Source of the DNA: Pirellulales bacterium
GTDB taxonomy: Bacteria; Planctomycetota; Planctomycetia; Pirellulales; JAEUIK01
Direction: 5' to 3'
Length of the DNA stretch: 64,000 nucleotides
Assembly: GCA_019745975.1 (NCBI GenBank)
Contig: JAIESQ010000099.1
Coordinates: forward strand, 1 to 64,000
The position numbers and the translations under genes are program-made. The notes under the pieces were generated by a model. The model searched no databases. It was not told the DNA's origin and saw only the letters and a list, made by a program, of their open reading frames with translations. Of this stretch, positions 1 to 64,000 are shown one piece after another (position 1 is the stretch's first letter; the number at the start of each line of letters is the position of its first letter).

Positions 1-283
1 AGGGTGCGTGCAACGCACCGGCGACTGGCGAGTCGCAATCTCGAAAAGCGGTGTGCTGCGCACACCCTACAAATACTGAGGAACCGGGCAGGCACCTCTT
101 CGTAGGGTGCGTGCAACGCACCGGCGACTGGCGAGTCGCAATCTCGAAAAGCGGTGTGCTGCGCACACCCTACAAATACTGAGGAACCGGGCAGGCACCT
201 CTTCGTAGGGTGCGTGCAACGCACCGGCGACTGGCGAGTCGCAATCTCGAAAAGCGGTGTGCTGCGCACACCCTACAAATACT
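1..283. repeat. 103-bp direct tandem repeat, three copies (last partial)
   Basis: The same 103-base unit starts at 1, 104 and 207, and the third copy stops after about 77 bases. Copies look identical by eye. Each unit contains two small hairpins (GGTGCGT-gca-ACGCACC and GGTGTG-ctgcg-CACACC), and its ends read AGGGTGCG and CACACCCTAC. A related single element sits at 11116-11205. No gene is supported in 1-372. Confidence 0.9.
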
Positions 284-372
284 CGTGATCAAGCGAAAAC
301 GCGGGTGCACCACTGCCGCACATGCCAGCAGTGATGCCCCGCGGAGCCTCGCTCTCGTTCCGACCTCGTCGC

Positions 373-1065
373 TTAGTCGCCGCTGAGCACCTCGCTGAAC
401 ATCAGCTCGCGCGGCACGCGGATTCCCAAGGCGGCGCGTCCCAGCTCCCGCTTCGTCCGCCGCACTCCCACCGATGGCCAGGGGTTGATTCCCTTAAGCT
501 CAGGCATCACCTCCAGCAGTTGCTCGACGAGGCGCTGGGCCAGGGCTTTCACATTGGGTTGACGCGCCTTCTCGACCAGCGTGACCGCGGTCTTCATCAC
601 CTTGACCATCTCGGCCCGCTTCTGCACCGGGGGGGATAGATTCAGTCCCGGATCGGCAAACAGCTCGGCGACGGGCACGCCCAACACTTGCTGCCAGGCG
701 TACAGCTCGCTGATTTTCAGGTCGCAATCGGATTGTTCCTGGCGGCGGATTTCGTCCGGGCTGAGTCCCAAGTGACGCTGCGCCTCGCGCACCGTGATCC
801 GCTGCATCTGCCGAACTTCGCCCACGCGATGCAAGGGCTGCCGAGCAACCGGCGGCCCAGCGGTGCATTCGGCACAGCAGGGAACCGCGGGTGTCGCGAC
901 CGGCTGTACCTCGACAGGCCCATTGGCCTCGTCGTGGTCTCGGTCATCAGGCTCAGCGTCGGAGAGAGCGTCGGTTTCGAGATTTGTCACAGGGGCCGCC
1001 AACGGACTCGTGGCAACGAAGTCCTCTGTGACCGAGGCGCCGTGAGCTTCGTGGTAGTAGTACAT
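373..1065 (-). CDS. XRE/Cro-type helix-turn-helix DNA-binding protein
   Basis: The 230-residue protein has an acidic, low-complexity N-terminus (about residues 1-80). An XRE-like helix-turn-helix follows at about 88-140, where VREAQRHLGLSPDEIRRQEQ is a typical first half and AWQQVLGVPVAELF a typical end. The C-terminal half is helical and basic. The ATG at 1065 is preceded by GAGGA at good spacing. A zinc-ribbon gene lies 60 bases upstream on the same strand, so the two may be co-transcribed. The domain suggests a transcriptional regulator with unknown targets. A CC..C cluster at about 63-68 could bind metal, but that is only a guess. Confidence 0.75.
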   Translation of the reverse strand: MYYYHEAHGASVTEDFVATSPLAAPVTNLETDALSDAEPDDRDHDEANGPVEVQPVATPAVPCCAECTAGPPVARQPLHRVGEVRQMQRITVREAQRHLGLSPDEIRRQEQSDCDLKISELYAWQQVLGVPVAELFADPGLNLSPPVQKRAEMVKVMKTAVTLVEKARQPNVKALAQRLVEQLLEVMPELKGINPWPSVGVRRTKRELGRAALGIRVPRELMFSEVLSGD

Positions 1066-1125
1066 GACTTTGTCCTCTGTGTATGCAAATGTGCGGGTGT
1101 CGAGGCTTGTGATGACCGACCAGAA

Positions 1126-1407
1126 TCAATCCACGGCAATGGCGATCCGCTGCCGCGGTCGGTTGAGCAGCACCGAGATCGTGGTACTGATGCGGTTCAC
1201 GCGCGTCGGGCGTGATGACGATGGCGTCGTGGCAGTCGTCACGCTCGCCTGCACGACCGCCGCAACTTCCGTTGCGACGCCGGGCGCCAAGCGCGGCGAG
1301 TCCGAAAATCGTTCCTGCCAGCCGAGCAGCTTGCGGCAACGCAAACAGCGTGCTCGCCTGGCGGGCGTCGAGATCACCATTCCGCAAGTGCATTGAAATC
1401 GGCTCAT
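1126..1407 (-). CDS. small zinc-ribbon-like protein
   Basis: Starting at ATG 1407 (AGAGGGAA just upstream) gives a 93-residue protein. The longer start at 1467 in the ORF track has no such site. The first 30 residues carry CTCG and CLRC, a CxC...CxxC pattern like a minimal zinc ribbon. The rest is Ala/Thr/Ser/Arg-rich with no recognisable fold. It lies directly upstream of the XRE-type regulator on the same strand. Function is unknown; metal binding is inferred from cysteine spacing only. Confidence 0.55.
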   Translation of the reverse strand: MSRFQCTCGMVISTPARRARCLRCRKLLGWQERFSDSPRLAPGVATEVAAVVQASVTTATTPSSSRPTRVNRISTTISVLLNRPRQRIAIAVD

Positions 1408-1590
1408 CGTTCCCTCTGGTTCGGAAAACGGTGGGGCTGGTCCACTGCAGCGGCTCGTGATGCACAAGGTTCAAGCTCGACAAGCCGTGCGGTGAACCGA
1501 GCCCCCCGTACCGTCTCGGTCCGTTCCCACCCATAACGCGACGTGGCGGGCTGAAGTCCGCAACGAAATCGGTTGGCCGGGCACGAAAAC

Positions 1591-1730
1591 AGCTAGAAGC
1601 CGTTTCAGAACCTAGTTTGGGTGCCACTGCTGGCTTGCCCAGCAGTGCAAAGTTCGATCGGGCACTGCTAGACGAGCTAGCAGTGGCACCCGACGCTGGT
1701 TCATCGCCCAGTTTGAAACTGCTTCTAGCT
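1591..1730. repeat. MITE-like nested palindromic element
   Basis: The outer arms AGCTAGAAGC.GTTTC (1591-1606) and GAAAC.GCTTCTAGCT (1715-1730) are inverted copies. Inside them GGGTGCCACTGCT (1619-1631) pairs with AGCAGTGGCACCC (1679-1691), and a smaller hairpin CACTGCTGG...CCAGCAGTG lies at about 1624-1647. It fills most of the 450-base gap between the zinc-ribbon gene and the sigma factor. No coding sequence is evident. Confidence 0.75.
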
Positions 1731-1859
1731 CGCCGCAAGGTCGTGCCTCGCCTGCGGTTCGTGCAACCCGCCAAAATCGCCGCGCGGCGGCCGGCGCGTT
1801 ACACTGCCAGCGACGCCGCCGGCAGGCGCTGACGACCTCAGGCGGGGGGGACTTTGGAC

Positions 1860-2438
1860 ATGGCCGAGAAGCCATCGCGATCGACGACCGAGATGCTCGC
1901 GGCCATTGCCGCCGGCGATGCCCGCGCGGCCGACGAGCTATTGCCCTTGGTCTACGATGAGTTCCACCGCCTGGCCGAAAGCTATCTGCGGCGCGAATCG
2001 CCAGGGCACACGTTGCAGCCGACCGCCTTGGTGAACGAAGCCTATTTGAAACTCGTCGATCAAACGCGCGCCGACTGGCAGGGGCGCACGCACTTCTTTG
2101 CGCTCGGCGCGCAGGCCATGCGGCGCATCCTGGTCGATCACGCCCGGCGCAAGCAGCGCGAGAAGCGCGGGGGCGGAATGCACCGCATTGCGCTCAATGA
2201 AGAGCTGAGCGTGTCGCCGCGCCGCGACGAGGACCTGGTCGAGCTCGACGAAGCGCTCAATAAGCTGGCGAAGATCGACCCCCGCCAGGCGCGGATCGTC
2301 GAGCTACGCTTCTTCGGGGGGCTGACCGTCGCCGAAGTAGCCGAAGCGCTGGGCGTGTCAAAGCGGACTGTCGAAAACGAGTGGACGATGGTCCGGGCCT
2401 GGCTGCGACGCGAGCTGAGCGGAGACACCAACGCGTGA
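1860..2438 (+). CDS. ECF-type RNA polymerase sigma factor (planctomycete Sig-70_X6-like)
   Basis: The 192-residue protein has sigma region 2 (about 20-95, including LQPTALVNEAYLKL and MRRILVDHARRK) and region 4 (about 130-185, VELRFFGGLTVAEVAEALGV). This is the short ECF architecture of the TIGR02999-like group. ATG 1860 is preferred over the TTG at 1854 because the GGCGGGGGG stretch then has normal spacing. The stop overlaps the GTG start of the downstream receptor kinase by four bases (GTGA), so the two are translationally coupled. This is the usual ECF plus kinase pairing, in which kinase signalling is thought to control the sigma factor. Confidence 0.9.
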   Translation: MAEKPSRSTTEMLAAIAAGDARAADELLPLVYDEFHRLAESYLRRESPGHTLQPTALVNEAYLKLVDQTRADWQGRTHFFALGAQAMRRILVDHARRKQREKRGGGMHRIALNEELSVSPRRDEDLVELDEALNKLAKIDPRQARIVELRFFGGLTVAEVAEALGVSKRTVENEWTMVRAWLRRELSGDTNA

Positions 2439-4825
2439 ACGCCGGCCGTCACGAGCGCGTCAAGGAGCTGTTTCTCAAGCTGTGCGACGCCGACCCTGCC
2501 ACGCGCCGCGCTACGCTCGACCGCGAGTGCGCCGGCGATCCGTCGCTGCGGGCCGAAGTCGAATCGCTTTTGGCCCATCACTCCTCGCGCACGATTCTCG
2601 AAACCGCGGGTGCGCGAACGACCGTGGCCGCGGCTGCCCCCGAAAAATCAGGTCCGTTAGCTACTCTGCGGCCGCTAGCCCGACACATGCGCGCCGGGGC
2701 ATCGCGGAACAAATGGGTCGTCGCCGCGATGGTCACCGTGGCGGCGTTTCTGCTGCTGGGGGGCGCGCGGCTGCACTACGGTATTCGCGGCGCGCTCGAA
2801 AAGCTGCTGCGCGACGAGTTGCAGACCGTGCTCGACGCCGATATCGCAGCGCTCGAAGTCTGGATGTGCGATCAGGAGATGGACGCCGCCCGCTGGGCCC
2901 GCCGTTCCGAGTTGATCGGGCCGACCAAAGACCTGGTCGCCGTCTGGCGGCAGAACTCGCAGCCCGGGCCCGAGTTGCTGAAATCGCCGGCGCTGGTCGC
3001 CGCGCGCAAGGTGCTCGATCCCTACCTGCAAGAAGAAGGAACCAGCGGCTATTACATCATCAGCCGCTCGGGCATGGTCCTGGCGGCGCACGACGATGCC
3101 GCGGTCGGACGGCGGGTATCTCCCGACGGCATTGCCGCGATCGCGCGGGTGTTCTCGGGCGAGGCGCGGATCAGCCGCCCGTTTCCGCAAGGAACCTATG
3201 ACACTGAGTCCGCGCTGGCCAGCGATACTCCGCAGATCGCCGTCGCCGCGCCGATCCGCGACTCCGATAACGAACCGCTGGCGGTGCTCAGCCTAGGAAT
3301 GCGGGCCGACGAACAGTTCACGCGCATTCTGTCGGTGGCGCGGATGGGGCGCTCGGGGGAGACCTACGCTTTTGACGATCGGGGCGTGCTCCTCTCTGAC
3401 AGCCGCTTCACCGACCAGCTCAAAAAGATCGGGCTAGTTCCCAATCGGCCCGACGCCCGGGCGATCTTTCACGTGCAACTGCGCGATCCGGGTGTCGACT
3501 TGACCGCCGGGGCGAAGCTGCCGTCGTCGCTGGCCGCAAAACAGTTTACGCACCCCGTGTCCATGGCCATCGCTAAGGAAGACGGCGTCAACGTACGTGG
3601 CTACCGCGACTATCGGGGCGTGCTGTGCATCGGTGCTTGGAAGTGGCTGCCCAAATTCGATTTCGGGGTGGTGACCGAAGTCGACTACGACGAAGCTTAC
3701 GCGCCGCTGCAATATCCACTCTTGGCGGTGCGCTGGGCGGCGCTGGTGCTGGCGGCCACGCTCGTGGGTTTGATCATCTCGGCGTGGCGAATCTCCCGGC
3801 TCGCGGGGCAAATCGGCCAAGAGCGGCAACTTGGCCCGTACGTGCTCGAAGCGGAGATCGGTCGCGGCGGCATGGGCATCGTCTACCGCGCCAGGCACGC
3901 CATGCTGCGTCGTCCCACGGCGGTGAAGCTGCTGCCGCCCGCGCAGACCAGCGCGGAGAGTTTGGCGCGGTTCGAGCGCGAAGCACAACTGGCCAGCGGG
4001 CTGACGCACCCCAACACAATCGAGATTTACGACTACGGCTGCGCCGCCGACGGCACATTCTACTACGCCATGGAATATGTCGCCGGCATCACCCTCGCCG
4101 AGCTGCTGGCCGTCTCTGGCGCGGTCGGCGCGCCACGGGCCATCTACCTGCTCAAGCAAATCTGCGGTTCGCTGCGCGAAGCGCACGCCGCCGGACTAGT
4201 GCATCGCGACATCAAACCGCACAACATCATGCTCTGCCAGCGCGGCGGCGAAGCCGACTTCATCAAGGTGCTCGACTTCGGCCTGGTTAAGAATATCGAA
4301 ACGCCGCGGGCCGCCGAGATCACCGCCACGGGCAAGCTGACCGGCACGCCGCTGTATCTCGCGCCCGAGCGCGTCACGCAGCCGCAGGTCGCGGATCCGA
4401 GGAGCGACATCTATGCAGTCGGCGCGGTCGGCTACAACCTGGTCACCGGGCGGCCGATCTTCGCATCGGCCAGCGATTTCGACGTGCTCTACCAGGTAAT
4501 GAACGTGATGCCGACGCCGCCGTCGCAGATTGTGCCCGATCTGCCGCCGGAACTCGAGCGGCTACTCATGCGCTCGCTGGCCAAATCGCCCGACGACCGC
4601 CCGGCCAGCATGAGCCAGGTGCTCGACGAACTGGAGCGAATCGAAGCGCAGTTGCCGCGCTGGACCCAGGCCGACGCGCAAGCGTGGTGGCGCGCGACGG
4701 AAGGGAAGCTGCTAGAAATTGGCCGGCAGACGTTGGGCGCCGGCAACGATGCACGACCCGCCGAGCAGGCAACGCTGCCGCTGCGCAGCCCGTCGGCCAA
4801 AGCGACCGCGTCGAAAACAGGGTAG
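2435..4825 (+). CDS. transmembrane Ser/Thr protein kinase with extracytoplasmic Cache-like sensor
   Basis: Starting at GTG 2435 gives 796 residues. The order is: a short helical N-terminus typical of sigma-linked kinases (1-50); membrane segment 1 (about 92-112, AAMVTVAAFLLLGG); a roughly 310-residue outer domain; membrane segment 2 (about 427-452, LVLAATLVGLIIS); then a full kinase domain (about 465-740). The kinase has GRGGMG, the AVKLL lysine, HRDIKPHN, DFG and APE. The outer domain has features seen in double-Cache sensors (SGYYIISRSGMVLAAHDD and a later GETYAFDDRGVLL), so small-ligand sensing is inferred. The N-sensor/C-kinase order is the reverse of the common PknB layout. The start overlaps the sigma factor stop. 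Confidence 0.88.
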   Translation: MNAGRHERVKELFLKLCDADPATRRATLDRECAGDPSLRAEVESLLAHHSSRTILETAGARTTVAAAAPEKSGPLATLRPLARHMRAGASRNKWVVAAMVTVAAFLLLGGARLHYGIRGALEKLLRDELQTVLDADIAALEVWMCDQEMDAARWARRSELIGPTKDLVAVWRQNSQPGPELLKSPALVAARKVLDPYLQEEGTSGYYIISRSGMVLAAHDDAAVGRRVSPDGIAAIARVFSGEARISRPFPQGTYDTESALASDTPQIAVAAPIRDSDNEPLAVLSLGMRADEQFTRILSVARMGRSGETYAFDDRGVLLSDSRFTDQLKKIGLVPNRPDARAIFHVQLRDPGVDLTAGAKLPSSLAAKQFTHPVSMAIAKEDGVNVRGYRDYRGVLCIGAWKWLPKFDFGVVTEVDYDEAYAPLQYPLLAVRWAALVLAATLVGLIISAWRISRLAGQIGQERQLGPYVLEAEIGRGGMGIVYRARHAMLRRPTAVKLLPPAQTSAESLARFEREAQLASGLTHPNTIEIYDYGCAADGTFYYAMEYVAGITLAELLAVSGAVGAPRAIYLLKQICGSLREAHAAGLVHRDIKPHNIMLCQRGGEADFIKVLDFGLVKNIETPRAAEITATGKLTGTPLYLAPERVTQPQVADPRSDIYAVGAVGYNLVTGRPIFASASDFDVLYQVMNVMPTPPSQIVPDLPPELERLLMRSLAKSPDDRPASMSQVLDELERIEAQLPRWTQADAQAWWRATEGKLLEIGRQTLGAGNDARPAEQATLPLRSPSAKATASKTG

Positions 4826-4909
4826 GCTTTATGTCAAAGACCGCTATGCACGCTCATAGACAAGGCGGCGGCTGCCCAGAAAGCGGGAACATGGTGATAG
4901 TGTGCCCCA

Positions 4910-5347
4910 TCATCCTGCGGGTCGCGGTGTATTACCGGGGAATGGCCCAACGACCTCGATAATCTGATCGGCCATGATTGCCATTCGCTTCCCGGTTTCG
5001 AGTTTATCGTTCCTGCGCGACGCGGCGGTCAATTGAGGAGCTTCGGCGTGCCCCTCAAATCCAGGCAGGGGCCTTGCGACAACCTGAATTCCCTGCGCGG
5101 CGAGCGATGCCACAGGAATGCGTGCCACGTAGTAATCGCAGCCGATCCATCCCCGGGCTGCAAGGTTCTCGGAGCTTTCAAGAATCTCACGTGCGAGAGA
5201 GAGTCCGCTAACATCCTGATCCGTTGGCCGAAAGGCCGCCGGGTTCACGCTGTCCGCCGAAGGCAAATACCAGCCGGATTTCAGGGAGATCCGCCTCAAA
5301 ATGATCTCTTCATCCTGAATCGCTTTCTCGGGGAGCGTGTCGGCCAT
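4910..5347 (-). CDS. hypothetical protein, third gene of the TIGR04255-associated cassette
   Basis: The 145-residue protein is soluble, with no signal peptide or membrane segment. The core contains NPAAFRPTDQDVSGLS and, further on, YYVARIPVASLAAQGI and a GHAEAPQL stretch. These look like conserved motifs of a small enzyme-like fold, but I cannot name the family. It starts 20 bases after the stop of the 140-residue gene and is almost certainly the last gene of a three-gene operon. Codon usage and GC are lower than in neighbours, consistent with acquisition. Confidence 0.6.
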   Translation of the reverse strand: MADTLPEKAIQDEEIILRRISLKSGWYLPSADSVNPAAFRPTDQDVSGLSLAREILESSENLAARGWIGCDYYVARIPVASLAAQGIQVVARPLPGFEGHAEAPQLTAASRRNDKLETGKRMAIMADQIIEVVGPFPGNTPRPAG

Positions 5348-5367
5348 CTCAGGCTCACGACTTTTGA

Positions 5368-5790
5368 CTAGTACGCCACTTCGTCCAGTCTGGTGAGCCT
5401 ATGGTTCCGATAGTGCAAAACGTCGAGACCGGTGTCGCGAAACTCGAAACAATCACAATCGCCGAGTGGTCCAAACTCAATTGAAACTCCACCGTCGCCA
5501 GTGGGAACAATTCGAGACGGTGGAATTGCACCGCCGTTGCGAAGCATGGCCGCATGCCAACGCGCACGCGACAATGCGGCGTGGGTCGGCGGAGTTACTC
5601 CATCGTCTGCGATGGCGCTAGGGTCTCGCTCCCACCGGGCGATAGTTGCTTCCAAGAGCGCGTCCCATCGGGCAAGTCGGTCAAGTTCGTCAAACGCGCC
5701 ATAGGGTCGAGCGCTGCCCTTGGCAGCGCGCGCGTCAGCCCTGGTGGTCTGTCGAGCGCTCAAAAAGTCCGGCAATTCAACCATCGCCAT
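5368..5790 (-). CDS. hypothetical protein, middle gene of the TIGR04255-associated cassette
   Basis: The 140-residue protein has a charged N-terminal half and a C-terminal beta-rich stretch (GGVSIEFGPLGDCDCFEFRD). There is no signal peptide or membrane segment. Its ATG lies inside the upstream TIGR04255-like gene (14-base overlap), with GGAAA ahead of it, so translational coupling is likely. I do not recognise a family. Context suggests it works with the upstream TIGR04255-like protein. Confidence 0.65.
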   Translation of the reverse strand: MAMVELPDFLSARQTTRADARAAKGSARPYGAFDELDRLARWDALLEATIARWERDPSAIADDGVTPPTHAALSRARWHAAMLRNGGAIPPSRIVPTGDGGVSIEFGPLGDCDCFEFRDTGLDVLHYRNHRLTRLDEVAY

Positions 5791-6625
5791 TTTGTCGTTT
5801 CCAGTATTGCTGAGCTGTTGGTGAGGTGATTGCTTCGAACGCCATACAGATTTTCTCTCGGCCCAAAGTTAAGCCTCGCTCAATCACGGCGTCGCAATCC
5901 GCTGGCTCGTCGGGTTCCGGTTTGAGAGGCCCTCGAGCAGTTAGGTTAATTATCAAGAGTTCCAATCGCTCATCGCGTTGCAAGAAGGCGTGCCCAAACT
6001 CGATATGCAGGCGTCCCAGTTCTGGCGCAATGTCATAGTGCCAGCTTGCCTCAAAATCGCTCAATTCGAGTCCGTCAATCGCCATCGGTCCGAACGGTCG
6101 CGCTTGGTTACGAAAGACCGCAGGCCATTCACCCGGCGCTTGCCAAAGGGTATCGCGAGCAATGTGATTGACATAGGTAATCTCCCATTGATTCGGCGCG
6201 ATAGCTACACCGGCCTCGATCAACAGGAACGTGCGAAACTTGTCGTAGTGTGCGAAGAATTCTGTCTTGATTTGCGCGAATCGCGGGTAATCGTCGCCGG
6301 ACTCGTCACGCCAATTGAAATGAAAGCGGCCGTCTTGAACTTGAATCAAACGGTTGCCCTCTGTGTTTAAGAATTGAAGCCGTAAAGGGGGGCGTTTTGA
6401 CAGCGTTACCGACAGTGCAGGACGAACTGTTCGAGCCTTGCCGAACTCCTCAAACTGTTGCTCAATTGGCGACGCTTCGTTGAGTTGCTTCCACTCTGGA
6501 CCAAGTGTCTTCCAGAAAGCCCCGAGCATACCCGCATGGATCGGGCCAGCGCTGGCGAATTGCACGCCTAACACTCGCTCGACAATGGGGGCCTTCGCGA
6601 AGTACGTTACGTCGCCACTTGGCAT
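5777..6625 (-). CDS. TIGR04255 family protein
   Basis: The 282-residue protein has the signature N-terminus of the sporadically distributed TIGR04255 family: an early PIVERVLGVQF strand, then an aromatic/acidic helix. A core LQFLNTEGNRLIQVQDGRFHFNW strand pair follows, as does a C-terminal AFEAITSPTAQQYW helix. The biochemical role of the family is not established. It heads a three-gene minus-strand operon (overlap of 14 bases, then a gap of 20) placed between the receptor kinase and a truncated sulfatase. Family recognition is by memory of its motif pattern, without a search. Confidence 0.75.
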   Translation of the reverse strand: MPSGDVTYFAKAPIVERVLGVQFASAGPIHAGMLGAFWKTLGPEWKQLNEASPIEQQFEEFGKARTVRPALSVTLSKRPPLRLQFLNTEGNRLIQVQDGRFHFNWRDESGDDYPRFAQIKTEFFAHYDKFRTFLLIEAGVAIAPNQWEITYVNHIARDTLWQAPGEWPAVFRNQARPFGPMAIDGLELSDFEASWHYDIAPELGRLHIEFGHAFLQRDERLELLIINLTARGPLKPEPDEPADCDAVIERGLTLGREKICMAFEAITSPTAQQYWKRQNGDG

Positions 6626-6726
6626 CGTGTCAGAATCCTACAAAGAGACCAGCTTGATGGCGTACCATATCCGGCGCCGCTTACTACCACAAGTTTCTCC
6701 ACTAGGTCAATTGTAGCTGCCACGAG

Positions 6727-7119
6727 CGGCCGATTATTCAGCTCGACATCCTGCCGACAGCCATCGCGGCTGCCGGCGGCACGGTCGACTCGGCCTGGCA
6801 GCTCGATGGTGTGAATCTGCTGCCGTACCTCACTGGCAGAATCAAAGGGGCTCCGCACGAGACGCTCTACTGGCGCTTCGGCGAGCAATGGGCGATTCGC
6901 CACGGCGATTGGAAACTTGTCGTCGGTCGCGATGGTGGGCGCGAGCCGGCACTCTTTAATCTCGCCGCCGACATCGCCGAATCCAAGAACCTGGCGGACA
7001 AGGAGCCTGCGAAGCTCAAGGAATTGCTGACGCTGTATCAAGCCTGGAATGCGCAGCAAGCGCCCCCTTCGGTGCCCGACGCCCCGCCCAATCGGCGGCG
7101 CAATCGCCGCGCCGCGTAG
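6727..7119 (+). pseudogene. 3' remnant of a secreted sulfatase
   Basis: Frame 1 from about 6727 reads like the last 130 residues of an arylsulfatase. IQLDILPTAIAAAGG is the usual motif before the C-terminal domain. LDGVNLLPYLTG, then WAIRHGDWKLVV and LFNLAADIAESKNLA are further typical C-terminal blocks. The catalytic N-terminal two thirds, including the formylglycine C/S-x-P-x-R site, are absent. A TAG at 6703 closes the frame upstream and the DNA before about 6720 bears no sulfatase similarity. It therefore appears 5'-deleted, at the point where the TIGR04255 cassette begins. Confidence 0.8.
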
Positions 7120-7170
7120 GCGCTGCGTCGCGATCGCTTCTGCCCGCCGCCAATGGCGGCCGCCATGAGA

Positions 7171-8523
7171 TTACACCAGTTCCGGCATCGGCTGGCGGAC
7201 GTCGGTCAGATACTGCGGCCGGCCGGCGGCGTCGGCGATCGTGGTGTGCGCCACGTCGATTCCCAGGTTGTGATAGAGCGTGGCGAAAACTTCCTGGAAA
7301 TGGACGGGGCGATCCTTGGCGTATTCGCCCAGGCGGTTCGTGGCGCCGATCACCTGGCCGGTGCGCATGCCACCGCCGGCCAGCAGCGCGCATGAAACCT
7401 GCGGCCAGTGATCGCGGCCGGCATTCGAGTTGATGCGCGGCGTGCGGCCGAACTCACCCCAGACCACGACTGAGACATCGTCGAGCATGTCGCGCTGCTC
7501 GAGGTCTTCGATGAGCGCCGAGAGCCCTTGGTCCAAGAGCGGCATCTCGGTGCGCCCCTGATCGAAATTGCCGCCGTGCCAGTCCCAGCGGCTGAAGGCC
7601 AAAGTGACGCAGCGCACGCCGGCCGAAACGAGCCGTCGCGCCACGAGAAAGTTGTCCAACAACCGCGGCCCGCCGTCGTCCTTGTTTTCGTTAAATCCGC
7701 GGCCGTAACGGTCGCGCAGCCGCTGATCTTCGCGGCCCAGGTCGAGCGCTTCGACCAGTTTGCTCGAAGTGAGCACGTCGAACGCGCGCTCGTTGAACGA
7801 GTCGACGCCCGTCATGACCCCCTTGCCGTCGCAAGTGCTGCGGATCCGGTCGAGCTGCGAAAGCACGGTCTTGCGATCCGACAAGCGATCGAGGCTCACG
7901 CCGTTGAGCACCATGTTGGCCATCCCCTCGCCGTCGGGCTTGAAGGGGGCGTAGGCCTTGCCCAAGAAACCCGGCTCGCCGGGATTCGCCCAGGGCGTGT
8001 GCCCCATCCGCGGCGCGAGGCTCACAAACGGCGGCACTGCGCGATCGACCGGCCCATGCAGCTTGGCCACGGCCGAGCCGAGCGATGTGTGGCCGCTGCG
8101 CGCGTCGAGACCGCCGTCTCCCCAGCCGCTCAGGCACTGATACGAGTCGTGTCCGCCGGTCGCCCCCACGATGCTGCGGATGACCGTGAACTTGTCCATC
8201 ATGCCCGCCAGCCGCGGGAAGAGCTCGCAGATCTCCAGGCCGGGCACGTTGGTCGAGATGGGCTTGAATTCGCCGCGGATTTCGGCCGGGGCGTCCATCT
8301 TCAGATCGAACATGTCCTGATGCGGCGGCCCCCCCGGCAAGAAGATCATGATGATCGCCTTGTGGGAGTTGCCCGCGGTCCCGCTGGCCGCGCCCGAGGC
8401 CGCTTCCGCCCGCAGAATTTGCGGGAGCGACAAGCCCCCGAGAGCCAGTCCGCCAATCTTCAGGAAGTTGCGGCGCGTCACCCCGTCGCAGAAGCGATAG
8501 CGGTCGCCGAAGATCGTGAGCAT
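7171..8523 (-). CDS. DUF1501 domain protein with Tat-type leader
   Basis: Starting at ATG 8523 (AGGGAGT upstream) gives 450 residues. [20 protein letters not shown] is a Tat signal. The body is a DUF1501, sulfatase/alkaline-phosphatase-like fold: [13 protein letters not shown] near the start, [10 protein letters not shown], and near the end [14 protein letters not shown] plus GRDHWPQ. These proteins are usually paired with DUF1549/DUF1553 proteins in planctomycetes. Here it is divergent from such a gene (8771) and convergent with the sulfatase remnant. The molecular function of the family is unsettled. The export route is inferred from the twin arginine. Confidence 0.9.
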
Positions 8524-8770
8524 GGTGTTCGACTCCCTGGCGCTTGGGCACGGCGCGTCCGACGCTCGCGAAACAGCCCCGCCACCCCGTGGCCGTTGGC
8601 CGGCCGTAGTATAACCCTCGTCGCAGCAACGGGAAACAGATCGCATCGACGAAAGTTGATCGGTTGTCGCCCGTTTCACCATCCGCTGCTAAAATCGCCG
8701 GGATGGGCAGGCTGCAAGCCCCGATCCGAACCTCACTTGCTCACCGGTACTCGATTTCGACGGTGATTCG

Positions 8771-11110
8771 ATGCAGCGGAAGTTGGCGGTGCCACGCGAT
8801 GCTCGATTGGCGACAGCGTTTGCCGCGCCGCTCGTGGCAGCGCTGACCGCTTTCTTGACGCTTGCGCTCGGCCAGCATGTCCTCGGGGCGGAAGCCGCCG
8901 ACGCCGCGCTCGACTTGAAGGATCACGTCCGTGCGCCGGCGGCCGTCTCGTTCGTCAACGACGTGCTCCCGGTGTTGTCGAAGGCCGGCTGCAATCAGGG
9001 AACCTGCCATGGCGGGGCCACCGGCAAGGGAGGTTTCCGCCTGTCGCTGCGCGGGTACGCTCCGGAACTCGACTGGCCCGTGATCGTTCGCGACGACTTC
9101 GGCCGGCGGATCAATGTCGCCGAACCCCAGCAAAGCCTGTTGCTGCGCAAGCCCACGTTGGCCACGCCGCATCAAGGGGGGCGGTTGATCGAGCTGGGGT
9201 CGCCGGCGTTTGAGATTCTGGTTCGCTGGATCGCGGCCGGCGCGCCCGGGCCACGCGACGACGAGCCCAGGGCCGAAGCCTTATCGATCACGGCCCTCGA
9301 TTCATCTGCCGAAGCCGACGCGGGACTGATCCGGCCCGGCACAGCGCGACAACTACAAGCCGTGGCGCGTTTCTCCGACGGCTCGTCGCGCGATGTCACC
9401 GCTTGGACGCGCTGGGACACCAGCGATGCGATGGTCGCGCGGGTCGATGCCGTGGGCCGGGTGACGGCTGTCGCCGGCGGTCGTGCCGCCGCCAGCGGCG
9501 CGTATCAATCGCTCGTCTCCGCCCAACCGATCGCCGTGGCGTTCGCGGCCACGGGCGAGTCCAGCACATCGTTCGACTACGACACGTTGGCGCGTGCGAA
9601 CTACATCGATGACTTGATCATCGCCGACTGGCGGCTTTTGGGATTGCAACCATCGCCCCCGGTTGACGATGCCACGTTCTATCGCCGCCTGGCCCTCGAT
9701 GTGACGGGCACACTGCCGACGCCCGACGAAGTGCGCGCGTATGCCGCCGACACGCGGCCCGACAAGCGGGCTCGCGCCGTCGATGCGCTCGTGGCGCGCG
9801 ACGAGTTCGTCGACATGTGGGCGCAAAAGTGGGAGGACATTTTTCGCGCCAGCCGCGAGTGGATCGGCGAAAAGAGTGTCTGGGTGTTCGACCACTACTT
9901 GCGCGACGCCGTCGCTCGCAATCGTCCTTGGAACGAAGTTGCCCGCGAGCTGATCGCCGGCACGGGAAACAGCTCGTCCAGCGGCCCGCCGAATTTCTTT
10001 CGCTTGCAGAAGGTCTTCAACGAGCTCGAGCTGTGGCCGCTGACCGCCGCGGAGACGACCGCGCAGACGTTTCTCGGCATCCGTTTGCAATGCGCGCGGT
10101 GCCACAACCATCCGTTCGATCGTTGGACGCAGGCCGACTACTACGCGATGGTCAGCTACTTCGCGCGCACGTCGCCCAAGACCGACGCCGATGGCAACAC
10201 CGTGATCTATGAGCGGGCGAGCGGTGAGATCGCCCATCCCCGGCTCGGCCGTCCGATGGCGCCGCAGCCGCTAGGCGGACCGCGGTCGCCTGCTGTTGAG
10301 GGAACCAATCGCCGCGAGGCGCTCGCCGCCTGGGTCGCATCGCCCGACAATCCGTATTTCGCCCGGGCGACGGCCAACCGCGTATGGCGGCACTTCATGG
10401 GGCGCGGGCTGGTCGAGCCGGTCGACGATCTGCGGCCGTCGAACCCGCCGTCGAACCCCGCGCTACTGGCGGCGTTGGCCGACGACCTGGCCGCGCACAG
10501 CTTCGACGTGCGGCATTTGATGCGGGTGATCCTGCTCTCGGAGACGTATCGCCTCAGTTCGCTGGCGACCGCCGAGAATGTCGTCGACCGGCAGTTCTAT
10601 TCGCACTGGCTGCCGCGTCGCCTGACCGCCGAGCAACTGCTCGATGCCCTGGCCGCGGTCACCGGCGTGCCGGAGAAGTTCGCGGGCTTGCCGGCCGGCT
10701 ACCGGGCGCAGCGCTTGCCCGACACCAAGTTCGCCTCCGCATTCCTCGACATGTTCGGTCGCCCGCTGCGGCGCAGCGCCTGCGAATGCGAACGTATTCA
10801 AGAGCCGAACCTGGCGCAATCGCTCGAGCTGATGAATAGCGAAGCGATCGACGCCCGGGTGCGTAGCGACCAGGGGCTGGTCGCCGGGTTGATTGGCCGC
10901 GGCGCGTCGGACGACGAACTGGCCGGTGAGATTTATTGGCGCGCGTTGGGGCGCGCACCGACCGACGCGGAACGACAGCTCTGCCAAACTGAGCTAACCA
11001 CGGCGTTTGCTGGTGCGGGCGCCAGCGATCCGGCGGCGGTCCGTCGACAGTGCTTCGAGGACCTCCTCTGGGCCGTGCTCAACAGCAAGGAGTTTGTGTT
11101 TAATCACTAA
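8771..11110 (+). CDS. DUF1549/DUF1553 protein with cytochrome-like and Ig-like domains
   Basis: The 779-residue protein begins with a hydrophobic leader (about 12-40). A cytochrome-like region with CNQGTCHG follows at about 74, then a Big2-like Ig segment (about 185-255: GTARQLQAVARFSDGSSRDV). DUF1549 (about 285-480) has a second haem-like CARCHNHPFD at about 443. DUF1553 (about 510-760) includes ANRVWRHFMGRGLVEPVDDL. This is the full-length form of a planctomycete surface/periplasmic protein. A DUF1501 gene follows 150 bases later on the same strand, the usual operon partner. Haem attachment is suggested by the CxxCH motifs but not proven. Confidence 0.9.
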   Translation: MQRKLAVPRDARLATAFAAPLVAALTAFLTLALGQHVLGAEAADAALDLKDHVRAPAAVSFVNDVLPVLSKAGCNQGTCHGGATGKGGFRLSLRGYAPELDWPVIVRDDFGRRINVAEPQQSLLLRKPTLATPHQGGRLIELGSPAFEILVRWIAAGAPGPRDDEPRAEALSITALDSSAEADAGLIRPGTARQLQAVARFSDGSSRDVTAWTRWDTSDAMVARVDAVGRVTAVAGGRAAASGAYQSLVSAQPIAVAFAATGESSTSFDYDTLARANYIDDLIIADWRLLGLQPSPPVDDATFYRRLALDVTGTLPTPDEVRAYAADTRPDKRARAVDALVARDEFVDMWAQKWEDIFRASREWIGEKSVWVFDHYLRDAVARNRPWNEVARELIAGTGNSSSSGPPNFFRLQKVFNELELWPLTAAETTAQTFLGIRLQCARCHNHPFDRWTQADYYAMVSYFARTSPKTDADGNTVIYERASGEIAHPRLGRPMAPQPLGGPRSPAVEGTNRREALAAWVASPDNPYFARATANRVWRHFMGRGLVEPVDDLRPSNPPSNPALLAALADDLAAHSFDVRHLMRVILLSETYRLSSLATAENVVDRQFYSHWLPRRLTAEQLLDALAAVTGVPEKFAGLPAGYRAQRLPDTKFASAFLDMFGRPLRRSACECERIQEPNLAQSLELMNSEAIDARVRSDQGLVAGLIGRGASDDELAGEIYWRALGRAPTDAERQLCQTELTTAFAGAGASDPAAVRRQCFEDLLWAVLNSKEFVFNH

Positions 11111-11115
11111 GCATT

Positions 11116-11205
11116 GTAGGGTGTGTAAATCACACCGGCGGTATCCGGAATGCTGTAGGGTGCGTGAAACGCACCATTGAATTTGGTGTGCTGCGCACAC
11201 CCTAC
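11116..11205. repeat. dispersed GGTGCGTG/CACACC palindromic element
   Basis: GTAGGGTGTG...CACACC is followed by GTAGGGTGCG...CGCACC and a terminal GGTGTG-ctgcg-CACACCCTAC. The same end sequences make up the tandem array at 1-283. It lies between the DUF1553 stop and the DUF1501 start, so it may affect the intergenic mRNA of that pair. Confidence 0.8.
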
Positions 11206-11260
11206 ATGCCCCGGACCGGCCTCGCAGAGGCCGACTATAGAATTACGAGCAAACCGTCCC

Positions 11261-12589
11261 ATGTTCTCCTTCGGCCCCTTCACGTCGCGCAATTGTGCTG
11301 GACCGACGCGCCGCGAGCTGCTGCAAGTCGGCTCGGCGAGCGCCCTGGGGCTGTCGCTCCCTGGTTGGCTCCGTGCGGCGGAAGCCGGCCTGGCTGATCG
11401 CGAGAATGATGTCTCCTGCATTCTGCTCTTCCTTTGGGGAGGCATGCCGCAGCTCGACACGTTCGACTTGAAGCCCCGCGCGCCCGACAGCATTCGCAGC
11501 CAGTTCAAAGAGATCGACACGCAAGTGCCGGGCGTCCGCTTTTGCGAGCACTTGCCGAAGCTGGCCGCCTGCAACAAGCAGTTCACCGTGGTTCGCAGCG
11601 CCACGCATCGTGAAACCGAGCATCCCCGCGCCGCCCACTTCATGATGACCGGCAACCAGGTCATCCGCGGCGGCGAATGGCCGAACCTGGGAGCCAGCGT
11701 GGCGAAGTTCGGCGCGCCGGGCAGTTCGCCGCTGGGCTCCGTGGTGATCGGGCCGCGCTTGATCGACTCGCCGATCACGCCGACCGGGCAGGATGGCGGC
11801 TTTTTGGGCAACGTTTACGCGCCGTTTCGCGTGACCGACCCCTTGACGCCGGTCGACAAGATCGCGGCCATGTTGCCGGTGATGCCGCTCGACGAAGCGC
11901 GGCTGGCCAGGCGGCGCCGCTTGTGGCGCGGGGTCACCGATCAGCAGACGCACGTCGCCGGCGAGCAGCCCGCCGTGCTCGATCGCGCTTACGAAACGGC
12001 GCTAGCGCTATCGACCAGCAAAGCGACGCAGGAAGCCTTCGATCTGGCGCGCGAAACCGACGCCATGCGCGATCGCTATGGGCGTTATCCCTTCGGCCAA
12101 GGCGCGCTGATGGCGCGGCGCCTGATCGAAGCCGGCGTGCGCTTCGTGCAGGTCAACTGGCGGCAGCACCCGATCAACGACAACGGCTTCGACAACCACG
12201 GCGACAATTTCAATCGCCTCAAGAACGTACAGTTGCCGCAGGTCGATCAAACCGTGAGCACGCTCCTGGCCGACCTGGCCGAGCGCGGCCGGCTCGAGCG
12301 CACCGTGGTGCTGATGACCGGCGAGTTCGGCCGCACGCCGACGATCAATGGCGGATCGGGCCGAGATCATTGGCCCTTCTGTTTTTCGTATCTGATCACC
12401 GGCGGCGGCATCCCCGGCGGACGCGCCATCGGCGCCAGCGATCAGTTCGCCGCTTACCCGGCCGACAATCCCGTCAGCCCGCAACAAACCGCGGCCAGCG
12501 TGCTGGGCCTGCTGGGGCTCGATCTCGAGAAGCTCGTGGCAGCCCGTGTGCTCGAAGAAGCCGAAGGTGTGCCCGGTCTGCTCGGCTGA
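11261..12589 (+). CDS. DUF1501 domain protein, operon partner of the DUF1553 gene
   Basis: Starting at ATG 11261 gives 442 residues. The track's 11177 start lies inside the dispersed repeat. TRRELLQVGSASALGLSL is a Tat-like leader. DUF1501 blocks include LFLWGGMPQLDTFDLKP, HPRAAHFMMTGNQ, VVLMTGEFGRTPTING and GRDHWPFCFS. The gene follows the DUF1549/DUF1553 gene in the same orientation, the standard planctomycete pair, probably acting in the periplasm or at the cell surface. It shares the fold with the 7171-8523 product but is not a close copy. Confidence 0.9.
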   Translation: MFSFGPFTSRNCAGPTRRELLQVGSASALGLSLPGWLRAAEAGLADRENDVSCILLFLWGGMPQLDTFDLKPRAPDSIRSQFKEIDTQVPGVRFCEHLPKLAACNKQFTVVRSATHRETEHPRAAHFMMTGNQVIRGGEWPNLGASVAKFGAPGSSPLGSVVIGPRLIDSPITPTGQDGGFLGNVYAPFRVTDPLTPVDKIAAMLPVMPLDEARLARRRRLWRGVTDQQTHVAGEQPAVLDRAYETALALSTSKATQEAFDLARETDAMRDRYGRYPFGQGALMARRLIEAGVRFVQVNWRQHPINDNGFDNHGDNFNRLKNVQLPQVDQTVSTLLADLAERGRLERTVVLMTGEFGRTPTINGGSGRDHWPFCFSYLITGGGIPGGRAIGASDQFAAYPADNPVSPQQTAASVLGLLGLDLEKLVAARVLEEAEGVPGLLG

Positions 12590-12822
12590 TTGCGCCGCTT
12601 GGGGCGCGCGTGGCGGTTATGTCGGCCTGAGTCAATGCGGGGCGCGATCGTCCGAATGCCGGCCCGACGAGTTAGCCAGAGGTTGCTAAGAGTGCGCCCG
12701 CGAACTCGACTTGCACCTGCTGCCATAAGCTACGCTCTGGCAGGGAGATGCCAGCGGTCGATCTCCCTCGAATCGACAACTTCCGGACAAGACCCAGTTC
12801 CGGACAATACCTAGCCGACGCC

Positions 12823-13149
12823 ATGACCAAGCCGCAACAGCCCGCCGATTCAGCCGACAGCAAGCGATCGGGCACCTTCGAGGAGCTCGGCCGCAAGCTC
12901 GACGACATGCCCGAGGTGCAGCGCGCCGAAGCCGCGCTCCGCGCCGCCTGCGACCAGCTCGAAGCGGCACAGGCCAAGTATCGCGACGTACGCGACCGCG
13001 CCATGAGTGAGTTGACCGGCGCGCGACAAAAGAACTTCGGCGACTTGCTGGCCGGCGTGCTCGACTTTGTGCGCCGCAACCCGGGCTCGGGGATCATCGC
13101 CGCCGTGCTGGGGGGATTCTTCCTCGGGCGGTTGTTCCGCCGCAGGTAG
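12823..13149 (+). CDS. small YqjD/ElaB/DUF883-like tail-anchored protein
   Basis: Starting at ATG 12823 gives 108 residues. A charged, alanine-rich helix (about 20-75) is followed by a C-terminal glycine-rich membrane segment (PGSGIIAAVLGGFFLGRLF) and RRR at the end. This architecture matches YqjD/ElaB proteins, which tether ribosome-binding helices to the inner membrane. Two further small membrane proteins follow at 33 and 20 bases, mirroring the E. coli yqjD-yqjE-yqjK arrangement. The family link is by architecture and context rather than a diagnostic motif. Confidence 0.65.
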   Translation: MTKPQQPADSADSKRSGTFEELGRKLDDMPEVQRAEAALRAACDQLEAAQAKYRDVRDRAMSELTGARQKNFGDLLAGVLDFVRRNPGSGIIAAVLGGFFLGRLFRRR

Positions 13150-13182
13150 CGGTCAATTTCGGGCGCACCAGGCAGTCGCGTC

Positions 13183-13512
13183 ATGACCACGCGTCTTACG
13201 TCCGCCGAGCACGAACGCCTGCGCCGCGAATTGCGCAGCCAAATCGGCGCCAGCCGATTGCGCTTGGAGCGCGACGTGCGACAACTGCGCACCAGTGGCC
13301 GCGAGTTGACGAGCTGGCAGACGTACGTGCGGCGCTATCCCGTGCCGATTCTGTTGGCCGGGTTCGGCGTGGGGATCGCTCTGGCGGCCGGCATATCGCG
13401 GCGGTCGCTGCGGCGCGCATTCGGTCGGCGCGTGGTGTCGGCGGCGCTGGGGATCTTTGGCGCGCGATTGTGGCGCGAAGTGCTGACCATCTTCAATCCA
13501 CCTGGACCCTAG
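13183..13512 (+). CDS. small membrane protein of the YqjD/YqjE-like operon
   Basis: The 109-residue protein has a basic, helical N-terminus (ERLRRELRSQIGASRLRLER), one membrane segment (about 50-68, PVPILLAGFGVGIALAAG) and a basic second amphipathic or hydrophobic stretch. It sits between the YqjD-like and holin-family genes on the same strand, so an operon is likely. It may correspond in role to YqjK, but the sequence alone does not establish that. Confidence 0.6.
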   Translation: MTTRLTSAEHERLRRELRSQIGASRLRLERDVRQLRTSGRELTSWQTYVRRYPVPILLAGFGVGIALAAGISRRSLRRAFGRRVVSAALGIFGARLWREVLTIFNPPGP

Positions 13513-13532
13513 CGCGAGAAATACCGACGACC

Positions 13533-13955
13533 ATGCCCCGCCCTGCCGACGGCCTGCTCGACGACGCGCGTGATGCCGGCGCTCAATTGCGCGCCGACGT
13601 TACCGCCGCGCTCGACGTACGCTGGCGGCTCGTGAGGCTGGAACTGGGAACCGCGCTTTTGGCATTGCGGCGGTTGTCGATCAGCATGGCGATTGCCGCG
13701 TGGCTTGCGGCCAGCGTGCTCCCGGTGGCGGCGGTCTTGTGCGCCGAGGCGCTGGCCCGAGTGGCCGAGCTCGAACGTATCGCGGCGCTGGCGATTGTCG
13801 GCGGCGCGATGCTGCTGTTGGCCGGCTTGATCGCCGCGGTGGTGTGGTGGCTGTTCCGCCGCCGGTGGCGCGGCGTCGAACAGACGCTCGAGTTTCTGCG
13901 CGAAGACGCCGAGTGGCTCAACCACTGGCTGCGCGAAGACGCGCCGCGCGATTAG
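13533..13955 (+). CDS. YqjE-like phage-holin superfamily (Phage_holin_3_6) membrane protein
   Basis: Starting at ATG 13533 gives 140 residues. The N-terminal amphipathic helix (LRADVTAALDVRWRLVRLEL) leads into two membrane segments (about 50-75 and 88-112) and a charged C-terminal tail. This two-helix layout after an RLEL-type helix is characteristic of YqjE/holin III-like membrane proteins. It is the third gene of a compact three-gene run. Such operons are stress-linked in other bacteria, but nothing here shows the inducing signal. Confidence 0.65.
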   Translation: MPRPADGLLDDARDAGAQLRADVTAALDVRWRLVRLELGTALLALRRLSISMAIAAWLAASVLPVAAVLCAEALARVAELERIAALAIVGGAMLLLAGLIAAVVWWLFRRRWRGVEQTLEFLREDAEWLNHWLREDAPRD

Positions 13956-14057
13956 CGCTGGGTGGGTTGCGCATGGCGCGTCGCAGATCGGCCACACTTC
14001 CACATCGACGCCTTCGCTGATTTATGCGAGAATCAGGAGAACTCTAAGGAGCCTCCT

Positions 14058-14312
14058 ATGACGCTATCTCGCGAAGAAATCGTGCAACAGGCGCTCGCTC
14101 TGCCGCCGAGCGACCGAGTTTATGTCGCCGAAGCGCTCGATCGCAGCCTGAGTGCCGAGCAATTCGCGACCCCCGAGCTTACCACGGAGTGGTTGGCCGA
14201 GATTGAGCATCGCGCCGCCGCATACGATCGCGGAGAGCTGCCTGCCGACGAATGGCGGACGGTAGTGGCGCGCCTGCGAGGTCGTTACAAATCTACATCG
14301 ATTATGGAGTAG
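14058..14312 (+). CDS. addiction-module component (PF09720-type antitoxin), apparently orphan
   Basis: ATG 14058 follows a strong AAGGAG. The 84-residue product has the family opening (EEIVQQALALPPSDRVYVAEAL) and a closing acidic/aromatic segment. This matches TIGR02574/PF09720 antitoxins that normally pair with ParE/RelE-like toxins. No toxin-sized ORF follows: the next gene is convergent and overlaps its last 11 bases. It may be a solitary antitoxin or a relic. There is no frameshift. Confidence 0.8.
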   Translation: MTLSREEIVQQALALPPSDRVYVAEALDRSLSAEQFATPELTTEWLAEIEHRAAAYDRGELPADEWRTVVARLRGRYKSTSIME

Positions 14313-14898
14313 CCGTCGCCCGGCGCATCGCCGCCACTGAATCGCGCGCGAAGCGCTTTTGCAACAGCCGCACGACCGGATAGCCCAACCTGGCTAGCAC
14401 GTGATGCGGCCGCGAGAATGCCAGAATGTCGTACCACACGCTGTCGTCGGCGTGGTGCCATTCGATGCGAAATCGCTCTTCCCCGCGCTCGGCATGGCCA
14501 GGCAGCGTGCCGTTCGAAAAACTGAAATACTCGATCGGCGCATCCCTTACCTCGTCGATGCAAGTGATCCGGCAGGCGTTCAGCCAATAGACTGGACCGA
14601 TCCGCGCGACGATTGCCACGACCTTGCCCGGCAGCAAGGGAACATCGGTCGGCCACGGCTCGACCCAACCCAGGTGAAACTGGCGCCACTCGCGCAGAGC
14701 ATGGTTGGCGGCCAGCCAGGTCCGCGCGCCTGACCCCAGGCAAGCGCGTGTGTGATCGACGACAAAACCCTTGGGGACGTTGCCGGCCCACCCCTCGCCG
14801 CGCGTCGCGCCGACCGCGTCGTAGGTGTGCGGCAGTCGCGCTTGCGCGTCGAGAAAGCGCCGCAGCAAGTCGGCCGAAGGTTTGGCGAAACGGATCAT
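14302..14898 (-). CDS. DUF1990 family protein
   Basis: The 198-residue protein has the DUF1990 pattern: an early YDAVGATRG, a central LREWRQFHLGWVEPW and PLLPGKVVAIVARIGPVYWLNACRI, then a C-terminal WYDILAFSRPHHVLARLGYP. The family is widespread in bacteria and plants, has a START-like beta fold and no agreed function. It overlaps the antitoxin gene tail to tail. The ATG at 14898 lacks a clear Shine-Dalgarno sequence. Confidence 0.88.
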   Translation of the reverse strand: MIRFAKPSADLLRRFLDAQARLPHTYDAVGATRGEGWAGNVPKGFVVDHTRACLGSGARTWLAANHALREWRQFHLGWVEPWPTDVPLLPGKVVAIVARIGPVYWLNACRITCIDEVRDAPIEYFSFSNGTLPGHAERGEERFRIEWHHADDSVWYDILAFSRPHHVLARLGYPVVRLLQKRFARDSVAAMRRATATP

Positions 14899-14949
14899 CG
14901 AAGCGCTAAGTCCTGCTGATGCCCGCCGGCCTGATGCGGCAAACTGGAA

Positions 14950-15022
14950 GGGGACGGGAGTCGTTTCCGGGCATTGATGCTGACGGCGCCAACGACGCTG
15001 GCTGGAAACGACTCCCGTCCCC
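14950..15022. repeat. 73-bp element with perfect 19-bp terminal inverted repeats
   Basis: The arms GGGGACGGGAGTCGTTTCC (14950-14968) and its exact reverse complement (15004-15022) match at 19 of 19 bases, around a 35-base centre. It lies in the 235-base gap between DUF1990 and the GH5-like gene. The size and symmetry suggest a small non-autonomous mobile or structural repeat. Confidence 0.85.
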
Positions 15023-15133
15023 CTGGCGCGTTTCTCGCCTCGCGACCGCCCCGGCTATGATAGTAACCGTATTCGCGCCGCGTTATTCACCCACGGCGTC
15101 ACAACGCGCCGCGGACTAGGCAACTTCAAACGT

Positions 15134-16231
15134 ATGCCACGATTCACGGCCATCACCGTCTGCTGTCTGATGGCGCTTTCGTATCTCCCGGCGCGCGCCA
15201 ATGAAGCGCTCCGCTGGATCGTTGTCTCGCCCGACAAGTCCGGCTTCGTCGAGCAAGGTTCCGGACGCATGTTCACGCCGTGGGGCTTCAACTACGATCA
15301 CGACGAACAAGGCCGACTCATCGAAGACTACTGGCTCGGCGAGTGGCCGAAGGTCGAAGCGGACTTCGCCGAAATGAAAGCGCTGGGTGCCAACGTCGTC
15401 CGCGTCCATCTGCAGTTCGGCAAGTTCATGGACGAGGCAGCTCGACCCAGCGCCCGTCAGCTCGATCAACTCGGCAAGCTGTTCGCACTGGCCGAACGCG
15501 TCGGCATTTATCTCGATCTCACGGGCTTGGGTTGCTATCACCGGCAGGATGTGCCGGCCTGGTACGACGCACTGTCCGAAGCCGACCGCTGGGCCGCGCA
15601 GGCCGCCTTTTGGGAAGCGATCGCCGCGCGCTCGGCCGACAGCCCCGCCGTCTTCTGCTATGACCTGATGAACGAGCCGGTCGTGCCCGGCGGGCGGCGC
15701 GACGATGGCAACTGGCTCGGTCCTCCGTTCGCTGGTAAGCATTTTGTGCAGTTCGTCACGCTCGATCAGGCGGACCGTGAGCGGCCAGACATTGCCAAGG
15801 CCTGGGTCGCGAAGCTTGTGGCCGCCATTCGCCAGCACGATCGCCGGCACCTCGTCACCGTCGGCCTGGTCGATTGGAGCCTCGACCGGCCGGGGCTGAC
15901 TTCTGGCTTTGTGCCGCAGCGAATTGCCGAGGAGCTCGACTTTCTGGCGGTGCACATTTATCCCGAACGCGGAAAAATCGACGCCGCGATTGAAACACTG
16001 CGCGGATTCGCGATCGGCAAGCCCGTGGTGATCGAAGAGACGTTTCCGCTCAAGTGCGCGCCGGGCGACTTCGCGGGTTTTATCGAGCGCTCGCGCCAGC
16101 ACGCGGCCGGCTGGATCGGCTTCTACTGGGGGCGCACGACCGACGAATGCCGCAAGAGCGGCACCATCGCCGACGCCCTGATGCTCGCCTGGCTCGAGTT
16201 TTTCCAGCGGCACGCGAAAGCCGAACCGTAG
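15134..16231 (+). CDS. secreted GH5-like cellulase-family glycoside hydrolase
   Basis: The 365-residue protein has a signal peptide (1-22, ending at PARA). A TIM-barrel of glycoside hydrolase clan A type follows. YDLMNEPVVPGG at about 177 holds the acid/base Glu of the NEP motif, and PVVIEETFP at about 298 holds the expected nucleophile Glu. LGANVVRVHLQ and FLAVHIYPE are further barrel strands. The substrate cannot be told; cellulase or mannanase-like activity on beta-glycans is inferred. It appears to be a single gene facing the DoxX gene. Confidence 0.82.
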   Translation: MPRFTAITVCCLMALSYLPARANEALRWIVVSPDKSGFVEQGSGRMFTPWGFNYDHDEQGRLIEDYWLGEWPKVEADFAEMKALGANVVRVHLQFGKFMDEAARPSARQLDQLGKLFALAERVGIYLDLTGLGCYHRQDVPAWYDALSEADRWAAQAAFWEAIAARSADSPAVFCYDLMNEPVVPGGRRDDGNWLGPPFAGKHFVQFVTLDQADRERPDIAKAWVAKLVAAIRQHDRRHLVTVGLVDWSLDRPGLTSGFVPQRIAEELDFLAVHIYPERGKIDAAIETLRGFAIGKPVVIEETFPLKCAPGDFAGFIERSRQHAAGWIGFYWGRTTDECRKSGTIADALMLAWLEFFQRHAKAEP

Positions 16232-16243
16232 TCGCGCCGAGCC

Positions 16244-16636
16244 TCAATCGCGCACTGCGAGTGTCGTGCCCGCGGGCAACGTCAACAAAGGCACCGTTCC
16301 GCGCAGATACGCGCCGATCCAGGTGACCACCAGCAGCACGGCCCAGGGCGCCCAAAATTGGCCCTGCGACATGTTGTAGGCGATGATCCCGCCCCACAAC
16401 CCGCTCATCATTAACGTCCCCAAAGGCGCGGTCCAAGGAATCAAGATCAGGATGGCCGTCGCCAGCTCACCGATCCCTAGCAGCGAGACTTTGTCCTTGA
16501 GGGCCCCCATCGTTTCGAGCTGCTCGGGCGGAATCGTGCCAACGAGCTTGAAGCCGCCGGCAAACACAAACAACGCCGCGATCAAAACGTGCAGCGCCAG
16601 ACCCGTACGCTTGAGCCAGATATTCTGGGGATTCAT
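16244..16636 (-). CDS. DoxX-like family membrane protein
   Basis: The 130-residue protein has four predicted membrane segments. The N-terminal helix LHVLIAALFVFAGGFKLVG is typical of DoxX, and LGIGELATAILILIPW is the second signature. AAGGAG precedes the ATG at 16636. It is downstream of pirin and marR on the same strand, a set often found together in thiol or oxidative stress responses. Confidence 0.88.
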   Translation of the reverse strand: MNPQNIWLKRTGLALHVLIAALFVFAGGFKLVGTIPPEQLETMGALKDKVSLLGIGELATAILILIPWTAPLGTLMMSGLWGGIIAYNMSQGQFWAPWAVLLVVTWIGAYLRGTVPLLTLPAGTTLAVRD

Positions 16637-16719
16637 CGTCGTCGCTCCTTACTAACAATTTGACGAATCATACACCAATTGCCTGGCGCCGCGATTTATG
16701 CGGACCCCTCACCCCCAGT

Positions 16720-16767
16720 CCCTCTCCGACTCGACTGAGCTCGCCGAAGTCCGCAAGGGGAGAGGGG
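16720..16767. repeat. small inverted repeat, CCCTCTCC/GGAGAGGG arms
   Basis: The arms at 16720-16727 and 16759-16766 pair over 8 bases, within a C-rich then G-rich tract that ends just after the stop of the pirin gene. It could act as a processing or terminator-like hairpin between pirin and doxX. There is no T-run, and function is uncertain. Confidence 0.4.
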
Positions 16768-16775
16768 AGCAACGG

Positions 16776-17474
16776 TCACGGCAGATCGAACACCATCACT
16801 TCAGCCGGACCATCGGCCGCGATCGCGACGCGTCGCTCCTCGCCGATCGCCACGCCGTCGCTGGTGTCGGCCGGCGTGCCATTGACCGTCACGCTGCCGC
16901 GCAGCACTTGTAGCCAACCGTACCGCCCGGGCGCGAGCGCGTGCTCGACCGCATCGCCGGCGGCCAAAGTCGCCAGGTAAATCCGGGCGTCCTGCTGGAT
17001 CGCGAGCGAATCGTCAGCGGCGTCGGGCGAGGCGACCAGCCGCAGCCGGCCTTGCCGCTCCTCGCTCGTGAAAGCCTTCTGCTCGTAGCTCGGCCGGATG
17101 CCGTTCTCGCGCGGCAGCAGCCAGATCTGGTACAGGTGGACTGGCTCGCTTGCCGATGGGTTGAATTCGCTGTGGCGAATGCCGGTACCGGCCGACATCC
17201 GCTGGAACTCGCCGGGGCGCAGCACTTCGCCGTTGCCCAGGCTGTCCTGATGCTCGAGCGCGCCGGAGAGCACATAGGTGACGATCTCCATGTCGCGATG
17301 CCCGTGCATGCCGAAGCCCTGCCCCGGCGCGACGCGATCTTCGTTGATCACGCGCAGGGCGCGAAAGCCCATCTGCGCGGGGTCGTAGTAGTCGGCAAAC
17401 GAGAAGGTGTGATAAGTGTCGAGCCAGCCGTGGTTGGCGTGTCCTCGCTCGGCGGCCTTGCGAATGCGAATCAT
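16776..17474 (-). CDS. pirin family protein (YhhW/quercetin dioxygenase-like bicupin)
   Basis: The 232-residue protein has the pirin N-terminal cupin: TYHTFSFADYYDP, then GFGMHGHRDMEIVTYVLSG with the metal-binding His/His/Glu set. EFQRMSAGTGIRHSEFNPS supplies the last His. The C-terminal cupin (about 130-232) is shorter. GAGGAG precedes the ATG. Family members oxidise flavonols or act as redox-responsive cofactors; the actual substrate here is unknown. A MarR-type palindrome lies about 50 bases upstream, and marR lies beyond it. Confidence 0.9.
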   Translation of the reverse strand: MIRIRKAAERGHANHGWLDTYHTFSFADYYDPAQMGFRALRVINEDRVAPGQGFGMHGHRDMEIVTYVLSGALEHQDSLGNGEVLRPGEFQRMSAGTGIRHSEFNPSASEPVHLYQIWLLPRENGIRPSYEQKAFTSEERQGRLRLVASPDAADDSLAIQQDARIYLATLAAGDAVEHALAPGRYGWLQVLRGSVTVNGTPADTSDGVAIGEERRVAIAADGPAEVMVFDLP

Positions 17475-17521
17475 GGTAAAGGCTCCTCAAATCGACCCGA
17501 AGCTCACGCCCCGGGATATTT

Positions 17522-17536
17522 ATTGACATATCAACT
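17522..17536. promoter_or_regulatory. candidate MarR operator upstream of pirin
   Basis: ATTGACATATCAACT is a near-palindrome (TTGA-cata-TCAA) lying 48-62 bases before the pirin start. Its arms resemble the site upstream of marR (18132-18147). TTGACA here could also serve as part of a -35 element. Confidence 0.5.
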
Positions 17537-17574
17537 AATTGCTGAAAAAAACGAACGTCAGGCTCCCTTAGCGA

Positions 17575-18051
17575 CTATTCATCGGGCCACGGTGCGCGGG
17601 CTTTGGCCAGCAGTCGGTTGAGCTCCTTGAGGTCTTTCTGCCCCAGGTGGCCCAGCAGCTTCTCGTGCAGTTCGACGACGGGCCGATCAAGCGCGGCCAG
17701 GATGTCCATTCCTTTTGGTGTCACGGCCACGTAGATCACGCGGCGGTCCTGCTCGCAGCGGATTCGCTCGACGAGCCCCGCCTGCTGGAGCCGGTCGACG
17801 AGCCCGGTGATGCCCGGCACCACGGTTACCGTGCGGCTGGCGATCTCGAGGATCGGCAGCGGCTGTCCCTCGCCGCGCAGAATGCGGAGGATGTTGTACT
17901 GCGCGGGCGTGACCCCGTGCTGGCGAAACAACCGCACGAAGCGATGCTGCAGGCGGTCACTGGTGCGCAACAGGTTGAGGGCCGCTTCCTGCGCGGCCGA
18001 CTCGAACGGCCGCTTTTTCTTCAGATCGCGTTGTAAGCGCGTGGCGGCCAT
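17575..18051 (-). CDS. MarR family transcriptional regulator
   Basis: The 158-residue winged-helix regulator has a MarR core: FRQHGVTPAQYNILRILRG, then ILEIASRTVTVVPGITGLVDRL as the recognition helix region. The wing IRCEQDRRVIYVAVTPKG follows. A GGGAG site precedes the ATG. It is upstream of pirin and doxX on the same strand. Matching palindromes in front of marR and of pirin suggest that it represses itself and them. The inducing ligand or oxidant cannot be read from the sequence; only one Cys is obvious, in the wing. Confidence 0.9.
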   Translation of the reverse strand: MAATRLQRDLKKKRPFESAAQEAALNLLRTSDRLQHRFVRLFRQHGVTPAQYNILRILRGEGQPLPILEIASRTVTVVPGITGLVDRLQQAGLVERIRCEQDRRVIYVAVTPKGMDILAALDRPVVELHEKLLGHLGQKDLKELNRLLAKARAPWPDE

Positions 18052-18131
18052 GGTGGGCAGGCTCCCGAAAGCGACCGATTGCGGGTGACTCCGCCGCCCG
18101 AGGGGGGCGTGCGACTTCGTTCCCCGAAATT

Positions 18132-18147
18132 AGTTTACATGTCAACT
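18132..18147. promoter_or_regulatory. candidate MarR operator upstream of marR
   Basis: AGTTTACATGTCAACT is a 16-base palindrome with a single mismatch pair, centred on ACATGT about 85 bases before the marR start. Its TTnACATnTCAAC core recurs upstream of pirin at 17522-17536. Autoregulation is inferred. Confidence 0.55.
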
Positions 18148-18233
18148 ATCTTCACGTCAAGTACGAAGCTGGGGCCGAATTGGTTCGCGCCGACATCGCG
18201 GAATGGGCGAGCCGCGCGCCCTGCCAGAATCGC

Positions 18234-19703
<1,470 letters not shown>

Positions 19704-19991
19704 TTCGGTCTCGTGGGAGAGTCCCAGGACCACATGTGCCGCAGCGCTCGGTGCGCCATCAGAAAGCGAATAGGGACCTGGCGGGAATCCGGGGCGGCCG
19801 TGGGCCGGCATCCAGGATCGATACATTAGTATAGCACGCTTGGCAGCCAGGTCGATGGGGGGCGCGCTGCGGTGTGCACCGCCGAACATGCCTCGCTCGC
19901 CGCGAAGCCGTGAATCCTCGATACTTGCGGCGTTTATACTGATCACTCCGCGCAAGTTATTCCGGGCACCAAGACTCGCCTCGCAAGCACG

Positions 19992-20630
19992 ATGTCGACC
20001 GCGTTGCTCAATCCACGTCACGCTGCGTCTGCGCGAGCTAGCTGGATTGTCGCAGGCGGAATGGGGCTGCTTGCCGCTGTCGTATTGCTGTCGCGCTGGC
20101 TGGCCGCCGACGTCGGAGACACGCTCACCCGCAACACGGTGCGACTGTCGCTGGCGTGGTACGCCGTGGCGCTACTGTCCGTGATGCGCTTATCGCCGGC
20201 AGACTGGAGCGCCACGACCGCGAAGGGGCACTGGGCACGCTGGTGTTGGACGTGGGCGCTGGCGTGCTTCTGGGTGCATCTGGCGATGGCCTTCCACTAC
20301 TACCATCACTGGTCGCACGCCGACGCCTTCGAGCGCACGCGTCGGGTCAGCGGGCTGGGGGAAGGTCTCTATATTTCATACTTGTTTACGCTGTTGTGGA
20401 CGATCGACGTGCTCTGGTGGTGGATCGCGCCCCAGGGCTATCGCGCGCGGTCGGCATGGATCGATCGCCTGCTGCACGCCTTCATGCTGTTCATCGTCTT
20501 CAACAGCATGGTGGTCTTCGAAACTGGTCCGATCCGCTGGGCGGGGCTGGCAATGTTCGTGCTGCTGACATTGGCGTGCACAGCCGCGCGGCGACCGTCG
20601 CGGGCGCCATCCCCGAAGTCGGCCACCTGA
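19992..20630 (+). CDS. hypothetical multi-spanning membrane protein
   Basis: The 212-residue protein has about six hydrophobic segments, among them WIVAGGMGLLAAVVLLSRWL, LAWYAVALLSVM, WTWALACFWVHLAMAF, ISYLFTLLWTIDVLWWW and WAGLAMFVLLTLA. It carries an HYYHHWSH histidine/aromatic cluster in the middle and an Arg-rich tail. The histidine cluster could bind a metal or haem, but I do not recognise a family. The gene stands alone, divergent from the helicase. Confidence 0.65.
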   Translation: MSTALLNPRHAASARASWIVAGGMGLLAAVVLLSRWLAADVGDTLTRNTVRLSLAWYAVALLSVMRLSPADWSATTAKGHWARWCWTWALACFWVHLAMAFHYYHHWSHADAFERTRRVSGLGEGLYISYLFTLLWTIDVLWWWIAPQGYRARSAWIDRLLHAFMLFIVFNSMVVFETGPIRWAGLAMFVLLTLACTAARRPSRAPSPKSAT

Positions 20631-21079
20631 GAATGCCCGCGCCCAGTTGGTCGTCGCCGCGGCGACGATACCACTCCCCGAGGGTGGATGATTCGCAATC
20701 TTCTCGCGGGAAAAATTTTCAGGCAAACCTACTGGAATTCCCGGCGCAGGGGTGGATAAGATATTGAGCACTTCGACCGTGGAGTCGCTGCCAGGCGCTC
20801 CCGCCAGTTGCACTACGCCAGACTGGAGCGTGTCGACAGCAAGAAGGATGGCGCCTTCCAGGGGAATCAGTTCCGGTCAGAGCAATCTGGGGAACCGGCG
20901 ACTGAACTTTACGACCTCTCGATCCCCTTCGCCGTCTTGTTGATTTCGTCCACTCGAAGCACTCACTCGTAGCTACGTTCGCGCGCCGCGCCTGCCCGCC
21001 TGCCCCGTTCGCCTGGGGTGCGCGCGGTGCCAACGGCGCGCGCAGGGTTGCAAGCTGCGCTGGAACTGGAGACCTCGTT
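20631..21079. other. intergenic stretch without a supported gene
   Basis: About 450 bases between the membrane-protein gene and the giant secreted protein. The antisense ORFs are short, Arg/Pro-rich and lack start signals, so I see no gene, hairpin terminator or clear promoter. The 5' untranslated leader of the giant gene probably begins here. Confidence 0.5.
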
Positions 21080-24000
21080 TTGCACTTGCAGCCCAGGCGA
21101 CGCATCGACAATCAAAGCTCGCAATTACCATCCTCGCAGAACCCGCGGCGCCGCGGCGCGCGCCGCCTGCACTGCGAAGCGCTCGAACGCCGCGACCTGT
21201 TAACCATCCCACCGACCTTGCAGCCGACGGATAGCACGCCGGTGCTGGCGCCGCTGGTCGACACGGCGTCGCTGCAGGCCGCCGCCGCCACGATGTCCTT
21301 CGCCGATCACGGTCAGCTCATCGCCAATCCCGGCGCTGGCTGGCAGGCGTTCTACAGCGGCGGCAACACCTCGGGTTTTCCCACGAGCACGGTTTACGCG
21401 CGCTTCGACTGGGCCGATATCGAACCGGTCGTCGGCCAGTACAACTTCTCGCAGATCGATCAGGTGCTGGCCGGCATGTCGGCCACGCAGCGGCTGGCCC
21501 TGCGGATTATGACCTTCAACGAAGATGCCGGCCCCGTGGCCTACGCCAACGCGGGTTTGTCCGGCAACTGGGCCAGCTACGCCGGCCAGCAGCGCTTCCA
21601 GCCGAACCTGAACAACGCCGCCGTGCAAACCGCGGTGACGAATTTCATCAATGCGCTGGGGCAGCGCTACGGCAATACCGGCCGGCTCGACTCGGTCGAC
21701 GTCGGCTTCTATGGCCCCTGGGGCGAATGGTCGGAGACCAACGTCTTCAACGTGCCGCTGCCAACGCGCGCCACCTGCGCCTGGCTCGTGAACACACTGA
21801 AAGCCGCCTTCCCTGGCACGCCGATCATCGCCAACGCCTACATGACGGTGGTGCCGGGGGCGTTTGAGGACGCCATGGCCGCCGGGCTCGGCTGGCGCGG
21901 CGATAGCTGGGGAGATCATCCGCGCGCCGGCGCCAGTTGGACGAACCAGGGAGATTTGTACGACCCGATCATCGCCCAATTCCCCAACCAGTGGAAAACC
22001 TCGCCGATCTACATGGAGCCGGCCGGCATCATCTCGCAGTGGGCCAGCTACGGCTACGACTGGAACACCGTCGCGCAGTGGACAATCAACAACCACATCT
22101 CGGCAATCCACGGCAAGACCGACAACCTGAGCTCCGCGCTCAAGAGCCAGATTTCAGCGCTATTGCTCAAAATCGGCTACCGGCCGCTGATCGCCGGACT
22201 GAGCCTGAGCGGCAACGCGCTCTCGGTTACCATTCGCAATAACGGCAACGCGCCAGCGTATGTCGACCGATACCTGCGCATCGTGGCCGATGGCACGACG
22301 ATCAACACCACGGTGAATCTCAAGGGACTGCTCCCCGGCGACTCGCAATTCACGATCACCAACGACAAGTTCCTGACCGCCGGCACGCTCGCGTTGGGCT
22401 TCGTCAACTCCGCAGGCGTGGCCGACATCCAGCTCGCGCAATCGGGCACGACTGCCAACATGCTGTCGGTGACGATCCCGCGTTCTGCGGTTACCGCGTC
22501 AATCACCGGCCCCACATCGACCGTGCGTGGGCAGTCGACGGCGTTCACGCTCGCGGTGGCAGGCTGGACCGGCGATCCCAACGCGTTGTTCACTTTCAAC
22601 GTCAACTGGGGGGATGGTTCCGCGCTCCAGACCGTGTCGGCGCGCTCGGGGACACAAATCTCGCACACCTTTGGCTCGGTCGGCACGAAGACAATCAGCG
22701 TCACGGCCACGCCGCCTGGCGGTGTCGCCAGTGCCGCGGCCACGCGCCAGGTGACCGTCGCCTCGGCCCAATTGCTCCCCAACGCGCAGAACGCAGCGCT
22801 GCGCGACCTGGTGTGGGTTGGTACAACGGGCGACGACCAGGTCACGTTCGCACAAGTCAATTCGACGACCATTCGCGTCACCACGCTCAAAGAAAATGGC
22901 GCGACCGTCAATTACATCGAGACGTTCAGCGGAGTCACGGGCCGGCTCTTGGCCAGTGGAGACCGCGGCAACGACACGCTCGACGCCGTCAGCTTGACCA
23001 CGACGCGGGCGACGCTCGATGGCGGCGCCGGCAACAACACGCTCAAGGGAGGGCAAGCTGGGGACATCCTCATCGGCGGCTACGATGGCGGCGCCGGTCA
23101 GCAAGGCAACAACGTGATCATTGCCGGCAACGGCGCCAACACGATCTACGGCAACGGCATCAGTGGCGCCGCAGGCGCTACCGCCGGCAATCACTTGATC
23201 GTGGGCGGCTCGGGGGCCGACACCATTTACGGTGCCTTCGGAACCGTCGCCAGCAATGGCGGTGAAGGGGGCCGCAACCTGATCATCGGCGGCGGTGGCG
23301 CCGACACGATCTATGCCTCGCAGACTGCCGACGGCCCCGAAGGGGGACACGGCAGCATTCTCGTATCGGGCACCACCACGCTGAATCTCGCGGCGCTCCA
23401 AGCCGTGTTGGCCGAATGGACGTCGAACCACAGCTACGCCGAGCGCGTCGCCAACATTCAAGGACTAACTAGCGCGAGCTTCGCCAGCCGCCTCAACGGC
23501 ACCAATTATCTGAAGGTCAATCAAACGGTCGCCAACGATACCGGCGCCGACAAACTCTGGGGAGACAGCAACGGACAGCTCAACTGGTTCCTGTTCGGCG
23601 GCGCGCAAGATTCCGTGGTCCGCATCAAGGCGGGCGAAACGCTGACGAACCTCTCGACAAGCGCCGCGGCCGCGCTGCCGACGCTCGCTCCCGGCAGCGG
23701 CGTTACCCAGAACTGGACGCTAACGATGGCCGAGGAGTTCTCAGGCACCGCGCTTGATGCCTCGCGGTGGAGCCCCAACTATTTCTGGTCGCCCACGGTG
23801 ATCAACGGCGAGCTACAGGATTACCTGCCGCAGCAAGTGTCGGTCTCAGGCGGTATCTGCACGCTGCGCGCCGAGCGGGCCGGCGCGCGCTACAATAGCG
23901 GCGTGATCTCCAGCTTTGGCAAGTTCTCGCAGGCGTACGGCTTCTTCGAAGCGCGACTCAAGTGGCCCGGCGGACCAGGCACCTGGCCGGCGTTCTGGCT

Positions 24001-24379
24001 CTACGCTGAAGATCGTTCGTGGCCCCCAGAGATCGACATCATGGAGGCCAACGGCTACCGGCCGCGGATGACGTGGCCGAACTATCACTGGCTCGATGGC
24101 GCCACGCAACGCTCCGATCCGACGTACATCGACACCGGCGTCGACTTGACCGCCGGGTTTCACACCTACGGGCTGCTCTGGCAGCCCGGGTTGCTCGTTT
24201 GGTACGTCGACGGGCAAGAGGTCAAGCGGGTGAGCGGAAGTCACGTCACGAGCCAACCGATGCACTTGAACTTGAATCTGGCAATCGCGCCACCGGGCAA
24301 TCCGGGCATGCCAACGCCCGATGCCACCACGGCATTCCCTTCCCAAATGCAGATCGACTACGTCCGCGTCTGGAGATAG
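21080..24379 (+). CDS. giant secreted glycan-active protein: DUF4832-like, PKD-like, repeats, GH16
   Basis: The 1099-residue protein opens with the planctomycete surface/extracellular motif HCEALERRDLLT (about 34-45). A DUF4832-like TIM-barrel-type segment follows (about 75-440; NPGAGWQAFY, FYGPWGEWSE), then a PKD-like domain (about 471-560, FNVNWGDGSALQTVS). Glycine/Asp repeats resembling degenerate RTX blades come next (about 607-750). The C-terminal GH16 domain (about 874-1099) has EIDIMEANG, the catalytic ExDxxE. The start is uncertain: the frame begins at TTG 21080 and has no ATG before the LERR motif. Secretion and polysaccharide (beta-glucan-like) degradation are inferred. Confidence 0.85.
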   Translation: MHLQPRRRIDNQSSQLPSSQNPRRRGARRLHCEALERRDLLTIPPTLQPTDSTPVLAPLVDTASLQAAAATMSFADHGQLIANPGAGWQAFYSGGNTSGFPTSTVYARFDWADIEPVVGQYNFSQIDQVLAGMSATQRLALRIMTFNEDAGPVAYANAGLSGNWASYAGQQRFQPNLNNAAVQTAVTNFINALGQRYGNTGRLDSVDVGFYGPWGEWSETNVFNVPLPTRATCAWLVNTLKAAFPGTPIIANAYMTVVPGAFEDAMAAGLGWRGDSWGDHPRAGASWTNQGDLYDPIIAQFPNQWKTSPIYMEPAGIISQWASYGYDWNTVAQWTINNHISAIHGKTDNLSSALKSQISALLLKIGYRPLIAGLSLSGNALSVTIRNNGNAPAYVDRYLRIVADGTTINTTVNLKGLLPGDSQFTITNDKFLTAGTLALGFVNSAGVADIQLAQSGTTANMLSVTIPRSAVTASITGPTSTVRGQSTAFTLAVAGWTGDPNALFTFNVNWGDGSALQTVSARSGTQISHTFGSVGTKTISVTATPPGGVASAAATRQVTVASAQLLPNAQNAALRDLVWVGTTGDDQVTFAQVNSTTIRVTTLKENGATVNYIETFSGVTGRLLASGDRGNDTLDAVSLTTTRATLDGGAGNNTLKGGQAGDILIGGYDGGAGQQGNNVIIAGNGANTIYGNGISGAAGATAGNHLIVGGSGADTIYGAFGTVASNGGEGGRNLIIGGGGADTIYASQTADGPEGGHGSILVSGTTTLNLAALQAVLAEWTSNHSYAERVANIQGLTSASFASRLNGTNYLKVNQTVANDTGADKLWGDSNGQLNWFLFGGAQDSVVRIKAGETLTNLSTSAAAALPTLAPGSGVTQNWTLTMAEEFSGTALDASRWSPNYFWSPTVINGELQDYLPQQVSVSGGICTLRAERAGARYNSGVISSFGKFSQAYGFFEARLKWPGGPGTWPAFWLYAEDRSWPPEIDIMEANGYRPRMTWPNYHWLDGATQRSDPTYIDTGVDLTAGFHTYGLLWQPGLLVWYVDGQEVKRVSGSHVTSQPMHLNLNLAIAPPGNPGMPTPDATTAFPSQMQIDYVRVWR

Positions 24380-24430
24380 TGCGACGCCGCCGCCACGCCA
24401 CCCGAGAGAGCTCTTGGCAAGATGTGCGGG

Positions 24431-24847
24431 TTAGGCGCTGGGCGGCTGCCGGTGAACCGCCAGGGCGCTGGCCCCTTCGAGCCGGTCGACCTCGACTTCG
24501 AGCTCGGCGACCAGCCGCTCGAGATTGGCCTCCAATTCGGCGACGCGGCCGAAGGCCTGGTCGCCCGACTGCTGGCGCCGGCGGGCGAAACGCACCCTCA
24601 TTTCAGGGAGTCGATTGCGGTCTCCGGGCTGCGAGCTCCGCTCGCAGGTTTGTGCCTCGGCTTCAACAACCTCGTCGACCGCCGGTGCGTAGAGACGCAG
24701 CGACACCGGGGCGGCGGGCGCTTCGGGAACCTCAACTGCCGCCAGCGCCGCCGCGAGGCGATCCAGCTCCATTTCCGTGTCGGCGACCGATCGGTCGGAC
24801 GTGCCAGCCGGCTGATCCCAGGTTTCCAGATGAACGATGCGAAACAC
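24431..24847 (-). CDS. small coiled-coil hypothetical protein
   Basis: From GTG 24847 the frame gives 138 residues. It opens with VFRIVHLETWDQP and ends in a leucine/valine heptad stretch (VAELEANLERLVAELEVEVD) that should form a coiled coil. Codon third positions are strongly G/C, as in real genes here. The frame remains open upstream to 25924 but loses protein-like character. The start is therefore a judgement, and no good ribosome site is visible. Function is unknown. Confidence 0.45.
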   Translation of the reverse strand: MFRIVHLETWDQPAGTSDRSVADTEMELDRLAAALAAVEVPEAPAAPVSLRLYAPAVDEVVEAEAQTCERSSQPGDRNRLPEMRVRFARRRQQSGDQAFGRVAELEANLERLVAELEVEVDRLEGASALAVHRQPPSA

Positions 24848-25409
24848 AGGTCGCTTGCTGATAGCAGATCGCACGGAGCGGGCCTCGCACGGCAGCGGCC
24901 CTCGACATCCGCATCTCGGCGCGGGGCCAACAGCTCTCGAAGCGCAGGTCGATGGCCGCCGGCCGATCATCGGGAGGCCGTGCGAGCCGCCACGTCGACT
25001 CGTAATGCCATTACGCCCCGCGCACCTATGTAAGTGCTTCGGCTGCGGGCTGGCCGCCGACTTGAATCGAAAACCGCGATCCAACACGGTGCCGCGAGTT
25101 CGCCCCGACGGCGCCAAGGCATTTGGGAAGAATGCGTCGGTCGCATCGGCAATCGCTGGTAGTTGCCCGGCGAAACCACGGCGGTAGCATCTTCCGACTC
25201 GCCGTGGCGCACCACGTGCGGCGCGCCCGGCACAGTGGCCTGGCATTCCCCGGCGGCAGGGTGGCACACGGACCCCGGCTCCCGTTAGAATCGGTCTTGC
25301 CGCACCCCGCCCGCAGCGGCAAAAGCTCCCTACGCCACGTATAGTCTTGTAGAAGCCGACCTCCCGCCCCGCACAGGCTGGGTGGCGTTTTTCTCTTGCG
25401 GGGTACCGC
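24848..25409. other. intergenic stretch without a supported gene
   Basis: About 560 bases between the coiled-coil gene and the kinase-PBP gene, which diverge. The open frames on both strands are Arg/Pro/Cys-rich shadows. It should hold promoters for both neighbours, but I cannot assign -35/-10 pairs with confidence. Confidence 0.4.
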
Positions 25410-28244
25410 GTGACCGCTCCTACATCCCTTGGCTGTCCTGAGCGCTCGGTTTTGTTAGCGTTCGTCGAGGGACGGCTTTCCAACGCTGAAGCCGATCGGG
25501 TGCGGCAGCACTTGTCGGGCTGCGAGCACTGCCGACACCATCTGCCCGATGTGCCCACGATCGGGCCCGAAGACGGTATCCGGATCGGCCACCTGGTCAA
25601 CGAGTCGATTCCCCCGACGGCCGTCACGAGCCAACAGGACACCCAGCGAACTCCCGTTCCGGGCGCCGCTGGTTCATCGCCTGCCAGCCCGGCGGCAACC
25701 GACAGCGTAAAACCCGACAGCGGCGTGTCGCTCAATAAACCGGCACCACCGCCCGCCGACAGCTCAACGCTGGCACGCGGTGGATTCTCCCCCCCCGCGC
25801 GACCGGCAGCCCCCACGCCGGGGAGCGCTCCGCCGGTCGAAGTCAGCCGCGCGCGGATCACCTTGGGCCCGTCGCGGCACGTTACCGCGGTCGGGTCGAG
25901 CGGCGCCCCGCCTAAAGGCCGCAAGGCCGATGCCCGTTATCCGTTCCTCGATCCACCTCGCGTCGCTGGCGATTTGGGCTGGCTGTCCGGCTATCGCGTG
26001 GTGCGTCTGATTGGGTCCGGCGGAATGGGACAGGTGTTCGAGGCGATCGACGAAACGCTCGCGCGGCGCGTGGCCATCAAAGTCGTCCATCCGCAACTGG
26101 CTGGCACCACGAATCACGAGCGCTTCTTGCAAGAGGCCCGCGCCGCGGCCGCCCTCCCTGGCGAACATATTGCCACGATCTACCAGGCCGGCTTCCAAGG
26201 GGATGTCCCCTTTCTGGCGATGGAGTATCTGACCGGCGAAACCCTCGAAGCGCGCTTGGAACGCGATCGCTGGCTGCCGCTCTCGACCGCGCTGCGGATC
26301 GCGCGCGAGGCGGCGCAAGGGCTCGCCGCGGCGCACGCCCACGGCGTCATCCATCGCGACGTCAAACCGGCCAACCTCTGGCTCGAATCGGCGCGCCCTG
26401 GCGACGATCTCAAAGGCGTCAAGCTACTCGACTTCGGCATCGCCCGCGCGATCGAGCGCGACGTGCAGGTCACCCGCGACGGCGAGATCGTCGGCACCCC
26501 GCACTTCATGGCTCCCGAGCAGGCCCGCGGCGAAGCGGTCGATCCGCGCACCGATCTCTTCGGCTTGGGATGCGTGATGTACTACATGCTCTCGGGCCAG
26601 GTTCCCTTCGGTACGGCCCAGGGCGCGGCACTGATGACGCTGGTCTCCCCCGATCCGGTCGATTTAACCGCGCTCGACGGCAAAGTCCCGCGCTCGGTCA
26701 TTCGACTCGTCGGGCACCTGTTGGAGAAGGATCCGGATCGACGCCCCGCGGATGCAGCCGCGGTAATCGATGCGATCAACCGCATCGAAGAGAACGAGAT
26801 GCAAAGTAGCAGCCGGGTTGCGCTGCCGATGAGCCAAATCATCGCCGGGCCGATCGCGCCGCGCCGCCGCCTGGCCTGGGGAGCCATGATGGGGGCCGCC
26901 TGCATCCTGGCATCGCTGGCCGTGGGAGGGATCGCGCTCTATTACGAGTTCTACGGACGCGGCCCAGCGGCCGGCGCCACTGCTGACGGGCAAAACAACT
27001 CAGTGGTTGGCGATGGACACTCCACAAGCGGCCCTCCCGGCAAGAGCCCACAGGCCCCCGCGCCGCCTCCCCAGGGCGAACCGATCCTCGTCGGTATTTT
27101 GCACTCGTTGACTGGCACGATGGCCAATAGCGAGCTGCCTGTCTCCGACGCCGCCCATCTGGCGGTCGAAGAGCTCAACGCCGCCGGTGGGTTGCTGGGC
27201 CGACCGGTCGAGGCCCGGATCGTCGACGGCGCGTCGGACGAAGAGACCTTTGCCACGCGGGCCGAGGAGCTGATCGCCCGCGACAAAGTCTCGGTGATTT
27301 TCGGCTGCTGGACTTCGTCGAGCCGCAAGCGCGTCAAGGAAGTCGTCGAGCGGCACGACAATCTGCTCGTCTACCCGCTGGCGGGCGAAGGGCTCGAGCA
27401 ATCGCCGAACATCCTCTACCTGGGCGGTCCCAACCACAAGCTCATGGATGCCGCCAAGTGGTGCTTCGCCTTTCTCGAGAAGCGCAAGTTCCTGCTCGTC
27501 GGCTCCGACTATGTCTTTCCTCGCGCTGCCAACGCAATCATCAAGGATCAACTCAGCGGGCTGGGCGCGCAGGTCGTCGGCGAAGTTTACGTCCCGCTCG
27601 GCGAAACCGATATGTCGGACGTCGTCAAGGCGATCGACGCCGGCAAGCCCGACGTGATCCTCAACACGATCAACGGCGACAGCAATGTCGCCTTCTTTCG
27701 CCGCCTGCGCAGCACGGGGCTCGACTATGAGAAAGTGCCGATCGTATCGTTCAGCATTGCCGAGACGGATTTGCGGGCGATGCGGCCTCAAGACGTCGTT
27801 GGCACCTACGCCTGCTGGTGCTGGTTCGAGCGGGTGCCGGGGGCGAGCAGCGCGGATTTCGTGGCCCGCTTTCGGCATCGCTTTGGCGCCTCGCGGCTGG
27901 TAGGCGATCCGGAGATGGCGGCCCATACGGCGGTGCATCTGTGGGCTCAAGCGGTTACAGCGGCTGGTACCGCCGATCCCGCCGCGGTGCGCAAGGCCCT
28001 GCTCGGCCAGAGCAGGCCCTCGCCGGAAGGAACGATCCACGTCGACCCCGAGCTGTTGGCCTGCTGGCGGACACCGCGGATCGGCCGCATTCTGCCCGAC
28101 CTAAGCTTTGAAGTGGTCTGGCAAGCGCCTGCTCCGCTGCGCCCCGTGCTCTACCCGCCGTCGCGCACGCCTGAGGAATGGAACGCCTTCCTCGAAAAGC
28201 TGTACCGCGACTGGGGGAACCACTGGACGGCGCCGCACGACTAA
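25410..28244 (+). CDS. Ser/Thr kinase fused to a UrtA/AmiC-like periplasmic ligand-binding domain
   Basis: The 944-residue protein starts at GTG 25410. It has an anti-sigma-like zinc finger (about 28-48, RQHLSGCEHCRHH) and a Pro/Ala linker. The full kinase domain (about 191-460) has GSGGMG, AIKVV, HRDVKPANLW, DFG and APEQ. One membrane segment (about 484-512) precedes a type-I periplasmic binding domain (about 556-920). The binding domain opens with ILVGILHSLTGTMA and has FGCWTSSSRKRVKEV and PVEGTI-like PSPEGTIHVDP blocks. These match urea/short-amide binding proteins (UrtA, AmiC, FmdD). A receptor kinase that senses an amide or amino-acid-like ligand outside and phosphorylates inside is inferred. 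Confidence 0.9.
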   Translation: MTAPTSLGCPERSVLLAFVEGRLSNAEADRVRQHLSGCEHCRHHLPDVPTIGPEDGIRIGHLVNESIPPTAVTSQQDTQRTPVPGAAGSSPASPAATDSVKPDSGVSLNKPAPPPADSSTLARGGFSPPARPAAPTPGSAPPVEVSRARITLGPSRHVTAVGSSGAPPKGRKADARYPFLDPPRVAGDLGWLSGYRVVRLIGSGGMGQVFEAIDETLARRVAIKVVHPQLAGTTNHERFLQEARAAAALPGEHIATIYQAGFQGDVPFLAMEYLTGETLEARLERDRWLPLSTALRIAREAAQGLAAAHAHGVIHRDVKPANLWLESARPGDDLKGVKLLDFGIARAIERDVQVTRDGEIVGTPHFMAPEQARGEAVDPRTDLFGLGCVMYYMLSGQVPFGTAQGAALMTLVSPDPVDLTALDGKVPRSVIRLVGHLLEKDPDRRPADAAAVIDAINRIEENEMQSSSRVALPMSQIIAGPIAPRRRLAWGAMMGAACILASLAVGGIALYYEFYGRGPAAGATADGQNNSVVGDGHSTSGPPGKSPQAPAPPPQGEPILVGILHSLTGTMANSELPVSDAAHLAVEELNAAGGLLGRPVEARIVDGASDEETFATRAEELIARDKVSVIFGCWTSSSRKRVKEVVERHDNLLVYPLAGEGLEQSPNILYLGGPNHKLMDAAKWCFAFLEKRKFLLVGSDYVFPRAANAIIKDQLSGLGAQVVGEVYVPLGETDMSDVVKAIDAGKPDVILNTINGDSNVAFFRRLRSTGLDYEKVPIVSFSIAETDLRAMRPQDVVGTYACWCWFERVPGASSADFVARFRHRFGASRLVGDPEMAAHTAVHLWAQAVTAAGTADPAAVRKALLGQSRPSPEGTIHVDPELLACWRTPRIGRILPDLSFEVVWQAPAPLRPVLYPPSRTPEEWNAFLEKLYRDWGNHWTAPHD

Positions 28245-28346
28245 CGCGATGCGGAAGCGCCTCAACCCTCGGTTCCACGCGGCGTGCCGTGGTGCCAGCC
28301 CAGTGGCTCGTCGATCGGTTCACTGCCATCCTGTTACGATAAGCTT

Positions 28347-29225
28347 GTGATTCACTACAACCGCAAAGCCTGGTGGCGGATCTCGCTGGCCTTCTACGGC
28401 ACCGTGCTGCCGCAGGTACTCGGTCGCGTCGGCTTGCTAACTGGCTTCTGCCTGCTGCTGAGCCTGGTCGACGACTTCATGAAGCGCGAGTGGGGCGGCG
28501 AGGTGCGCGTCCCCGAGCTCGATCAGCTCGGTCACCAGGTGCTCGGCGTGGCAATGAGCATGTTGATCGTGTTCCGCACGAACTCCTCGAACCAGCGCTA
28601 TTGGGAAGCGCGCACCTTGTGGGGCGCGCTGGTCAACGCCTCGCGCAACCTGGCGCGGCTGGCCAGCGTGTACGCCGGCCCGGCCGACGACTTGGGGCGG
28701 TTGATTGCCGCCTACCCGATCGCGCTGAAGCAGTCGCTGCGCGGCAACGAGGATTTGTCGGAGATCCGCCCGCTGCTTCCCGGGCGGCTGTTCGAGCAGG
28801 TCGTCGCATCGAAGAATCCGCCGCTGACCATCTCTTGCGACATGAGCCGCTGGGTGCAGCGCCGCCGCAACGACAACCGGCTCGATCCTGTAACGGCCTC
28901 GGTGCTCGAACAACAAATCGGCTTCTTGATCGACGCCCGCGGCGGTTGCGAGCGCATTCAGCGAACGCCGCTGCCGTTCGTGTACGCCGCGCTCATCAAG
29001 CAGTTGCTGTTGTTGTACCTGGCGTCGCTGCCATTGGTGCTCGTCGCTCGGATGGGGTTCGCCGCTCCGCTGGTTGTGGCGGTCGTCTCGCTGGGTATGC
29101 TGGGAATTGAGGAAGCCGGCGTCGAGATCGAGGACCCGTTCGGTCTCGATCCCAATAGTCTGCCGTTGGAAGACATCTGCCGCACCATCGCTCGCGACGC
29201 CAGCGCCGTGACCGCGGTGCCGTAG
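28347..29225 (+). CDS. bestrophin-like anion channel family protein
   Basis: Starting at GTG 28347 gives 292 residues. The opening RKAWWRISLAFYGTVLPQVL and the GVAMSMLIVFRTNSSNQRYWEAR block are diagnostic of bacterial bestrophins. SLGMLGIEEAGVEIEDPFG near the end is the conserved acidic/cytosolic segment. There are two clear membrane regions. Such proteins form pentameric ion channels; which ion is conducted here is unknown. It follows the kinase-PBP gene by 100 bases on the same strand. Confidence 0.88.
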   Translation: MIHYNRKAWWRISLAFYGTVLPQVLGRVGLLTGFCLLLSLVDDFMKREWGGEVRVPELDQLGHQVLGVAMSMLIVFRTNSSNQRYWEARTLWGALVNASRNLARLASVYAGPADDLGRLIAAYPIALKQSLRGNEDLSEIRPLLPGRLFEQVVASKNPPLTISCDMSRWVQRRRNDNRLDPVTASVLEQQIGFLIDARGGCERIQRTPLPFVYAALIKQLLLLYLASLPLVLVARMGFAAPLVVAVVSLGMLGIEEAGVEIEDPFGLDPNSLPLEDICRTIARDASAVTAVP

Positions 29226-29305
29226 ATCATGGGGGTCTGGAACTGGGGAACAAATCGCTGGCTCGCGCGACGTGGCTTGCGCGACCGCGTGAGGGAGTGT
29301 CATCG

Positions 29306-30214
29306 ATGTTTGTCGACCGAACGCGCCGCGTGCGGGCGCTGCTGACGATGCTGCTGTGCACGGCCGCACCGTGCGCACTTTGGGCGCAGAACACCACGAA
29401 GCCCTCGGCCGCGGAGGCCGCCGTGCGCCAGGCCAGCAGCGAATACCTCGATGCGCTGGCCCGCGGCGATGCCAAGGCCCTGGCCGAGCACTGGACCGCC
29501 GAGGGGACGTATGTCGATCCCGACGGCGAGATCTTCGCCGCGCGCGACCTGGTTGCCGACATCGCGGCCACGCCCCCGGCGCCGCGACCCACAGCCAAGC
29601 TCAGCGACGTGACGGTGCGCTTTCTCTCGCCCGACGTTGCCGTGCAAGAAGGTCAATCCGAGTTCGCCTTGCGCGACGGCACACCGGCGCGCGGGCGATT
29701 TCACGCCGTCTGGGTGCGGCAAAACGGCCGCTGGCGGCTCGACCGGCTTGAGGACCATCGTGCCGCGATGCCCTCCCACGCCAGCCGGCTGGCGGTGCTC
29801 GAACCATTTGTGGGCGAGTGGTCAGGCGAGGTCAACGGCCGATCCGTGCGCATGACGACACGCTGGAACGCCGCCAAGACGTTCTTGCGGCAAGACGTCG
29901 CGATCGCCGCCGCCGGACGCGAAGTCTCCGGCAGCGTGCAAGTCATCGGTTGGGACCCGCGCGAAGAGCAGATTCGCTCCTGGGCGTTCTACGACGACGG
30001 CGGCCACGGCCAGGGCCTCTGGTCGCAGGAGGCGCACGTCTGGATGGTGCTGGTCGAAAACGTGCGCGCCGATGGCACGGCCGCCAACGCCACGCACGTT
30101 TACCGCTTCGTCGACAAGAACACGCTCGTTTGCCAATCGATTCACGGTAGCGCCGGCGGCGAAGCCCTCCCCGACGTCGAAGTCACCCTCAAACGCCAGG
30201 CGGCCAGTAAGTAG
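29306..30214 (+). CDS. secreted SnoaL/DUF4440-like protein with C-terminal DUF1579-like half
   Basis: Starting at ATG 29306 (GGGAG upstream) gives 302 residues. A signal peptide (1-28, ending WAQ) leads to an NTF2-like domain. That domain has ALARGDAKALAEHWTAEGTYVDPDG at about 45-70 and FHAVWVRQNGRWRLDRL at its end. The second half (about 165-300) is a lipocalin-like beta region (FVGEWSGEVNGR, SWAFYDDGGHG). Similar fusions are common in planctomycetes and are thought to be exported. The catalytic or binding role is unknown. Confidence 0.75.
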   Translation: MFVDRTRRVRALLTMLLCTAAPCALWAQNTTKPSAAEAAVRQASSEYLDALARGDAKALAEHWTAEGTYVDPDGEIFAARDLVADIAATPPAPRPTAKLSDVTVRFLSPDVAVQEGQSEFALRDGTPARGRFHAVWVRQNGRWRLDRLEDHRAAMPSHASRLAVLEPFVGEWSGEVNGRSVRMTTRWNAAKTFLRQDVAIAAAGREVSGSVQVIGWDPREEQIRSWAFYDDGGHGQGLWSQEAHVWMVLVENVRADGTAANATHVYRFVDKNTLVCQSIHGSAGGEALPDVEVTLKRQAASK

Positions 30215-30244
30215 TTCAGTTCGTCCTTGCCAGCGAGTCCTTCC

Positions 30245-31012
30245 ATGTTGACGTCCACTCGCAACTTCCGTTTGATCTGCGCCGCCCTCGCGGCCTGCGC
30301 TCTGCTCGTGGCGAGCGTTCGCGCCCAGCAGCGCCCCCGCGCGCCGCAGCCCAACACCAAACAACCCGTTCCGGCAGCCGAGCCGCGACCGCCGGCGGAG
30401 CCAGAGCCATCAGCGGACATTCCCACGTCCGAAACTGAGGAGCGCGCCAAGATCGTCAACAGCGAGCGCTGGAAGCGGCTTGAGCACGAGTTCAACGAGT
30501 GGCTCTCCGTGCAGGTGATCTACACGCCCCAGCAAGTTCGCTACATGCAGGAGGAGCTCTACAACGAGACATCAAAGATGTCGGCCGCCGAGCTGAAACA
30601 GTTTCTCGACGGCATGGAAGCCAAACTCAACGTGGTGCTCAGCCCCGATGCCGCGGAGACGCGGGCCTGGCTCGGGCAATACCTCTCGATGGTCGCTACC
30701 GGGTATCGTGAGCAGTTGCTCAAAACCGTCCCCGACTTCGTCAACATGACCGCCGCCCAGTTAGAACAGCAGCACTTGCAACTACGCGCCCGCCGCTTGC
30801 AGGGGCAGCAGCAAGCGGCCGCCTTCTCGCGCGGCCGGGGCGAGCTGATGCAAGCCACGCAGCGGCAACAAGATCGCGATCGCGCCGATGCGGCCGCCGC
30901 GCGCGAAAGCAGTCGCGCGCCGCGCTTCAACACGGTGCAGCGCACGCTCGCGCCACGGCAGTACCAGCGACCCCAAGGCATCGGCTTCGGATTCGGCTGG
31001 GGATTCTGGTGA
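30245..31012 (+). CDS. secreted hypothetical protein with Pro-rich linker and helical body
   Basis: Starting at ATG 30245 gives 255 residues. A signal peptide (1-27) is followed by a Pro/Ala/Glu linker (about 30-65). A helical body comes next (ERWKRLEHEFNEWLSVQVIY onward), then a Gln/Arg/Ala-rich region, and the protein ends in an FGFGWGFW aromatic tail. The function is not recognisable. It begins 30 bases after the preceding secreted protein and may share its transcript. Confidence 0.65.
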   Translation: MLTSTRNFRLICAALAACALLVASVRAQQRPRAPQPNTKQPVPAAEPRPPAEPEPSADIPTSETEERAKIVNSERWKRLEHEFNEWLSVQVIYTPQQVRYMQEELYNETSKMSAAELKQFLDGMEAKLNVVLSPDAAETRAWLGQYLSMVATGYREQLLKTVPDFVNMTAAQLEQQHLQLRARRLQGQQQAAAFSRGRGELMQATQRQQDRDRADAAAARESSRAPRFNTVQRTLAPRQYQRPQGIGFGFGWGFW

Positions 31013-31066
31013 TCGTGTGAACGGCAATTGCCGACCACGAGACCAAGAGATTGGATCCTGGTAATG

Positions 31067-31726
31067 CTAGTTGACTGATTTCGCCGTGGCTTGAATGCGC
31101 TCTGATAGCGCGCCCAGCGGTACCAAGCGAGCTCGCTTGTCGGGCGACTTCACAATGGGCTGGCTCGCGGAAAGCATCTCCGAAAATCTGCCGGGGGGCG
31201 GCGCGCTTGCCGCTACGGATGTACCCGGCGCCGCGCTTTCTCTGACAGCGTCCGCGATGAGTTCCCATGCATCCAATCCCGAGCATTCGGCTGGCCAAAG
31301 AACTACACAACTCTCGTGAATGGACAATTCGCCGATGACTTTTCGCAGCGCCGCCGGCGCGTCGCGGCAGATTTGATAGATGTTGGAGCGCTTCGCCCTG
31401 AAGAGCCACCACAGTTGGTCCCCTGCCAGTTGCTGGTCTTGGTACCTGTCAGGGATCCAGACCACGCGTAGCGTATCCGCCCTCATTTCAATTGATGGTG
31501 TAGACTCCCGATGATTCAGCAAGTCAGAGACCCAGCGACAATGGAGCACGACCACTAAGCTCGCGGCGTCAAGTCGCCCGATCGCCTGGCAAGTTTGCTG
31601 CAGATCCACAATCGATGCAATCTTCCCGACATAAACCTGAGTCGGGCGAGTTTTTCCAATGACTTGCAGGTCGAACCCGGTCAGATTTGAATCGAAGCGA
31701 TCGAACGGTACGCCTGGTCGTTCCAT
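31067..31726 (-). CDS. hypothetical protein, third gene of the dabB-dabA operon
   Basis: ATG 31726 with a GAGGTA site gives 219 residues, starting 28 bases after the dabA stop. The protein is soluble, with alternating beta/alpha segments (VYVGKIASIVDLQQTCQAIG, SLVVVLHCRW, CVVLWPAECSGLDAW) and a Ser/Pro-rich linker before a short C-terminal tail. I do not recognise a family. Its tight spacing after dabA suggests a role linked to the inorganic-carbon transporter. Confidence 0.6.
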   Translation of the reverse strand: MERPGVPFDRFDSNLTGFDLQVIGKTRPTQVYVGKIASIVDLQQTCQAIGRLDAASLVVVLHCRWVSDLLNHRESTPSIEMRADTLRVVWIPDRYQDQQLAGDQLWWLFRAKRSNIYQICRDAPAALRKVIGELSIHESCVVLWPAECSGLDAWELIADAVRESAAPGTSVAASAPPPGRFSEMLSASQPIVKSPDKRARLVPLGALSERIQATAKSVN

Positions 31727-31754
31727 GGTACTACCTCGGTAAGCAGTTTCGACT

Positions 31755-34259
31755 CTAGAGTGCGCAGTTGAGTAAGTGATCACCTTGCCGCTGGCCGGCT
31801 AGCTGCCGATCGACGGCAGCCTCCCATTCGCCCAGCTCATTGAATCGGTAGGCGCGATCGCTATCCAGCGCCACCAGGTGCAACCAGCCATTGGTCGCCA
31901 AGTCTCTCACCGCAGGGTGGCGGTTGAGAATCGTGCCGATGGCCGAGCAGGGCGCCTCGACGACAACCAGCAGCCGCAGCGGTTCGTGCTGAAGTTGTCG
32001 GCCGTCGTGCACCGATTGCCACGGCAACCCTGTCATCAGATCGCCACCATTTCCCTGCACGACCGCGAACTTGCCCACCACGTTGTGCAGAACTTTGTTG
32101 CCGCTGCCAAACGCGCGGTTATCCACGGTCGACGCGTAGTACTGCAGATTGATCCAGTTGGCGACCACCACAGGCGCGGTCAGGATCAGTTCCAAGGTGC
32201 TGAGATCGTGATCGGTCGCGTGTTCGTAGCTGTGTAGGAACGCCCGACCACGCAGGTTGCATCCCTGCGTCCGCGCGCGGGGAGCCGCGATGAAGGCCGC
32301 ATTGCCAGCCAGCCCCCACTCGGGCCGGACCTCCGACCAGTCGCGACTGCGCGACCAGACGGCGTGCGGAGTCGCCGCGCCCAGTCGCAGGGCACGGTCC
32401 GCGCGATTTCGCCGGCCTGCTTCTTGAGTCCATTCGCGCAAGTTCGCGAAATCGGACCGCAAGGCGGCCGGCAGCAAGCCTTCGTCAAAGTACGTGATCT
32501 CGTCGGTGGTCGTGTTGTGCAGCGCCGCCAGGAACCAGGTATCCTCCGGAATCGTTATTCCGCGGCTGGCGAGGCCCTGTCGCACGCTGGCGTCATTCAG
32601 CAGGGCCGCCGCCAGACGCGCGTTCGGCTCGCCGGAATGGCCGCCACACGCGCCGCAATCGAGACTGGCCTGATACGGATTGTTGACCGTTTGACTGCCA
32701 TGCCCGCAGAGCACGACCAGCCGGGCAAAATCTTCTGTCAGCCCGAGCTTCCGCAGCATATTCTCAGCGAACACCAAGCGTTGCTCGGGCGCGAGCCCAG
32801 TGTTTTCGGCCACTCGTAGTTGTGGCCCAAGCAGGGGACGAACCGCGTTAGGCACGCCATCCAGCCGTCCCGTCGGATCGCCGCCTTGTAAACCAAGCGT
32901 CCGACTCACCAGTTTCACCACCGCCAGCCAGCCCAACGTCTCCACAAACGTGAAGCCCGAAGTCGTCCACTGAGTGAAGCCAGTCCACAGTCGCCTGAAC
33001 GTTCGCATCGCCAGTCGCCGATCGACCATCTCGGCTTCGCTGGAGTCATGCGGACAAGGCAGGCCTTCAGCAATGCGTACACTTGGCGTGAGCAGCACCG
33101 GGCACTGTGCTCGACCCTTCGCGCCGCCCAGCGGCCGATACTCGATCGGCATGCCGAAGAAACCGGCGAACCCGAAGGTCTCGATCTCGTCCGAAACGGC
33201 TTCCAGGCATCGGCGCAGCGGCTCCGATCGCACGTCGATACAGAAGACCAATTGCGCGGTTCGGCGGCGCGGCATTGGCAGCGGGCGGCGACGCGCCGTT
33301 AGCTGAACCAGCAACTGGCGGCGATAGGCGATCTCGACGGCGCCTTGCAAGATGTAGCGAATGGCAGCTTCTCTCGGCGCAAGACCCGTTGTCTCGTCTT
33401 GGTCGTTCGCCTGACGGCGCCCAGCGCCGGTCGCGTCGGCAGGCTGAGAACGCAGACCCAAGGAGACCAGCGCGGCATCGTACGAGACACAAATCGCCAA
33501 CAGCCCGGTCAAGTCGTCGCGGTATGTTTCGGCAAGCTGGGGATCGCGCTGCAGGTACTTGATATACGACGCCCAGCCCTTAACCGCATATAACTGTCGC
33601 GTGAAGTAGTCCTGCCGCGCTTCAGGCGCCACGCCGAGCGCCTCGATCGACTCGGCGATTGCTGGGAGCGGCTCAACCGGCAGGTGCGCCACTCGTTCGC
33701 GAAATCCCACCGCGCCAAGGCGGTCCATGCGCAGATCGAGAACGGCCGCTTCGCGCCAAGCCGTGTACAGCGGCTGGTTCTTCCAAGGACTCGGCCAGAG
33801 TGCCTGCCCTTGATCGTAGTGCCGCTCGCAGTGCTTGGTAATTTCTTCCACCAGCACAGCACGCCACGGGTCGGCCGCCTCCCTCGGCGAGACCGGGGCG
33901 CTTGCCGGATGGGGTTCAGCCGTGGCTTCCAAGCGGGCGATAAGCTCCTCGACATCGAAGTCGGCAAAGAGCGCGGGGTGGGCGGCACCGACCTCGTGGA
34001 GCGATTGAGCAAGGTCTTCGCTGGTGAACCGGCCGTGGCTCCAGAGCTCGCCAAAGTACTCCACCGGCATGAGCATCTCGGCATCGGTCCAAGCGCGTAG
34101 CCGTTGGCGCGCCGTCAGAAAGTCGTCTCCGCTCAATCCCAAGAATGGATTGACGGCGACAAAATCTTCGAGCGGCCACAGCGGCGCAAGGGCTGCTTGC
34201 GCTTGTCGCACCACGCTCGGTAGCTGCTCGCCAATGTCCACACCTGTCTGTTGCGACAC
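31755..34259 (-). CDS. dabA: DabA (DUF2309/UPF0753) inorganic carbon transporter subunit
   Basis: The 834-residue protein starts at GTG 34259, preceded by AAGGAG. The track's ATG at 34412 is upstream of that site. Family marks include FVAVNPFLGLSG near the start. The proposed zinc/active-site residues are also present: C and D in VFCIDVRSEPLRRC (about 340), H in CGHGSQTVNNPY (about 518) and C in DCGACGGHSG (about 533). With DabB it forms an energy-coupled vectorial carbonic-anhydrase-like pump for CO2/bicarbonate. dabB is upstream on the same strand with a 173-base gap. No rubisco gene is in the window, so use in anaplerosis or pH balance is possible. Confidence 0.92.
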   Translation of the reverse strand: MSQQTGVDIGEQLPSVVRQAQAALAPLWPLEDFVAVNPFLGLSGDDFLTARQRLRAWTDAEMLMPVEYFGELWSHGRFTSEDLAQSLHEVGAAHPALFADFDVEELIARLEATAEPHPASAPVSPREAADPWRAVLVEEITKHCERHYDQGQALWPSPWKNQPLYTAWREAAVLDLRMDRLGAVGFRERVAHLPVEPLPAIAESIEALGVAPEARQDYFTRQLYAVKGWASYIKYLQRDPQLAETYRDDLTGLLAICVSYDAALVSLGLRSQPADATGAGRRQANDQDETTGLAPREAAIRYILQGAVEIAYRRQLLVQLTARRRPLPMPRRRTAQLVFCIDVRSEPLRRCLEAVSDEIETFGFAGFFGMPIEYRPLGGAKGRAQCPVLLTPSVRIAEGLPCPHDSSEAEMVDRRLAMRTFRRLWTGFTQWTTSGFTFVETLGWLAVVKLVSRTLGLQGGDPTGRLDGVPNAVRPLLGPQLRVAENTGLAPEQRLVFAENMLRKLGLTEDFARLVVLCGHGSQTVNNPYQASLDCGACGGHSGEPNARLAAALLNDASVRQGLASRGITIPEDTWFLAALHNTTTDEITYFDEGLLPAALRSDFANLREWTQEAGRRNRADRALRLGAATPHAVWSRSRDWSEVRPEWGLAGNAAFIAAPRARTQGCNLRGRAFLHSYEHATDHDLSTLELILTAPVVVANWINLQYYASTVDNRAFGSGNKVLHNVVGKFAVVQGNGGDLMTGLPWQSVHDGRQLQHEPLRLLVVVEAPCSAIGTILNRHPAVRDLATNGWLHLVALDSDRAYRFNELGEWEAAVDRQLAGQRQGDHLLNCAL

Positions 34260-34432
34260 GCTCCACTCCTTGTTAGATTTGGCCGAGGCTTCACCACAAG
34301 TTGACCCTTTGGGGACGTAACCGCGCGATCCGCTGCCGGCAAGTCCGCGAAACCCGCTTGGGCCCCGCCTCACATCGACCTGCCGGACAGCGGACCTCAC
34401 GGGCTGCCGCACAGCGGACTACCTGGTTGCCA

Positions 34433-36055
34433 TCAGACATGCGGCGCCGCCAGTGGCGCGCCTTCGCTCGGGCGCCGCCAAACTCGCGTTACCATGCGCC
34501 GCGCGAAGATGTCCACGTAAAAGCCGTTGACCGCGTGCACCCATAGCGCCCGCAACGCGGGATTGCGCTGGGCCTGTTCCACGCCGGCCTGCAATCCGAA
34601 CATCGCCGCGAAGCCCGTCAACACCAGGAGCCATGCTGCCACATCCAGCGCCGATGGCCGGGGCAATTCCCGCGCGATCGAGTCGGCCAAAGCCGCATCG
34701 ATCAGGCGATAACCCAAGGCGTACGCCGAACAAACGGCCACCGCGCTGGCAATGCCGCGTAGCCAGATCCGAGGATTCGGGGTCATCAGGGCGTGCCATA
34801 GCAATTGCACGACGGCCAGGGTGAGTATCGCGCCCAGCAAGTAGCCACCCGGCTTTTTTGGCAAGTCGGCCCCCAGCCATGCGGTCCACAACCAACAAAG
34901 TGGCAGCGCCAACATCACAGCAGCACCCAACGCGCCCCACGAGGAGAGCACGCCGGCCTGGGCGTATTCGCGACCGTCCTGGGCTTGCTTCGATTGCACC
35001 GCCGAACCTGAGTTCAAGAAGGCGTGAGCCTTGTAAAGCGAATGTCCCACGATGTGCAGTAGCGCGGCGGCGAAGGCGCCGGTCCCGCATTGCAGCAGCA
35101 TGAAACCCATCTGCGCCACCGTCGAATAAGCGAGCGCTCGCTTGATGCTGACTTGCGTGAGCATCACCAGCGCGCCAAACAAGGCCGTCGTCGCGCCAAT
35201 CACCACGAGCAAGTCCAGAGCCACGTGGGAAAGGCAAAGCAACGGGCTCAGCCGCAACACGAGGAATCCGCCGGCGTTGATCACGCCCGCATGCATCAGG
35301 GCGCTGACGGGTGTCGGCGTCTCCATCGTGTCGGGCAGCCAACTGTGGAAAGGGAACTGCGCCGATTTGGTCATTGCGCCGAGCACCAAGCAGATGCAGG
35401 CTAGTTCCACGGTCCACGAAGGACCGGTCGCGCTGCTGTGTTCAGCGGCCGCCCAGGTAAACAACTCTTGGTAAGCCAGCGACCCACAAGACCAGTAGAT
35501 CAATGCCAGCGCCACGACCAGCATCAAGTCTCCCAGCCGGCTGATCAGAAACTTTTTGCGTGCCGCCAGCAGCGCGGCCGGACGGTCGGCGTAATGCGTC
35601 AAAAGCTGGTGCAGTCCGAGGCTGGTCAGAACCCAGGCCATGATGAATATGCCAAGGTTGCCGGCGACAACCAGGCTCAGCACGGCTCCGAGCGTGAAGC
35701 CAATCCAGCGCAGGAAGCGGCCCTGCGCGGGATCGCCATCGAGATACCGCACCGAATACCGGGCCACCACGACTCCCAAGCAGCTGATCAACAGCCCCAT
35801 GATGGCTGCCAGCGCGTCGAACCAGAGATCGAGCCGCAGCAAGTCGCTGCCCATCCCGACTTGTCGCGTCACGGCTCCCCTCGCCGCCACGCCCAGGGCA
35901 GCCAGCAGCAGCATCGCAGCGGCGATCAAGGTGGCCACAACCGTCAAGCGGCCCATCTGGCGCGGATGGCAATTGGCCCAGCGATCGGGGACGGCTCCGA
36001 GCAAGAGCAACAACAGCGGTGGGGCTCCCACCAGGGCGGCGAGCGTAGCATTCAT
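34433..36055 (-). CDS. dabB: DabB, NuoL/MrpA-like cation-coupled membrane subunit
   Basis: The 540-residue polytopic protein has the Proton_antipo_M core. ISRLGDLMLVVALALIYW, QFPFHSWLPDTMETPTPVSALMHAG and the following AFLNSGSAVQSK are typical of NuoL-like antiporter subunits. When paired with dabA this is the DabB partner that supplies the ion gradient. Membrane helices cover nearly the entire length. The gene is first in the operon. Palindromes and an AT-rich tract lie upstream (36070-36190), and a divergent winged-helix gene starts at 36328. Confidence 0.9.
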   Translation of the reverse strand: MNATLAALVGAPPLLLLLLGAVPDRWANCHPRQMGRLTVVATLIAAAMLLLAALGVAARGAVTRQVGMGSDLLRLDLWFDALAAIMGLLISCLGVVVARYSVRYLDGDPAQGRFLRWIGFTLGAVLSLVVAGNLGIFIMAWVLTSLGLHQLLTHYADRPAALLAARKKFLISRLGDLMLVVALALIYWSCGSLAYQELFTWAAAEHSSATGPSWTVELACICLVLGAMTKSAQFPFHSWLPDTMETPTPVSALMHAGVINAGGFLVLRLSPLLCLSHVALDLLVVIGATTALFGALVMLTQVSIKRALAYSTVAQMGFMLLQCGTGAFAAALLHIVGHSLYKAHAFLNSGSAVQSKQAQDGREYAQAGVLSSWGALGAAVMLALPLCWLWTAWLGADLPKKPGGYLLGAILTLAVVQLLWHALMTPNPRIWLRGIASAVAVCSAYALGYRLIDAALADSIARELPRPSALDVAAWLLVLTGFAAMFGLQAGVEQAQRNPALRALWVHAVNGFYVDIFARRMVTRVWRRPSEGAPLAAPHV

Positions 36056-36103
36056 CGGTGTCCGTCCTCAGGGCGGTGATCAAGCAATACCGGCAACCTA
36101 ACA

Positions 36104-36133
36104 GACGAATTTTAATTCGTCAATATAGATTGA
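36104..36133. promoter_or_regulatory. two adjacent operator-like palindromes upstream of dabB
   Basis: GACGAATT-tt-AATTCGTC (36104-36121) is a perfect 8-bp inverted repeat, and TCAAT-atag-ATTGA (36120-36133) overlaps its end. Both lie 49-78 bases ahead of the dabB start, in the only AT-rich stretch nearby. The divergent winged-helix regulator is the natural candidate to bind here. Confidence 0.55.
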
Positions 36134-36327
36134 TGTAAAATATATCGCGAAATGTATTGCGTATCATAAGAAAAATAAGAACCTTTTTTCGCCAATCGCC
36201 ACTCGCGATTGCCACATCTGCTTTTCCGGGCTAGGCTTAACGGCACGCCGTTCCCTTGGTGGCCGTCGATTCAACAGCCACCGCGTCCCCCAAAAGTTGC
36301 TGGAATACAGGGCCCGAGAAGCCACCA

Positions 36328-36690
36328 ATGAACACCGCGCGAAGGCTCCCTGCCCGGTCCGCGAAACGCTCAACTGGCGCGTCCCGGGCCCAGTCAGCCC
36401 AACCCGCGCCGGACACGCCGCGCTGGACCTTTCTGACCAATCACGCGCATGTGCTGATCCTGTTGGCCCAGGATCAGACCATCGTGTTGCGCGAAGTCGC
36501 TGCCCGCGTGGGTATTACCGAGCGGGCCGTGCAGAAAATCATCGCCGACCTGGCCGAAGACGGTTACCTCGAGCGCGAGAAAGTCGGGCGACAGAATCGC
36601 TATCGCATTCGGCCAAGGCGGCCGCTGCGACACCCCATCGAGTCACACCGCTCCGTCGACGATTTGCTGGCGTTGATTGCGCGAAAATAG
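36328..36690 (+). CDS. winged-helix transcriptional regulator divergent from dabB
   Basis: Starting at ATG 36328 gives 120 residues. After a 40-residue basic leader the winged helix begins ([16 protein letters not shown]). Its recognition helix [20 protein letters not shown] is followed by a wing with [14 protein letters not shown]. This is a MarR/ArsR-type layout without a visible effector domain. Its divergence from dabB and the palindromes between them suggest that it regulates the dab operon. The start is uncertain, as the ribosome site is weak. Confidence 0.75.
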
Positions 36691-36727
36691 CTCCCCAACT
36701 CCAGGGGTGCCGCTCGTCCAGCCTGCG

Positions 36728-37219
36728 TCAGCTTTGCAGGTGCGACTCGAGAAACCACAAGCTCTTGTCCAGCCCGCGCGACACTTCGGTGAACAAGTCG
36801 GCGGTGTCCGCGTCGCCAAATGACGTGGCCGTGTCGATCGCCGCCCGCGACGACTTGGCCAGCTCGGCGTACCGAGCCGACAAGGCTTCGAGGTGCTGCC
36901 GCCCCTCGACGGCCTCGAGCGGATACTCGGGCAGTCGCGATGCCGATGCCGCCATTCGCACCGTGCCATGCGCACTGCCGCCCAGGGCCGTGGCCCGTTC
37001 GGCGATCAGGTCGATGTACGCTTCGACCTCGCCGGCCAACGTGTCGAACAGCAAGTGAAGCTGATAGAACTGCGCCCCCTTGACATTCCAATGGGCCTGC
37101 TTCGTTTGGCTGTATAGATCGGTCGTGTCGGCCAAATGCTGGTTCAACAGCGCGACGGCCTTCTCCCGCGCGTCGGGCGCGAGATCGTTCTTCGTGCTGA
37201 ACGTCTTCGATTTCGCCAT
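36728..37219 (-). CDS. dps: Dps-family DNA-protection ferritin-like protein
   Basis: ATG 37219 with GAGGAGG upstream gives 163 residues. The ferroxidase motif region is complete: QTKQAHWNVKGAQFYQLHLLFDTLAGEVEAYIDLIAERATALGG supplies the His, Asp and Glu residues of the inter-subunit iron site. The protein binds DNA and detoxifies iron and peroxide in starved cells. It stands alone, convergent with the winged-helix gene. Confidence 0.95.
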   Translation of the reverse strand: MAKSKTFSTKNDLAPDAREKAVALLNQHLADTTDLYSQTKQAHWNVKGAQFYQLHLLFDTLAGEVEAYIDLIAERATALGGSAHGTVRMAASASRLPEYPLEAVEGRQHLEALSARYAELAKSSRAAIDTATSFGDADTADLFTEVSRGLDKSLWFLESHLQS

Positions 37220-37345
37220 GGCAGGTTCCTCCTCGGTCGCGATTGCGCTGGTTGGCAATGCGGCAATTCTAGGAGCAATCTGGCGACTCGGGGAGGGAGG
37301 GGGGCCGGTTATCGAGCCAGCTTGCGCCAAGTGCGCGGCGACACG

Positions 37346-37529
37346 TTAGCCCGCATTTCTCACCAACTTCGTGGCGAGCGGAGTTAAGTGCTTGGATGGC
37401 AAGAAGCAGGGTGTGGATCGACCGGAAGCGTATTGGCTCATACGTTGAGGATCGAGACGCACCCGGCGACGCCGCCATCCAAGCACTTGGGCTCCGCGTA
37501 GCAGATGGCTGGTGAGAAATGCGGGTTAG
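37346..37529. repeat. 184-bp imperfect inverted-repeat element (MITE-like)
   Basis: Outer arms CCCGCATTTCTCACCA (37350-37365) and TGGTGAGAAATGCGGG (37510-37525) are exact inverses. Inner arms AAGTGCTTGGATGGC (37386-37400) and GCCATCCAAGCACTT (37474-37488) also pair exactly. It fills the gap between dps and the WD40 gene and overlaps the latter's stop codon. No transposase is inside, which suggests a non-autonomous element. Confidence 0.8.
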
Positions 37530-38332
37530 TTGGCCGCGGTGTTGCTTGCCGCGCGAGGCGGCGGCGCCAGGGGAGTCGCGTCCACCAACGAAAACTCGTC
37601 ACCGGTGGTCACAAGGCGAAAGCCATCGGCAGAAGCGCGAACGTGCGAGAGCGGTCGAAGTACGCTCAATTCGCCCATCGCTTGCCAGCTTTCGGTGTTC
37701 CAGATCCAACCCTCTTGATCGTCAAACCAGGCGAGCAGTGTGCGGTCGTTACCCAAAAACGCCAGGTACCCGTACTCGTCCCGCTGAGCCAGGCTGGCCA
37801 CGATCCGCATTGAGTCCAGCTCAATCACGAACAGTCGGCGAAAGCCGCGCACCGCAGCCAGGCGACCGTCGCGCGACAGGCACATGTTTCGTAAGACGGC
37901 CTCTCCAGGCCTCACTTCACGGACTACTTTGCGATCCTTGAGGCTCCAGACTCTCAGCGCACCATCCTGGCAGGACGCAACCAGCTCGTCGGCATTTCGA
38001 TAGAGCGCGGTTTGCACGATCGCAGGATGGGGCAGCCGACCGATCTCGCGGCGTGCGCCAGTATCGATCAGCACCACGCCATCGCGCCCGGCGACGGCCA
38101 CACTGCTACCACTGGGGTCAAAGGACACCCAACGAACTTGCACGTCGCCATCGAGCGATAGCTGCAACCGCGCAAAACGCTCTTGGAACCGGCGATCTGT
38201 GGGCGCCGTCGACTCCGCGTCAGCCGCTGCCGCCGATTCGCGCGACTCGTCGTACAGCGCCAGCGCCGCGATCAACGCGTCGTCGGCGCCGCCAGCAGTC
38301 TCTTCCGCGTCAAACCGACGATCCGCTGTCAT
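37526..38332 (-). CDS. WD40-repeat-like protein co-transcribed with ECF sigma factor
   Basis: Starting at ATG 38332 gives 268 residues, overlapping the sigma factor by 23 bases. A short helical N-terminus (DDALIAALALYDESRE) resembles the start of planctomycete sigma-linked kinases. The sequence then goes directly to WD40-like blades (VRWVSFDPSGSSVAVAGRDG, LVASCQDGALRVWSLKDRKV, NMCLSRDGRLAAV). No kinase domain or membrane segment is present. It may be an internally deleted relative of a kinase-WD40 protein. Its stop codon lies in the edge of the inverted-repeat element. Confidence 0.75.
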   Translation of the reverse strand: MTADRRFDAEETAGGADDALIAALALYDESRESAAAADAESTAPTDRRFQERFARLQLSLDGDVQVRWVSFDPSGSSVAVAGRDGVVLIDTGARREIGRLPHPAIVQTALYRNADELVASCQDGALRVWSLKDRKVVREVRPGEAVLRNMCLSRDGRLAAVRGFRRLFVIELDSMRIVASLAQRDEYGYLAFLGNDRTLLAWFDDQEGWIWNTESWQAMGELSVLRPLSHVRASADGFRLVTTGDEFSLVDATPLAPPPRAASNTAAN

Positions 38333-38942
38333 GCGCCGGCCACTCCTCGGCGAGCCGTTCGAGCCCACGCAGCCAGAGCTTGCGGATTGCCCCTTCGCTC
38401 CGCCCTAGCTCGGCGGCAATCTCGGCGAACGACCGCCGTTCGAACGCCCGCGCGCGAACAACACGCCGGTAATCGTCGGGCAGGCTCGCCAAGAGCGCTT
38501 GCAAGGCCACGGCTCGTTCGTCGGCCACCAGCTTGCGCCAGGGAGTCGCGTGCTGCTCCAAGCGCGCATCGCCATTGCCGCCCAGGCCTGGCCCGCCATC
38601 GAGCCGCTGCTCGCGGCGCACGTCGCGCTTGTCGGCCGCCAAGAACCGCCGATGCGCCTGCGTCACCTGATTGTGCAAGATGCGCCGCAACCAACCGTGC
38701 AATTCCTCGTCGCTCGTGCCGCGGAACTGCCCCAGGCTCTGCTGCGCCGCCGTGAGCGTGTCCTGGACGATGTCCGACGGGCTGAGCTTCGCGCGCAGCT
38801 CGGTCGATAGCTCGCGGGCGGCCGCCAACCGGAGATAGTCGCGGCAGGTGGTCCACAATTGTTCGAGTGCCGCCGCGTCGCCGTCGCGCGCAGCGAACAC
38901 CATGTCGATTGCCGCCCCAGCGGCCGGAGTGGGTGTCTCCAC
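38310..38942 (-). CDS. ECF-type sigma factor (planctomycete Sig-70_plancto1-like)
   Basis: The 210-residue protein starts at GTG 38942. Region 2 (about 15-100) has ALEQLWTTCRDYLRLAAARE and LSPSDIVQDTLTAAQ, then GWLRRILHNQVTQAHRRF. Region 4 (about 140-200) has LPDDYRRVVRARAFERRSFAEIAAELGRSEGAIRKL. It matches the TIGR02984-like group. It overlaps the downstream WD40-like gene, where a kinase is usually found. A 1.5-kb gene-free region lies upstream. Confidence 0.88.
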   Translation of the reverse strand: METPTPAAGAAIDMVFAARDGDAAALEQLWTTCRDYLRLAAARELSTELRAKLSPSDIVQDTLTAAQQSLGQFRGTSDEELHGWLRRILHNQVTQAHRRFLAADKRDVRREQRLDGGPGLGGNGDARLEQHATPWRKLVADERAVALQALLASLPDDYRRVVRARAFERRSFAEIAAELGRSEGAIRKLWLRGLERLAEEWPAHDSGSSV

Positions 38943-39138
38943 ACTCGACCTATCTACTTAGAGGGAATCCTCAGCGGGATGAGACGCGCCGCCAGCAACG
39001 AGGATAGCCGCAGGGCCCGGCGGTCGCAACAAACGCCAGCGCGAGTCGCGCTCGCCCTGACGGACGTGATGACCGTGGCCGAGCAATCCAGCAGCGTCGC
39101 GCGGGCGAATCCAAGAATTCTGAAAAAACTTCCCCGGG

Positions 39139-39175
39139 CGCGTCCGGTTTTCTCTCGAAAAGCGCCTTTAGAGAT
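39139..39175. promoter_or_regulatory. promoter-like motif pair, copy A
   Basis: CGCGTCCGGTTT at 39139 is followed, 29 bases from its start, by TTAGAGAT. The same two blocks recur at 39529-39566. The spacing would suit an ECF-type promoter, but the strand of any transcript is unclear. Confidence 0.4.
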
Positions 39176-39323
39176 AGGGGCAGGCTGCTGGCGCGAATTG
39201 TCCCCGACAGCTCGCGCCCCAGCAGGCTCGCGGCAACCGAGCACGAGTGGAGCGTCAACCCGATTCACTCGGGTGATGCGCAACACCGCCCAACGCGCGA
39301 GCGGTTGGGCGGCAAACAAACAC

Positions 39324-39377
39324 CTAGTGCTCTGCGAATCGCTTGCCCGCGAACTTTAGCCTATGACAGAGCACTAG
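39324..39377. repeat. TAGTGCTCTG hairpin repeat, copy 1
   Basis: CTAGTGCTCTG (39324-39334) pairs with CAGAGCACTAG (39367-39377), with a 32-base centre. A second element with the same arms is at 43868-43921. Confidence 0.75.
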
Positions 39378-39528
39378 CGCGCGACGGCATCGCCGGGTTA
39401 TGGGGCTGCCGGTCTTCGACGAGGGCCGGAATCCGGCGATGCCCACCGCGTGCTCAGCCTCTCGCGATCACGCAGCAATCGCGGTACGAACCAAGCCTCC
39501 TGGCAATTTCGCAGAATTTTCAACAATT

Positions 39529-39566
39529 CGCGTCCGGTTTCGCCGCCAAATGCGTCTTAGAGAGAT
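39529..39566. promoter_or_regulatory. promoter-like motif pair, copy B
   Basis: CGCGTCCGGTTT at 39529 is followed, 28 bases from its start, by TTAGAGAG. The CAGAATT stretch before it also resembles copy A. Confidence 0.4.
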
Positions 39567-39888
39567 GGAGACCCTGCGGTCGCAGCATATCCCTGCTGCC
39601 ACCCCCGCGGCCGCGTCGACCCGCATGCCCTAGAACGTGCCGGGTCGACGCGGCCTTCTCTTTCTTGACCCTTGCCGACGCGCTTCGGCCGAACCTTGCC
39701 GAGGCGGCCATCGCCGCAGGGGTGCCCCGAACTGCGCGGAGTCATGCGAACTTCCGCGTTCCGGATCGAAGCTGGGCAGCAAAATCTGCGTCCTCGGCGA
39801 GATCTGTGGATCATCCCGTCCTTGACTGAATTCTTGGCGCCCTGGCGCGAGGCATTCCAGGTCGGGCCGGCGTGGCCAATTTTGGCCC

Positions 39889-39979
39889 TTGACAAATGGT
39901 CATAAATGTATACAGTAATAGGTGCGAGACTTGAGAGGGAATACGCGCGGGTGCCATGCCCACGCTCGTCGTGGGCATG
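39889..39979 (+). promoter_or_regulatory. sigma70-like promoter followed by a strong hairpin
   Basis: TTGACA (39889) and TACAGT (39911) are separated by 16 bases, in an unusually AT-rich spot. A perfect 10-bp stem CATGCCCACG/CGTGGGCATG with a 5-base loop follows at 39955-39979. No convincing gene lies downstream before the repeat at 40196, so a small RNA is possible. There is no T-run after the hairpin. Confidence 0.35.
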
Positions 39980-40195
39980 CCTGCGATCGATCCCCTGAAC
40001 ACCGAAAACTAGCCACAACAGGAGAAAACCACTGCGCGCCGGCCTGCGCGCTGACAACACCGACCAGCCACGCATCTTGCCCAGGGGCTTCGCGGTTCAA
40101 TGAACCGTTTGTTTGAGTCGGAGCCGAGAGCTGCGTCCGCCGTGCGCGCGTCGATCGCGCTGCCTGAAGCCTGATCCCTGAGGCCTGGAGCCTGC

Positions 40196-40356
40196 TTAGG
40201 ACGCAAAACCTCGCTTAGGACGATCGAGGACGCAACGGTTTTGAGTTTTGCGTCCTAAAATAACTCGTTGCTGCGAAAAAACTTAACTACTTTTGACAGC
40301 CGCTTAGGACGGTTAGGACGCAAATTCCCGGACAATCTTATTCTGGGGGACCCCTG
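40196..40356 (+). repeat. GGACGCAAA-type dispersed repeat, copy 1
   Basis: TTAGGACGCAAA recurs at 40196 and 40313, and an inverted TTTGCGTCCTAA lies at 40247-40258. The element ends with AAATTCCCGGACAA, TTATTCTG and GGGACCCC. The same terminal block is present in opposite orientation at 54574-54614. The arms at 40247 and 40313 could form a 12-bp stem with a long loop. Confidence 0.75.
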
Positions 40357-40434
40357 CGGCCGAGAGCGGTGAACAGGAGAAAGGAGAACAGGAGACCGAA
40401 CAGGACCTGCGGGCGCTCGCCGATCGATCCGCAA

Positions 40435-41805
40435 CTAGACGCCGGTTACGGCCGAGATCAGACCCGACTGCTCGGCGGCGGTCAGCGCCGCGTGGTCGCG
40501 CTCGATCTGATCGGCGTACCCGCAGGCGAACGCGCCCAGCACTTCGTCGAAGCGCTCGCCGCGGCCGAGATACCCGGAGATCATCGCGGCATCGCCGGTG
40601 CGGGCGTGAGCGCGGGCCAGGGCCCAGCCGCAGGCTTCGGCATAGTGACCAAGCTGCGAGGCGCTGAAGTCCTCGACCGGTGGCGTGAACTTCATGTCGC
40701 GCAGTTGCCGAACGTAATAATCGTGCCCGTCGGCGCTGCGCAGCCAACCCAAGAAGATGTCGCTGGCCGACTGGAGGAGACGCTGGCCGACCACCACGCG
40801 CTGCCCCTCGTTCTCGTACTGGCTTCGCTCCGCAAAGGGCTCGAGCACCGAGCGGCGCGCTTCCTTGATCTGCAGCAGCAGAGGGTTGCGATCGTCGCAA
40901 TAGAACAGCGCGACATAGCAGCGCGTGGCCACGCTGCCAATGCCAACCACGCGCAGCGCGAAATCCTCAAGCCGATAGCGATCGAAGACAAACCGTCGAT
41001 CATCGGGCAGTGACGCTCGATACGCTTCGATACCCGCTTCTACCGGCGCGCGCCAGGAGTCTTCGTCGAGTCGCTGCACGAGCGGCGGATCGTCGACGAA
41101 GCGCTGTCGGCCCGCGTGCTCCTCGGTGATCTTGGGATACAGGTTCTCGCCGGTGCGCTCACGAGCGCGAGCTGCGAACTTTTCGCGCCGACCGCGCGAA
41201 GCCGTGTCGGGCGCCAGCTCGGCCAGCTCGTTGACGTCGATACGGTAGTACCAGACTTCCAACGGGCTCATCTCGGCGAATTCCCACAATTGCTGGCGAT
41301 ACGTGCGCGCGCACCGCGTCGCCGTGTCGCGCGCTCGCTGGTCGGAAATGCCGCTGGTGCGCGCGGCCACCACGAAGCTGGTCGTCAATCGTTTGATGTC
41401 CCACTCCCAAGGGCCCGGCAAAGTCTCGTCGAAGTCGTTCAGATCGAAAACCAGATTGCGCTCGGGAGTGGCGAACAAACCGAAGTTCGTGAGATGACAG
41501 TCGCCGCATGCTTGCACGCGCAGGCCACTTGTCGGCGTCGATGCCAGATCGTGCGCCATCAAGCCCGGCGACCCGCGCAAAAACGTGAACGGGTTGCGCA
41601 ACAGCCGTCCGTAGCGGAGCGGGACCAGATCCGCGATCCGTCCCTGGTTGCGGCGCGACAACAATTCGAGCGGATCGCGCTCCTGGGTGGCCGCGACCCA
41701 ATCGGCATGCGCGGCGCGCGGCACCGTCTTGCGCAAGGCCTTGCCTGCTTCCAGCCGCGCGGCAATCGACAGCGACGGATTCAAATCAAATCTCGCAAGG
41801 GGCAA
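40435..41805 (-). CDS. DUF2252 family protein
   Basis: The 456-residue protein starts at TTG 41805. It has the DUF2252 marks: RNPFTFLRGSPGLMAHDLAS, ACGDCHLTNFG, VFDLNDFDETLPGPWEWDIKRL, then a central VGIGSVATRCYVAL and SASDIFLGWLR. The last third includes YYVRQLRDMK and GWALARAHAR. The fold is related to aminoglycoside-phosphotransferase/kinase-like proteins, and the HLTNFG and DFDET motifs resemble their catalytic loop and metal site. The substrate is unknown. It starts 40 bases after the basic-protein gene, so an operon is likely. Confidence 0.88.
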   Translation of the reverse strand: MPLARFDLNPSLSIAARLEAGKALRKTVPRAAHADWVAATQERDPLELLSRRNQGRIADLVPLRYGRLLRNPFTFLRGSPGLMAHDLASTPTSGLRVQACGDCHLTNFGLFATPERNLVFDLNDFDETLPGPWEWDIKRLTTSFVVAARTSGISDQRARDTATRCARTYRQQLWEFAEMSPLEVWYYRIDVNELAELAPDTASRGRREKFAARARERTGENLYPKITEEHAGRQRFVDDPPLVQRLDEDSWRAPVEAGIEAYRASLPDDRRFVFDRYRLEDFALRVVGIGSVATRCYVALFYCDDRNPLLLQIKEARRSVLEPFAERSQYENEGQRVVVGQRLLQSASDIFLGWLRSADGHDYYVRQLRDMKFTPPVEDFSASQLGHYAEACGWALARAHARTGDAAMISGYLGRGERFDEVLGAFACGYADQIERDHAALTAAEQSGLISAVTGV

Positions 41806-41844
41806 TACCTGATGAGCCGCCAGCCGGGTGCTGCCGCGGCATGG

Positions 41845-42597
41845 CTAGTTTCGGGCATCCCGTCGCGCCTGGTTGCGCTTCCCTCGTGCCTGCGTGTGGC
41901 CAAGCATGCGCGTGGTCCGGCCGCTCCGGACAACGCGCGCTTGTTTCGCCGCCGTAACGGCCTGGAGTTGTTCGGCGGAGTTCACGCGCGCGGCGCGTGG
42001 CGCCGACATCTTCACCGCTGCTGGCTTCCTAACGCTGCGGGCTTTCGCTGGCGGCGCGGCAGTCGATTCGCCCCCACTGGGCGGCAACGCGGGTGCTACA
42101 GCAGCCGGCTCAGCGGCAGTAGGCTTCATGGTGCTCAACGGCGCGTTGCCCGCGCCTTCGTTGAAGAGGTCCTTGACCACAGCCAGGCCTTTGCGGACGG
42201 CTGCGCGGCGGTGGCGATGATCGACCGCGCGTTTTGCCTTTGTCTTGGGTTTGGACTTCGCAGGCGACTTGGCCGCCGGTTTCGCTGCCGACTTAGCACT
42301 GTTGGACGACGTGAGCTTCTGCAAGCGATCTTCGAAGCTCTCCAATGCTTCGCGAAAAATCTGGGCCTTGAGCTTGGTGTTGTCCGCCGGCTTGCCCAAC
42401 CCGGCCACGCGGCTCTTGTGGCGCGCTTGCGAGCGCTTGGTGTCGCGCCATTTATCGTGCAGCTTTCGCGCGCGGGCGGCGAGACGTTTGAGCTCCGCCG
42501 GACTGAGCTCATCGAGTTGGGGCTTACGACTGGCGCGCACAAGTTCGATTTCGGCACTGGTACAAAGCGACTTCACCTTGGCAGCAGGTATGGTCAT
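41845..42597 (-). CDS. basic Lys/Ala-rich (histone-H1-like tail) protein
   Basis: The 250-residue protein has an N-terminal helical part (about 1-90, with many Lys/Arg; ELKRLAARARKLHDKWRD) and long low-complexity Ala/Lys/Pro stretches (AAKPAAKSPAKSKPKTKAKR). The composition resembles bacterial histone-like tails and could bind nucleic acid, but no specific fold is visible. A DUF2252 gene follows. Confidence 0.65.
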   Translation of the reverse strand: MTIPAAKVKSLCTSAEIELVRASRKPQLDELSPAELKRLAARARKLHDKWRDTKRSQARHKSRVAGLGKPADNTKLKAQIFREALESFEDRLQKLTSSNSAKSAAKPAAKSPAKSKPKTKAKRAVDHRHRRAAVRKGLAVVKDLFNEGAGNAPLSTMKPTAAEPAAVAPALPPSGGESTAAPPAKARSVRKPAAVKMSAPRAARVNSAEQLQAVTAAKQARVVRSGRTTRMLGHTQARGKRNQARRDARN

Positions 42598-42783
42598 AGC
42601 GAGTTTTTTCCGTGGAGGAGTGGCGCGGAACAGTTCGCGACGATTCTAGCATGCGCCAGGGACCAGGGCACGGCTTGTTGTCGGTTTGAGGTTCGTTGCC
42701 TCGAACTACGTACCGTCAATGCGGCGCTGTCAGTCTTCCGGGGTTCGCCGCGCGGCAATCGTCGAACGCTTCGGTTCGGAGCG

Positions 42784-43818
42784 GTGGTCGCCTGGTGCGG
42801 CTTGGGCCTCTGGACCGCGCTGGCGGTGTATTTCAAAGCACCCCTGTCATCCTGGCTTTCGGCGGCGCTGGCCCTAACAATTCTCCTTTGGTACGTGACT
42901 GCTTGCCGCGAAAGTGTGCGACTCTGGAAACTGCCACGAGCGACCTGGCCCGCGAAGCGACTCACGGTCTTGGCCCTCGCGACCACGGCGGCCGTTGCCG
43001 TCGGCTATTTTGGCTTCGTCAGGCCAGACGCCAATCAAGAGTGGTCGCCCGAACAAGCGCGCATGCCGATCGTGACGATCGAGGGTGACCTTGTGAGCGT
43101 GAGCAACGTGCGAAACGTGCGAAACTTCACCTGGCGCACCGCAACGGACTTTACGCCTGGCTTTTACGACCGCGTCTACGACGTGAGCAAGCTCGACTCG
43201 ATGTATTACGTCGTCGTGCCGATGCCGGCATTCGACGGCGTGGCCCACGGCTTCGTAAGCTTCGGGTTTGCGGACGGTCAGCACGTCGCCGTCAGCGTCG
43301 AAGGGCGCCGCCGGCGAGGACAGGCCTACAAATTGATCCCCTCGCTATTTCGCCAGTATCAACTCATCTACATCGTCAGCGACGAGCGCGACGTGGTGGG
43401 CTTGCGTGGCGCCATCTGGAAGAAGCCCGTCTACTTTTATCCGGCGCGTACGACCAACGAGCGCAAGCGCGCGATCTTTCTCGACATGATGCGCCGCGCC
43501 CATGAACTCGAGGAGCATCCTGAATTCTACAACCTGCTGACCAATAACTGCATGAACAACATCAAGGCGCATTTGCGGCGGCTAGGGGGGCGCCCGCTGC
43601 CGCACGATCTGAGTGTGCTGCTCACTGGCATGTCGGATCGCGTGGCGTACGACTTTGGTTACCTCGACACCGATTTGCCGTTCGCCGCGGCGCGCCAGGC
43701 GTTTCGCATCGACCGGTGGATGCAACACACGCCGCTCGACGCCGACTTCTCGCAGCGGTTGCGGGCGCAAGTCGCCAAGCAGGTCGACGAGGCCAAGGCA
43801 ACTGGGCCCGCGAAATGA
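42784..43818 (+). CDS. DUF4105 (Lnb N-terminal-like) membrane-anchored protein
   Basis: The DUF4105 core is clear: NVRNFTWRTATDFTPGFYDRVYDVSKLDSM, then HGFVSFGFADGQHVAVSVE, SDERDVVGLR and the YNLLTNNCMNNIKAHLRRL block with the conserved Asn-Cys. Two membrane segments lie at the N-terminus. The frame has no ATG close by. GTG 42784 is used here (344 residues), but a non-ATG start 50-60 bases earlier would add a basic leader typical of relatives. The 1.6 kb of open frame before this is antisense to DUF2252 and the basic-protein gene, and is not counted. Confidence 0.75.
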   Translation: MVAWCGLGLWTALAVYFKAPLSSWLSAALALTILLWYVTACRESVRLWKLPRATWPAKRLTVLALATTAAVAVGYFGFVRPDANQEWSPEQARMPIVTIEGDLVSVSNVRNVRNFTWRTATDFTPGFYDRVYDVSKLDSMYYVVVPMPAFDGVAHGFVSFGFADGQHVAVSVEGRRRRGQAYKLIPSLFRQYQLIYIVSDERDVVGLRGAIWKKPVYFYPARTTNERKRAIFLDMMRRAHELEEHPEFYNLLTNNCMNNIKAHLRRLGGRPLPHDLSVLLTGMSDRVAYDFGYLDTDLPFAAARQAFRIDRWMQHTPLDADFSQRLRAQVAKQVDEAKATGPAK

Positions 43819-43867
43819 CGGCCGGCCGTTGCAGCGAACTTCAATTGACCGACAAAGTAGTCGCGGC

Positions 43868-43921
43868 TAATGCTCTGGCAACGCTTGAAATTCGGGTTCG
43901 AAATGATTTGGCAGAGCACTA
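43868..43921. repeat. TAGTGCTCTG hairpin repeat, copy 2
   Basis: TAATGCTCTG at 43868 pairs imperfectly with CAGAGCACTA (43912-43921), with a 34-base centre. It is the same family as the element at 39324-39377. Confidence 0.7.
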
Positions 43922-43994
43922 AATACTCTTGCCGCCGAGCCACTTACGTACTCGGCGGTCGTGCGTCGCCAACCCTCCCAGGGTTGACGCAGCA

Positions 43995-45239
43995 CTAGGT
44001 TTTTCGCCGTCGTCGCGACTCGCACCACCGGATGCGTTGTGCGAGGAAGATGCCGGCCATGGCGGCCAGCGTGAGCGTGGCAGGCTCGGGCACTTCGGCG
44101 ATGGCGACAATCTGGCCGTGCAAAGCGATGTTGAAAACCTGGCCCCCTTGCTGGCCGAGAGATTCATAACCGAAAGGAATGACCAGTTTCTTTTGGCCAT
44201 CAGTATTCGTGAATGTTCCCGGCGTAGCGGTCTGGTGATTGGCATAGGTCCCGGTGAGCGGCGAAGTTCCGGAACCCAACAGATCAGACTCGTAATCGAG
44301 CGCACCCGCCTTCACGAGGGCCGAGAGAGATGGGTCGAAATGCCCTTGGCCGTCAAGCGGTCGCGCCGCGGCGGAAAAATCGAATTGCATGCCGCGCAAT
44401 ACGCCGGCGATCAAAAGGTCTGTTCCCACATAGATCTGACCCGCGAGCTCGGCGGGGCCGTTTCCGGGTACAAATGGGCCGGGCTGGTCGACCAGGCTCA
44501 CGCTGCCGCCGCCGGGAAAGGTTATTGCTCCCGGCGTGTTGAGGTCGACCATCAACGACCCCTGCAATGCGGTCGTCAAGCTGCCCGGCATTTGTTCGGT
44601 CGCCGACAGCGTGCCGGCGGTCACGCTCAACGTGACGGCACTCTGGACAGGGTCGATTACAAATTTCGTCGGCTATGGCGGCGGGGGAATCGCCTGCGTG
44701 GTCAACGGGATCGGCGGGATATACTTTTCGGTTCGATATGTGAACGACTCGCCCGCGACACTGTCGCGCTCGAAGATAAGGAAATCCACATCGGTGTTGC
44801 CGCTGAGCGAATCGACATCGCTCAAGCCCGTCGCCACTTGATGCCAGCCTTGGGCGATAAGTTGGGCCTCGGATGTGAGTTCGGGAATCCAACCGCCGCT
44901 GCTGTTGCCTCCGCCTCCAAACCGCGTAGTGACCGCCATGTAGACGGGGCCGCTTTGGGTCACGTTGAAGGTAATCTTCCCGTACGGCACGGACGGCCAC
45001 CCGGGGCCCGGATTCGTTTGCCAGAACGAAAACCCGTTGCTACTCAGCAGATCTGGGATTGTTGACCAAACGTATCGATCGGTCGGGCCAAAGGCCGGCG
45101 TACCAACCGCCAAGGGGAGAAACGTGCCGCCTCCTTCGACCTGAATGGTTCCGGTCACAATCCCGGCTCGAGTGCCGGCGGCAACGACGCAGAGCAAGGT
45201 TGGCAGCAGAACGAAGAGCACTGAGCAACGCGCTCGCAT
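43995..45239 (-). pseudogene. PEP-CTERM secreted protein with an in-frame TAG
   Basis: ATG 45239 (AGGGAG upstream) opens a signal peptide (MRARCSVLFVLLPTLLCVVA) and a beta-rich domain. At 44675-44673 the frame meets TAG, and the same frame then continues in phase through a Pro/Thr stretch to a C-terminal VPEPATLTLAAMAGIFLAQR, a PEP-CTERM sorting tail. The two halves (45242-44673 and 44630-43995 in the ORF track) are thus one gene of about 415 codons broken by a single stop. It may be a nonsense mutation, a sequencing error or rare readthrough. Without readthrough the exported product loses its anchor. Confidence 0.8.
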
Positions 45240-45484
45240 CAAAACTCCCTAGGAAGTCGTCAAGCCGACACTTCCCATTTGGGACGAGCCGGGAACGGAA
45301 CGAAATGTAAAACCGCTCCGATTATAACAACGCGCCCCCCTTCCCCGCGTCTAGCTCGCAGGGAAAATCTCGACGTTTCTCCACCCTGCCCGGCGTGGGC
45401 AGCTTTTCGGCCGGTGAAACGGGCCGACGGGCTAGTCTCTCTAGCGACCACCGACGGGTACGCGCGGACCGTCGCCGGCCTGGC

Positions 45485-47899
45485 TCAGGCCGTGGCCAGC
45501 TTGCGCTCGACTTCGACAACGCGGGCCGTGGTCTTGAGGACGACGTCGGGCGTCAACGAAATGCTGTCGATGCCCTCGCGCACGAGGAATTCTGCGAACT
45601 CGGGATAGTCGCTGGGTGCCTGGCCGCAGATGCCGATCTTGCGGCCACACTGCTTCACCGTGCGGATCGCCTGACTGATCGTCCGTTTCACCGCCAGATC
45701 GCGCTCGTCGAACAAATGAGCGATGATCTGGGAGTCGCGATCGACTCCAAGCATCAACTGCGTCAGATCGTTCGAGCCGATCGAGAAACCATCGAAGATC
45801 TCGGCGAACTCGGCGGCACACACGACGTTGCTGGGTATCTCGCACATGACGTAGATTTCCAGTCCGCGCTCTCCCCGCCGGAGGCCATGTTCGGCCATTT
45901 CGGCCTGAACGCGACGCCCTTCGGCGACGGTCCGGCAGAAGGGAATCATGAGCTTCAGGTTCGTCAGGCCAAAATCGTCGCGCACCTTGCTCATGGCCCG
46001 GCACTCGAGCGCGAACGCATCGCGGTAGCGTGGATCGTAATACCGCGAGGCGCCGCGGAACCCGATCATCGGATTCTCTTCGGTCGGTTCGTAGTCGCTG
46101 CCGCCGATCAGATTGGCGTACTCGTTTGTTTTGAAATCGCTCATCCGCACGATCACGTCCTTGGGAAAGAACGCCGCGGCGATCGTGCCCACCCCTTCGG
46201 CCAGCCGATCGACGAAGAACTGCGCTTTGTCGGCATAGCCGGCGGTAGCGGCCGCGATCTCGGCGCCCACCGGCAGATTTCGCCAGCGATCGAACTCCAA
46301 TAGAGCGTTCGGATGCACGCGGATGTAGTTGCTGATGATGAACTCCATCCGCGCCAGGCCAACGCCGTCGTTGGGAATGAACGACAGGGCGAACGCCTCG
46401 TCGGGGTTGCCCACATTCATCATGACTTTGGTTTTTGCGCGGCCGACGGTGGCCAGATCGAGCCGTTCGACGGTGAAGTCGAGCAACCCTTTGTAGACGT
46501 GCCCCACCTCGCCCTCGGCGCACGAGACGGTAACTTCCTGACCGTTACGCAATCGCTCGGTACCAACTTCGGTCCCCACCACGGCCGGCAATCCCAACTC
46601 TCGACTCACGATGGCGGCATGGCAGGTTCGTCCACCACGATTCGTGACAATGGCCGCGGCCTTCTTCATCACCGGTTCCCAATCGGGATCGGTCTTGTCG
46701 GTTACAAGCACTTCGCCCGACTGAAACTCGTGCAGGTGATGGGCATCGCGAATGACGCGGACCGGGCCGGCGGCAATCTTCTCGCCAACGCTCGGCCCCG
46801 AGACGAGCAACTCGCCGCGGGCCTTCAGGTGGTACGTCTCCAAAACGCGGCCGACTGCGCGCGAATGGACCGTTTCGGGCCGAGCTTGCAGCATGTAAAG
46901 CTCGCCGGTCACGCCATCCTTGGCCCATTCCATGTCCATGGGGCACGCGGCGCCGTGCTTGCGACTGTAATGGTCTTCGACAAGGCACGCCCAGCCGGAC
47001 AAGGTCAGCACTTCATCGTCGGAGATGCAGAATCGTGCCCGATCGTCCGCCGGCACGGGCACGTTTTTCACCGCTTTCGAGCCGCCAAGGTCGTAGACGA
47101 GCTTAAGCTCTTTGGTCCCCAGGCGGCGGCGGATGATCGGTCGATGGCCAGCGTGCAGCGTCGGCTTGAAGACGTAGAACTCGTCGGGGTTGACCGTCCC
47201 TTGCACGATGTTCTCGCCCAGGCCGAACGCCGCGTTGATCAGCACGACGTCGCGAAAGCCGGTCTCCGTGTCGAGCGAGAACATCACGCCCGAGGCCCCA
47301 AGGTCGGAGCGCACCATGCGTTGAATGCCGGCCGAAAGCGCCACTTGCATGTGATCGAAACCCTTGTCGGCGCGATACGAGATGGCGCGATCGGTAAACA
47401 GCGACGCGAAACTGCGCCGCACCGCCTCGACGACGGCCATCGGGCCCCGCACGTTGAGAAAGGTCTCGTGCTGCCCGGCGAAGCTGGCCTCGGGCAAGTC
47501 CTCGGCCGTGGCGCTCGTCCGAACTGCCACGTCGATCGGCTCTGGGCTAGTGCCGCACATCTTGGCGTACGCCGACTGGATCGCGCTGGACAGATCGTTG
47601 GGCAAGGGAGTTGCGATGATCGCATCGCGAATGCGCCGGCCGCGCGAGCGCAGGTTCTCGACGACTTGCGTGTCCAAACCGGCCAGAATCTCGCGGATGC
47701 GGGCGTCGAGGCCAGTCTGCGACAGGAAATAGCGAAAGGCGTCCGCCGTGGTAGCAAAGCCGTCGGGGACTCGAATGCCGACCCCGGTCAGTTCGCGCAG
47801 CATTTCGCCGAGCGAGGCATTCTTGCCGCCAACCTCCGCGACATCGCCGATGCCGACCTCGCGGAATTGCTTGATGAAGTGGATCGATTGAGCCGGCAT
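45485..47899 (-). CDS. ppsA: phosphoenolpyruvate synthase
   Basis: Starting at ATG 47899 gives 804 residues, normal for PpsA. The N-terminal PEP/pyruvate-binding domain opens with VGGKNASLGEML. The phosphohistidine domain has GGRTCHAAIVSRELGLPAVV with the catalytic His (about 426). The C-terminal domain has RMSDFKTNEYANLIGG, GFRGASRYYDPRYR, SIGSNDLTQL and the GICGQAPSDYPEF Cys site. It converts pyruvate plus ATP to phosphoenolpyruvate in gluconeogenesis. The HPF-CSD and DUF2267 genes lie upstream on the same strand. Confidence 0.95.
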   Translation of the reverse strand: MPAQSIHFIKQFREVGIGDVAEVGGKNASLGEMLRELTGVGIRVPDGFATTADAFRYFLSQTGLDARIREILAGLDTQVVENLRSRGRRIRDAIIATPLPNDLSSAIQSAYAKMCGTSPEPIDVAVRTSATAEDLPEASFAGQHETFLNVRGPMAVVEAVRRSFASLFTDRAISYRADKGFDHMQVALSAGIQRMVRSDLGASGVMFSLDTETGFRDVVLINAAFGLGENIVQGTVNPDEFYVFKPTLHAGHRPIIRRRLGTKELKLVYDLGGSKAVKNVPVPADDRARFCISDDEVLTLSGWACLVEDHYSRKHGAACPMDMEWAKDGVTGELYMLQARPETVHSRAVGRVLETYHLKARGELLVSGPSVGEKIAAGPVRVIRDAHHLHEFQSGEVLVTDKTDPDWEPVMKKAAAIVTNRGGRTCHAAIVSRELGLPAVVGTEVGTERLRNGQEVTVSCAEGEVGHVYKGLLDFTVERLDLATVGRAKTKVMMNVGNPDEAFALSFIPNDGVGLARMEFIISNYIRVHPNALLEFDRWRNLPVGAEIAAATAGYADKAQFFVDRLAEGVGTIAAAFFPKDVIVRMSDFKTNEYANLIGGSDYEPTEENPMIGFRGASRYYDPRYRDAFALECRAMSKVRDDFGLTNLKLMIPFCRTVAEGRRVQAEMAEHGLRRGERGLEIYVMCEIPSNVVCAAEFAEIFDGFSIGSNDLTQLMLGVDRDSQIIAHLFDERDLAVKRTISQAIRTVKQCGRKIGICGQAPSDYPEFAEFLVREGIDSISLTPDVVLKTTARVVEVERKLATA

Positions 47900-48067
47900 A
47901 TTGCTGACCTCAACCAGCTTGTAGTTCCTGGATCGTGGCGTCTCGGATTCTCGCACGCTGCGAAAAGTATGGCGACCTGAATCGGCCCGAGTGCCAGGCA
48001 ACCAGACAAGGCGCTTCGCTGCTGCGCAAAGCGGTCGCCGTCGCAGGGAGTTGATCCCGCAACTGCT

Positions 48068-48616
48068 TTACAGGAGCCGCACGCTGCTGGCCTGTGGGCC
48101 TTTGTCGCCCAGTTCTTCGGCGAACTCGACCTCGTTTCCGATGTGCAGCTCATCGAAACGGTGACCCAGCACGCTGTTCGAATCGAAGTAGACCTCGCGA
48201 CCATCAGGCGTCGTGATAAAGCCATACCGGCTGGTGGCAAAGAGTTTGCTGATCCGCCCGTGCGGCTGAGACTCGTGGTGCTTGACATCCAACCGGCGGC
48301 GGCGCGCGTAGTCTTCCAAGCGGCGCGCCGCGGAGTCGAACGCGTCCCGAATGGCCACGTCCAGATTTTTATAGTAGGGATCGTGCTTGCCGGGCTCGTG
48401 CGTGACGGCAATCTCCTCGCCCGGCACCGTGATATCAATGCGGACCTGGAAGTCGTTGCCGGTGACGTGGTGGCGGTGCGGCACGTCGACGACGACGCGG
48501 CAACTCATAATCCGGTCGCAGAACTTATCGAGCTCGGCGGCTTCGGCCCGAATGCGTCGCTCGGCCTCGTCGGTGGCTTCCACATTACGAAAACTGATTT
48601 GCAGCGGCAGCTTCAT
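48068..48616 (-). CDS. HPF/RaiA ribosome-hibernation domain fused to a cold-shock domain
   Basis: Starting at ATG 48616 gives 182 residues. The N-terminal RaiA/HPF-like domain (about 1-105: LPLQISFRNVEAT, VVVDVPHRHHVTGNDFQVRIDITVP, LDVAIRDAFDSAARRLEDYA) lacks the usual long-HPF dimerisation tail. Instead a cold-shock domain follows (about 115-182) with GRISKLFATSRYGFITTPDG and EVYFDSNSVL. It could dock to ribosomes and bind RNA. Neighbours are DUF2267 upstream and PpsA downstream, a set seen in stress regulons elsewhere. Confidence 0.9.
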   Translation of the reverse strand: MKLPLQISFRNVEATDEAERRIRAEAAELDKFCDRIMSCRVVVDVPHRHHVTGNDFQVRIDITVPGEEIAVTHEPGKHDPYYKNLDVAIRDAFDSAARRLEDYARRRRLDVKHHESQPHGRISKLFATSRYGFITTPDGREVYFDSNSVLGHRFDELHIGNEVEFAEELGDKGPQASSVRLL

Positions 48617-48695
48617 GGCAATGCGATCTGGATGGCGGCCTCGTTCGCGCAGTCCTGAAGTTCGCTCACGATGCCTGCGGCGTCGAACATGTTGA

Positions 48696-49118
48696 TCAAG
48701 TCCAGAGGGCGCGGATGCCCTCGGGCAGCGCTTGCTTGATTTTGTCCACTTCGCCCGACGTGATGTGCTTCGCCAGGACGTGCAGGACCGCCCGCGTAAC
48801 GCGCTCGATGTCGAACTCGGTGTCGACGAATTCATTGCCGACGTGCTCGAGGAATTCCTGCTTGCTGCGCTCGCGCAGCGGCTTGTCGTGGGGATGATAG
48901 CCCTCGTAATACACGCCTCGAATGAGCATTGGTAATTGCGCCGCCAGGTGCGCCGCATCGTTGACCGTGAGTCGATCGCGCAGCGCGTGGAGCACGGCCC
49001 GCAACGCGCGATAGGCGCGGTTCTGATCGGTCCAGGCAAGGCGATCGAGGATATCGATCAACCACAAATGCGTAATCTCGATTGTGTGCTCGAACGCACG
49101 CAAGGTCGTCTGGCTCAT
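48696..49118 (-). CDS. DUF2267 domain protein
   Basis: Starting at ATG 49118 gives 140 residues. HTIEITHLWLIDILDRLAWTDQNRAYRALRAVLHALRDRL and LTVNDAAHLAAQLPMLIRGVYYEGYHP are the standard DUF2267 motifs. The C-terminal half repeats the helical pattern. The family is typical of stress operons and has no known activity. It starts the minus-strand run DUF2267, HPF-CSD, ppsA. Confidence 0.9.
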   Translation of the reverse strand: MSQTTLRAFEHTIEITHLWLIDILDRLAWTDQNRAYRALRAVLHALRDRLTVNDAAHLAAQLPMLIRGVYYEGYHPHDKPLRERSKQEFLEHVGNEFVDTEFDIERVTRAVLHVLAKHITSGEVDKIKQALPEGIRALWT

Positions 49119-49498
49119 GATCGTCGACTCCCGCAAGCTGTGGTCGGTCTGCGACAAATCCGCGTACAGGCCGCTCGACCGATGTTTTGTTGCACTCTTC
49201 GTGCCAGTCCGCGTCGATTCAATCCGACCAAGGCAGCCCTGCAATCCGGCGGACATGTGCGAGACACTATCTTGTTTCGCAAGGGAGGTTGGTCCCAGCC
49301 CTAGCGTGAGCGGTGAGCGTCTTCGCACTGGTGATGGGCGAAATCGCGCGCCTCGCGCCACTCCGTTTGATAGAGGCTCTTCTTGGGCAGGCTGCCAAAC
49401 CCGACGCGGTCGAGTTGATGCGTGACGATAGCTCCGTGGCACGCCATCTGCTCGAAGCCAACCACGGACCTTGGTTCGAAGATTGCCGGAGACCCGCC

Positions 49499-49903
49499 AT
49501 GGCAGACTTGACACGCGCCGCGATGCACCACGACCACAAAGCGTGGCGAAGCGACAATGACATGTGGCGTTGCGATATCAACGCCTGGCAAGAAGAACTG
49601 AAAAAAGCCAAAGCCGACCTCAAACGCATTGAATCGGCCCTTAACGAGCACGAGAAAGCGTTGCAAAACCATGCGGCCGCAATTCGGCTGCGAGAACAGG
49701 ACATCGGCGGACACGAGCACGCGCTGGCGCGGCACGAACAGGGTGCAACCGCAGGCGAGCTAGCTTCGCTGGCGAAGGCCCACGCAACCGAAGCGGCCAA
49801 GCATGCCCAGCAACGAGAATCTCACGAGCGGATCAAGCGCCACCATCACAACGTAGTCGCCCACCTGAACCACGTGTGCCAGGCGTTGTCCGCGGCGCCG
49901 TAA
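49499..49903 (+). CDS. coiled-coil hypothetical protein
   Basis: ATG 49499 with GGAGA upstream gives 134 residues. The protein is nearly all helix and is His/Glu/Lys-rich: MHHDHKAWRSDNDMWRCDINAWQEELKKAKADL begins a coiled coil that runs to the end. The 62 residues the ORF track places before it are less protein-like and are dropped. Function is unknown. It is divergent from the DUF2267 operon. Confidence 0.65.
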   Translation: MADLTRAAMHHDHKAWRSDNDMWRCDINAWQEELKKAKADLKRIESALNEHEKALQNHAAAIRLREQDIGGHEHALARHEQGATAGELASLAKAHATEAAKHAQQRESHERIKRHHHNVVAHLNHVCQALSAAP

Positions 49904-50215
49904 TCCGGATCGTATTTCTGCTTCACGGCAGCAGGCGGGGATCGTTCGCTCCCTCAGAAGGCTCCGCTCTGGCAACGTTCTTTCGCCAGGATGCTCGCCT
50001 GTCCCGGCACGTCGGCACTCCCCGGGAAGGGAGCAAGTGCCGCGGTACTCTCCGACTTTGCAGTTCTTCTGGGGTGGGCGCGGCCCTGGTGGAGACCGGC
50101 AGGCCGCGCAGGTATGCTAGTGGCTGCCATCGACCCCTTCCCAAAAGACGTCGGTTGGTTTCCTCGTGGGGAGGCCGGGCCTTCACGCCAAACGGACATG
50201 ATCAGGAGAGTCGGC
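49904..50215. other. intergenic leader of the oxidoreductase gene
   Basis: About 310 bases with no supported ORF and no clear palindrome. The good AGGAGAG ribosome site of the next gene is at its end. Confidence 0.4.
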
Positions 50216-51499
50216 ATGTCGAGCAAGAGAACCAAACTACACCGCCGTAGCTTCATGAAGACGGCGCTGTCGGCCAGCGCCGCGATCGCGATGCCGCAAA
50301 TCGTTCCTGGCTCCGCTTTGGGGCTCGATGGCGCGATCCCGCCGAGCGAGCGGATTGTGCTCGGCGGCATCGGCATCGGCAACCGCGGCGCCTACGATCT
50401 CGGCTGCTTCCTGGAACAGAAGGACGTGCAATTCGTGGCGGTCTGCGACGTCAAAGAAGCGCGCCGCACGGCCGTGAAGAAGATGGCCGACAAGCTCTAC
50501 GGCAACCAGGACTGCGCGATGTATCGCGACTTCCGCGATCTGTTGGATCGCAGCGATATCGACGCTGTGCTGATCGCCACCGGACCGAACTGGCACGCCA
50601 CGGCGGCCATGTACGCCGCCAAGGCGGGCAAGGACATGTATTGCGAGAAGCCCTGCACCAAGAACATCGCGCAGAGCTTGATTCTCAAGGAGACGATGCG
50701 CCGCACCGGACGCGTGTTCCAGGCCGGCACGCAGCGGCGCAACCTGCCGCACTTCGCCTTTGCCTGCGAGCTGGCGCGCACCGGCAAGCTTGGCAAGTTG
50801 AAGCGCGTCTACGCGCACCCCAACGGGATGTCGGCATTAGTCAGCGGTTGGCTCCCCGCCGAGCAGGAGCCGTTCAATGACGTGGTCGATTGGGACATGT
50901 ACCTGGGGCCCGCGGCGTGGCGCCCCTTCAACGCCAAGCTGCTCGATGGGTTCAACTTTGAAAAAGGTGGCGGCCTGGTCGGTGGCGGCGTGCTCGAGTG
51001 GGGGTCGCATTGCGTCGATCTCTGCCAGTGGGCCGTGGGCGACGACAAGGTGCCGATTCATTACAACCCGCCGAAGGATGGCCAGATCGTTGCGACCTAC
51101 GCCGACGGGGTCGAGTTGGTGTTCCGCGAAGAGGGATGGATTCCGCTCGGCTCGTGTCCGGTGCGCTTCGAAGGGGAAACCGGTTGGGTCGAAGCTGGGG
51201 ATAGCGGCAAGCTCGTGCTCAGTTCGCCAGAGTTGCTCGCCGGCCGCGCGGTCGACGAGATCGGCGGCTACCCGGCCACGTTCCACGTGCGCGACTTCCT
51301 CGATTGCGTGAAGACGCGCAACTTGCCCAAGGGGAATGCCGATGCCGCTTGCGCGGCGCACATCGCCTGCCATGCGGCAAACATCGCCGTTGCGCTGGAG
51401 CGCAAGGTGACCTTCGACCCGGTGAAGAACGAGTTCGTTGGCGATGAGCAAGCCAACCGCCTGCGCAGCGAGGCGCTGCGCGAACCGTGGCGGCTGTAA
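50216..51499 (+). CDS. Gfo/Idh/MocA family oxidoreductase with Tat-like leader
   Basis: ATG 50216 preceded by AGGAGAG gives 427 residues. An N-terminal twin-arginine HRRSFMKTALSASAAIAMPQ leader suggests Tat export. The Rossmann part has GGIGIGNRGAYDLG and VAVCDVKEARR, then CEKPCTKN with the catalytic Lys. The C-terminal domain includes FEKGGGLVGGGVLEWGSHCVDLCQWA and ends WRL. Planctomycetes carry many such exported family members of unknown sugar substrate. A HEAT-repeat gene follows, a frequent partner. Confidence 0.9.
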   Translation: MSSKRTKLHRRSFMKTALSASAAIAMPQIVPGSALGLDGAIPPSERIVLGGIGIGNRGAYDLGCFLEQKDVQFVAVCDVKEARRTAVKKMADKLYGNQDCAMYRDFRDLLDRSDIDAVLIATGPNWHATAAMYAAKAGKDMYCEKPCTKNIAQSLILKETMRRTGRVFQAGTQRRNLPHFAFACELARTGKLGKLKRVYAHPNGMSALVSGWLPAEQEPFNDVVDWDMYLGPAAWRPFNAKLLDGFNFEKGGGLVGGGVLEWGSHCVDLCQWAVGDDKVPIHYNPPKDGQIVATYADGVELVFREEGWIPLGSCPVRFEGETGWVEAGDSGKLVLSSPELLAGRAVDEIGGYPATFHVRDFLDCVKTRNLPKGNADAACAAHIACHAANIAVALERKVTFDPVKNEFVGDEQANRLRSEALREPWRL

Positions 51500-51597
51500 T
51501 CGCGTGCTTGTGGTGGACGACGGCGACGAGTCGGCAATCGAGTACTTCATTCCAAAATCGAGGTTCGCCCGAGCGAACCATCAGCGAGATCAATGCG

Positions 51598-53727
51598 ATG
51601 AAAACAACACGACCTGGCATGTTTGTCGCGGCTTTGTTGGCGACCGCGGTGGCACTTTCCGGCGCGCAGGCCCTGGCCGCCGAGAATCCCAAGAGCGAAG
51701 CCGAGTTGATCGAGGCGCTGCGTACCGCGGCGCCGGCAGAAAAGGCGCTGGCCTGTAAGCACCTGGCCACCCTGGGAAGTAAGGCCGCCGTGCCCGAGTT
51801 GGCCAAGCTGTTGGTCGACGGGCAGTTGGCGTCGTGGGCGCGTATTGCCCTGGAGTCGATTCTCGATCCCGCGGCCGACGAGGCGCTGCGCAGCGCGGCC
51901 GGCAAGCTCGAAGGCAAGCTCTTGGTCGGCGCGATTAACTCGATTGGCGTGCGTCGCGACGCGGCGGCCGTCGAACTGTTGAGTGGCCGGCTGAAGGATC
52001 AAGACGCCGACGTGGCCTCGGCGGCGGCCGTGGCCTTGGGCTTGATCGGCAACGACACGGCCATCAAGACATTGCGGCAATCGCTGGCCGCGGCGCCAGC
52101 GCCGGTCGCTGACGCCGTCGCCGAGGGCTGCATCCTTGGCGCCGAGCGCCTGATGCACGACGGTCGTCTGAGCGAGGCGGTCGCGGTCTACGACGACGTG
52201 CGGCGGGCCAAGGTCTCCAAGCCGCGCAAGCTCGACGCCACGCGCGGCGCTATTCTGGCGCGCGAGTCGGCGGGAGTGCCTCTCTTGTTAGAGCAACTGC
52301 GTTCGCCCGATCGGGCCTACTATCAGATCGGCTTGAGCACCGCCCGCGAGTTGGGCGGGAGCGAAGTCGCCAGCGCCCTGGCCGCCGAGTTGGGCAACAC
52401 CTCGCCCGACCGCGCAGTGAAGTTGCTGTATGTGCTGGCCGAGCGCCGCGAGATTTCGGCACTTCCCGCGATCATGAACGCCGCCCAATCGGGCGACAAG
52501 CACCTGCGCGTCGTGGCGCTTGTGGTCGTCGGGCTACTGGGAGATGCCGCGAGCCTGGCTCCCCTCTTGCAAGCTGCCGTGGACGCCGACGCCGATGTAG
52601 CTGCCGCGGCCAAATCCGCGATCGCCGCGCTCGGCGACAAGCAAGTCGACGCCGAGATCAAGGAGCGCCTGGCGACAGCCGATGGCGCCATGCTCATTGC
52701 CTTGATCGACCTGGTTGGCCAACGGCGCATCTCGGCTACCGAACTTTTGACGAAGCAATTGGAAAGCTCCGATCAAGTAGTGCGTGAGACGGCGTTGGCG
52801 GCTCTGGGCAACACCGTCGGGCCCACGGAACTGGGGGTGCTGATCGCGCCTGCTTTGCAAGTGAAACAGTCGGCCGATGAAGCGGTCGCTTTGCGCGCCC
52901 TGCGCGCCGCGAGCTTGCGCATGCCCGATCGCGACGCCTGCGCGGGCCAATTGGCATCGGCCATGCCCAAGGCATCGGCAACGACGCAGGCCGTCGTGCT
53001 GGAAATCCTGGGCGCCATGGGGGGCACCAAAGCGCTCGAAACGATCGACGCGGCCATGAAAACCGGTGACTCCCAATTGCAAGATGTCGGCAGCCGCGTC
53101 TTGGGCGAATGGCTGAGCATCGACGCCGCGCCCGTGCTGCTGGACCTGTCGAAGCGCGCGACCGACGACAAGTATCGCGTGCGGGCCTTGCGCGGCTATA
53201 TTCGCCTGGCCCGTCAATACGACATGCCGGTCGAACAGCGTGCCGCGATGTGCCAGACGGCGATCGCCGCGGCCAACCGCCTGGAAGAACAGAAGCTCGC
53301 GCTGACGGTGCTCGAACGGTTTCCCAGCCCGCACACGCTCAAGGTCGCGGCGCAAACGATTCAGCGACCTGAAGCGCGTGACGACGCCCGGCGCGTGGCG
53401 ATCGCCATCGCCGAAAAGCTGGGAGAGGCCGGCGCCAAGGCCCGCGAAGTGCTCGCGGAGTCGAGCCTTGAGGCGGTACAGTTGGAGATCGTCAAGGCGG
53501 TCTACGGCGCGGAAGGAAAGCAAAAAGACGTGACCGAGCTGCTGCAAAAGTGCGTCGACGGTCTCCCGCTCGTGCTGCTGCCGTCGCCATCGTTTAACGA
53601 GAGCTTTGGCGGCGATCCTGCCCCCGATGTCGCCAAGACACTCGTCGTCGAGTACCGCATGAACGGGCGAGCGGGCGAAGCAACGTTCGCCGAAGACGCC
53701 CTGATCGCGCTCCCCATGCCGAAGTAA
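51598..53727 (+). CDS. secreted HEAT-repeat protein
   Basis: Starting at ATG 51598 gives 709 residues. The signal peptide (1-28) ends at ALAAEN. The rest is helical HEAT/Armadillo-like repeats, for instance LACKHLATLGSKAAVPELAKLL, VASAAAVALGLIGNDTAIKTL and VRETALAALGNTVGPTELGVL. Such scaffolds bind proteins. It lies 98 bases after the Gfo/Idh/MocA gene on the same strand and probably forms a functional pair with it. Confidence 0.88.
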   Translation: MKTTRPGMFVAALLATAVALSGAQALAAENPKSEAELIEALRTAAPAEKALACKHLATLGSKAAVPELAKLLVDGQLASWARIALESILDPAADEALRSAAGKLEGKLLVGAINSIGVRRDAAAVELLSGRLKDQDADVASAAAVALGLIGNDTAIKTLRQSLAAAPAPVADAVAEGCILGAERLMHDGRLSEAVAVYDDVRRAKVSKPRKLDATRGAILARESAGVPLLLEQLRSPDRAYYQIGLSTARELGGSEVASALAAELGNTSPDRAVKLLYVLAERREISALPAIMNAAQSGDKHLRVVALVVVGLLGDAASLAPLLQAAVDADADVAAAAKSAIAALGDKQVDAEIKERLATADGAMLIALIDLVGQRRISATELLTKQLESSDQVVRETALAALGNTVGPTELGVLIAPALQVKQSADEAVALRALRAASLRMPDRDACAGQLASAMPKASATTQAVVLEILGAMGGTKALETIDAAMKTGDSQLQDVGSRVLGEWLSIDAAPVLLDLSKRATDDKYRVRALRGYIRLARQYDMPVEQRAAMCQTAIAAANRLEEQKLALTVLERFPSPHTLKVAAQTIQRPEARDDARRVAIAIAEKLGEAGAKAREVLAESSLEAVQLEIVKAVYGAEGKQKDVTELLQKCVDGLPLVLLPSPSFNESFGGDPAPDVAKTLVVEYRMNGRAGEATFAEDALIALPMPK

Positions 53728-53750
53728 CCGCTCCATCGTTGGACCAATCA

Positions 53751-54464
53751 TCAGCCGCACCCCGATTTGAGCCGCGCAGCCGCTTCCGCCGCCTGGACGA
53801 ACGCCGTGACCAAGGGATGCGGCGCCGCAGGGCTCGACTTCAACTGCGGCACATATAGCGTGCCGACAAAGAACGGGTGCCCCGGCAGCTCGACGACGCG
53901 GACGTCTCCTTCGGCATCCGAGCCGACGATCCGCAAATCCTTTGAGCCCAACAGCGCCACGCACTCGGGACGGACGCCGAAGTTGCAGTAATACTGCTCG
54001 GCCGCGCGCGTCGCGCCATACGAGCGGGCCACCAGCGAATCGGCGGCAAACCGCAGCTCCATTTCGCGCCCCACCAAAGAGCAAGCCAATCGGGAGACGA
54101 ACAGATGCGACGCGTTGGGGTCGTACTCCGCATGCGCGGCATCGCGGATGCCCAACACGTTGCCGGCGTATTCGATCACCAGGTGCTGAAAACCGCCGCA
54201 CGTGCCCAAGCAGGGTAGGCCTTGCTCGCGGGCAAAGCGAATCGCGGCCAGCGTGCGAGCCATGTCGCGGTAGGGGCTTCCCGGCGCGATCCATAGGCCC
54301 TGCTGCTGGCGAAGAACACTTTCGTCGACATCGGTAGTCGAGATCCAGCGCGCTTCGATTGGCGTGCCAAGCCGCGCCGCTGAGTGAGCGATCGCCGCTT
54401 CGGTCGCCAGGTGCGGCGGGAAGTTTGGATCGAACTCGCCGAGTATCAGGATAGAAACAGCCAT
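53751..54464 (-). CDS. CTP-synthase C-terminal-region-related (seleno)protein, Cys form
   Basis: The 237-residue protein is like the glutaminase (class I GATase) part of CTP synthase: ILGEFDPNFPPHL at the start and GTCGGFQH with the nucleophile Cys. At the end GHPFFVGTLYVPQL stands where the active-site HPE is expected. The Cys is thus present, but the catalytic His-Glu pair is replaced (VPQ). This matches the separate CTP-synthase-related family, some members of which carry Sec in place of Cys. Glutaminase activity is therefore doubtful. The gene stands alone, convergent with the HEAT gene. Confidence 0.82.
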   Translation of the reverse strand: MAVSILILGEFDPNFPPHLATEAAIAHSAARLGTPIEARWISTTDVDESVLRQQQGLWIAPGSPYRDMARTLAAIRFAREQGLPCLGTCGGFQHLVIEYAGNVLGIRDAAHAEYDPNASHLFVSRLACSLVGREMELRFAADSLVARSYGATRAAEQYYCNFGVRPECVALLGSKDLRIVGSDAEGDVRVVELPGHPFFVGTLYVPQLKSSPAAPHPLVTAFVQAAEAAARLKSGCG

Positions 54465-54573
54465 CGCCGGGGACTTCTCCGATACGTGGGTCCGAGAATC
54501 TGGGCCCCAACCGACATATTGGCGTCGCTGCGCCGGGCAGCGGTATGCACCAATCGGCTCTCCCCACCTGGGG

Positions 54574-54810
54574 GTCCCTCAGAATAACGTTGTCCGGGAA
54601 TTTGCGTCCGGGTGCGTCCGGGTGTCTTGAATTTGGACCGTAAATCGAATAGAGGGCACAACTTGGGGCGAGTGTAACACCGCGCGTTTTGCGTCCGGGT
54701 GATCGTCCGGTTTGCGTCCGGGTATTTTGGTATTGGACCCGAACTCAAATAGAGGGCACGGCTTGGGGCGGGTGTAACATGGCGCATTTTGCGTCCGGGT
54801 AGGGACGGTA
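54574..54810 (-). repeat. GGACGCAAA-type dispersed repeat, copy 2, with two 75-bp subrepeats
   Basis: Read on the minus strand, CCCGGACGCAAA motifs recur several times. Two near-identical blocks of about 75 bases are marked by GCCCTCTATT, GCCCCAAG and TGTTACAC. The element ends with AAATTCCCGGACAA, TTATTCTG and GGGACCCCC as in copy 1 at 40196-40356. The ORFs across it are not protein-like. Confidence 0.75.
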
Positions 54811-54818
54811 TCGCGATC

Positions 54819-54955
54819 GTTAGCCGCGGACTTCGGCGAGCTCAGTCGAGCCGAGCTTGCTCCGCGCGCTAGCTCGTCCGGCGTCGCACGCGACGAGCGT
54901 GAACGCAGTTGAGGCGCGACACCAGCTAGCGCGCGGGATGAATCCCGCGGCTAAC
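54819..54955. repeat. 137-bp element with GTTAGCCGCGG terminal inverted repeats
   Basis: GTTAGCCGCGG (54819-54829) and CCGCGGCTAAC (54945-54955) are exact inverses. Internal arms GCGCGCTAGCT and AGCTAGCGCGC (about 54876 and 54924) also pair. It abuts the preceding repeat within 10 bases. Confidence 0.75.
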
Positions 54956-55181
54956 AAGTGGATCGGTGGGATGGTTGCTCCGACCGCGCGCGGGGCGAAC
55001 GCAGCTCTTCGCTCCGACTCTCACCTGTGCTAAGCCTGTCGAAGCACAAACGATTCCGCGGAATCTCAAAGTCCTGGATGAGATGCGCGTGCTGGGTGTT
55101 GTCGCCTGCGCGCAGGCTGGCGCGCCAGGTTGCTCCTGTCGCCTGCGCGACGCGGCAACTTGGCCGTGAGCATCCCCGCTC

Positions 55182-56490
55182 TCAAGAATCTCGCGATTTA
55201 GTTTCTGCATAGGGCGCCAACTCGGGGATGAGTTCCCCTCCGGCAGGGACCTGCAGGTTCGCCCCTTGGAAGTCGTCGTCGGCCGGCTCGAAGCGGCCGC
55301 CCAAATGCTTGTGCAGAAATTGCTCGGCGACCGCCCAGAAGCTGATCCAGCTTTGCGGTTGAAGATAGTCGTGTCCCTCGTCGGGGTAGACGAGATAGGT
55401 CACGTCCTTGCCATGCTTCTCGAGTGCCGACACGAAAAGATCGGATTGCTGCTTGGGGCACACGACATCTTTAGCGCCGTGCGTCACCAAGAGCGGGCTC
55501 GTCACGCGCTCGGCGGAGTGCAGCGGCGACTGGCGGCGCAACAGCTCGAGCCCGTCGGGAGTTCGGGGATCTCCCAAGCGCAGCGCTGTGTCGCGCCACA
55601 ACGGGATCACGCGGCGCGCAAACAGCTCCAGGTCCGACAGCCCATACATGGCCACCCCGCAGGCAAATTCGTCCGGATAGAAGGCCAGCGTGGCAAACGC
55701 TGAGAACCCACCGAAGGACCAGCCCCAGATGCCGACTTTCTCCGGTTGGGCGATGTGCTGGTCGACGGCCCAGTGGGCCAGATCGACGAGGTCTTGCTGC
55801 GATTTTCCCCCCCCACTCGCGCCAGCCTTGCTCCAGGAACGACTTGCCAAAACCTCCGGCGCCGCGAAACTCGACGCGCAGCGCCGCGTAGCCGCGATTC
55901 GCCAACAGTTGCAGGCAGCGGTTGGTAAGCCAACTGTCCCACGGGTAGGCCGCGTCGGGACCACCGTGGACGTACAAGAGCGTCGGCAGCGGCGCGTCGG
56001 GCAAGCCATCGTCGTTGGCGTCGGCTCCCGGCGGCAAATAGAGATGGCAGGGCAGCCGCAGGCCGTCGCGCGTGGTGGCCACATGAGCGCACCGCTTGGC
56101 CAGCGGAAATCGATCGAGCGCGCGGAATGTCGAAAAGAGCGGCTCGACGGTTCGCCCAGCCCGCTGGTACACGTGAAATCGCACTGGACCGCCGTCGAGG
56201 GGAGCGACCAGCCACGCGCGATCTTGCGCGCTGATCGCGATCGAGCCCACCGGTCCGCCGAAGTGTTTTTCGAGCAGCGCAAAGTCGTCCCGCACCGTCT
56301 CGTCGATTACGTAGCGGCGGAGGCGGTCGAATTGGGCGGTGGCGGCCAGCGCACGACCCGTCACCCGATCGACAACTGCGATGGGACGGATATCGGCATC
56401 GGCGTCGGTGGCCGGGACAGTTTCGCGCCCGGTCGCCAGCTCAACGGCCAGCAGTGCCGACTTGTCGTAGCGCCGTCCCAAGTGCGGGAG
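55182..56490 (-). pseudogene. S9-family (prolyl oligopeptidase-like) peptidase, 5'-truncated and frameshifted
   Basis: The C-terminal catalytic domain is clear: WGWSFGGFSAFATLA holds the Ser, VTHGAKDVVCP the Asp and DEGHDY the His. Upstream, in another frame, YLPPGADANDDGLPD, LLYVHGGPDAAYPWD and YAALRVEFRGAGGFGKSFLEQGW continue the same domain. The frame changes at an 8-base G run (minus strand; 55807-55814): with one G less the text reads WREWGGKSQQDLVD, as expected. The N-terminal beta-propeller fades at about 56490, leaving the gene without its 5' end. Confidence 0.82.
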
Positions 56491-58905
56491 TTGTGGCGGC
56501 AGCACGCATCGTCGCCTGCGGACGCCTCGATTCGAGAACAGCTTTTGGCCACGCCCTCCGCGCTCGACGTGCTGATTGCCCTGCTTTATGACGATCGCCT
56601 GGCGAAGTCTGGCGCCTGGCCAGCAACGGACCAGGAACGCACCCAACTTCGCAGAGTCGCCACCGCGCTGCTTGAAACGAGTTGGCCCTTGGAGGATGTG
56701 AGGTCCGCCGCGCGCAAGAACATCCAACTGCTAAGCCGCATCGAAACGATTCCCCTTCGCTGGGATGAGCGGCCGATCGCGCCCTTGCTGGCGAGTTTGC
56801 GGCACAGCCTGGACCCCGTGGATCGAGAACTCCTGAGTTGGTTTGCCGAATCGGCGAAGGATTCACCGGCCGAGCTTGCCTTGCAATTGATGCCCAACGG
56901 TTTTCGTGACAGGGCCCGCGATTCAATGACGGCGGACTGGAAAACCCTGCCGGAGCACGACTACGTGCCGACCTATTACAAGTGTCTCGATCCCGATCGC
57001 CCCAAGACGCTGCTTCAAGCGGCGTATCTCTTGCCACGGGGGAGGAAAACTACAGAGGCACTCGAGCAACTGCTCGCGGGGCCGCTCAAGTCGGAGACGC
57101 GGCACAGCCTGTGCAGTTCTTTGCTTCATTTCAACAAGAAGGCGCGGGAGTACTTCGTCGAGCTGCTTTCGCATGAGGACGAAGCGCTGTTTCAAGAGGC
57201 CGCCAATCAGCTAGCGGTCAGTATGGGCTACGGCGACGATTTCCCGCTGGTTCCACGCCTGAAACGGATCCTTGACGGAGAGGATCAAGCCCGACGCCAG
57301 TTTTTGCTCAGGCGGATGGGCAACTTGCGCGGGCCCGGCGCGGGGCCGATTGCCGAGTTGCTGGCGACTCACCTGTTGGCCGACGACTGGCGCGAGCGCG
57401 GACTGGCGGCCGAGGCCCTGTTGCGCTTGGAGCATGGGGGGCCCTCTAGTTATGCAGCGACCCCGGTGCTGCGTAAAGTTGGCGAGAAATCGGCGGATCC
57501 GCGGATTCAGAAGTTGTGCCGGCAGTTGCTCGAGGCGCCAAATCAAACGCTCAAAGAGTTAAGTGGGCAACTCCAGGCGCCGCCGCCATCGCCTGGGCCT
57601 GTCGTGACGGCTCATCAGCGCGCCGAGCTCACCAAGACATGGCGCGAGTTGTCTGGGCAAAGCTCACCAGCGGCTCGCGAACAAGATGCTGCAGCGAAGG
57701 ACCGATTGCTACGCGCCGGCGAAGCTGCGCTGGAAGTGATGTTGGACCTGGTGTACGGAAGTTGCCCGGAGCTGAGCGACGAACAGTTCGCGGAGCTCCT
57801 CCAGCAGCTTGGCGCGGACGAGTTTGCCAAACGCGAAGCCGCCAGCGCCGAGCTGCAGGCGGCCGGAGAAAACGTCAGGACGAGATTGGAAAAAAACCTC
57901 AATCACGACGATCCTGAGGTGCGGAAGCGGATTTCCCGGCTGCTGGTGCAACTGAGCGATTCCAAATTGGCCGAGCACGATTTGGATCGGCTCCGGCGGG
58001 CGGCGACCGACATGCTGATTCGCGATTGGCCGCTGGATCAGCAGCGCCAAGTAACGAAGCGCCGGCTGCAATGCCTCGCCAAGATCAAAACTGTGCCGCA
58101 CGTTGTGATGTCACGGCCTGCCCAGGTGCTGTTCGCCAGCCTGAGGTATAGCGAGATTCCCGCGGATCGAGAGCTCTTGGCCGAAGTGATCCTGAAGGCC
58201 GAACCGGGCGCGGCTGAGATGTGCATGCTCGTCATGCGCAACGGCATCGACAACTGGTCGGACGTTGACATGTATTCCGACTGGCGGCGCGTGCCCTATT
58301 ACGACTACGAAGAGGTCAACTGGCGGTTCCTGGACCCAACCCAGCCAGACCTTTTTCAGACTGCGCTCTACCACATTCAGGACAAGGAGCAACTTGCCAG
58401 CAAACTTCGCGAGTTCTTGAAGCAACCGTTGACCGCGGAGATCCAAGAGATCGTCCATGGGTACTTATGGCATTGGCATGGCGATGCCGCTTCCGCCGAA
58501 TATTACGCCGCCAAGTTGCGCAGCGAGGACGAACAGGAGTTCGAGACAGGGCTGAATCGCCTCACGGATTCGCACCACTCCTATCGCGGCAAGCTCGTGA
58601 TCCCCATGCTCTTGCCCTTGCTTCAGGGGGATGACGATGGGCGGCGATTGCGCGTGCTCGAGGAATTGAAAGGCTACCTTGGCGCGGACAGTGTGACTTT
58701 GGCCGCCGACACGGCTGCCCCATTTTTGGCGAGTCGCTACTCCGATGAACGCGAGGCGGCGAAGAAGGTATTGCTCCGCTTACAGAACACTGGTTGGGTG
58801 GACGTTCTGCAGCGCATCGCCGAGAAAGGCGCGAGCGAGCCGGTGCGCGGCGCGGCTGCTGCTTTGCGGCGCGATTGGTCTTCATCGAAAGAGAAGAAAA
58901 ACTGA
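56485..58905 (+). pseudogene. 5'-truncated HEAT-like protein with internal duplication
   Basis: From about 56485 the plus frame is protein-like for about 800 residues. It is built of two roughly 330-residue copies: SWPLEDVRSAARKNIQLLSRI and DWPLDQQRQVTKRRLQCLAKI start matching blocks, and each later has YYKCLDPDRPKTLLQ or VNWRFLDPTQPDLFQ. Between them lies a planctomycete-type LGADEFAKREAASAEL segment. There is no start codon at the junction, and the ORF reads back antisense through the S9 gene to 55690. The real 5' end seems lost. If translated from that upstream start it would be a chimera. Confidence 0.65.
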
Positions 58906-59082
58906 AGTAAGGCGCTCGTCGACGAAAACGACACCTGCGAGCGTCGCAGGCTTTGGCGCCTGTTGACGAGAAAGTAGAGAGTGGAACGGATACCGTGTCC
59001 CGCGTCCGCACGTGGCCGGGTGTCGTAATCTCGACCGTCAAACTGCTTGTGGCGAATCCGGCCGCCTAGATGATCTCGCCGT

Positions 59083-60543
59083 TCATCTCGCGGGTTCGAA
59101 CCGATTCCAGTGCGAGGGACCATAGGTCCAAATCGCGCCATCCTGTCCAAATCCGACGCCGTGAGTCGTTCCGCTCCCTGCATTCGTCGGTGCATCGAGG
59201 AGCACGCTCCCATCGGCGACATTCCAAGCCTTAACTTGTGAGGTCGCAACTAACCCCCCTAGGTTCATCTCCAATCCGGCCAATTCGGCGCCGTCGCGGC
59301 GGAAGGCGATATGGCGGTACCCGCCGCCCGGGGACCTCCAGATATCTTGCAATGTCAAACTGTCCAAGAGGGTGACCTCCTTGGGTGTACTTGCAGCCGC
59401 GTGCTTTCCATCCGGGCTGAGAACGAGTTGGTTGCACGCGATTTTTCGACTCCCTACCAGCGATCCATCGGCTACTCGATAGACCGCGGTTCGCGGCCGG
59501 TCTGGCCCAACGGTGCCGGTGGTGGTGCGGCCGGTAAAGACGGTATAGACCAGGCTTCCGTCAGGTGACAGCGACAACTGTTCGGCGAACTCCGCGATTC
59601 GGCAGATCACGTCTTTTTTTGTCACATCCCAGACGGTGATCTGATTGGCCTTGGGCGCGAACGTGGCAAGTCGCTGAGAGTCGCGCGACCAAGCAACTCG
59701 TTCAATCACGGGACCACAGTTGTCATGCACGAGTTCGGTCAAGTCCTGTCCGGACTCCAGGTCACGTACGATTACAATTCCGCTCGGCCCGGATGGCCCC
59801 CTTTGTTCGATCGCGAATACGCTCGCCATGCTCCCATCGGGGCTTGGGCTATAGGCCAGCACGAGCTCGTGCCGATCGTATGCCGTGTCGCCGTCGCGGT
59901 CCTCGCCGACTTTCATTCCAGCCAACGGTTCGGTTGTAACCGTCCAACAGTGCATCAACTCGTGCGGAGGCGCGCCCCGCCACACCGCCAAGCCGCGTTC
60001 GTTGCTGCAGATCGTGCGTCGGCCATCCGCGCTCGTCACCACACTCCACGAGCGCGAGTTCGGCATTGCCGATGGTAACGCAAGAACGCTGTTGGGAGGA
60101 TCGTTGGGAGCGGGCCCGATATGCAGCTCCGAGCCGACAACGCGGAACCAATTGCCGTCACTTGTAAATCCAGTACCCACGGCCACAGAAACGGGCCGCT
60201 GTCCACCCAACTTGAATTCCCCCGGCAGCCTCCATTCGCCGGCTGCTCGATAGCGAATGTCGCGCTGTTCTCTGGGGAGTAAGTAGATCGCCAGGGCGAG
60301 TGCCGCGCCCAGTAGCGTGCACCACAACCATGGCTTTGGCAGAGTGCACAGAATGCTTGCGCTCACCGCATTCTCGATCGTCGTTGGCGAGGTGCCTGTC
60401 AGCCGAAACTCCTCACCCGCCGTCCTATTTGAACCATGCGATTCAGGACGTGCCAGGGAGTTCAAAGGGCGGGTGGAAAGAAACCGGTTCGCGGGGACCT
60501 CAAAATTGAACTTCGGTCTCTCGGCGTAACGCTCGTCACGCAA
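59083..60543 (-). CDS. membrane-anchored WD40-like beta-propeller protein
   Basis: The 486-residue frame has one membrane segment (about 70-88, WLWCTLLGAALALAIYLL) after a cytoplasmic-looking N-terminus, then an outer beta-propeller. Blades are seen in VAWSRDSQRLATFAP, ITVWDVTKKDVICRI, LSLSPDGSLVYTVF and LVLSPDGKHAAAST. The start is TTG 60543 in the track, and a later start is possible. No enzyme motif is present. It may be a sensor or scaffold. The gene seems isolated, with a hairpin just upstream. Confidence 0.65.
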   Translation of the reverse strand: MRDERYAERPKFNFEVPANRFLSTRPLNSLARPESHGSNRTAGEEFRLTGTSPTTIENAVSASILCTLPKPWLWCTLLGAALALAIYLLPREQRDIRYRAAGEWRLPGEFKLGGQRPVSVAVGTGFTSDGNWFRVVGSELHIGPAPNDPPNSVLALPSAMPNSRSWSVVTSADGRRTICSNERGLAVWRGAPPHELMHCWTVTTEPLAGMKVGEDRDGDTAYDRHELVLAYSPSPDGSMASVFAIEQRGPSGPSGIVIVRDLESGQDLTELVHDNCGPVIERVAWSRDSQRLATFAPKANQITVWDVTKKDVICRIAEFAEQLSLSPDGSLVYTVFTGRTTTGTVGPDRPRTAVYRVADGSLVGSRKIACNQLVLSPDGKHAAASTPKEVTLLDSLTLQDIWRSPGGGYRHIAFRRDGAELAGLEMNLGGLVATSQVKAWNVADGSVLLDAPTNAGSGTTHGVGFGQDGAIWTYGPSHWNRFEPAR

Positions 60544-60550
60544 ATACGAA

Positions 60551-60578
60551 AGCCCTTCGACGTTTTGGCCGAAGGGCT
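60551..60578 (-). terminator. rho-independent-like hairpin after the 4Fe-4S gene
   Basis: AGCCCTTCG (60551-60559) pairs with CGAAGGGCT (60570-60578) around a 10-base loop. A T-rich CTTTCGTATTT follows on the minus strand. It lies 250 bases downstream of the 4Fe-4S gene stop. A hairpin with the same stem is at 63890-63915. Confidence 0.55.
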
Positions 60579-60826
60579 CGTTTCGAAAGATCGTCGGGGC
60601 AACTGGACACGGTTAGAACTTTTTATCGCCGGCGTCCGGGGCTGGGAAGCCGGGTTGCGGCGGCGAATTGGACTACAAAACCAATCAGGGTAGGTGGTTA
60701 CGCTACTGCGGGGCATCGCGAGCTACTCTTGGAACCGTTCCCGCAAGGCAGCTCCGCCTCGCACGTGGTTGCGCGTCGCTCCTCGACTCCGGCAATATTG
60801 AGAGCCGGGCACTGTGTGAAAATCAG

Positions 60827-62164
60827 TTACTGGGGAAAGCACTTTCCGAACGCCACCAGGAGTTTGAGTGGGCCATCGAGCCGAATCTTCCGCCGCAGCA
60901 GAGCCCACATCACGTTTTTCTCCTTCCGCAGAAAGCCGATCCAGGTTTTCGAGTCGGCGGTAACGTGCAGATCGGGCTGGCCGACATGTCCCTCGTTCAC
61001 GCTGAGCTTCTGTTCCTGAATCACGACAGTTGCCTGCCGCTGTTCATGGCCGGTGAAGGTGAAGTGGAAGGTGGCGTTCAATCCCGCCGACTTGCCTGGC
61101 TGGAAGACGTTTGGCATTCTTCTAAGGAAAATCTCGATGGTGTTCGGCCGCAGGGTGTTGCCGACGTGCTTGATCTTTTTGTGAGGAAATCGTTTGGCGA
61201 CATGATCCTCGGCATCAGAGTTCCTGGCGACGTAAATCGTCTCTTCCTTCTCTTGAAGGGGCCGCACGACATCCTTGAGATGTGCCTTCCGATCAGCGAG
61301 GAACGGTCCAATAACGTCTCCTCCGGCCGGACAGACCGCCAGACAGTACGCGGCCTTATAGTTCGCCCCGTAGGATAGACTCTGCCACATCGAGGCCGAC
61401 TCCGCATCGCTGACCCGACTGCGGTAGTCGCGGGCGCTGCTGCTGTCGGCCACCTGCTCGACCCAATCGGTGAAGCCGCCCATGAACTCCCGGTAGTTGT
61501 GGGTGTAGCACGCCGAGAAATTGAAATCCCCTTCCGGCGAGATGGCCCCCACAGGACATGCGGCCACGCACAGTTTGCATTCCAGACAAGGGTTGTAGTT
61601 GATCGGCTGGCTGGACTCTGAAACCTCGGCATCGAGCAGGATGGTTCCCAACAGGATGAAATTGCCGAACTTCTCATGGATCACGTTGCGGTGAATGCCC
61701 ATCATTCCCAGCCCAGCCGCCACCGCGACCGGTTTATGCGACACAACCCAGACCTTGCCGGGGAACCGGCCCATCTCCATCGGGAAGCCCATCGCGGGGT
61801 TCATGGCTCGGATTCCCCGGTCTTCCAGAGTCTGAACCACGCTTCGCGCAATGTCATTGACTTCCTCCCCGCTATGGTGGAATTCGAGGTTGGCGACCGA
61901 GCGAGCCGGTGATCGAATGGCCTCTCGATTCATGCGAACCACGAAACTGATCAGTGTCTTGGCGTGGGGGAACGCCTTGAGGATGTCTTCCCGCTGGTCG
62001 TCGAGAGCGGGTCTGCCGATCTCGACAAACCCCACGTCATCAGCACCGGCATCGAGGACCAGTTGCTTCAGCCAACCGGCATCCAGCAACTCCTTCTTGG
62101 GCGGAACAGAAGGTGCGGTCTTGAGGCGAATCCGCTGCACAGTCGGGTGATCTTCCAGTTTCAT
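60827..62164 (-). CDS. QueG-like 4Fe-4S protein with C-terminal SCP2-like domain
   Basis: Starting at ATG 62164 gives 445 residues. The N-terminal part has ADDVGFVEIGRPAL and GLGMMGIHRNVIHEKFGNFILLGTIL, as in epoxyqueuosine reductase/reductive dehalogenase-type proteins. The ferredoxin-like cluster CLECKLCVAACPVGAI is complete; a second set (CLAVCP) is reduced. The last 100 residues (FHFTFTGHEQRQATVVIQEQ, ADSKTWIGFLRKEKN) are an SCP2 sterol/lipid-carrier-like domain. The fusion suggests redox chemistry on a hydrophobic substrate. An MarR-type palindrome lies 13-24 bases upstream of its start. Confidence 0.82.
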   Translation of the reverse strand: MKLEDHPTVQRIRLKTAPSVPPKKELLDAGWLKQLVLDAGADDVGFVEIGRPALDDQREDILKAFPHAKTLISFVVRMNREAIRSPARSVANLEFHHSGEEVNDIARSVVQTLEDRGIRAMNPAMGFPMEMGRFPGKVWVVSHKPVAVAAGLGMMGIHRNVIHEKFGNFILLGTILLDAEVSESSQPINYNPCLECKLCVAACPVGAISPEGDFNFSACYTHNYREFMGGFTDWVEQVADSSSARDYRSRVSDAESASMWQSLSYGANYKAAYCLAVCPAGGDVIGPFLADRKAHLKDVVRPLQEKEETIYVARNSDAEDHVAKRFPHKKIKHVGNTLRPNTIEIFLRRMPNVFQPGKSAGLNATFHFTFTGHEQRQATVVIQEQKLSVNEGHVGQPDLHVTADSKTWIGFLRKEKNVMWALLRRKIRLDGPLKLLVAFGKCFPQ

Positions 62165-62176
62165 GGCGGCCTCTAT

Positions 62177-62188
62177 TTGTATATACAA
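62177..62188. promoter_or_regulatory. TTGTATATACAA palindrome upstream of the 4Fe-4S gene
   Basis: This perfect 12-bp palindrome is 13-24 bases ahead of the ATG, in an AT-rich gap between the SDR and 4Fe-4S genes. A similar TTGTATATGCAC is upstream of marR (63607-63618). It is a candidate operator for the cluster's MarR protein. Confidence 0.55.
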
Positions 62189-62236
62189 TTACATGGATAA
62201 AAAAAGACTCTGCCAAGGAACAGCAGACAGTTCGCT

Positions 62237-63022
62237 TCATCCATTCATCGTTTGCGACATAACGGCCTGGTGCAGCCATCGGGGCGTTGCCCAAGTAAAG
62301 ATCACGATGGCCTTGTTGGCCCAACCTGGGACGACGCTCACGCGTCCTGCCCGCAACGCTCGGATACCGGCGCGCACCACGGGTGCTGGCTTCATCATCA
62401 CGCGCCGCAACAGGGTCGTGAGTTTCTGCTGTGCGGCCTGTGCGAATCCGGTGTCCGACATGCCGGGACAAAGCGCGGTGACCGTAATGCCGTCGCGCTT
62501 GAGTTCGCGGTGCAGGGCTTCAGCCAGGCGCAAGACGTAGGCTTTGGCGGCGGAATAGACGGCGAGGTTCTCGACGACTTGGTAGGCCAACAGACTGGCG
62601 ACGAGCAGAATCTTGCCGCGCTTCCGCATCCGCATGGACTGCGCAAAAACGTGGGTGACGGCGGTCAGGCTCGCGACGTCCAGTTGCACCATCGACAGCA
62701 CCGCGTCGAGCGGAGCATCCGCAAACGGACCTTGCAGTCCGTGGCCAGCGTTGTTGATCAGGATGTCGATTTCAAGTCCTCGGGCATGGAGCCGCTGATG
62801 CAATCGAATGACAGCCGCGATATCTGAGAGATCGACTTGCTCAACAACGACCTCGATGTGGAACTGCTGGCGAAGTTCCACGGCGAGTTTTTGCAACCGA
62901 TCGAGGCGGCGCGCCACCAGCACCAGCGAATGCCCCTGCGCGGCATATTGGCGGGCGAACTCTTCGCCGAAGCCACTCGATGCGCCCGTGATGAGCACCC
63001 AAGATTTGTCTGGCGTATCCAT
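62237..63022 (-). CDS. short-chain dehydrogenase/reductase (SDR)
   Basis: ATG 63022 (GGGAG at 9 bases) gives 261 residues. The classical SDR marks are TGASSGFGEEFARQYA, DILINNAGHGLQG, a Ser region (ILLVASLLAY) and YSAAKAYVLRLAEAL with the catalytic Tyr and Lys. The C-terminal WANKAIVIFTWATPRW is hydrophobic and may touch the membrane. It is an NAD(P)H-linked oxidoreductase of unknown substrate, between marR and the 4Fe-4S gene on the same strand. Confidence 0.92.
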   Translation of the reverse strand: MDTPDKSWVLITGASSGFGEEFARQYAAQGHSLVLVARRLDRLQKLAVELRQQFHIEVVVEQVDLSDIAAVIRLHQRLHARGLEIDILINNAGHGLQGPFADAPLDAVLSMVQLDVASLTAVTHVFAQSMRMRKRGKILLVASLLAYQVVENLAVYSAAKAYVLRLAEALHRELKRDGITVTALCPGMSDTGFAQAAQQKLTTLLRRVMMKPAPVVRAGIRALRAGRVSVVPGWANKAIVIFTWATPRWLHQAVMSQTMNG

Positions 63023-63130
63023 TTCGTTCATCTCCCAAGAGGCGACGCCGGCGACCAATTTGTCGGCATTGGATCGCGTTGTTTGTTTGATCGGTCAATG
63101 ATGCACCGCCGAATTGCTCGATTGGTTGGT

Positions 63131-63586
63131 TTACCCAGTCAGGGTACTTTCGTTGACTCGCTTCAAGGTTTGGTTCAACTGCCGTGCAAACCCATCGCCA
63201 AGAGCCTTCTTGACCTGCTGTTGCGCTTCGCTCCAGCACGGAATCGCCTTTTCCAGCAGCTTGCGTCCCTGCGGCGTCAGGCGAAACGGCTGCGAGCGGC
63301 CGTCCTCGTCGGGCACCACTTCCAACCAGCCACGAGCCTTCATTCGTTCGACGTTGCGGCTGAGGGTCGAGACATCGAGATGCAGATGTTCGCAAACATC
63401 AACGGGACGAGCCGTTCCCATCTTGGCGGCGGCGACCAGAATGTTCATCTGGCTCACTTTCAGATCGAGCGTCCGCAGGGCGTCGTCGTAGATGTTCGTG
63501 ACAATGCGATTCAGCATGCGGAGTCGAACGGCAACGCACTCGCTGGCGACCTTGTCAATCATCGTGTGCATATACTCGGCTCCCAC
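63131..63586 (-). CDS. MarR family transcriptional regulator of the SDR/4Fe-4S cluster
   Basis: GTG 63586 with GAGGAG upstream gives 151 residues. The winged helix is clear: LRTLDLKVSQMNILVAAAKMG, then DVCEHLHLDVSTLSRNVERMKARGWLE as the recognition part and VVPDEDGRSQPFRLTPQG as the wing. The track's longer frame to 63880 passes through non-protein-like sequence. A TTGTATATGCAC site 21-32 bases ahead and its palindromic relative before the 4Fe-4S gene suggest control of both. Confidence 0.9.
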   Translation of the reverse strand: MGAEYMHTMIDKVASECVAVRLRMLNRIVTNIYDDALRTLDLKVSQMNILVAAAKMGTARPVDVCEHLHLDVSTLSRNVERMKARGWLEVVPDEDGRSQPFRLTPQGRKLLEKAIPCWSEAQQQVKKALGDGFARQLNQTLKRVNESTLTG

Positions 63587-63606
63587 GTCACGTCTCCTCA
63601 ATATTA

Positions 63607-63618
63607 TTGTATATGCAC
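63607..63618. promoter_or_regulatory. TTGTATATGCAC site upstream of marR
   Basis: This imperfect palindrome matches the first 8 bases of the TTGTATATACAA site at 62177, and is 21-32 bases ahead of the marR start, in an AT-rich stretch. It probably mediates autoregulation. Confidence 0.45.
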
Positions 63619-63752
63619 ATTTATGCGGGTCAAGAGGCGAGCCCGTGATCTCTCCAGAGGGAATCCGAATCCGGGCGAGCCCCGTCGGGGGGAATCGGTC
63701 GCGGATTCGTATCGTAAGCCTGCCGCGTAATGGCTCAGTGATCTGCCGTTGA

Positions 63753-64000
63753 TGCTGGCGACGGGATTTGAACCGCGCATCGTGCAGCGCCCAAAGAGGT
63801 TGCGTCAATGGGTCGGGAACGTCGGACCATGATGCAGCGCTATTTGAACACGATCTGCTAGGAGCATCCCCCTTCCCCACAAAGAGAACGCCCTTCGACG
63901 CAAGCGCCGAAGGGCTCGTTTTTGAGAGCAGTCGCGGCGACAGGACGCGAGCCTCCGCGGGTGCGGATAACAGGCGCGTGCCGTGCCATCAGGAAATATC
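63753..64000 (-). other. tRNA-like fragments at the right edge (not an intact tRNA)
   Basis: CTGGCGACGGGATTTGAACC (63753-63772) reads on the minus strand as a tRNA TpsiC arm and acceptor end, but its 5' stem half is wrong. From 63932 to the window end the minus strand has CCTGTTAT and a GGAGG/CCTGT T-arm-like pair, with changed loop bases. It could be a degenerate or unusual tRNA cut by the window edge. No functional call is made. Confidence 0.25.
63890..63915. terminator. rho-independent-like hairpin with T-run
   Basis: GCCCTTCG (63890-63897) pairs with CGAAGGGC (63908-63914 region), and CTCGTTTTT follows on the plus strand. The same stem and CGAAGGGCTCGTTT context occur at 60551-60584, so this may be a reused terminator cassette. 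Confidence 0.5.

Follow-up and report, generated by a model that had tools for sequence, protein, structure and literature searches.

A planctomycete receptor Ser/Thr kinase with an altered urea-type binding pocket, encoded next to a bestrophin-family channel gene

Organization of the receptor kinase gene

The window analysed here is a stretch of 64,000 nucleotides from a Pirellulales bacterium (GCA_019745975.1, contig JAIESQ010000099.1). At 25410–28244 on the forward strand it contains a receptor Ser/Thr kinase gene with a GTG start and 944 codons, open throughout, whose product matches, from N- to C-terminus, the Pfam families zf-HC2, Pkinase and Peripla_BP_5, with a proline-rich linker between the zinc finger and the kinase. 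The zf-HC2 or ZAS-like zinc finger (aa 9–42; 25434–25535, +) is matched by Pfam over aa 16–42 (E-value 2.6e-7) and has the H-x3-C-x2-C pattern with an additional upstream cysteine (HLSGCEHC and C9); its zinc ligands C9, H34, C38 and C41 are invariant across all six nearest homologues. The kinase domain (aa 195–447; 25992–26750, +; Pfam E-value 1.4e-44) is of the Hanks type and carries the full set of motifs, GSGGMG, VAIK, HRDVKPAN, DFG and APE, with those of catalysis intact.

A hydropathy scan of the 944 residues finds a sole hydrophobic segment, with a core at aa 488–506 (26871–26927, +), and the positively charged sequence PRRR lies directly N-terminal to it, on the kinase side. Residues 484–516 form one helix in a full-length AlphaFold model of low confidence (pLDDT 57), which served for the transmembrane helix only. 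Since there is one transmembrane segment and it is preceded by PRRR, the kinase is predicted to lie inside the cell and the binding domain outside. Pfam, hydropathy and the modelled fold thereby bear out the sequence-only reading of this gene, which had described a zinc finger, a kinase, one transmembrane helix and a full UrtA/AmiC-like binding domain; that reading had also put the binding domain outside the cytoplasm, as predicted here, and no sign was seen of the inside-cell topology that it had named as grounds for refutation. Neither the domain architecture nor the fold match described below is due to chance.

The approximately 1 kb upstream of the kinase gene (24380–25409) holds no convincing gene, the ORFs scanned there having no Pfam match, and no RNA families were found between positions 20 and 40 kb of the window. 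Other genes of the window encode PSCyt2/PSD1 and DUF1501 proteins, which we take to be typical of planctomycetes, and, at 2381–4825, another kinase with an extracytoplasmic sensor, in which a dCache domain is followed by Pkinase.

The binding domain and its pocket

The binding domain (aa 560–918; 27087–28163, +) is of the UrtA/AmiC Venus-flytrap type. It matches Peripla_BP_5 over these same residues with an E-value of 3.5e-127, and its model (pLDDT 92.9) superimposes on the Caldicellulosiruptor urea-binding protein 8tg1 with a TM score of 0.94, an rmsd of 1.0 Å and 46 % identity; the next structure matches are cyanobacterial UrtA and AmiC (1pea). Both the profile match and the two-lobe fold place the domain in the Peripla_BP_5/UrtA-AmiC fold family. 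It falls outside UrtA proper on three counts: the NCBIfam UrtA model TIGR03407 is matched over its whole length but at a score below its cut-off (396.3 vs 492.75 bits), the eight-residue pocket is incomplete, and the genome lacks a Urt permease gene.

Nine residues surround urea in the structure of Prochlorococcus UrtA, of which eight are conserved, and Gln144 holds both urea nitrogens; when this residue is mutated, urea binding is strongly reduced or lost altogether (PMC10392092). Alignment of the window copy shows Ala and Gly at aa 658–659 (27381–27386, +) in place of Gln144 and Tyr145 (YPLAGEG vs YPIQYEG), although the other seven of the eight conserved pocket residues (W120, S122, Y141, E146, Y190, N246 and S274) are kept. 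A second altered loop lies at aa 676–677 (HK; 27435–27440, +), just after a one-residue deletion, where the GAAPNQQ typical of other fusions has become GG-PNHK; the first Gln of NQQ is invariant in all 24 of the other fusions aligned, and the second nearly so. Judged by these residues, a pocket is retained, though no longer one for urea. Loss of the pocket, which the sequence-only reading had likewise named as a ground for refuting its proposal, has therefore occurred by half, and a comparison of the pocket with the UrtA residues, along the lines it had advised, gives a divided answer. With seven of the eight residues in place, weak urea binding by the window copy is possible.

Changes of this kind could also mark a decaying paralogue, a post-duplication copy that binds no ligand and has a constitutive or degenerate kinase. 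The alteration of conserved pocket-loop residues is in keeping with decay, as is the end branch of the window receptor, which is among the longest (0.91) in the receptor tree described below. The reading frame is nevertheless intact and the kinase motifs are all present, the zinc-finger ligands and a linkage to a bestrophin gene (see below) are conserved over two families, and the ten departures of the receptor domain at conserved columns are ordinary among related fusions, which have from 1 to 21. We therefore regard decay as very unlikely.

A family of kinase–UrtA fusions

The searches covered 30 relatives, 392 genomes from the phylum and 397 from the order, and the loci (numbered with the prefix L) were then read. 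Kinase–transmembrane–UrtA fusions number 43 in 38 genomes, all in the same taxonomic class within this sample, and an architecture that recurs to this extent is therefore selected and not an accident of gene calling; the survey of domain order across planctomycetes that the sequence-only reading had called for thus finds it recurrent and conserved. The window protein has the features of this family, a kinase, one transmembrane segment and a C-terminal receptor domain that falls inside the single fusion clade. Its own genome encodes exactly two PF13433 proteins, both of them kinase–transmembrane–receptor fusions, and the urea pocket of the second (C142, L001) is intact, with all eight residues. 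A scan of genome contigs returned kinase-domain relatives only.

The receptor and kinase parts of these proteins have different histories. In a tree of 92 receptor domains (43 fused, 49 from other PF13433 proteins) the fused domains make up one side of a branch with an SH-aLRT support of 93, below the threshold of 95, and lie close to stand-alone amide-type proteins. A tree of the 43 fusion kinases with 18 other kinases of the window's own genome splits the fusion kinases into several groups with non-fused kinases interspersed, and a single clade of fusion kinases is rejected, at a cost of 111 log-likelihood units (AU p = 1.8e-8). Because the receptors form one clade and a single kinase clade is rejected, the receptor appears to be used as a module, and the simplest reading of the sequences is of one receptor module whose kinase partner has changed at least twice.

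The window kinase belongs to a ZAS-type lineage of six (window, L061, L065, L159, L160 and L162; support 99). The receptor domains of these six are not one clade in the free tree, although constraining them to be so is acceptable (p-AU 0.63), and a quick tree (support 91) and a careful small tree (69/66) disagree on where L061 is placed within the subfamily. Of the six, only L061, the family member closest to the window copy, has an intact pocket. In L065, L159, L160 and L162 none of the residues Q144, Y190, N246 and S274 is kept, and S274 has become Lys in L065 and L159, Thr in L160 and Arg in L162; we would guess that these S274 replacements suit an anionic ligand.

Other members of the family have other neighbours. 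A GlgX-like gene (glycogen-debranching-type, by sequence) lies directly 3′ of the kinase gene, at 13–275 bp, in six loci of another branch (L143, L144, L145, L146, L150 and L154), and a LOG-family-like gene precedes the kinase gene in five (L141 and L143–L146); these receptor kinases seem to be tied to other outputs. Five further proteins from genomes of the same taxonomic class (L070:6642–9848, L071:9686–12526, L073:7545–10379, L147:5693–8512 and L165:5586–8549) carry a UrtA-type domain at or near the N-terminus and form a separate clade with a support of 99. Where scanned they are hybrid histidine kinases, with HisKA-HATPase-REC in L070 and L073 and also Hpt in L070, and as L070, L071 and L073 have no transmembrane segment, proteins of this type are apparently cytoplasmic, AmiC-like sensors. 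We note also two tandem stand-alone PF13433 proteins in one genome (L075:7938–10765), whose altered pockets differ from one another (YAYEYWVG vs YAYESYHT), and a 1569 aa open frame (L074:7899–12608) in which PF13433 is confined to the C-terminus (aa 1197–1566), the first 1190 residues having no Pfam match.

Genes for urea uptake and breakdown

Of the 397 genomes of the order, 10 have a full match to urease alpha and five have UrtB above cut-off. All five UrtB genomes also carry PF13433 matches and urease, mostly a few kilobases apart on the same contig, from which it follows that the searches work. Across the 33 genomes of the order that encode a fusion, no UrtB scored above cut-off and no urease alpha matched in full; in the window's own genome UrtB is without a match at 1e-40 and urease alpha is absent, and urea carboxylase is above cut-off in none of 64 genomes, this one included. 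Since UrtB, urease and urea carboxylase are absent from the fusion genomes, the receptor kinases do not accompany urea uptake or degradation by the UrtB, urease, urea carboxylase or FmdA routes.

Two candidates for a missing pathway were set aside: the matches to TIGR02712, the model for urea carboxylase, are nearly all to biotin-carboxylase domains, none of them above cut-off, and an amidase route through FmdA has partial, weak matches in 18 of 70 genomes and none in the window's own. Avoidance of urease by the fusion genomes was also rejected; urease is rare (10 of 397) and fewer than one overlap is expected, so that the counts speak for a lack of association only.

These results bear on the original proposal, in which urea, or short amides, would be sensed directly by the receptor kinase as nitrogen nutrients. 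Its fold and most of its pocket residues are those of UrtA, and 27 of the 43 fusions keep all eight, among them the L001 paralogue, for which urea is a good guess. The window copy, however, has Q144A and Y145G, UrtB, urease, full urea carboxylase and FmdA are all missing from its genome, and its neighbour is a channel gene and not one of nitrogen catabolism. We consider urea an unlikely ligand here: the receptor kinase of the proposal stands, whereas its ligand and the simple nutrient-sensing role are weakened for this copy.

The bestrophin gene

The gene directly downstream (28347–29225, +) encodes a bestrophin-family channel of 292 aa, counted from the start supported by homologues; the mechanical ORF begins at 28284. 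It lies on the same strand as the kinase gene and 103 bp after it, and the stretch between them contains no terminator-like site. Both the profile (Pfam Bestrophin_2, 1.3e-74) and similarity to solved bestrophins, including a match over almost the full length to KpBest (4wd8; E-value about 1e-35), identify the product as a bestrophin. Its neck residues are V-M-F, as against I-I-F or I-F-F in studied channels.

A bestrophin gene is likewise the next gene after the kinase, on the same strand, in L065, L159, L160 and L162. The gaps in the five loci are −3, −3, 50, 52 and 103 bp, two of the pairs thus overlapping by a few bases; the bestrophins of the four relatives are 61–63 % identical to that of the window, and the five loci span two taxonomic families, between which the pair is kept and no other neighbour is. 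Kinase and bestrophin are co-inherited and probably co-transcribed. The contig of L061, the sixth member of the subfamily, lacks a bestrophin, and the neighbours of L061, a penicillin amidase and a PLP enzyme, are not common to the other members. Linkage therefore occurs in five of the six, all five with changed pockets, and the intact-pocket L061 is without it; because the place of L061 differs between trees, pocket change and linkage may be a single historical event, and the correlation merits no p-value. The altered pocket and the adjoining channel gene are both features beyond those that the sequence-only reading had described.

About 3 kb downstream, at 31755–36055 on the reverse strand, are DabA and an adjacent NuoL/DabB-like gene, a probable inorganic-carbon pump. 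Some bestrophins carry bicarbonate, and a bicarbonate sensor was accordingly considered; the idea was dropped, as the stretches read around the four relatives with a linked bestrophin contain no DabA gene.

The bestrophin might be simply a co-transcribed neighbour, sharing for instance a role in osmotic or ionic homeostasis, with the kinase acting elsewhere, such as on a sigma factor through the zinc finger. ZAS-type fingers from the zf-HC2 family are a typical feature of anti-sigma factors, and other fusions of the family adjoin quite different genes (GlgX-like and LOG-family-like), both of which suit a separate target. This alternative is distinctly unlikely in our view, as it is the kinase–bestrophin pair that survives between two families. 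Action of the kinase on the channel is plausible, since Ser/Thr kinases regulate bestrophins in animals, where channel activity changes on phosphorylation by PKA/PKC or CaMKII (PMC8496536).

Proposed function

We give about an even chance to the reading that the window protein is a receptor kinase whose Venus-flytrap domain binds a ligand other than urea and which works with the bestrophin channel. The Venus-flytrap domain, derived from a urea/amide solute-binding protein, would close around a small solute outside the cytoplasm, and closure would be relayed through the one transmembrane helix to the cytoplasmic Ser/Thr kinase, with the N-terminal ZAS-type zinc finger in a docking or regulatory role. 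The receptor kinase would not be part of a transporter. Because the pocket of the subfamily appears to have moved away from urea, the ligand is probably some other small solute, planar or polar, and because the receptor gene is inherited, and probably transcribed, together with that of the adjoining channel, control of the bestrophin would be the most likely output, whether the main one or one of several. We thus infer a kinase switched by its ligand, a ligand other than urea and a bestrophin target. A more specific version, in which the two genes form a cassette and a receptor kinase for small extracellular solutes, derived from the urea-binding protein of a transporter, opens or closes the bestrophin by phosphorylation, we hold to be rather doubtful.

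Relation to known systems

The binding domain shares full-length homology, the two-lobe fold and seven of eight pocket residues with UrtA of the UrtABCDE ABC transporter (8hic, 7s6e and 8tg1). Unlike UrtA, it forms one protein with a kinase, is anchored by an internal transmembrane segment, scores below the family cut-off, has Gln144 replaced and occurs in a genome without UrtB. AmiC, the Pseudomonas amide sensor (1pea), has the same fold put to sensing instead of transport, as in the window protein. AmiC is cytoplasmic, however, and acts by binding AmiR (complex 1qo0), whereas the window binding domain is predicted to lie outside and is covalently linked to its kinase. The window bestrophin differs from KpBest in its neck and aperture residues and in its linkage to a receptor kinase. 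RefSeq names include 'bifunctional serine/threonine-protein kinase/ABC transporter substrate-binding protein'.

Pathways in which a solute-binding protein signals to a Ser/Thr kinase are already known, with the two as separate proteins: in the actinobacterial GlnH–GlnX–PknG system an outside solute-binding protein reports nutrients to an inside Ser/Thr kinase (PMC6069109; PMC9769921). That system uses three proteins and the GlnH binding family, whereas the window system is one polypeptide with a different family. A co-occurrence of SBP_bac_3 and Pkinase in actinomycetes, given as a table entry with no function (PMC13293324), joins a solute-binding domain and a Ser/Thr kinase in one protein, but the solute-binding family is again different. 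Planctomycete Ser/Thr kinases are described as having a cytoplasmic kinase, usually one transmembrane segment and an accessory domain outside, and the accessory domains discussed in the main text of that account are WD40, TPR, sulfatase-modifying-factor and DUF1080, with none of the UrtA type (PMC11032199). In the openly accessible literature we found no paper on the kinase–UrtA family or on the kinase–bestrophin pair.

The stimuli of bacterial Ser/Thr receptor kinases are mostly unidentified, which has been called an outstanding question (PMC6069109). The kinase–UrtA family supplies many natural kinases with a receptor pocket that is already understood at the atomic level, and versions with an intact urea pocket and with a remodelled one both exist, sometimes in one genome. 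The kinase–bestrophin pair in addition names a candidate target, so that two genes would be enough to study stimulus, kinase and output jointly. If the cassette version of the proposal is true, this would be a bacterial ligand-to-ion-channel pathway that runs through a Ser/Thr receptor kinase.
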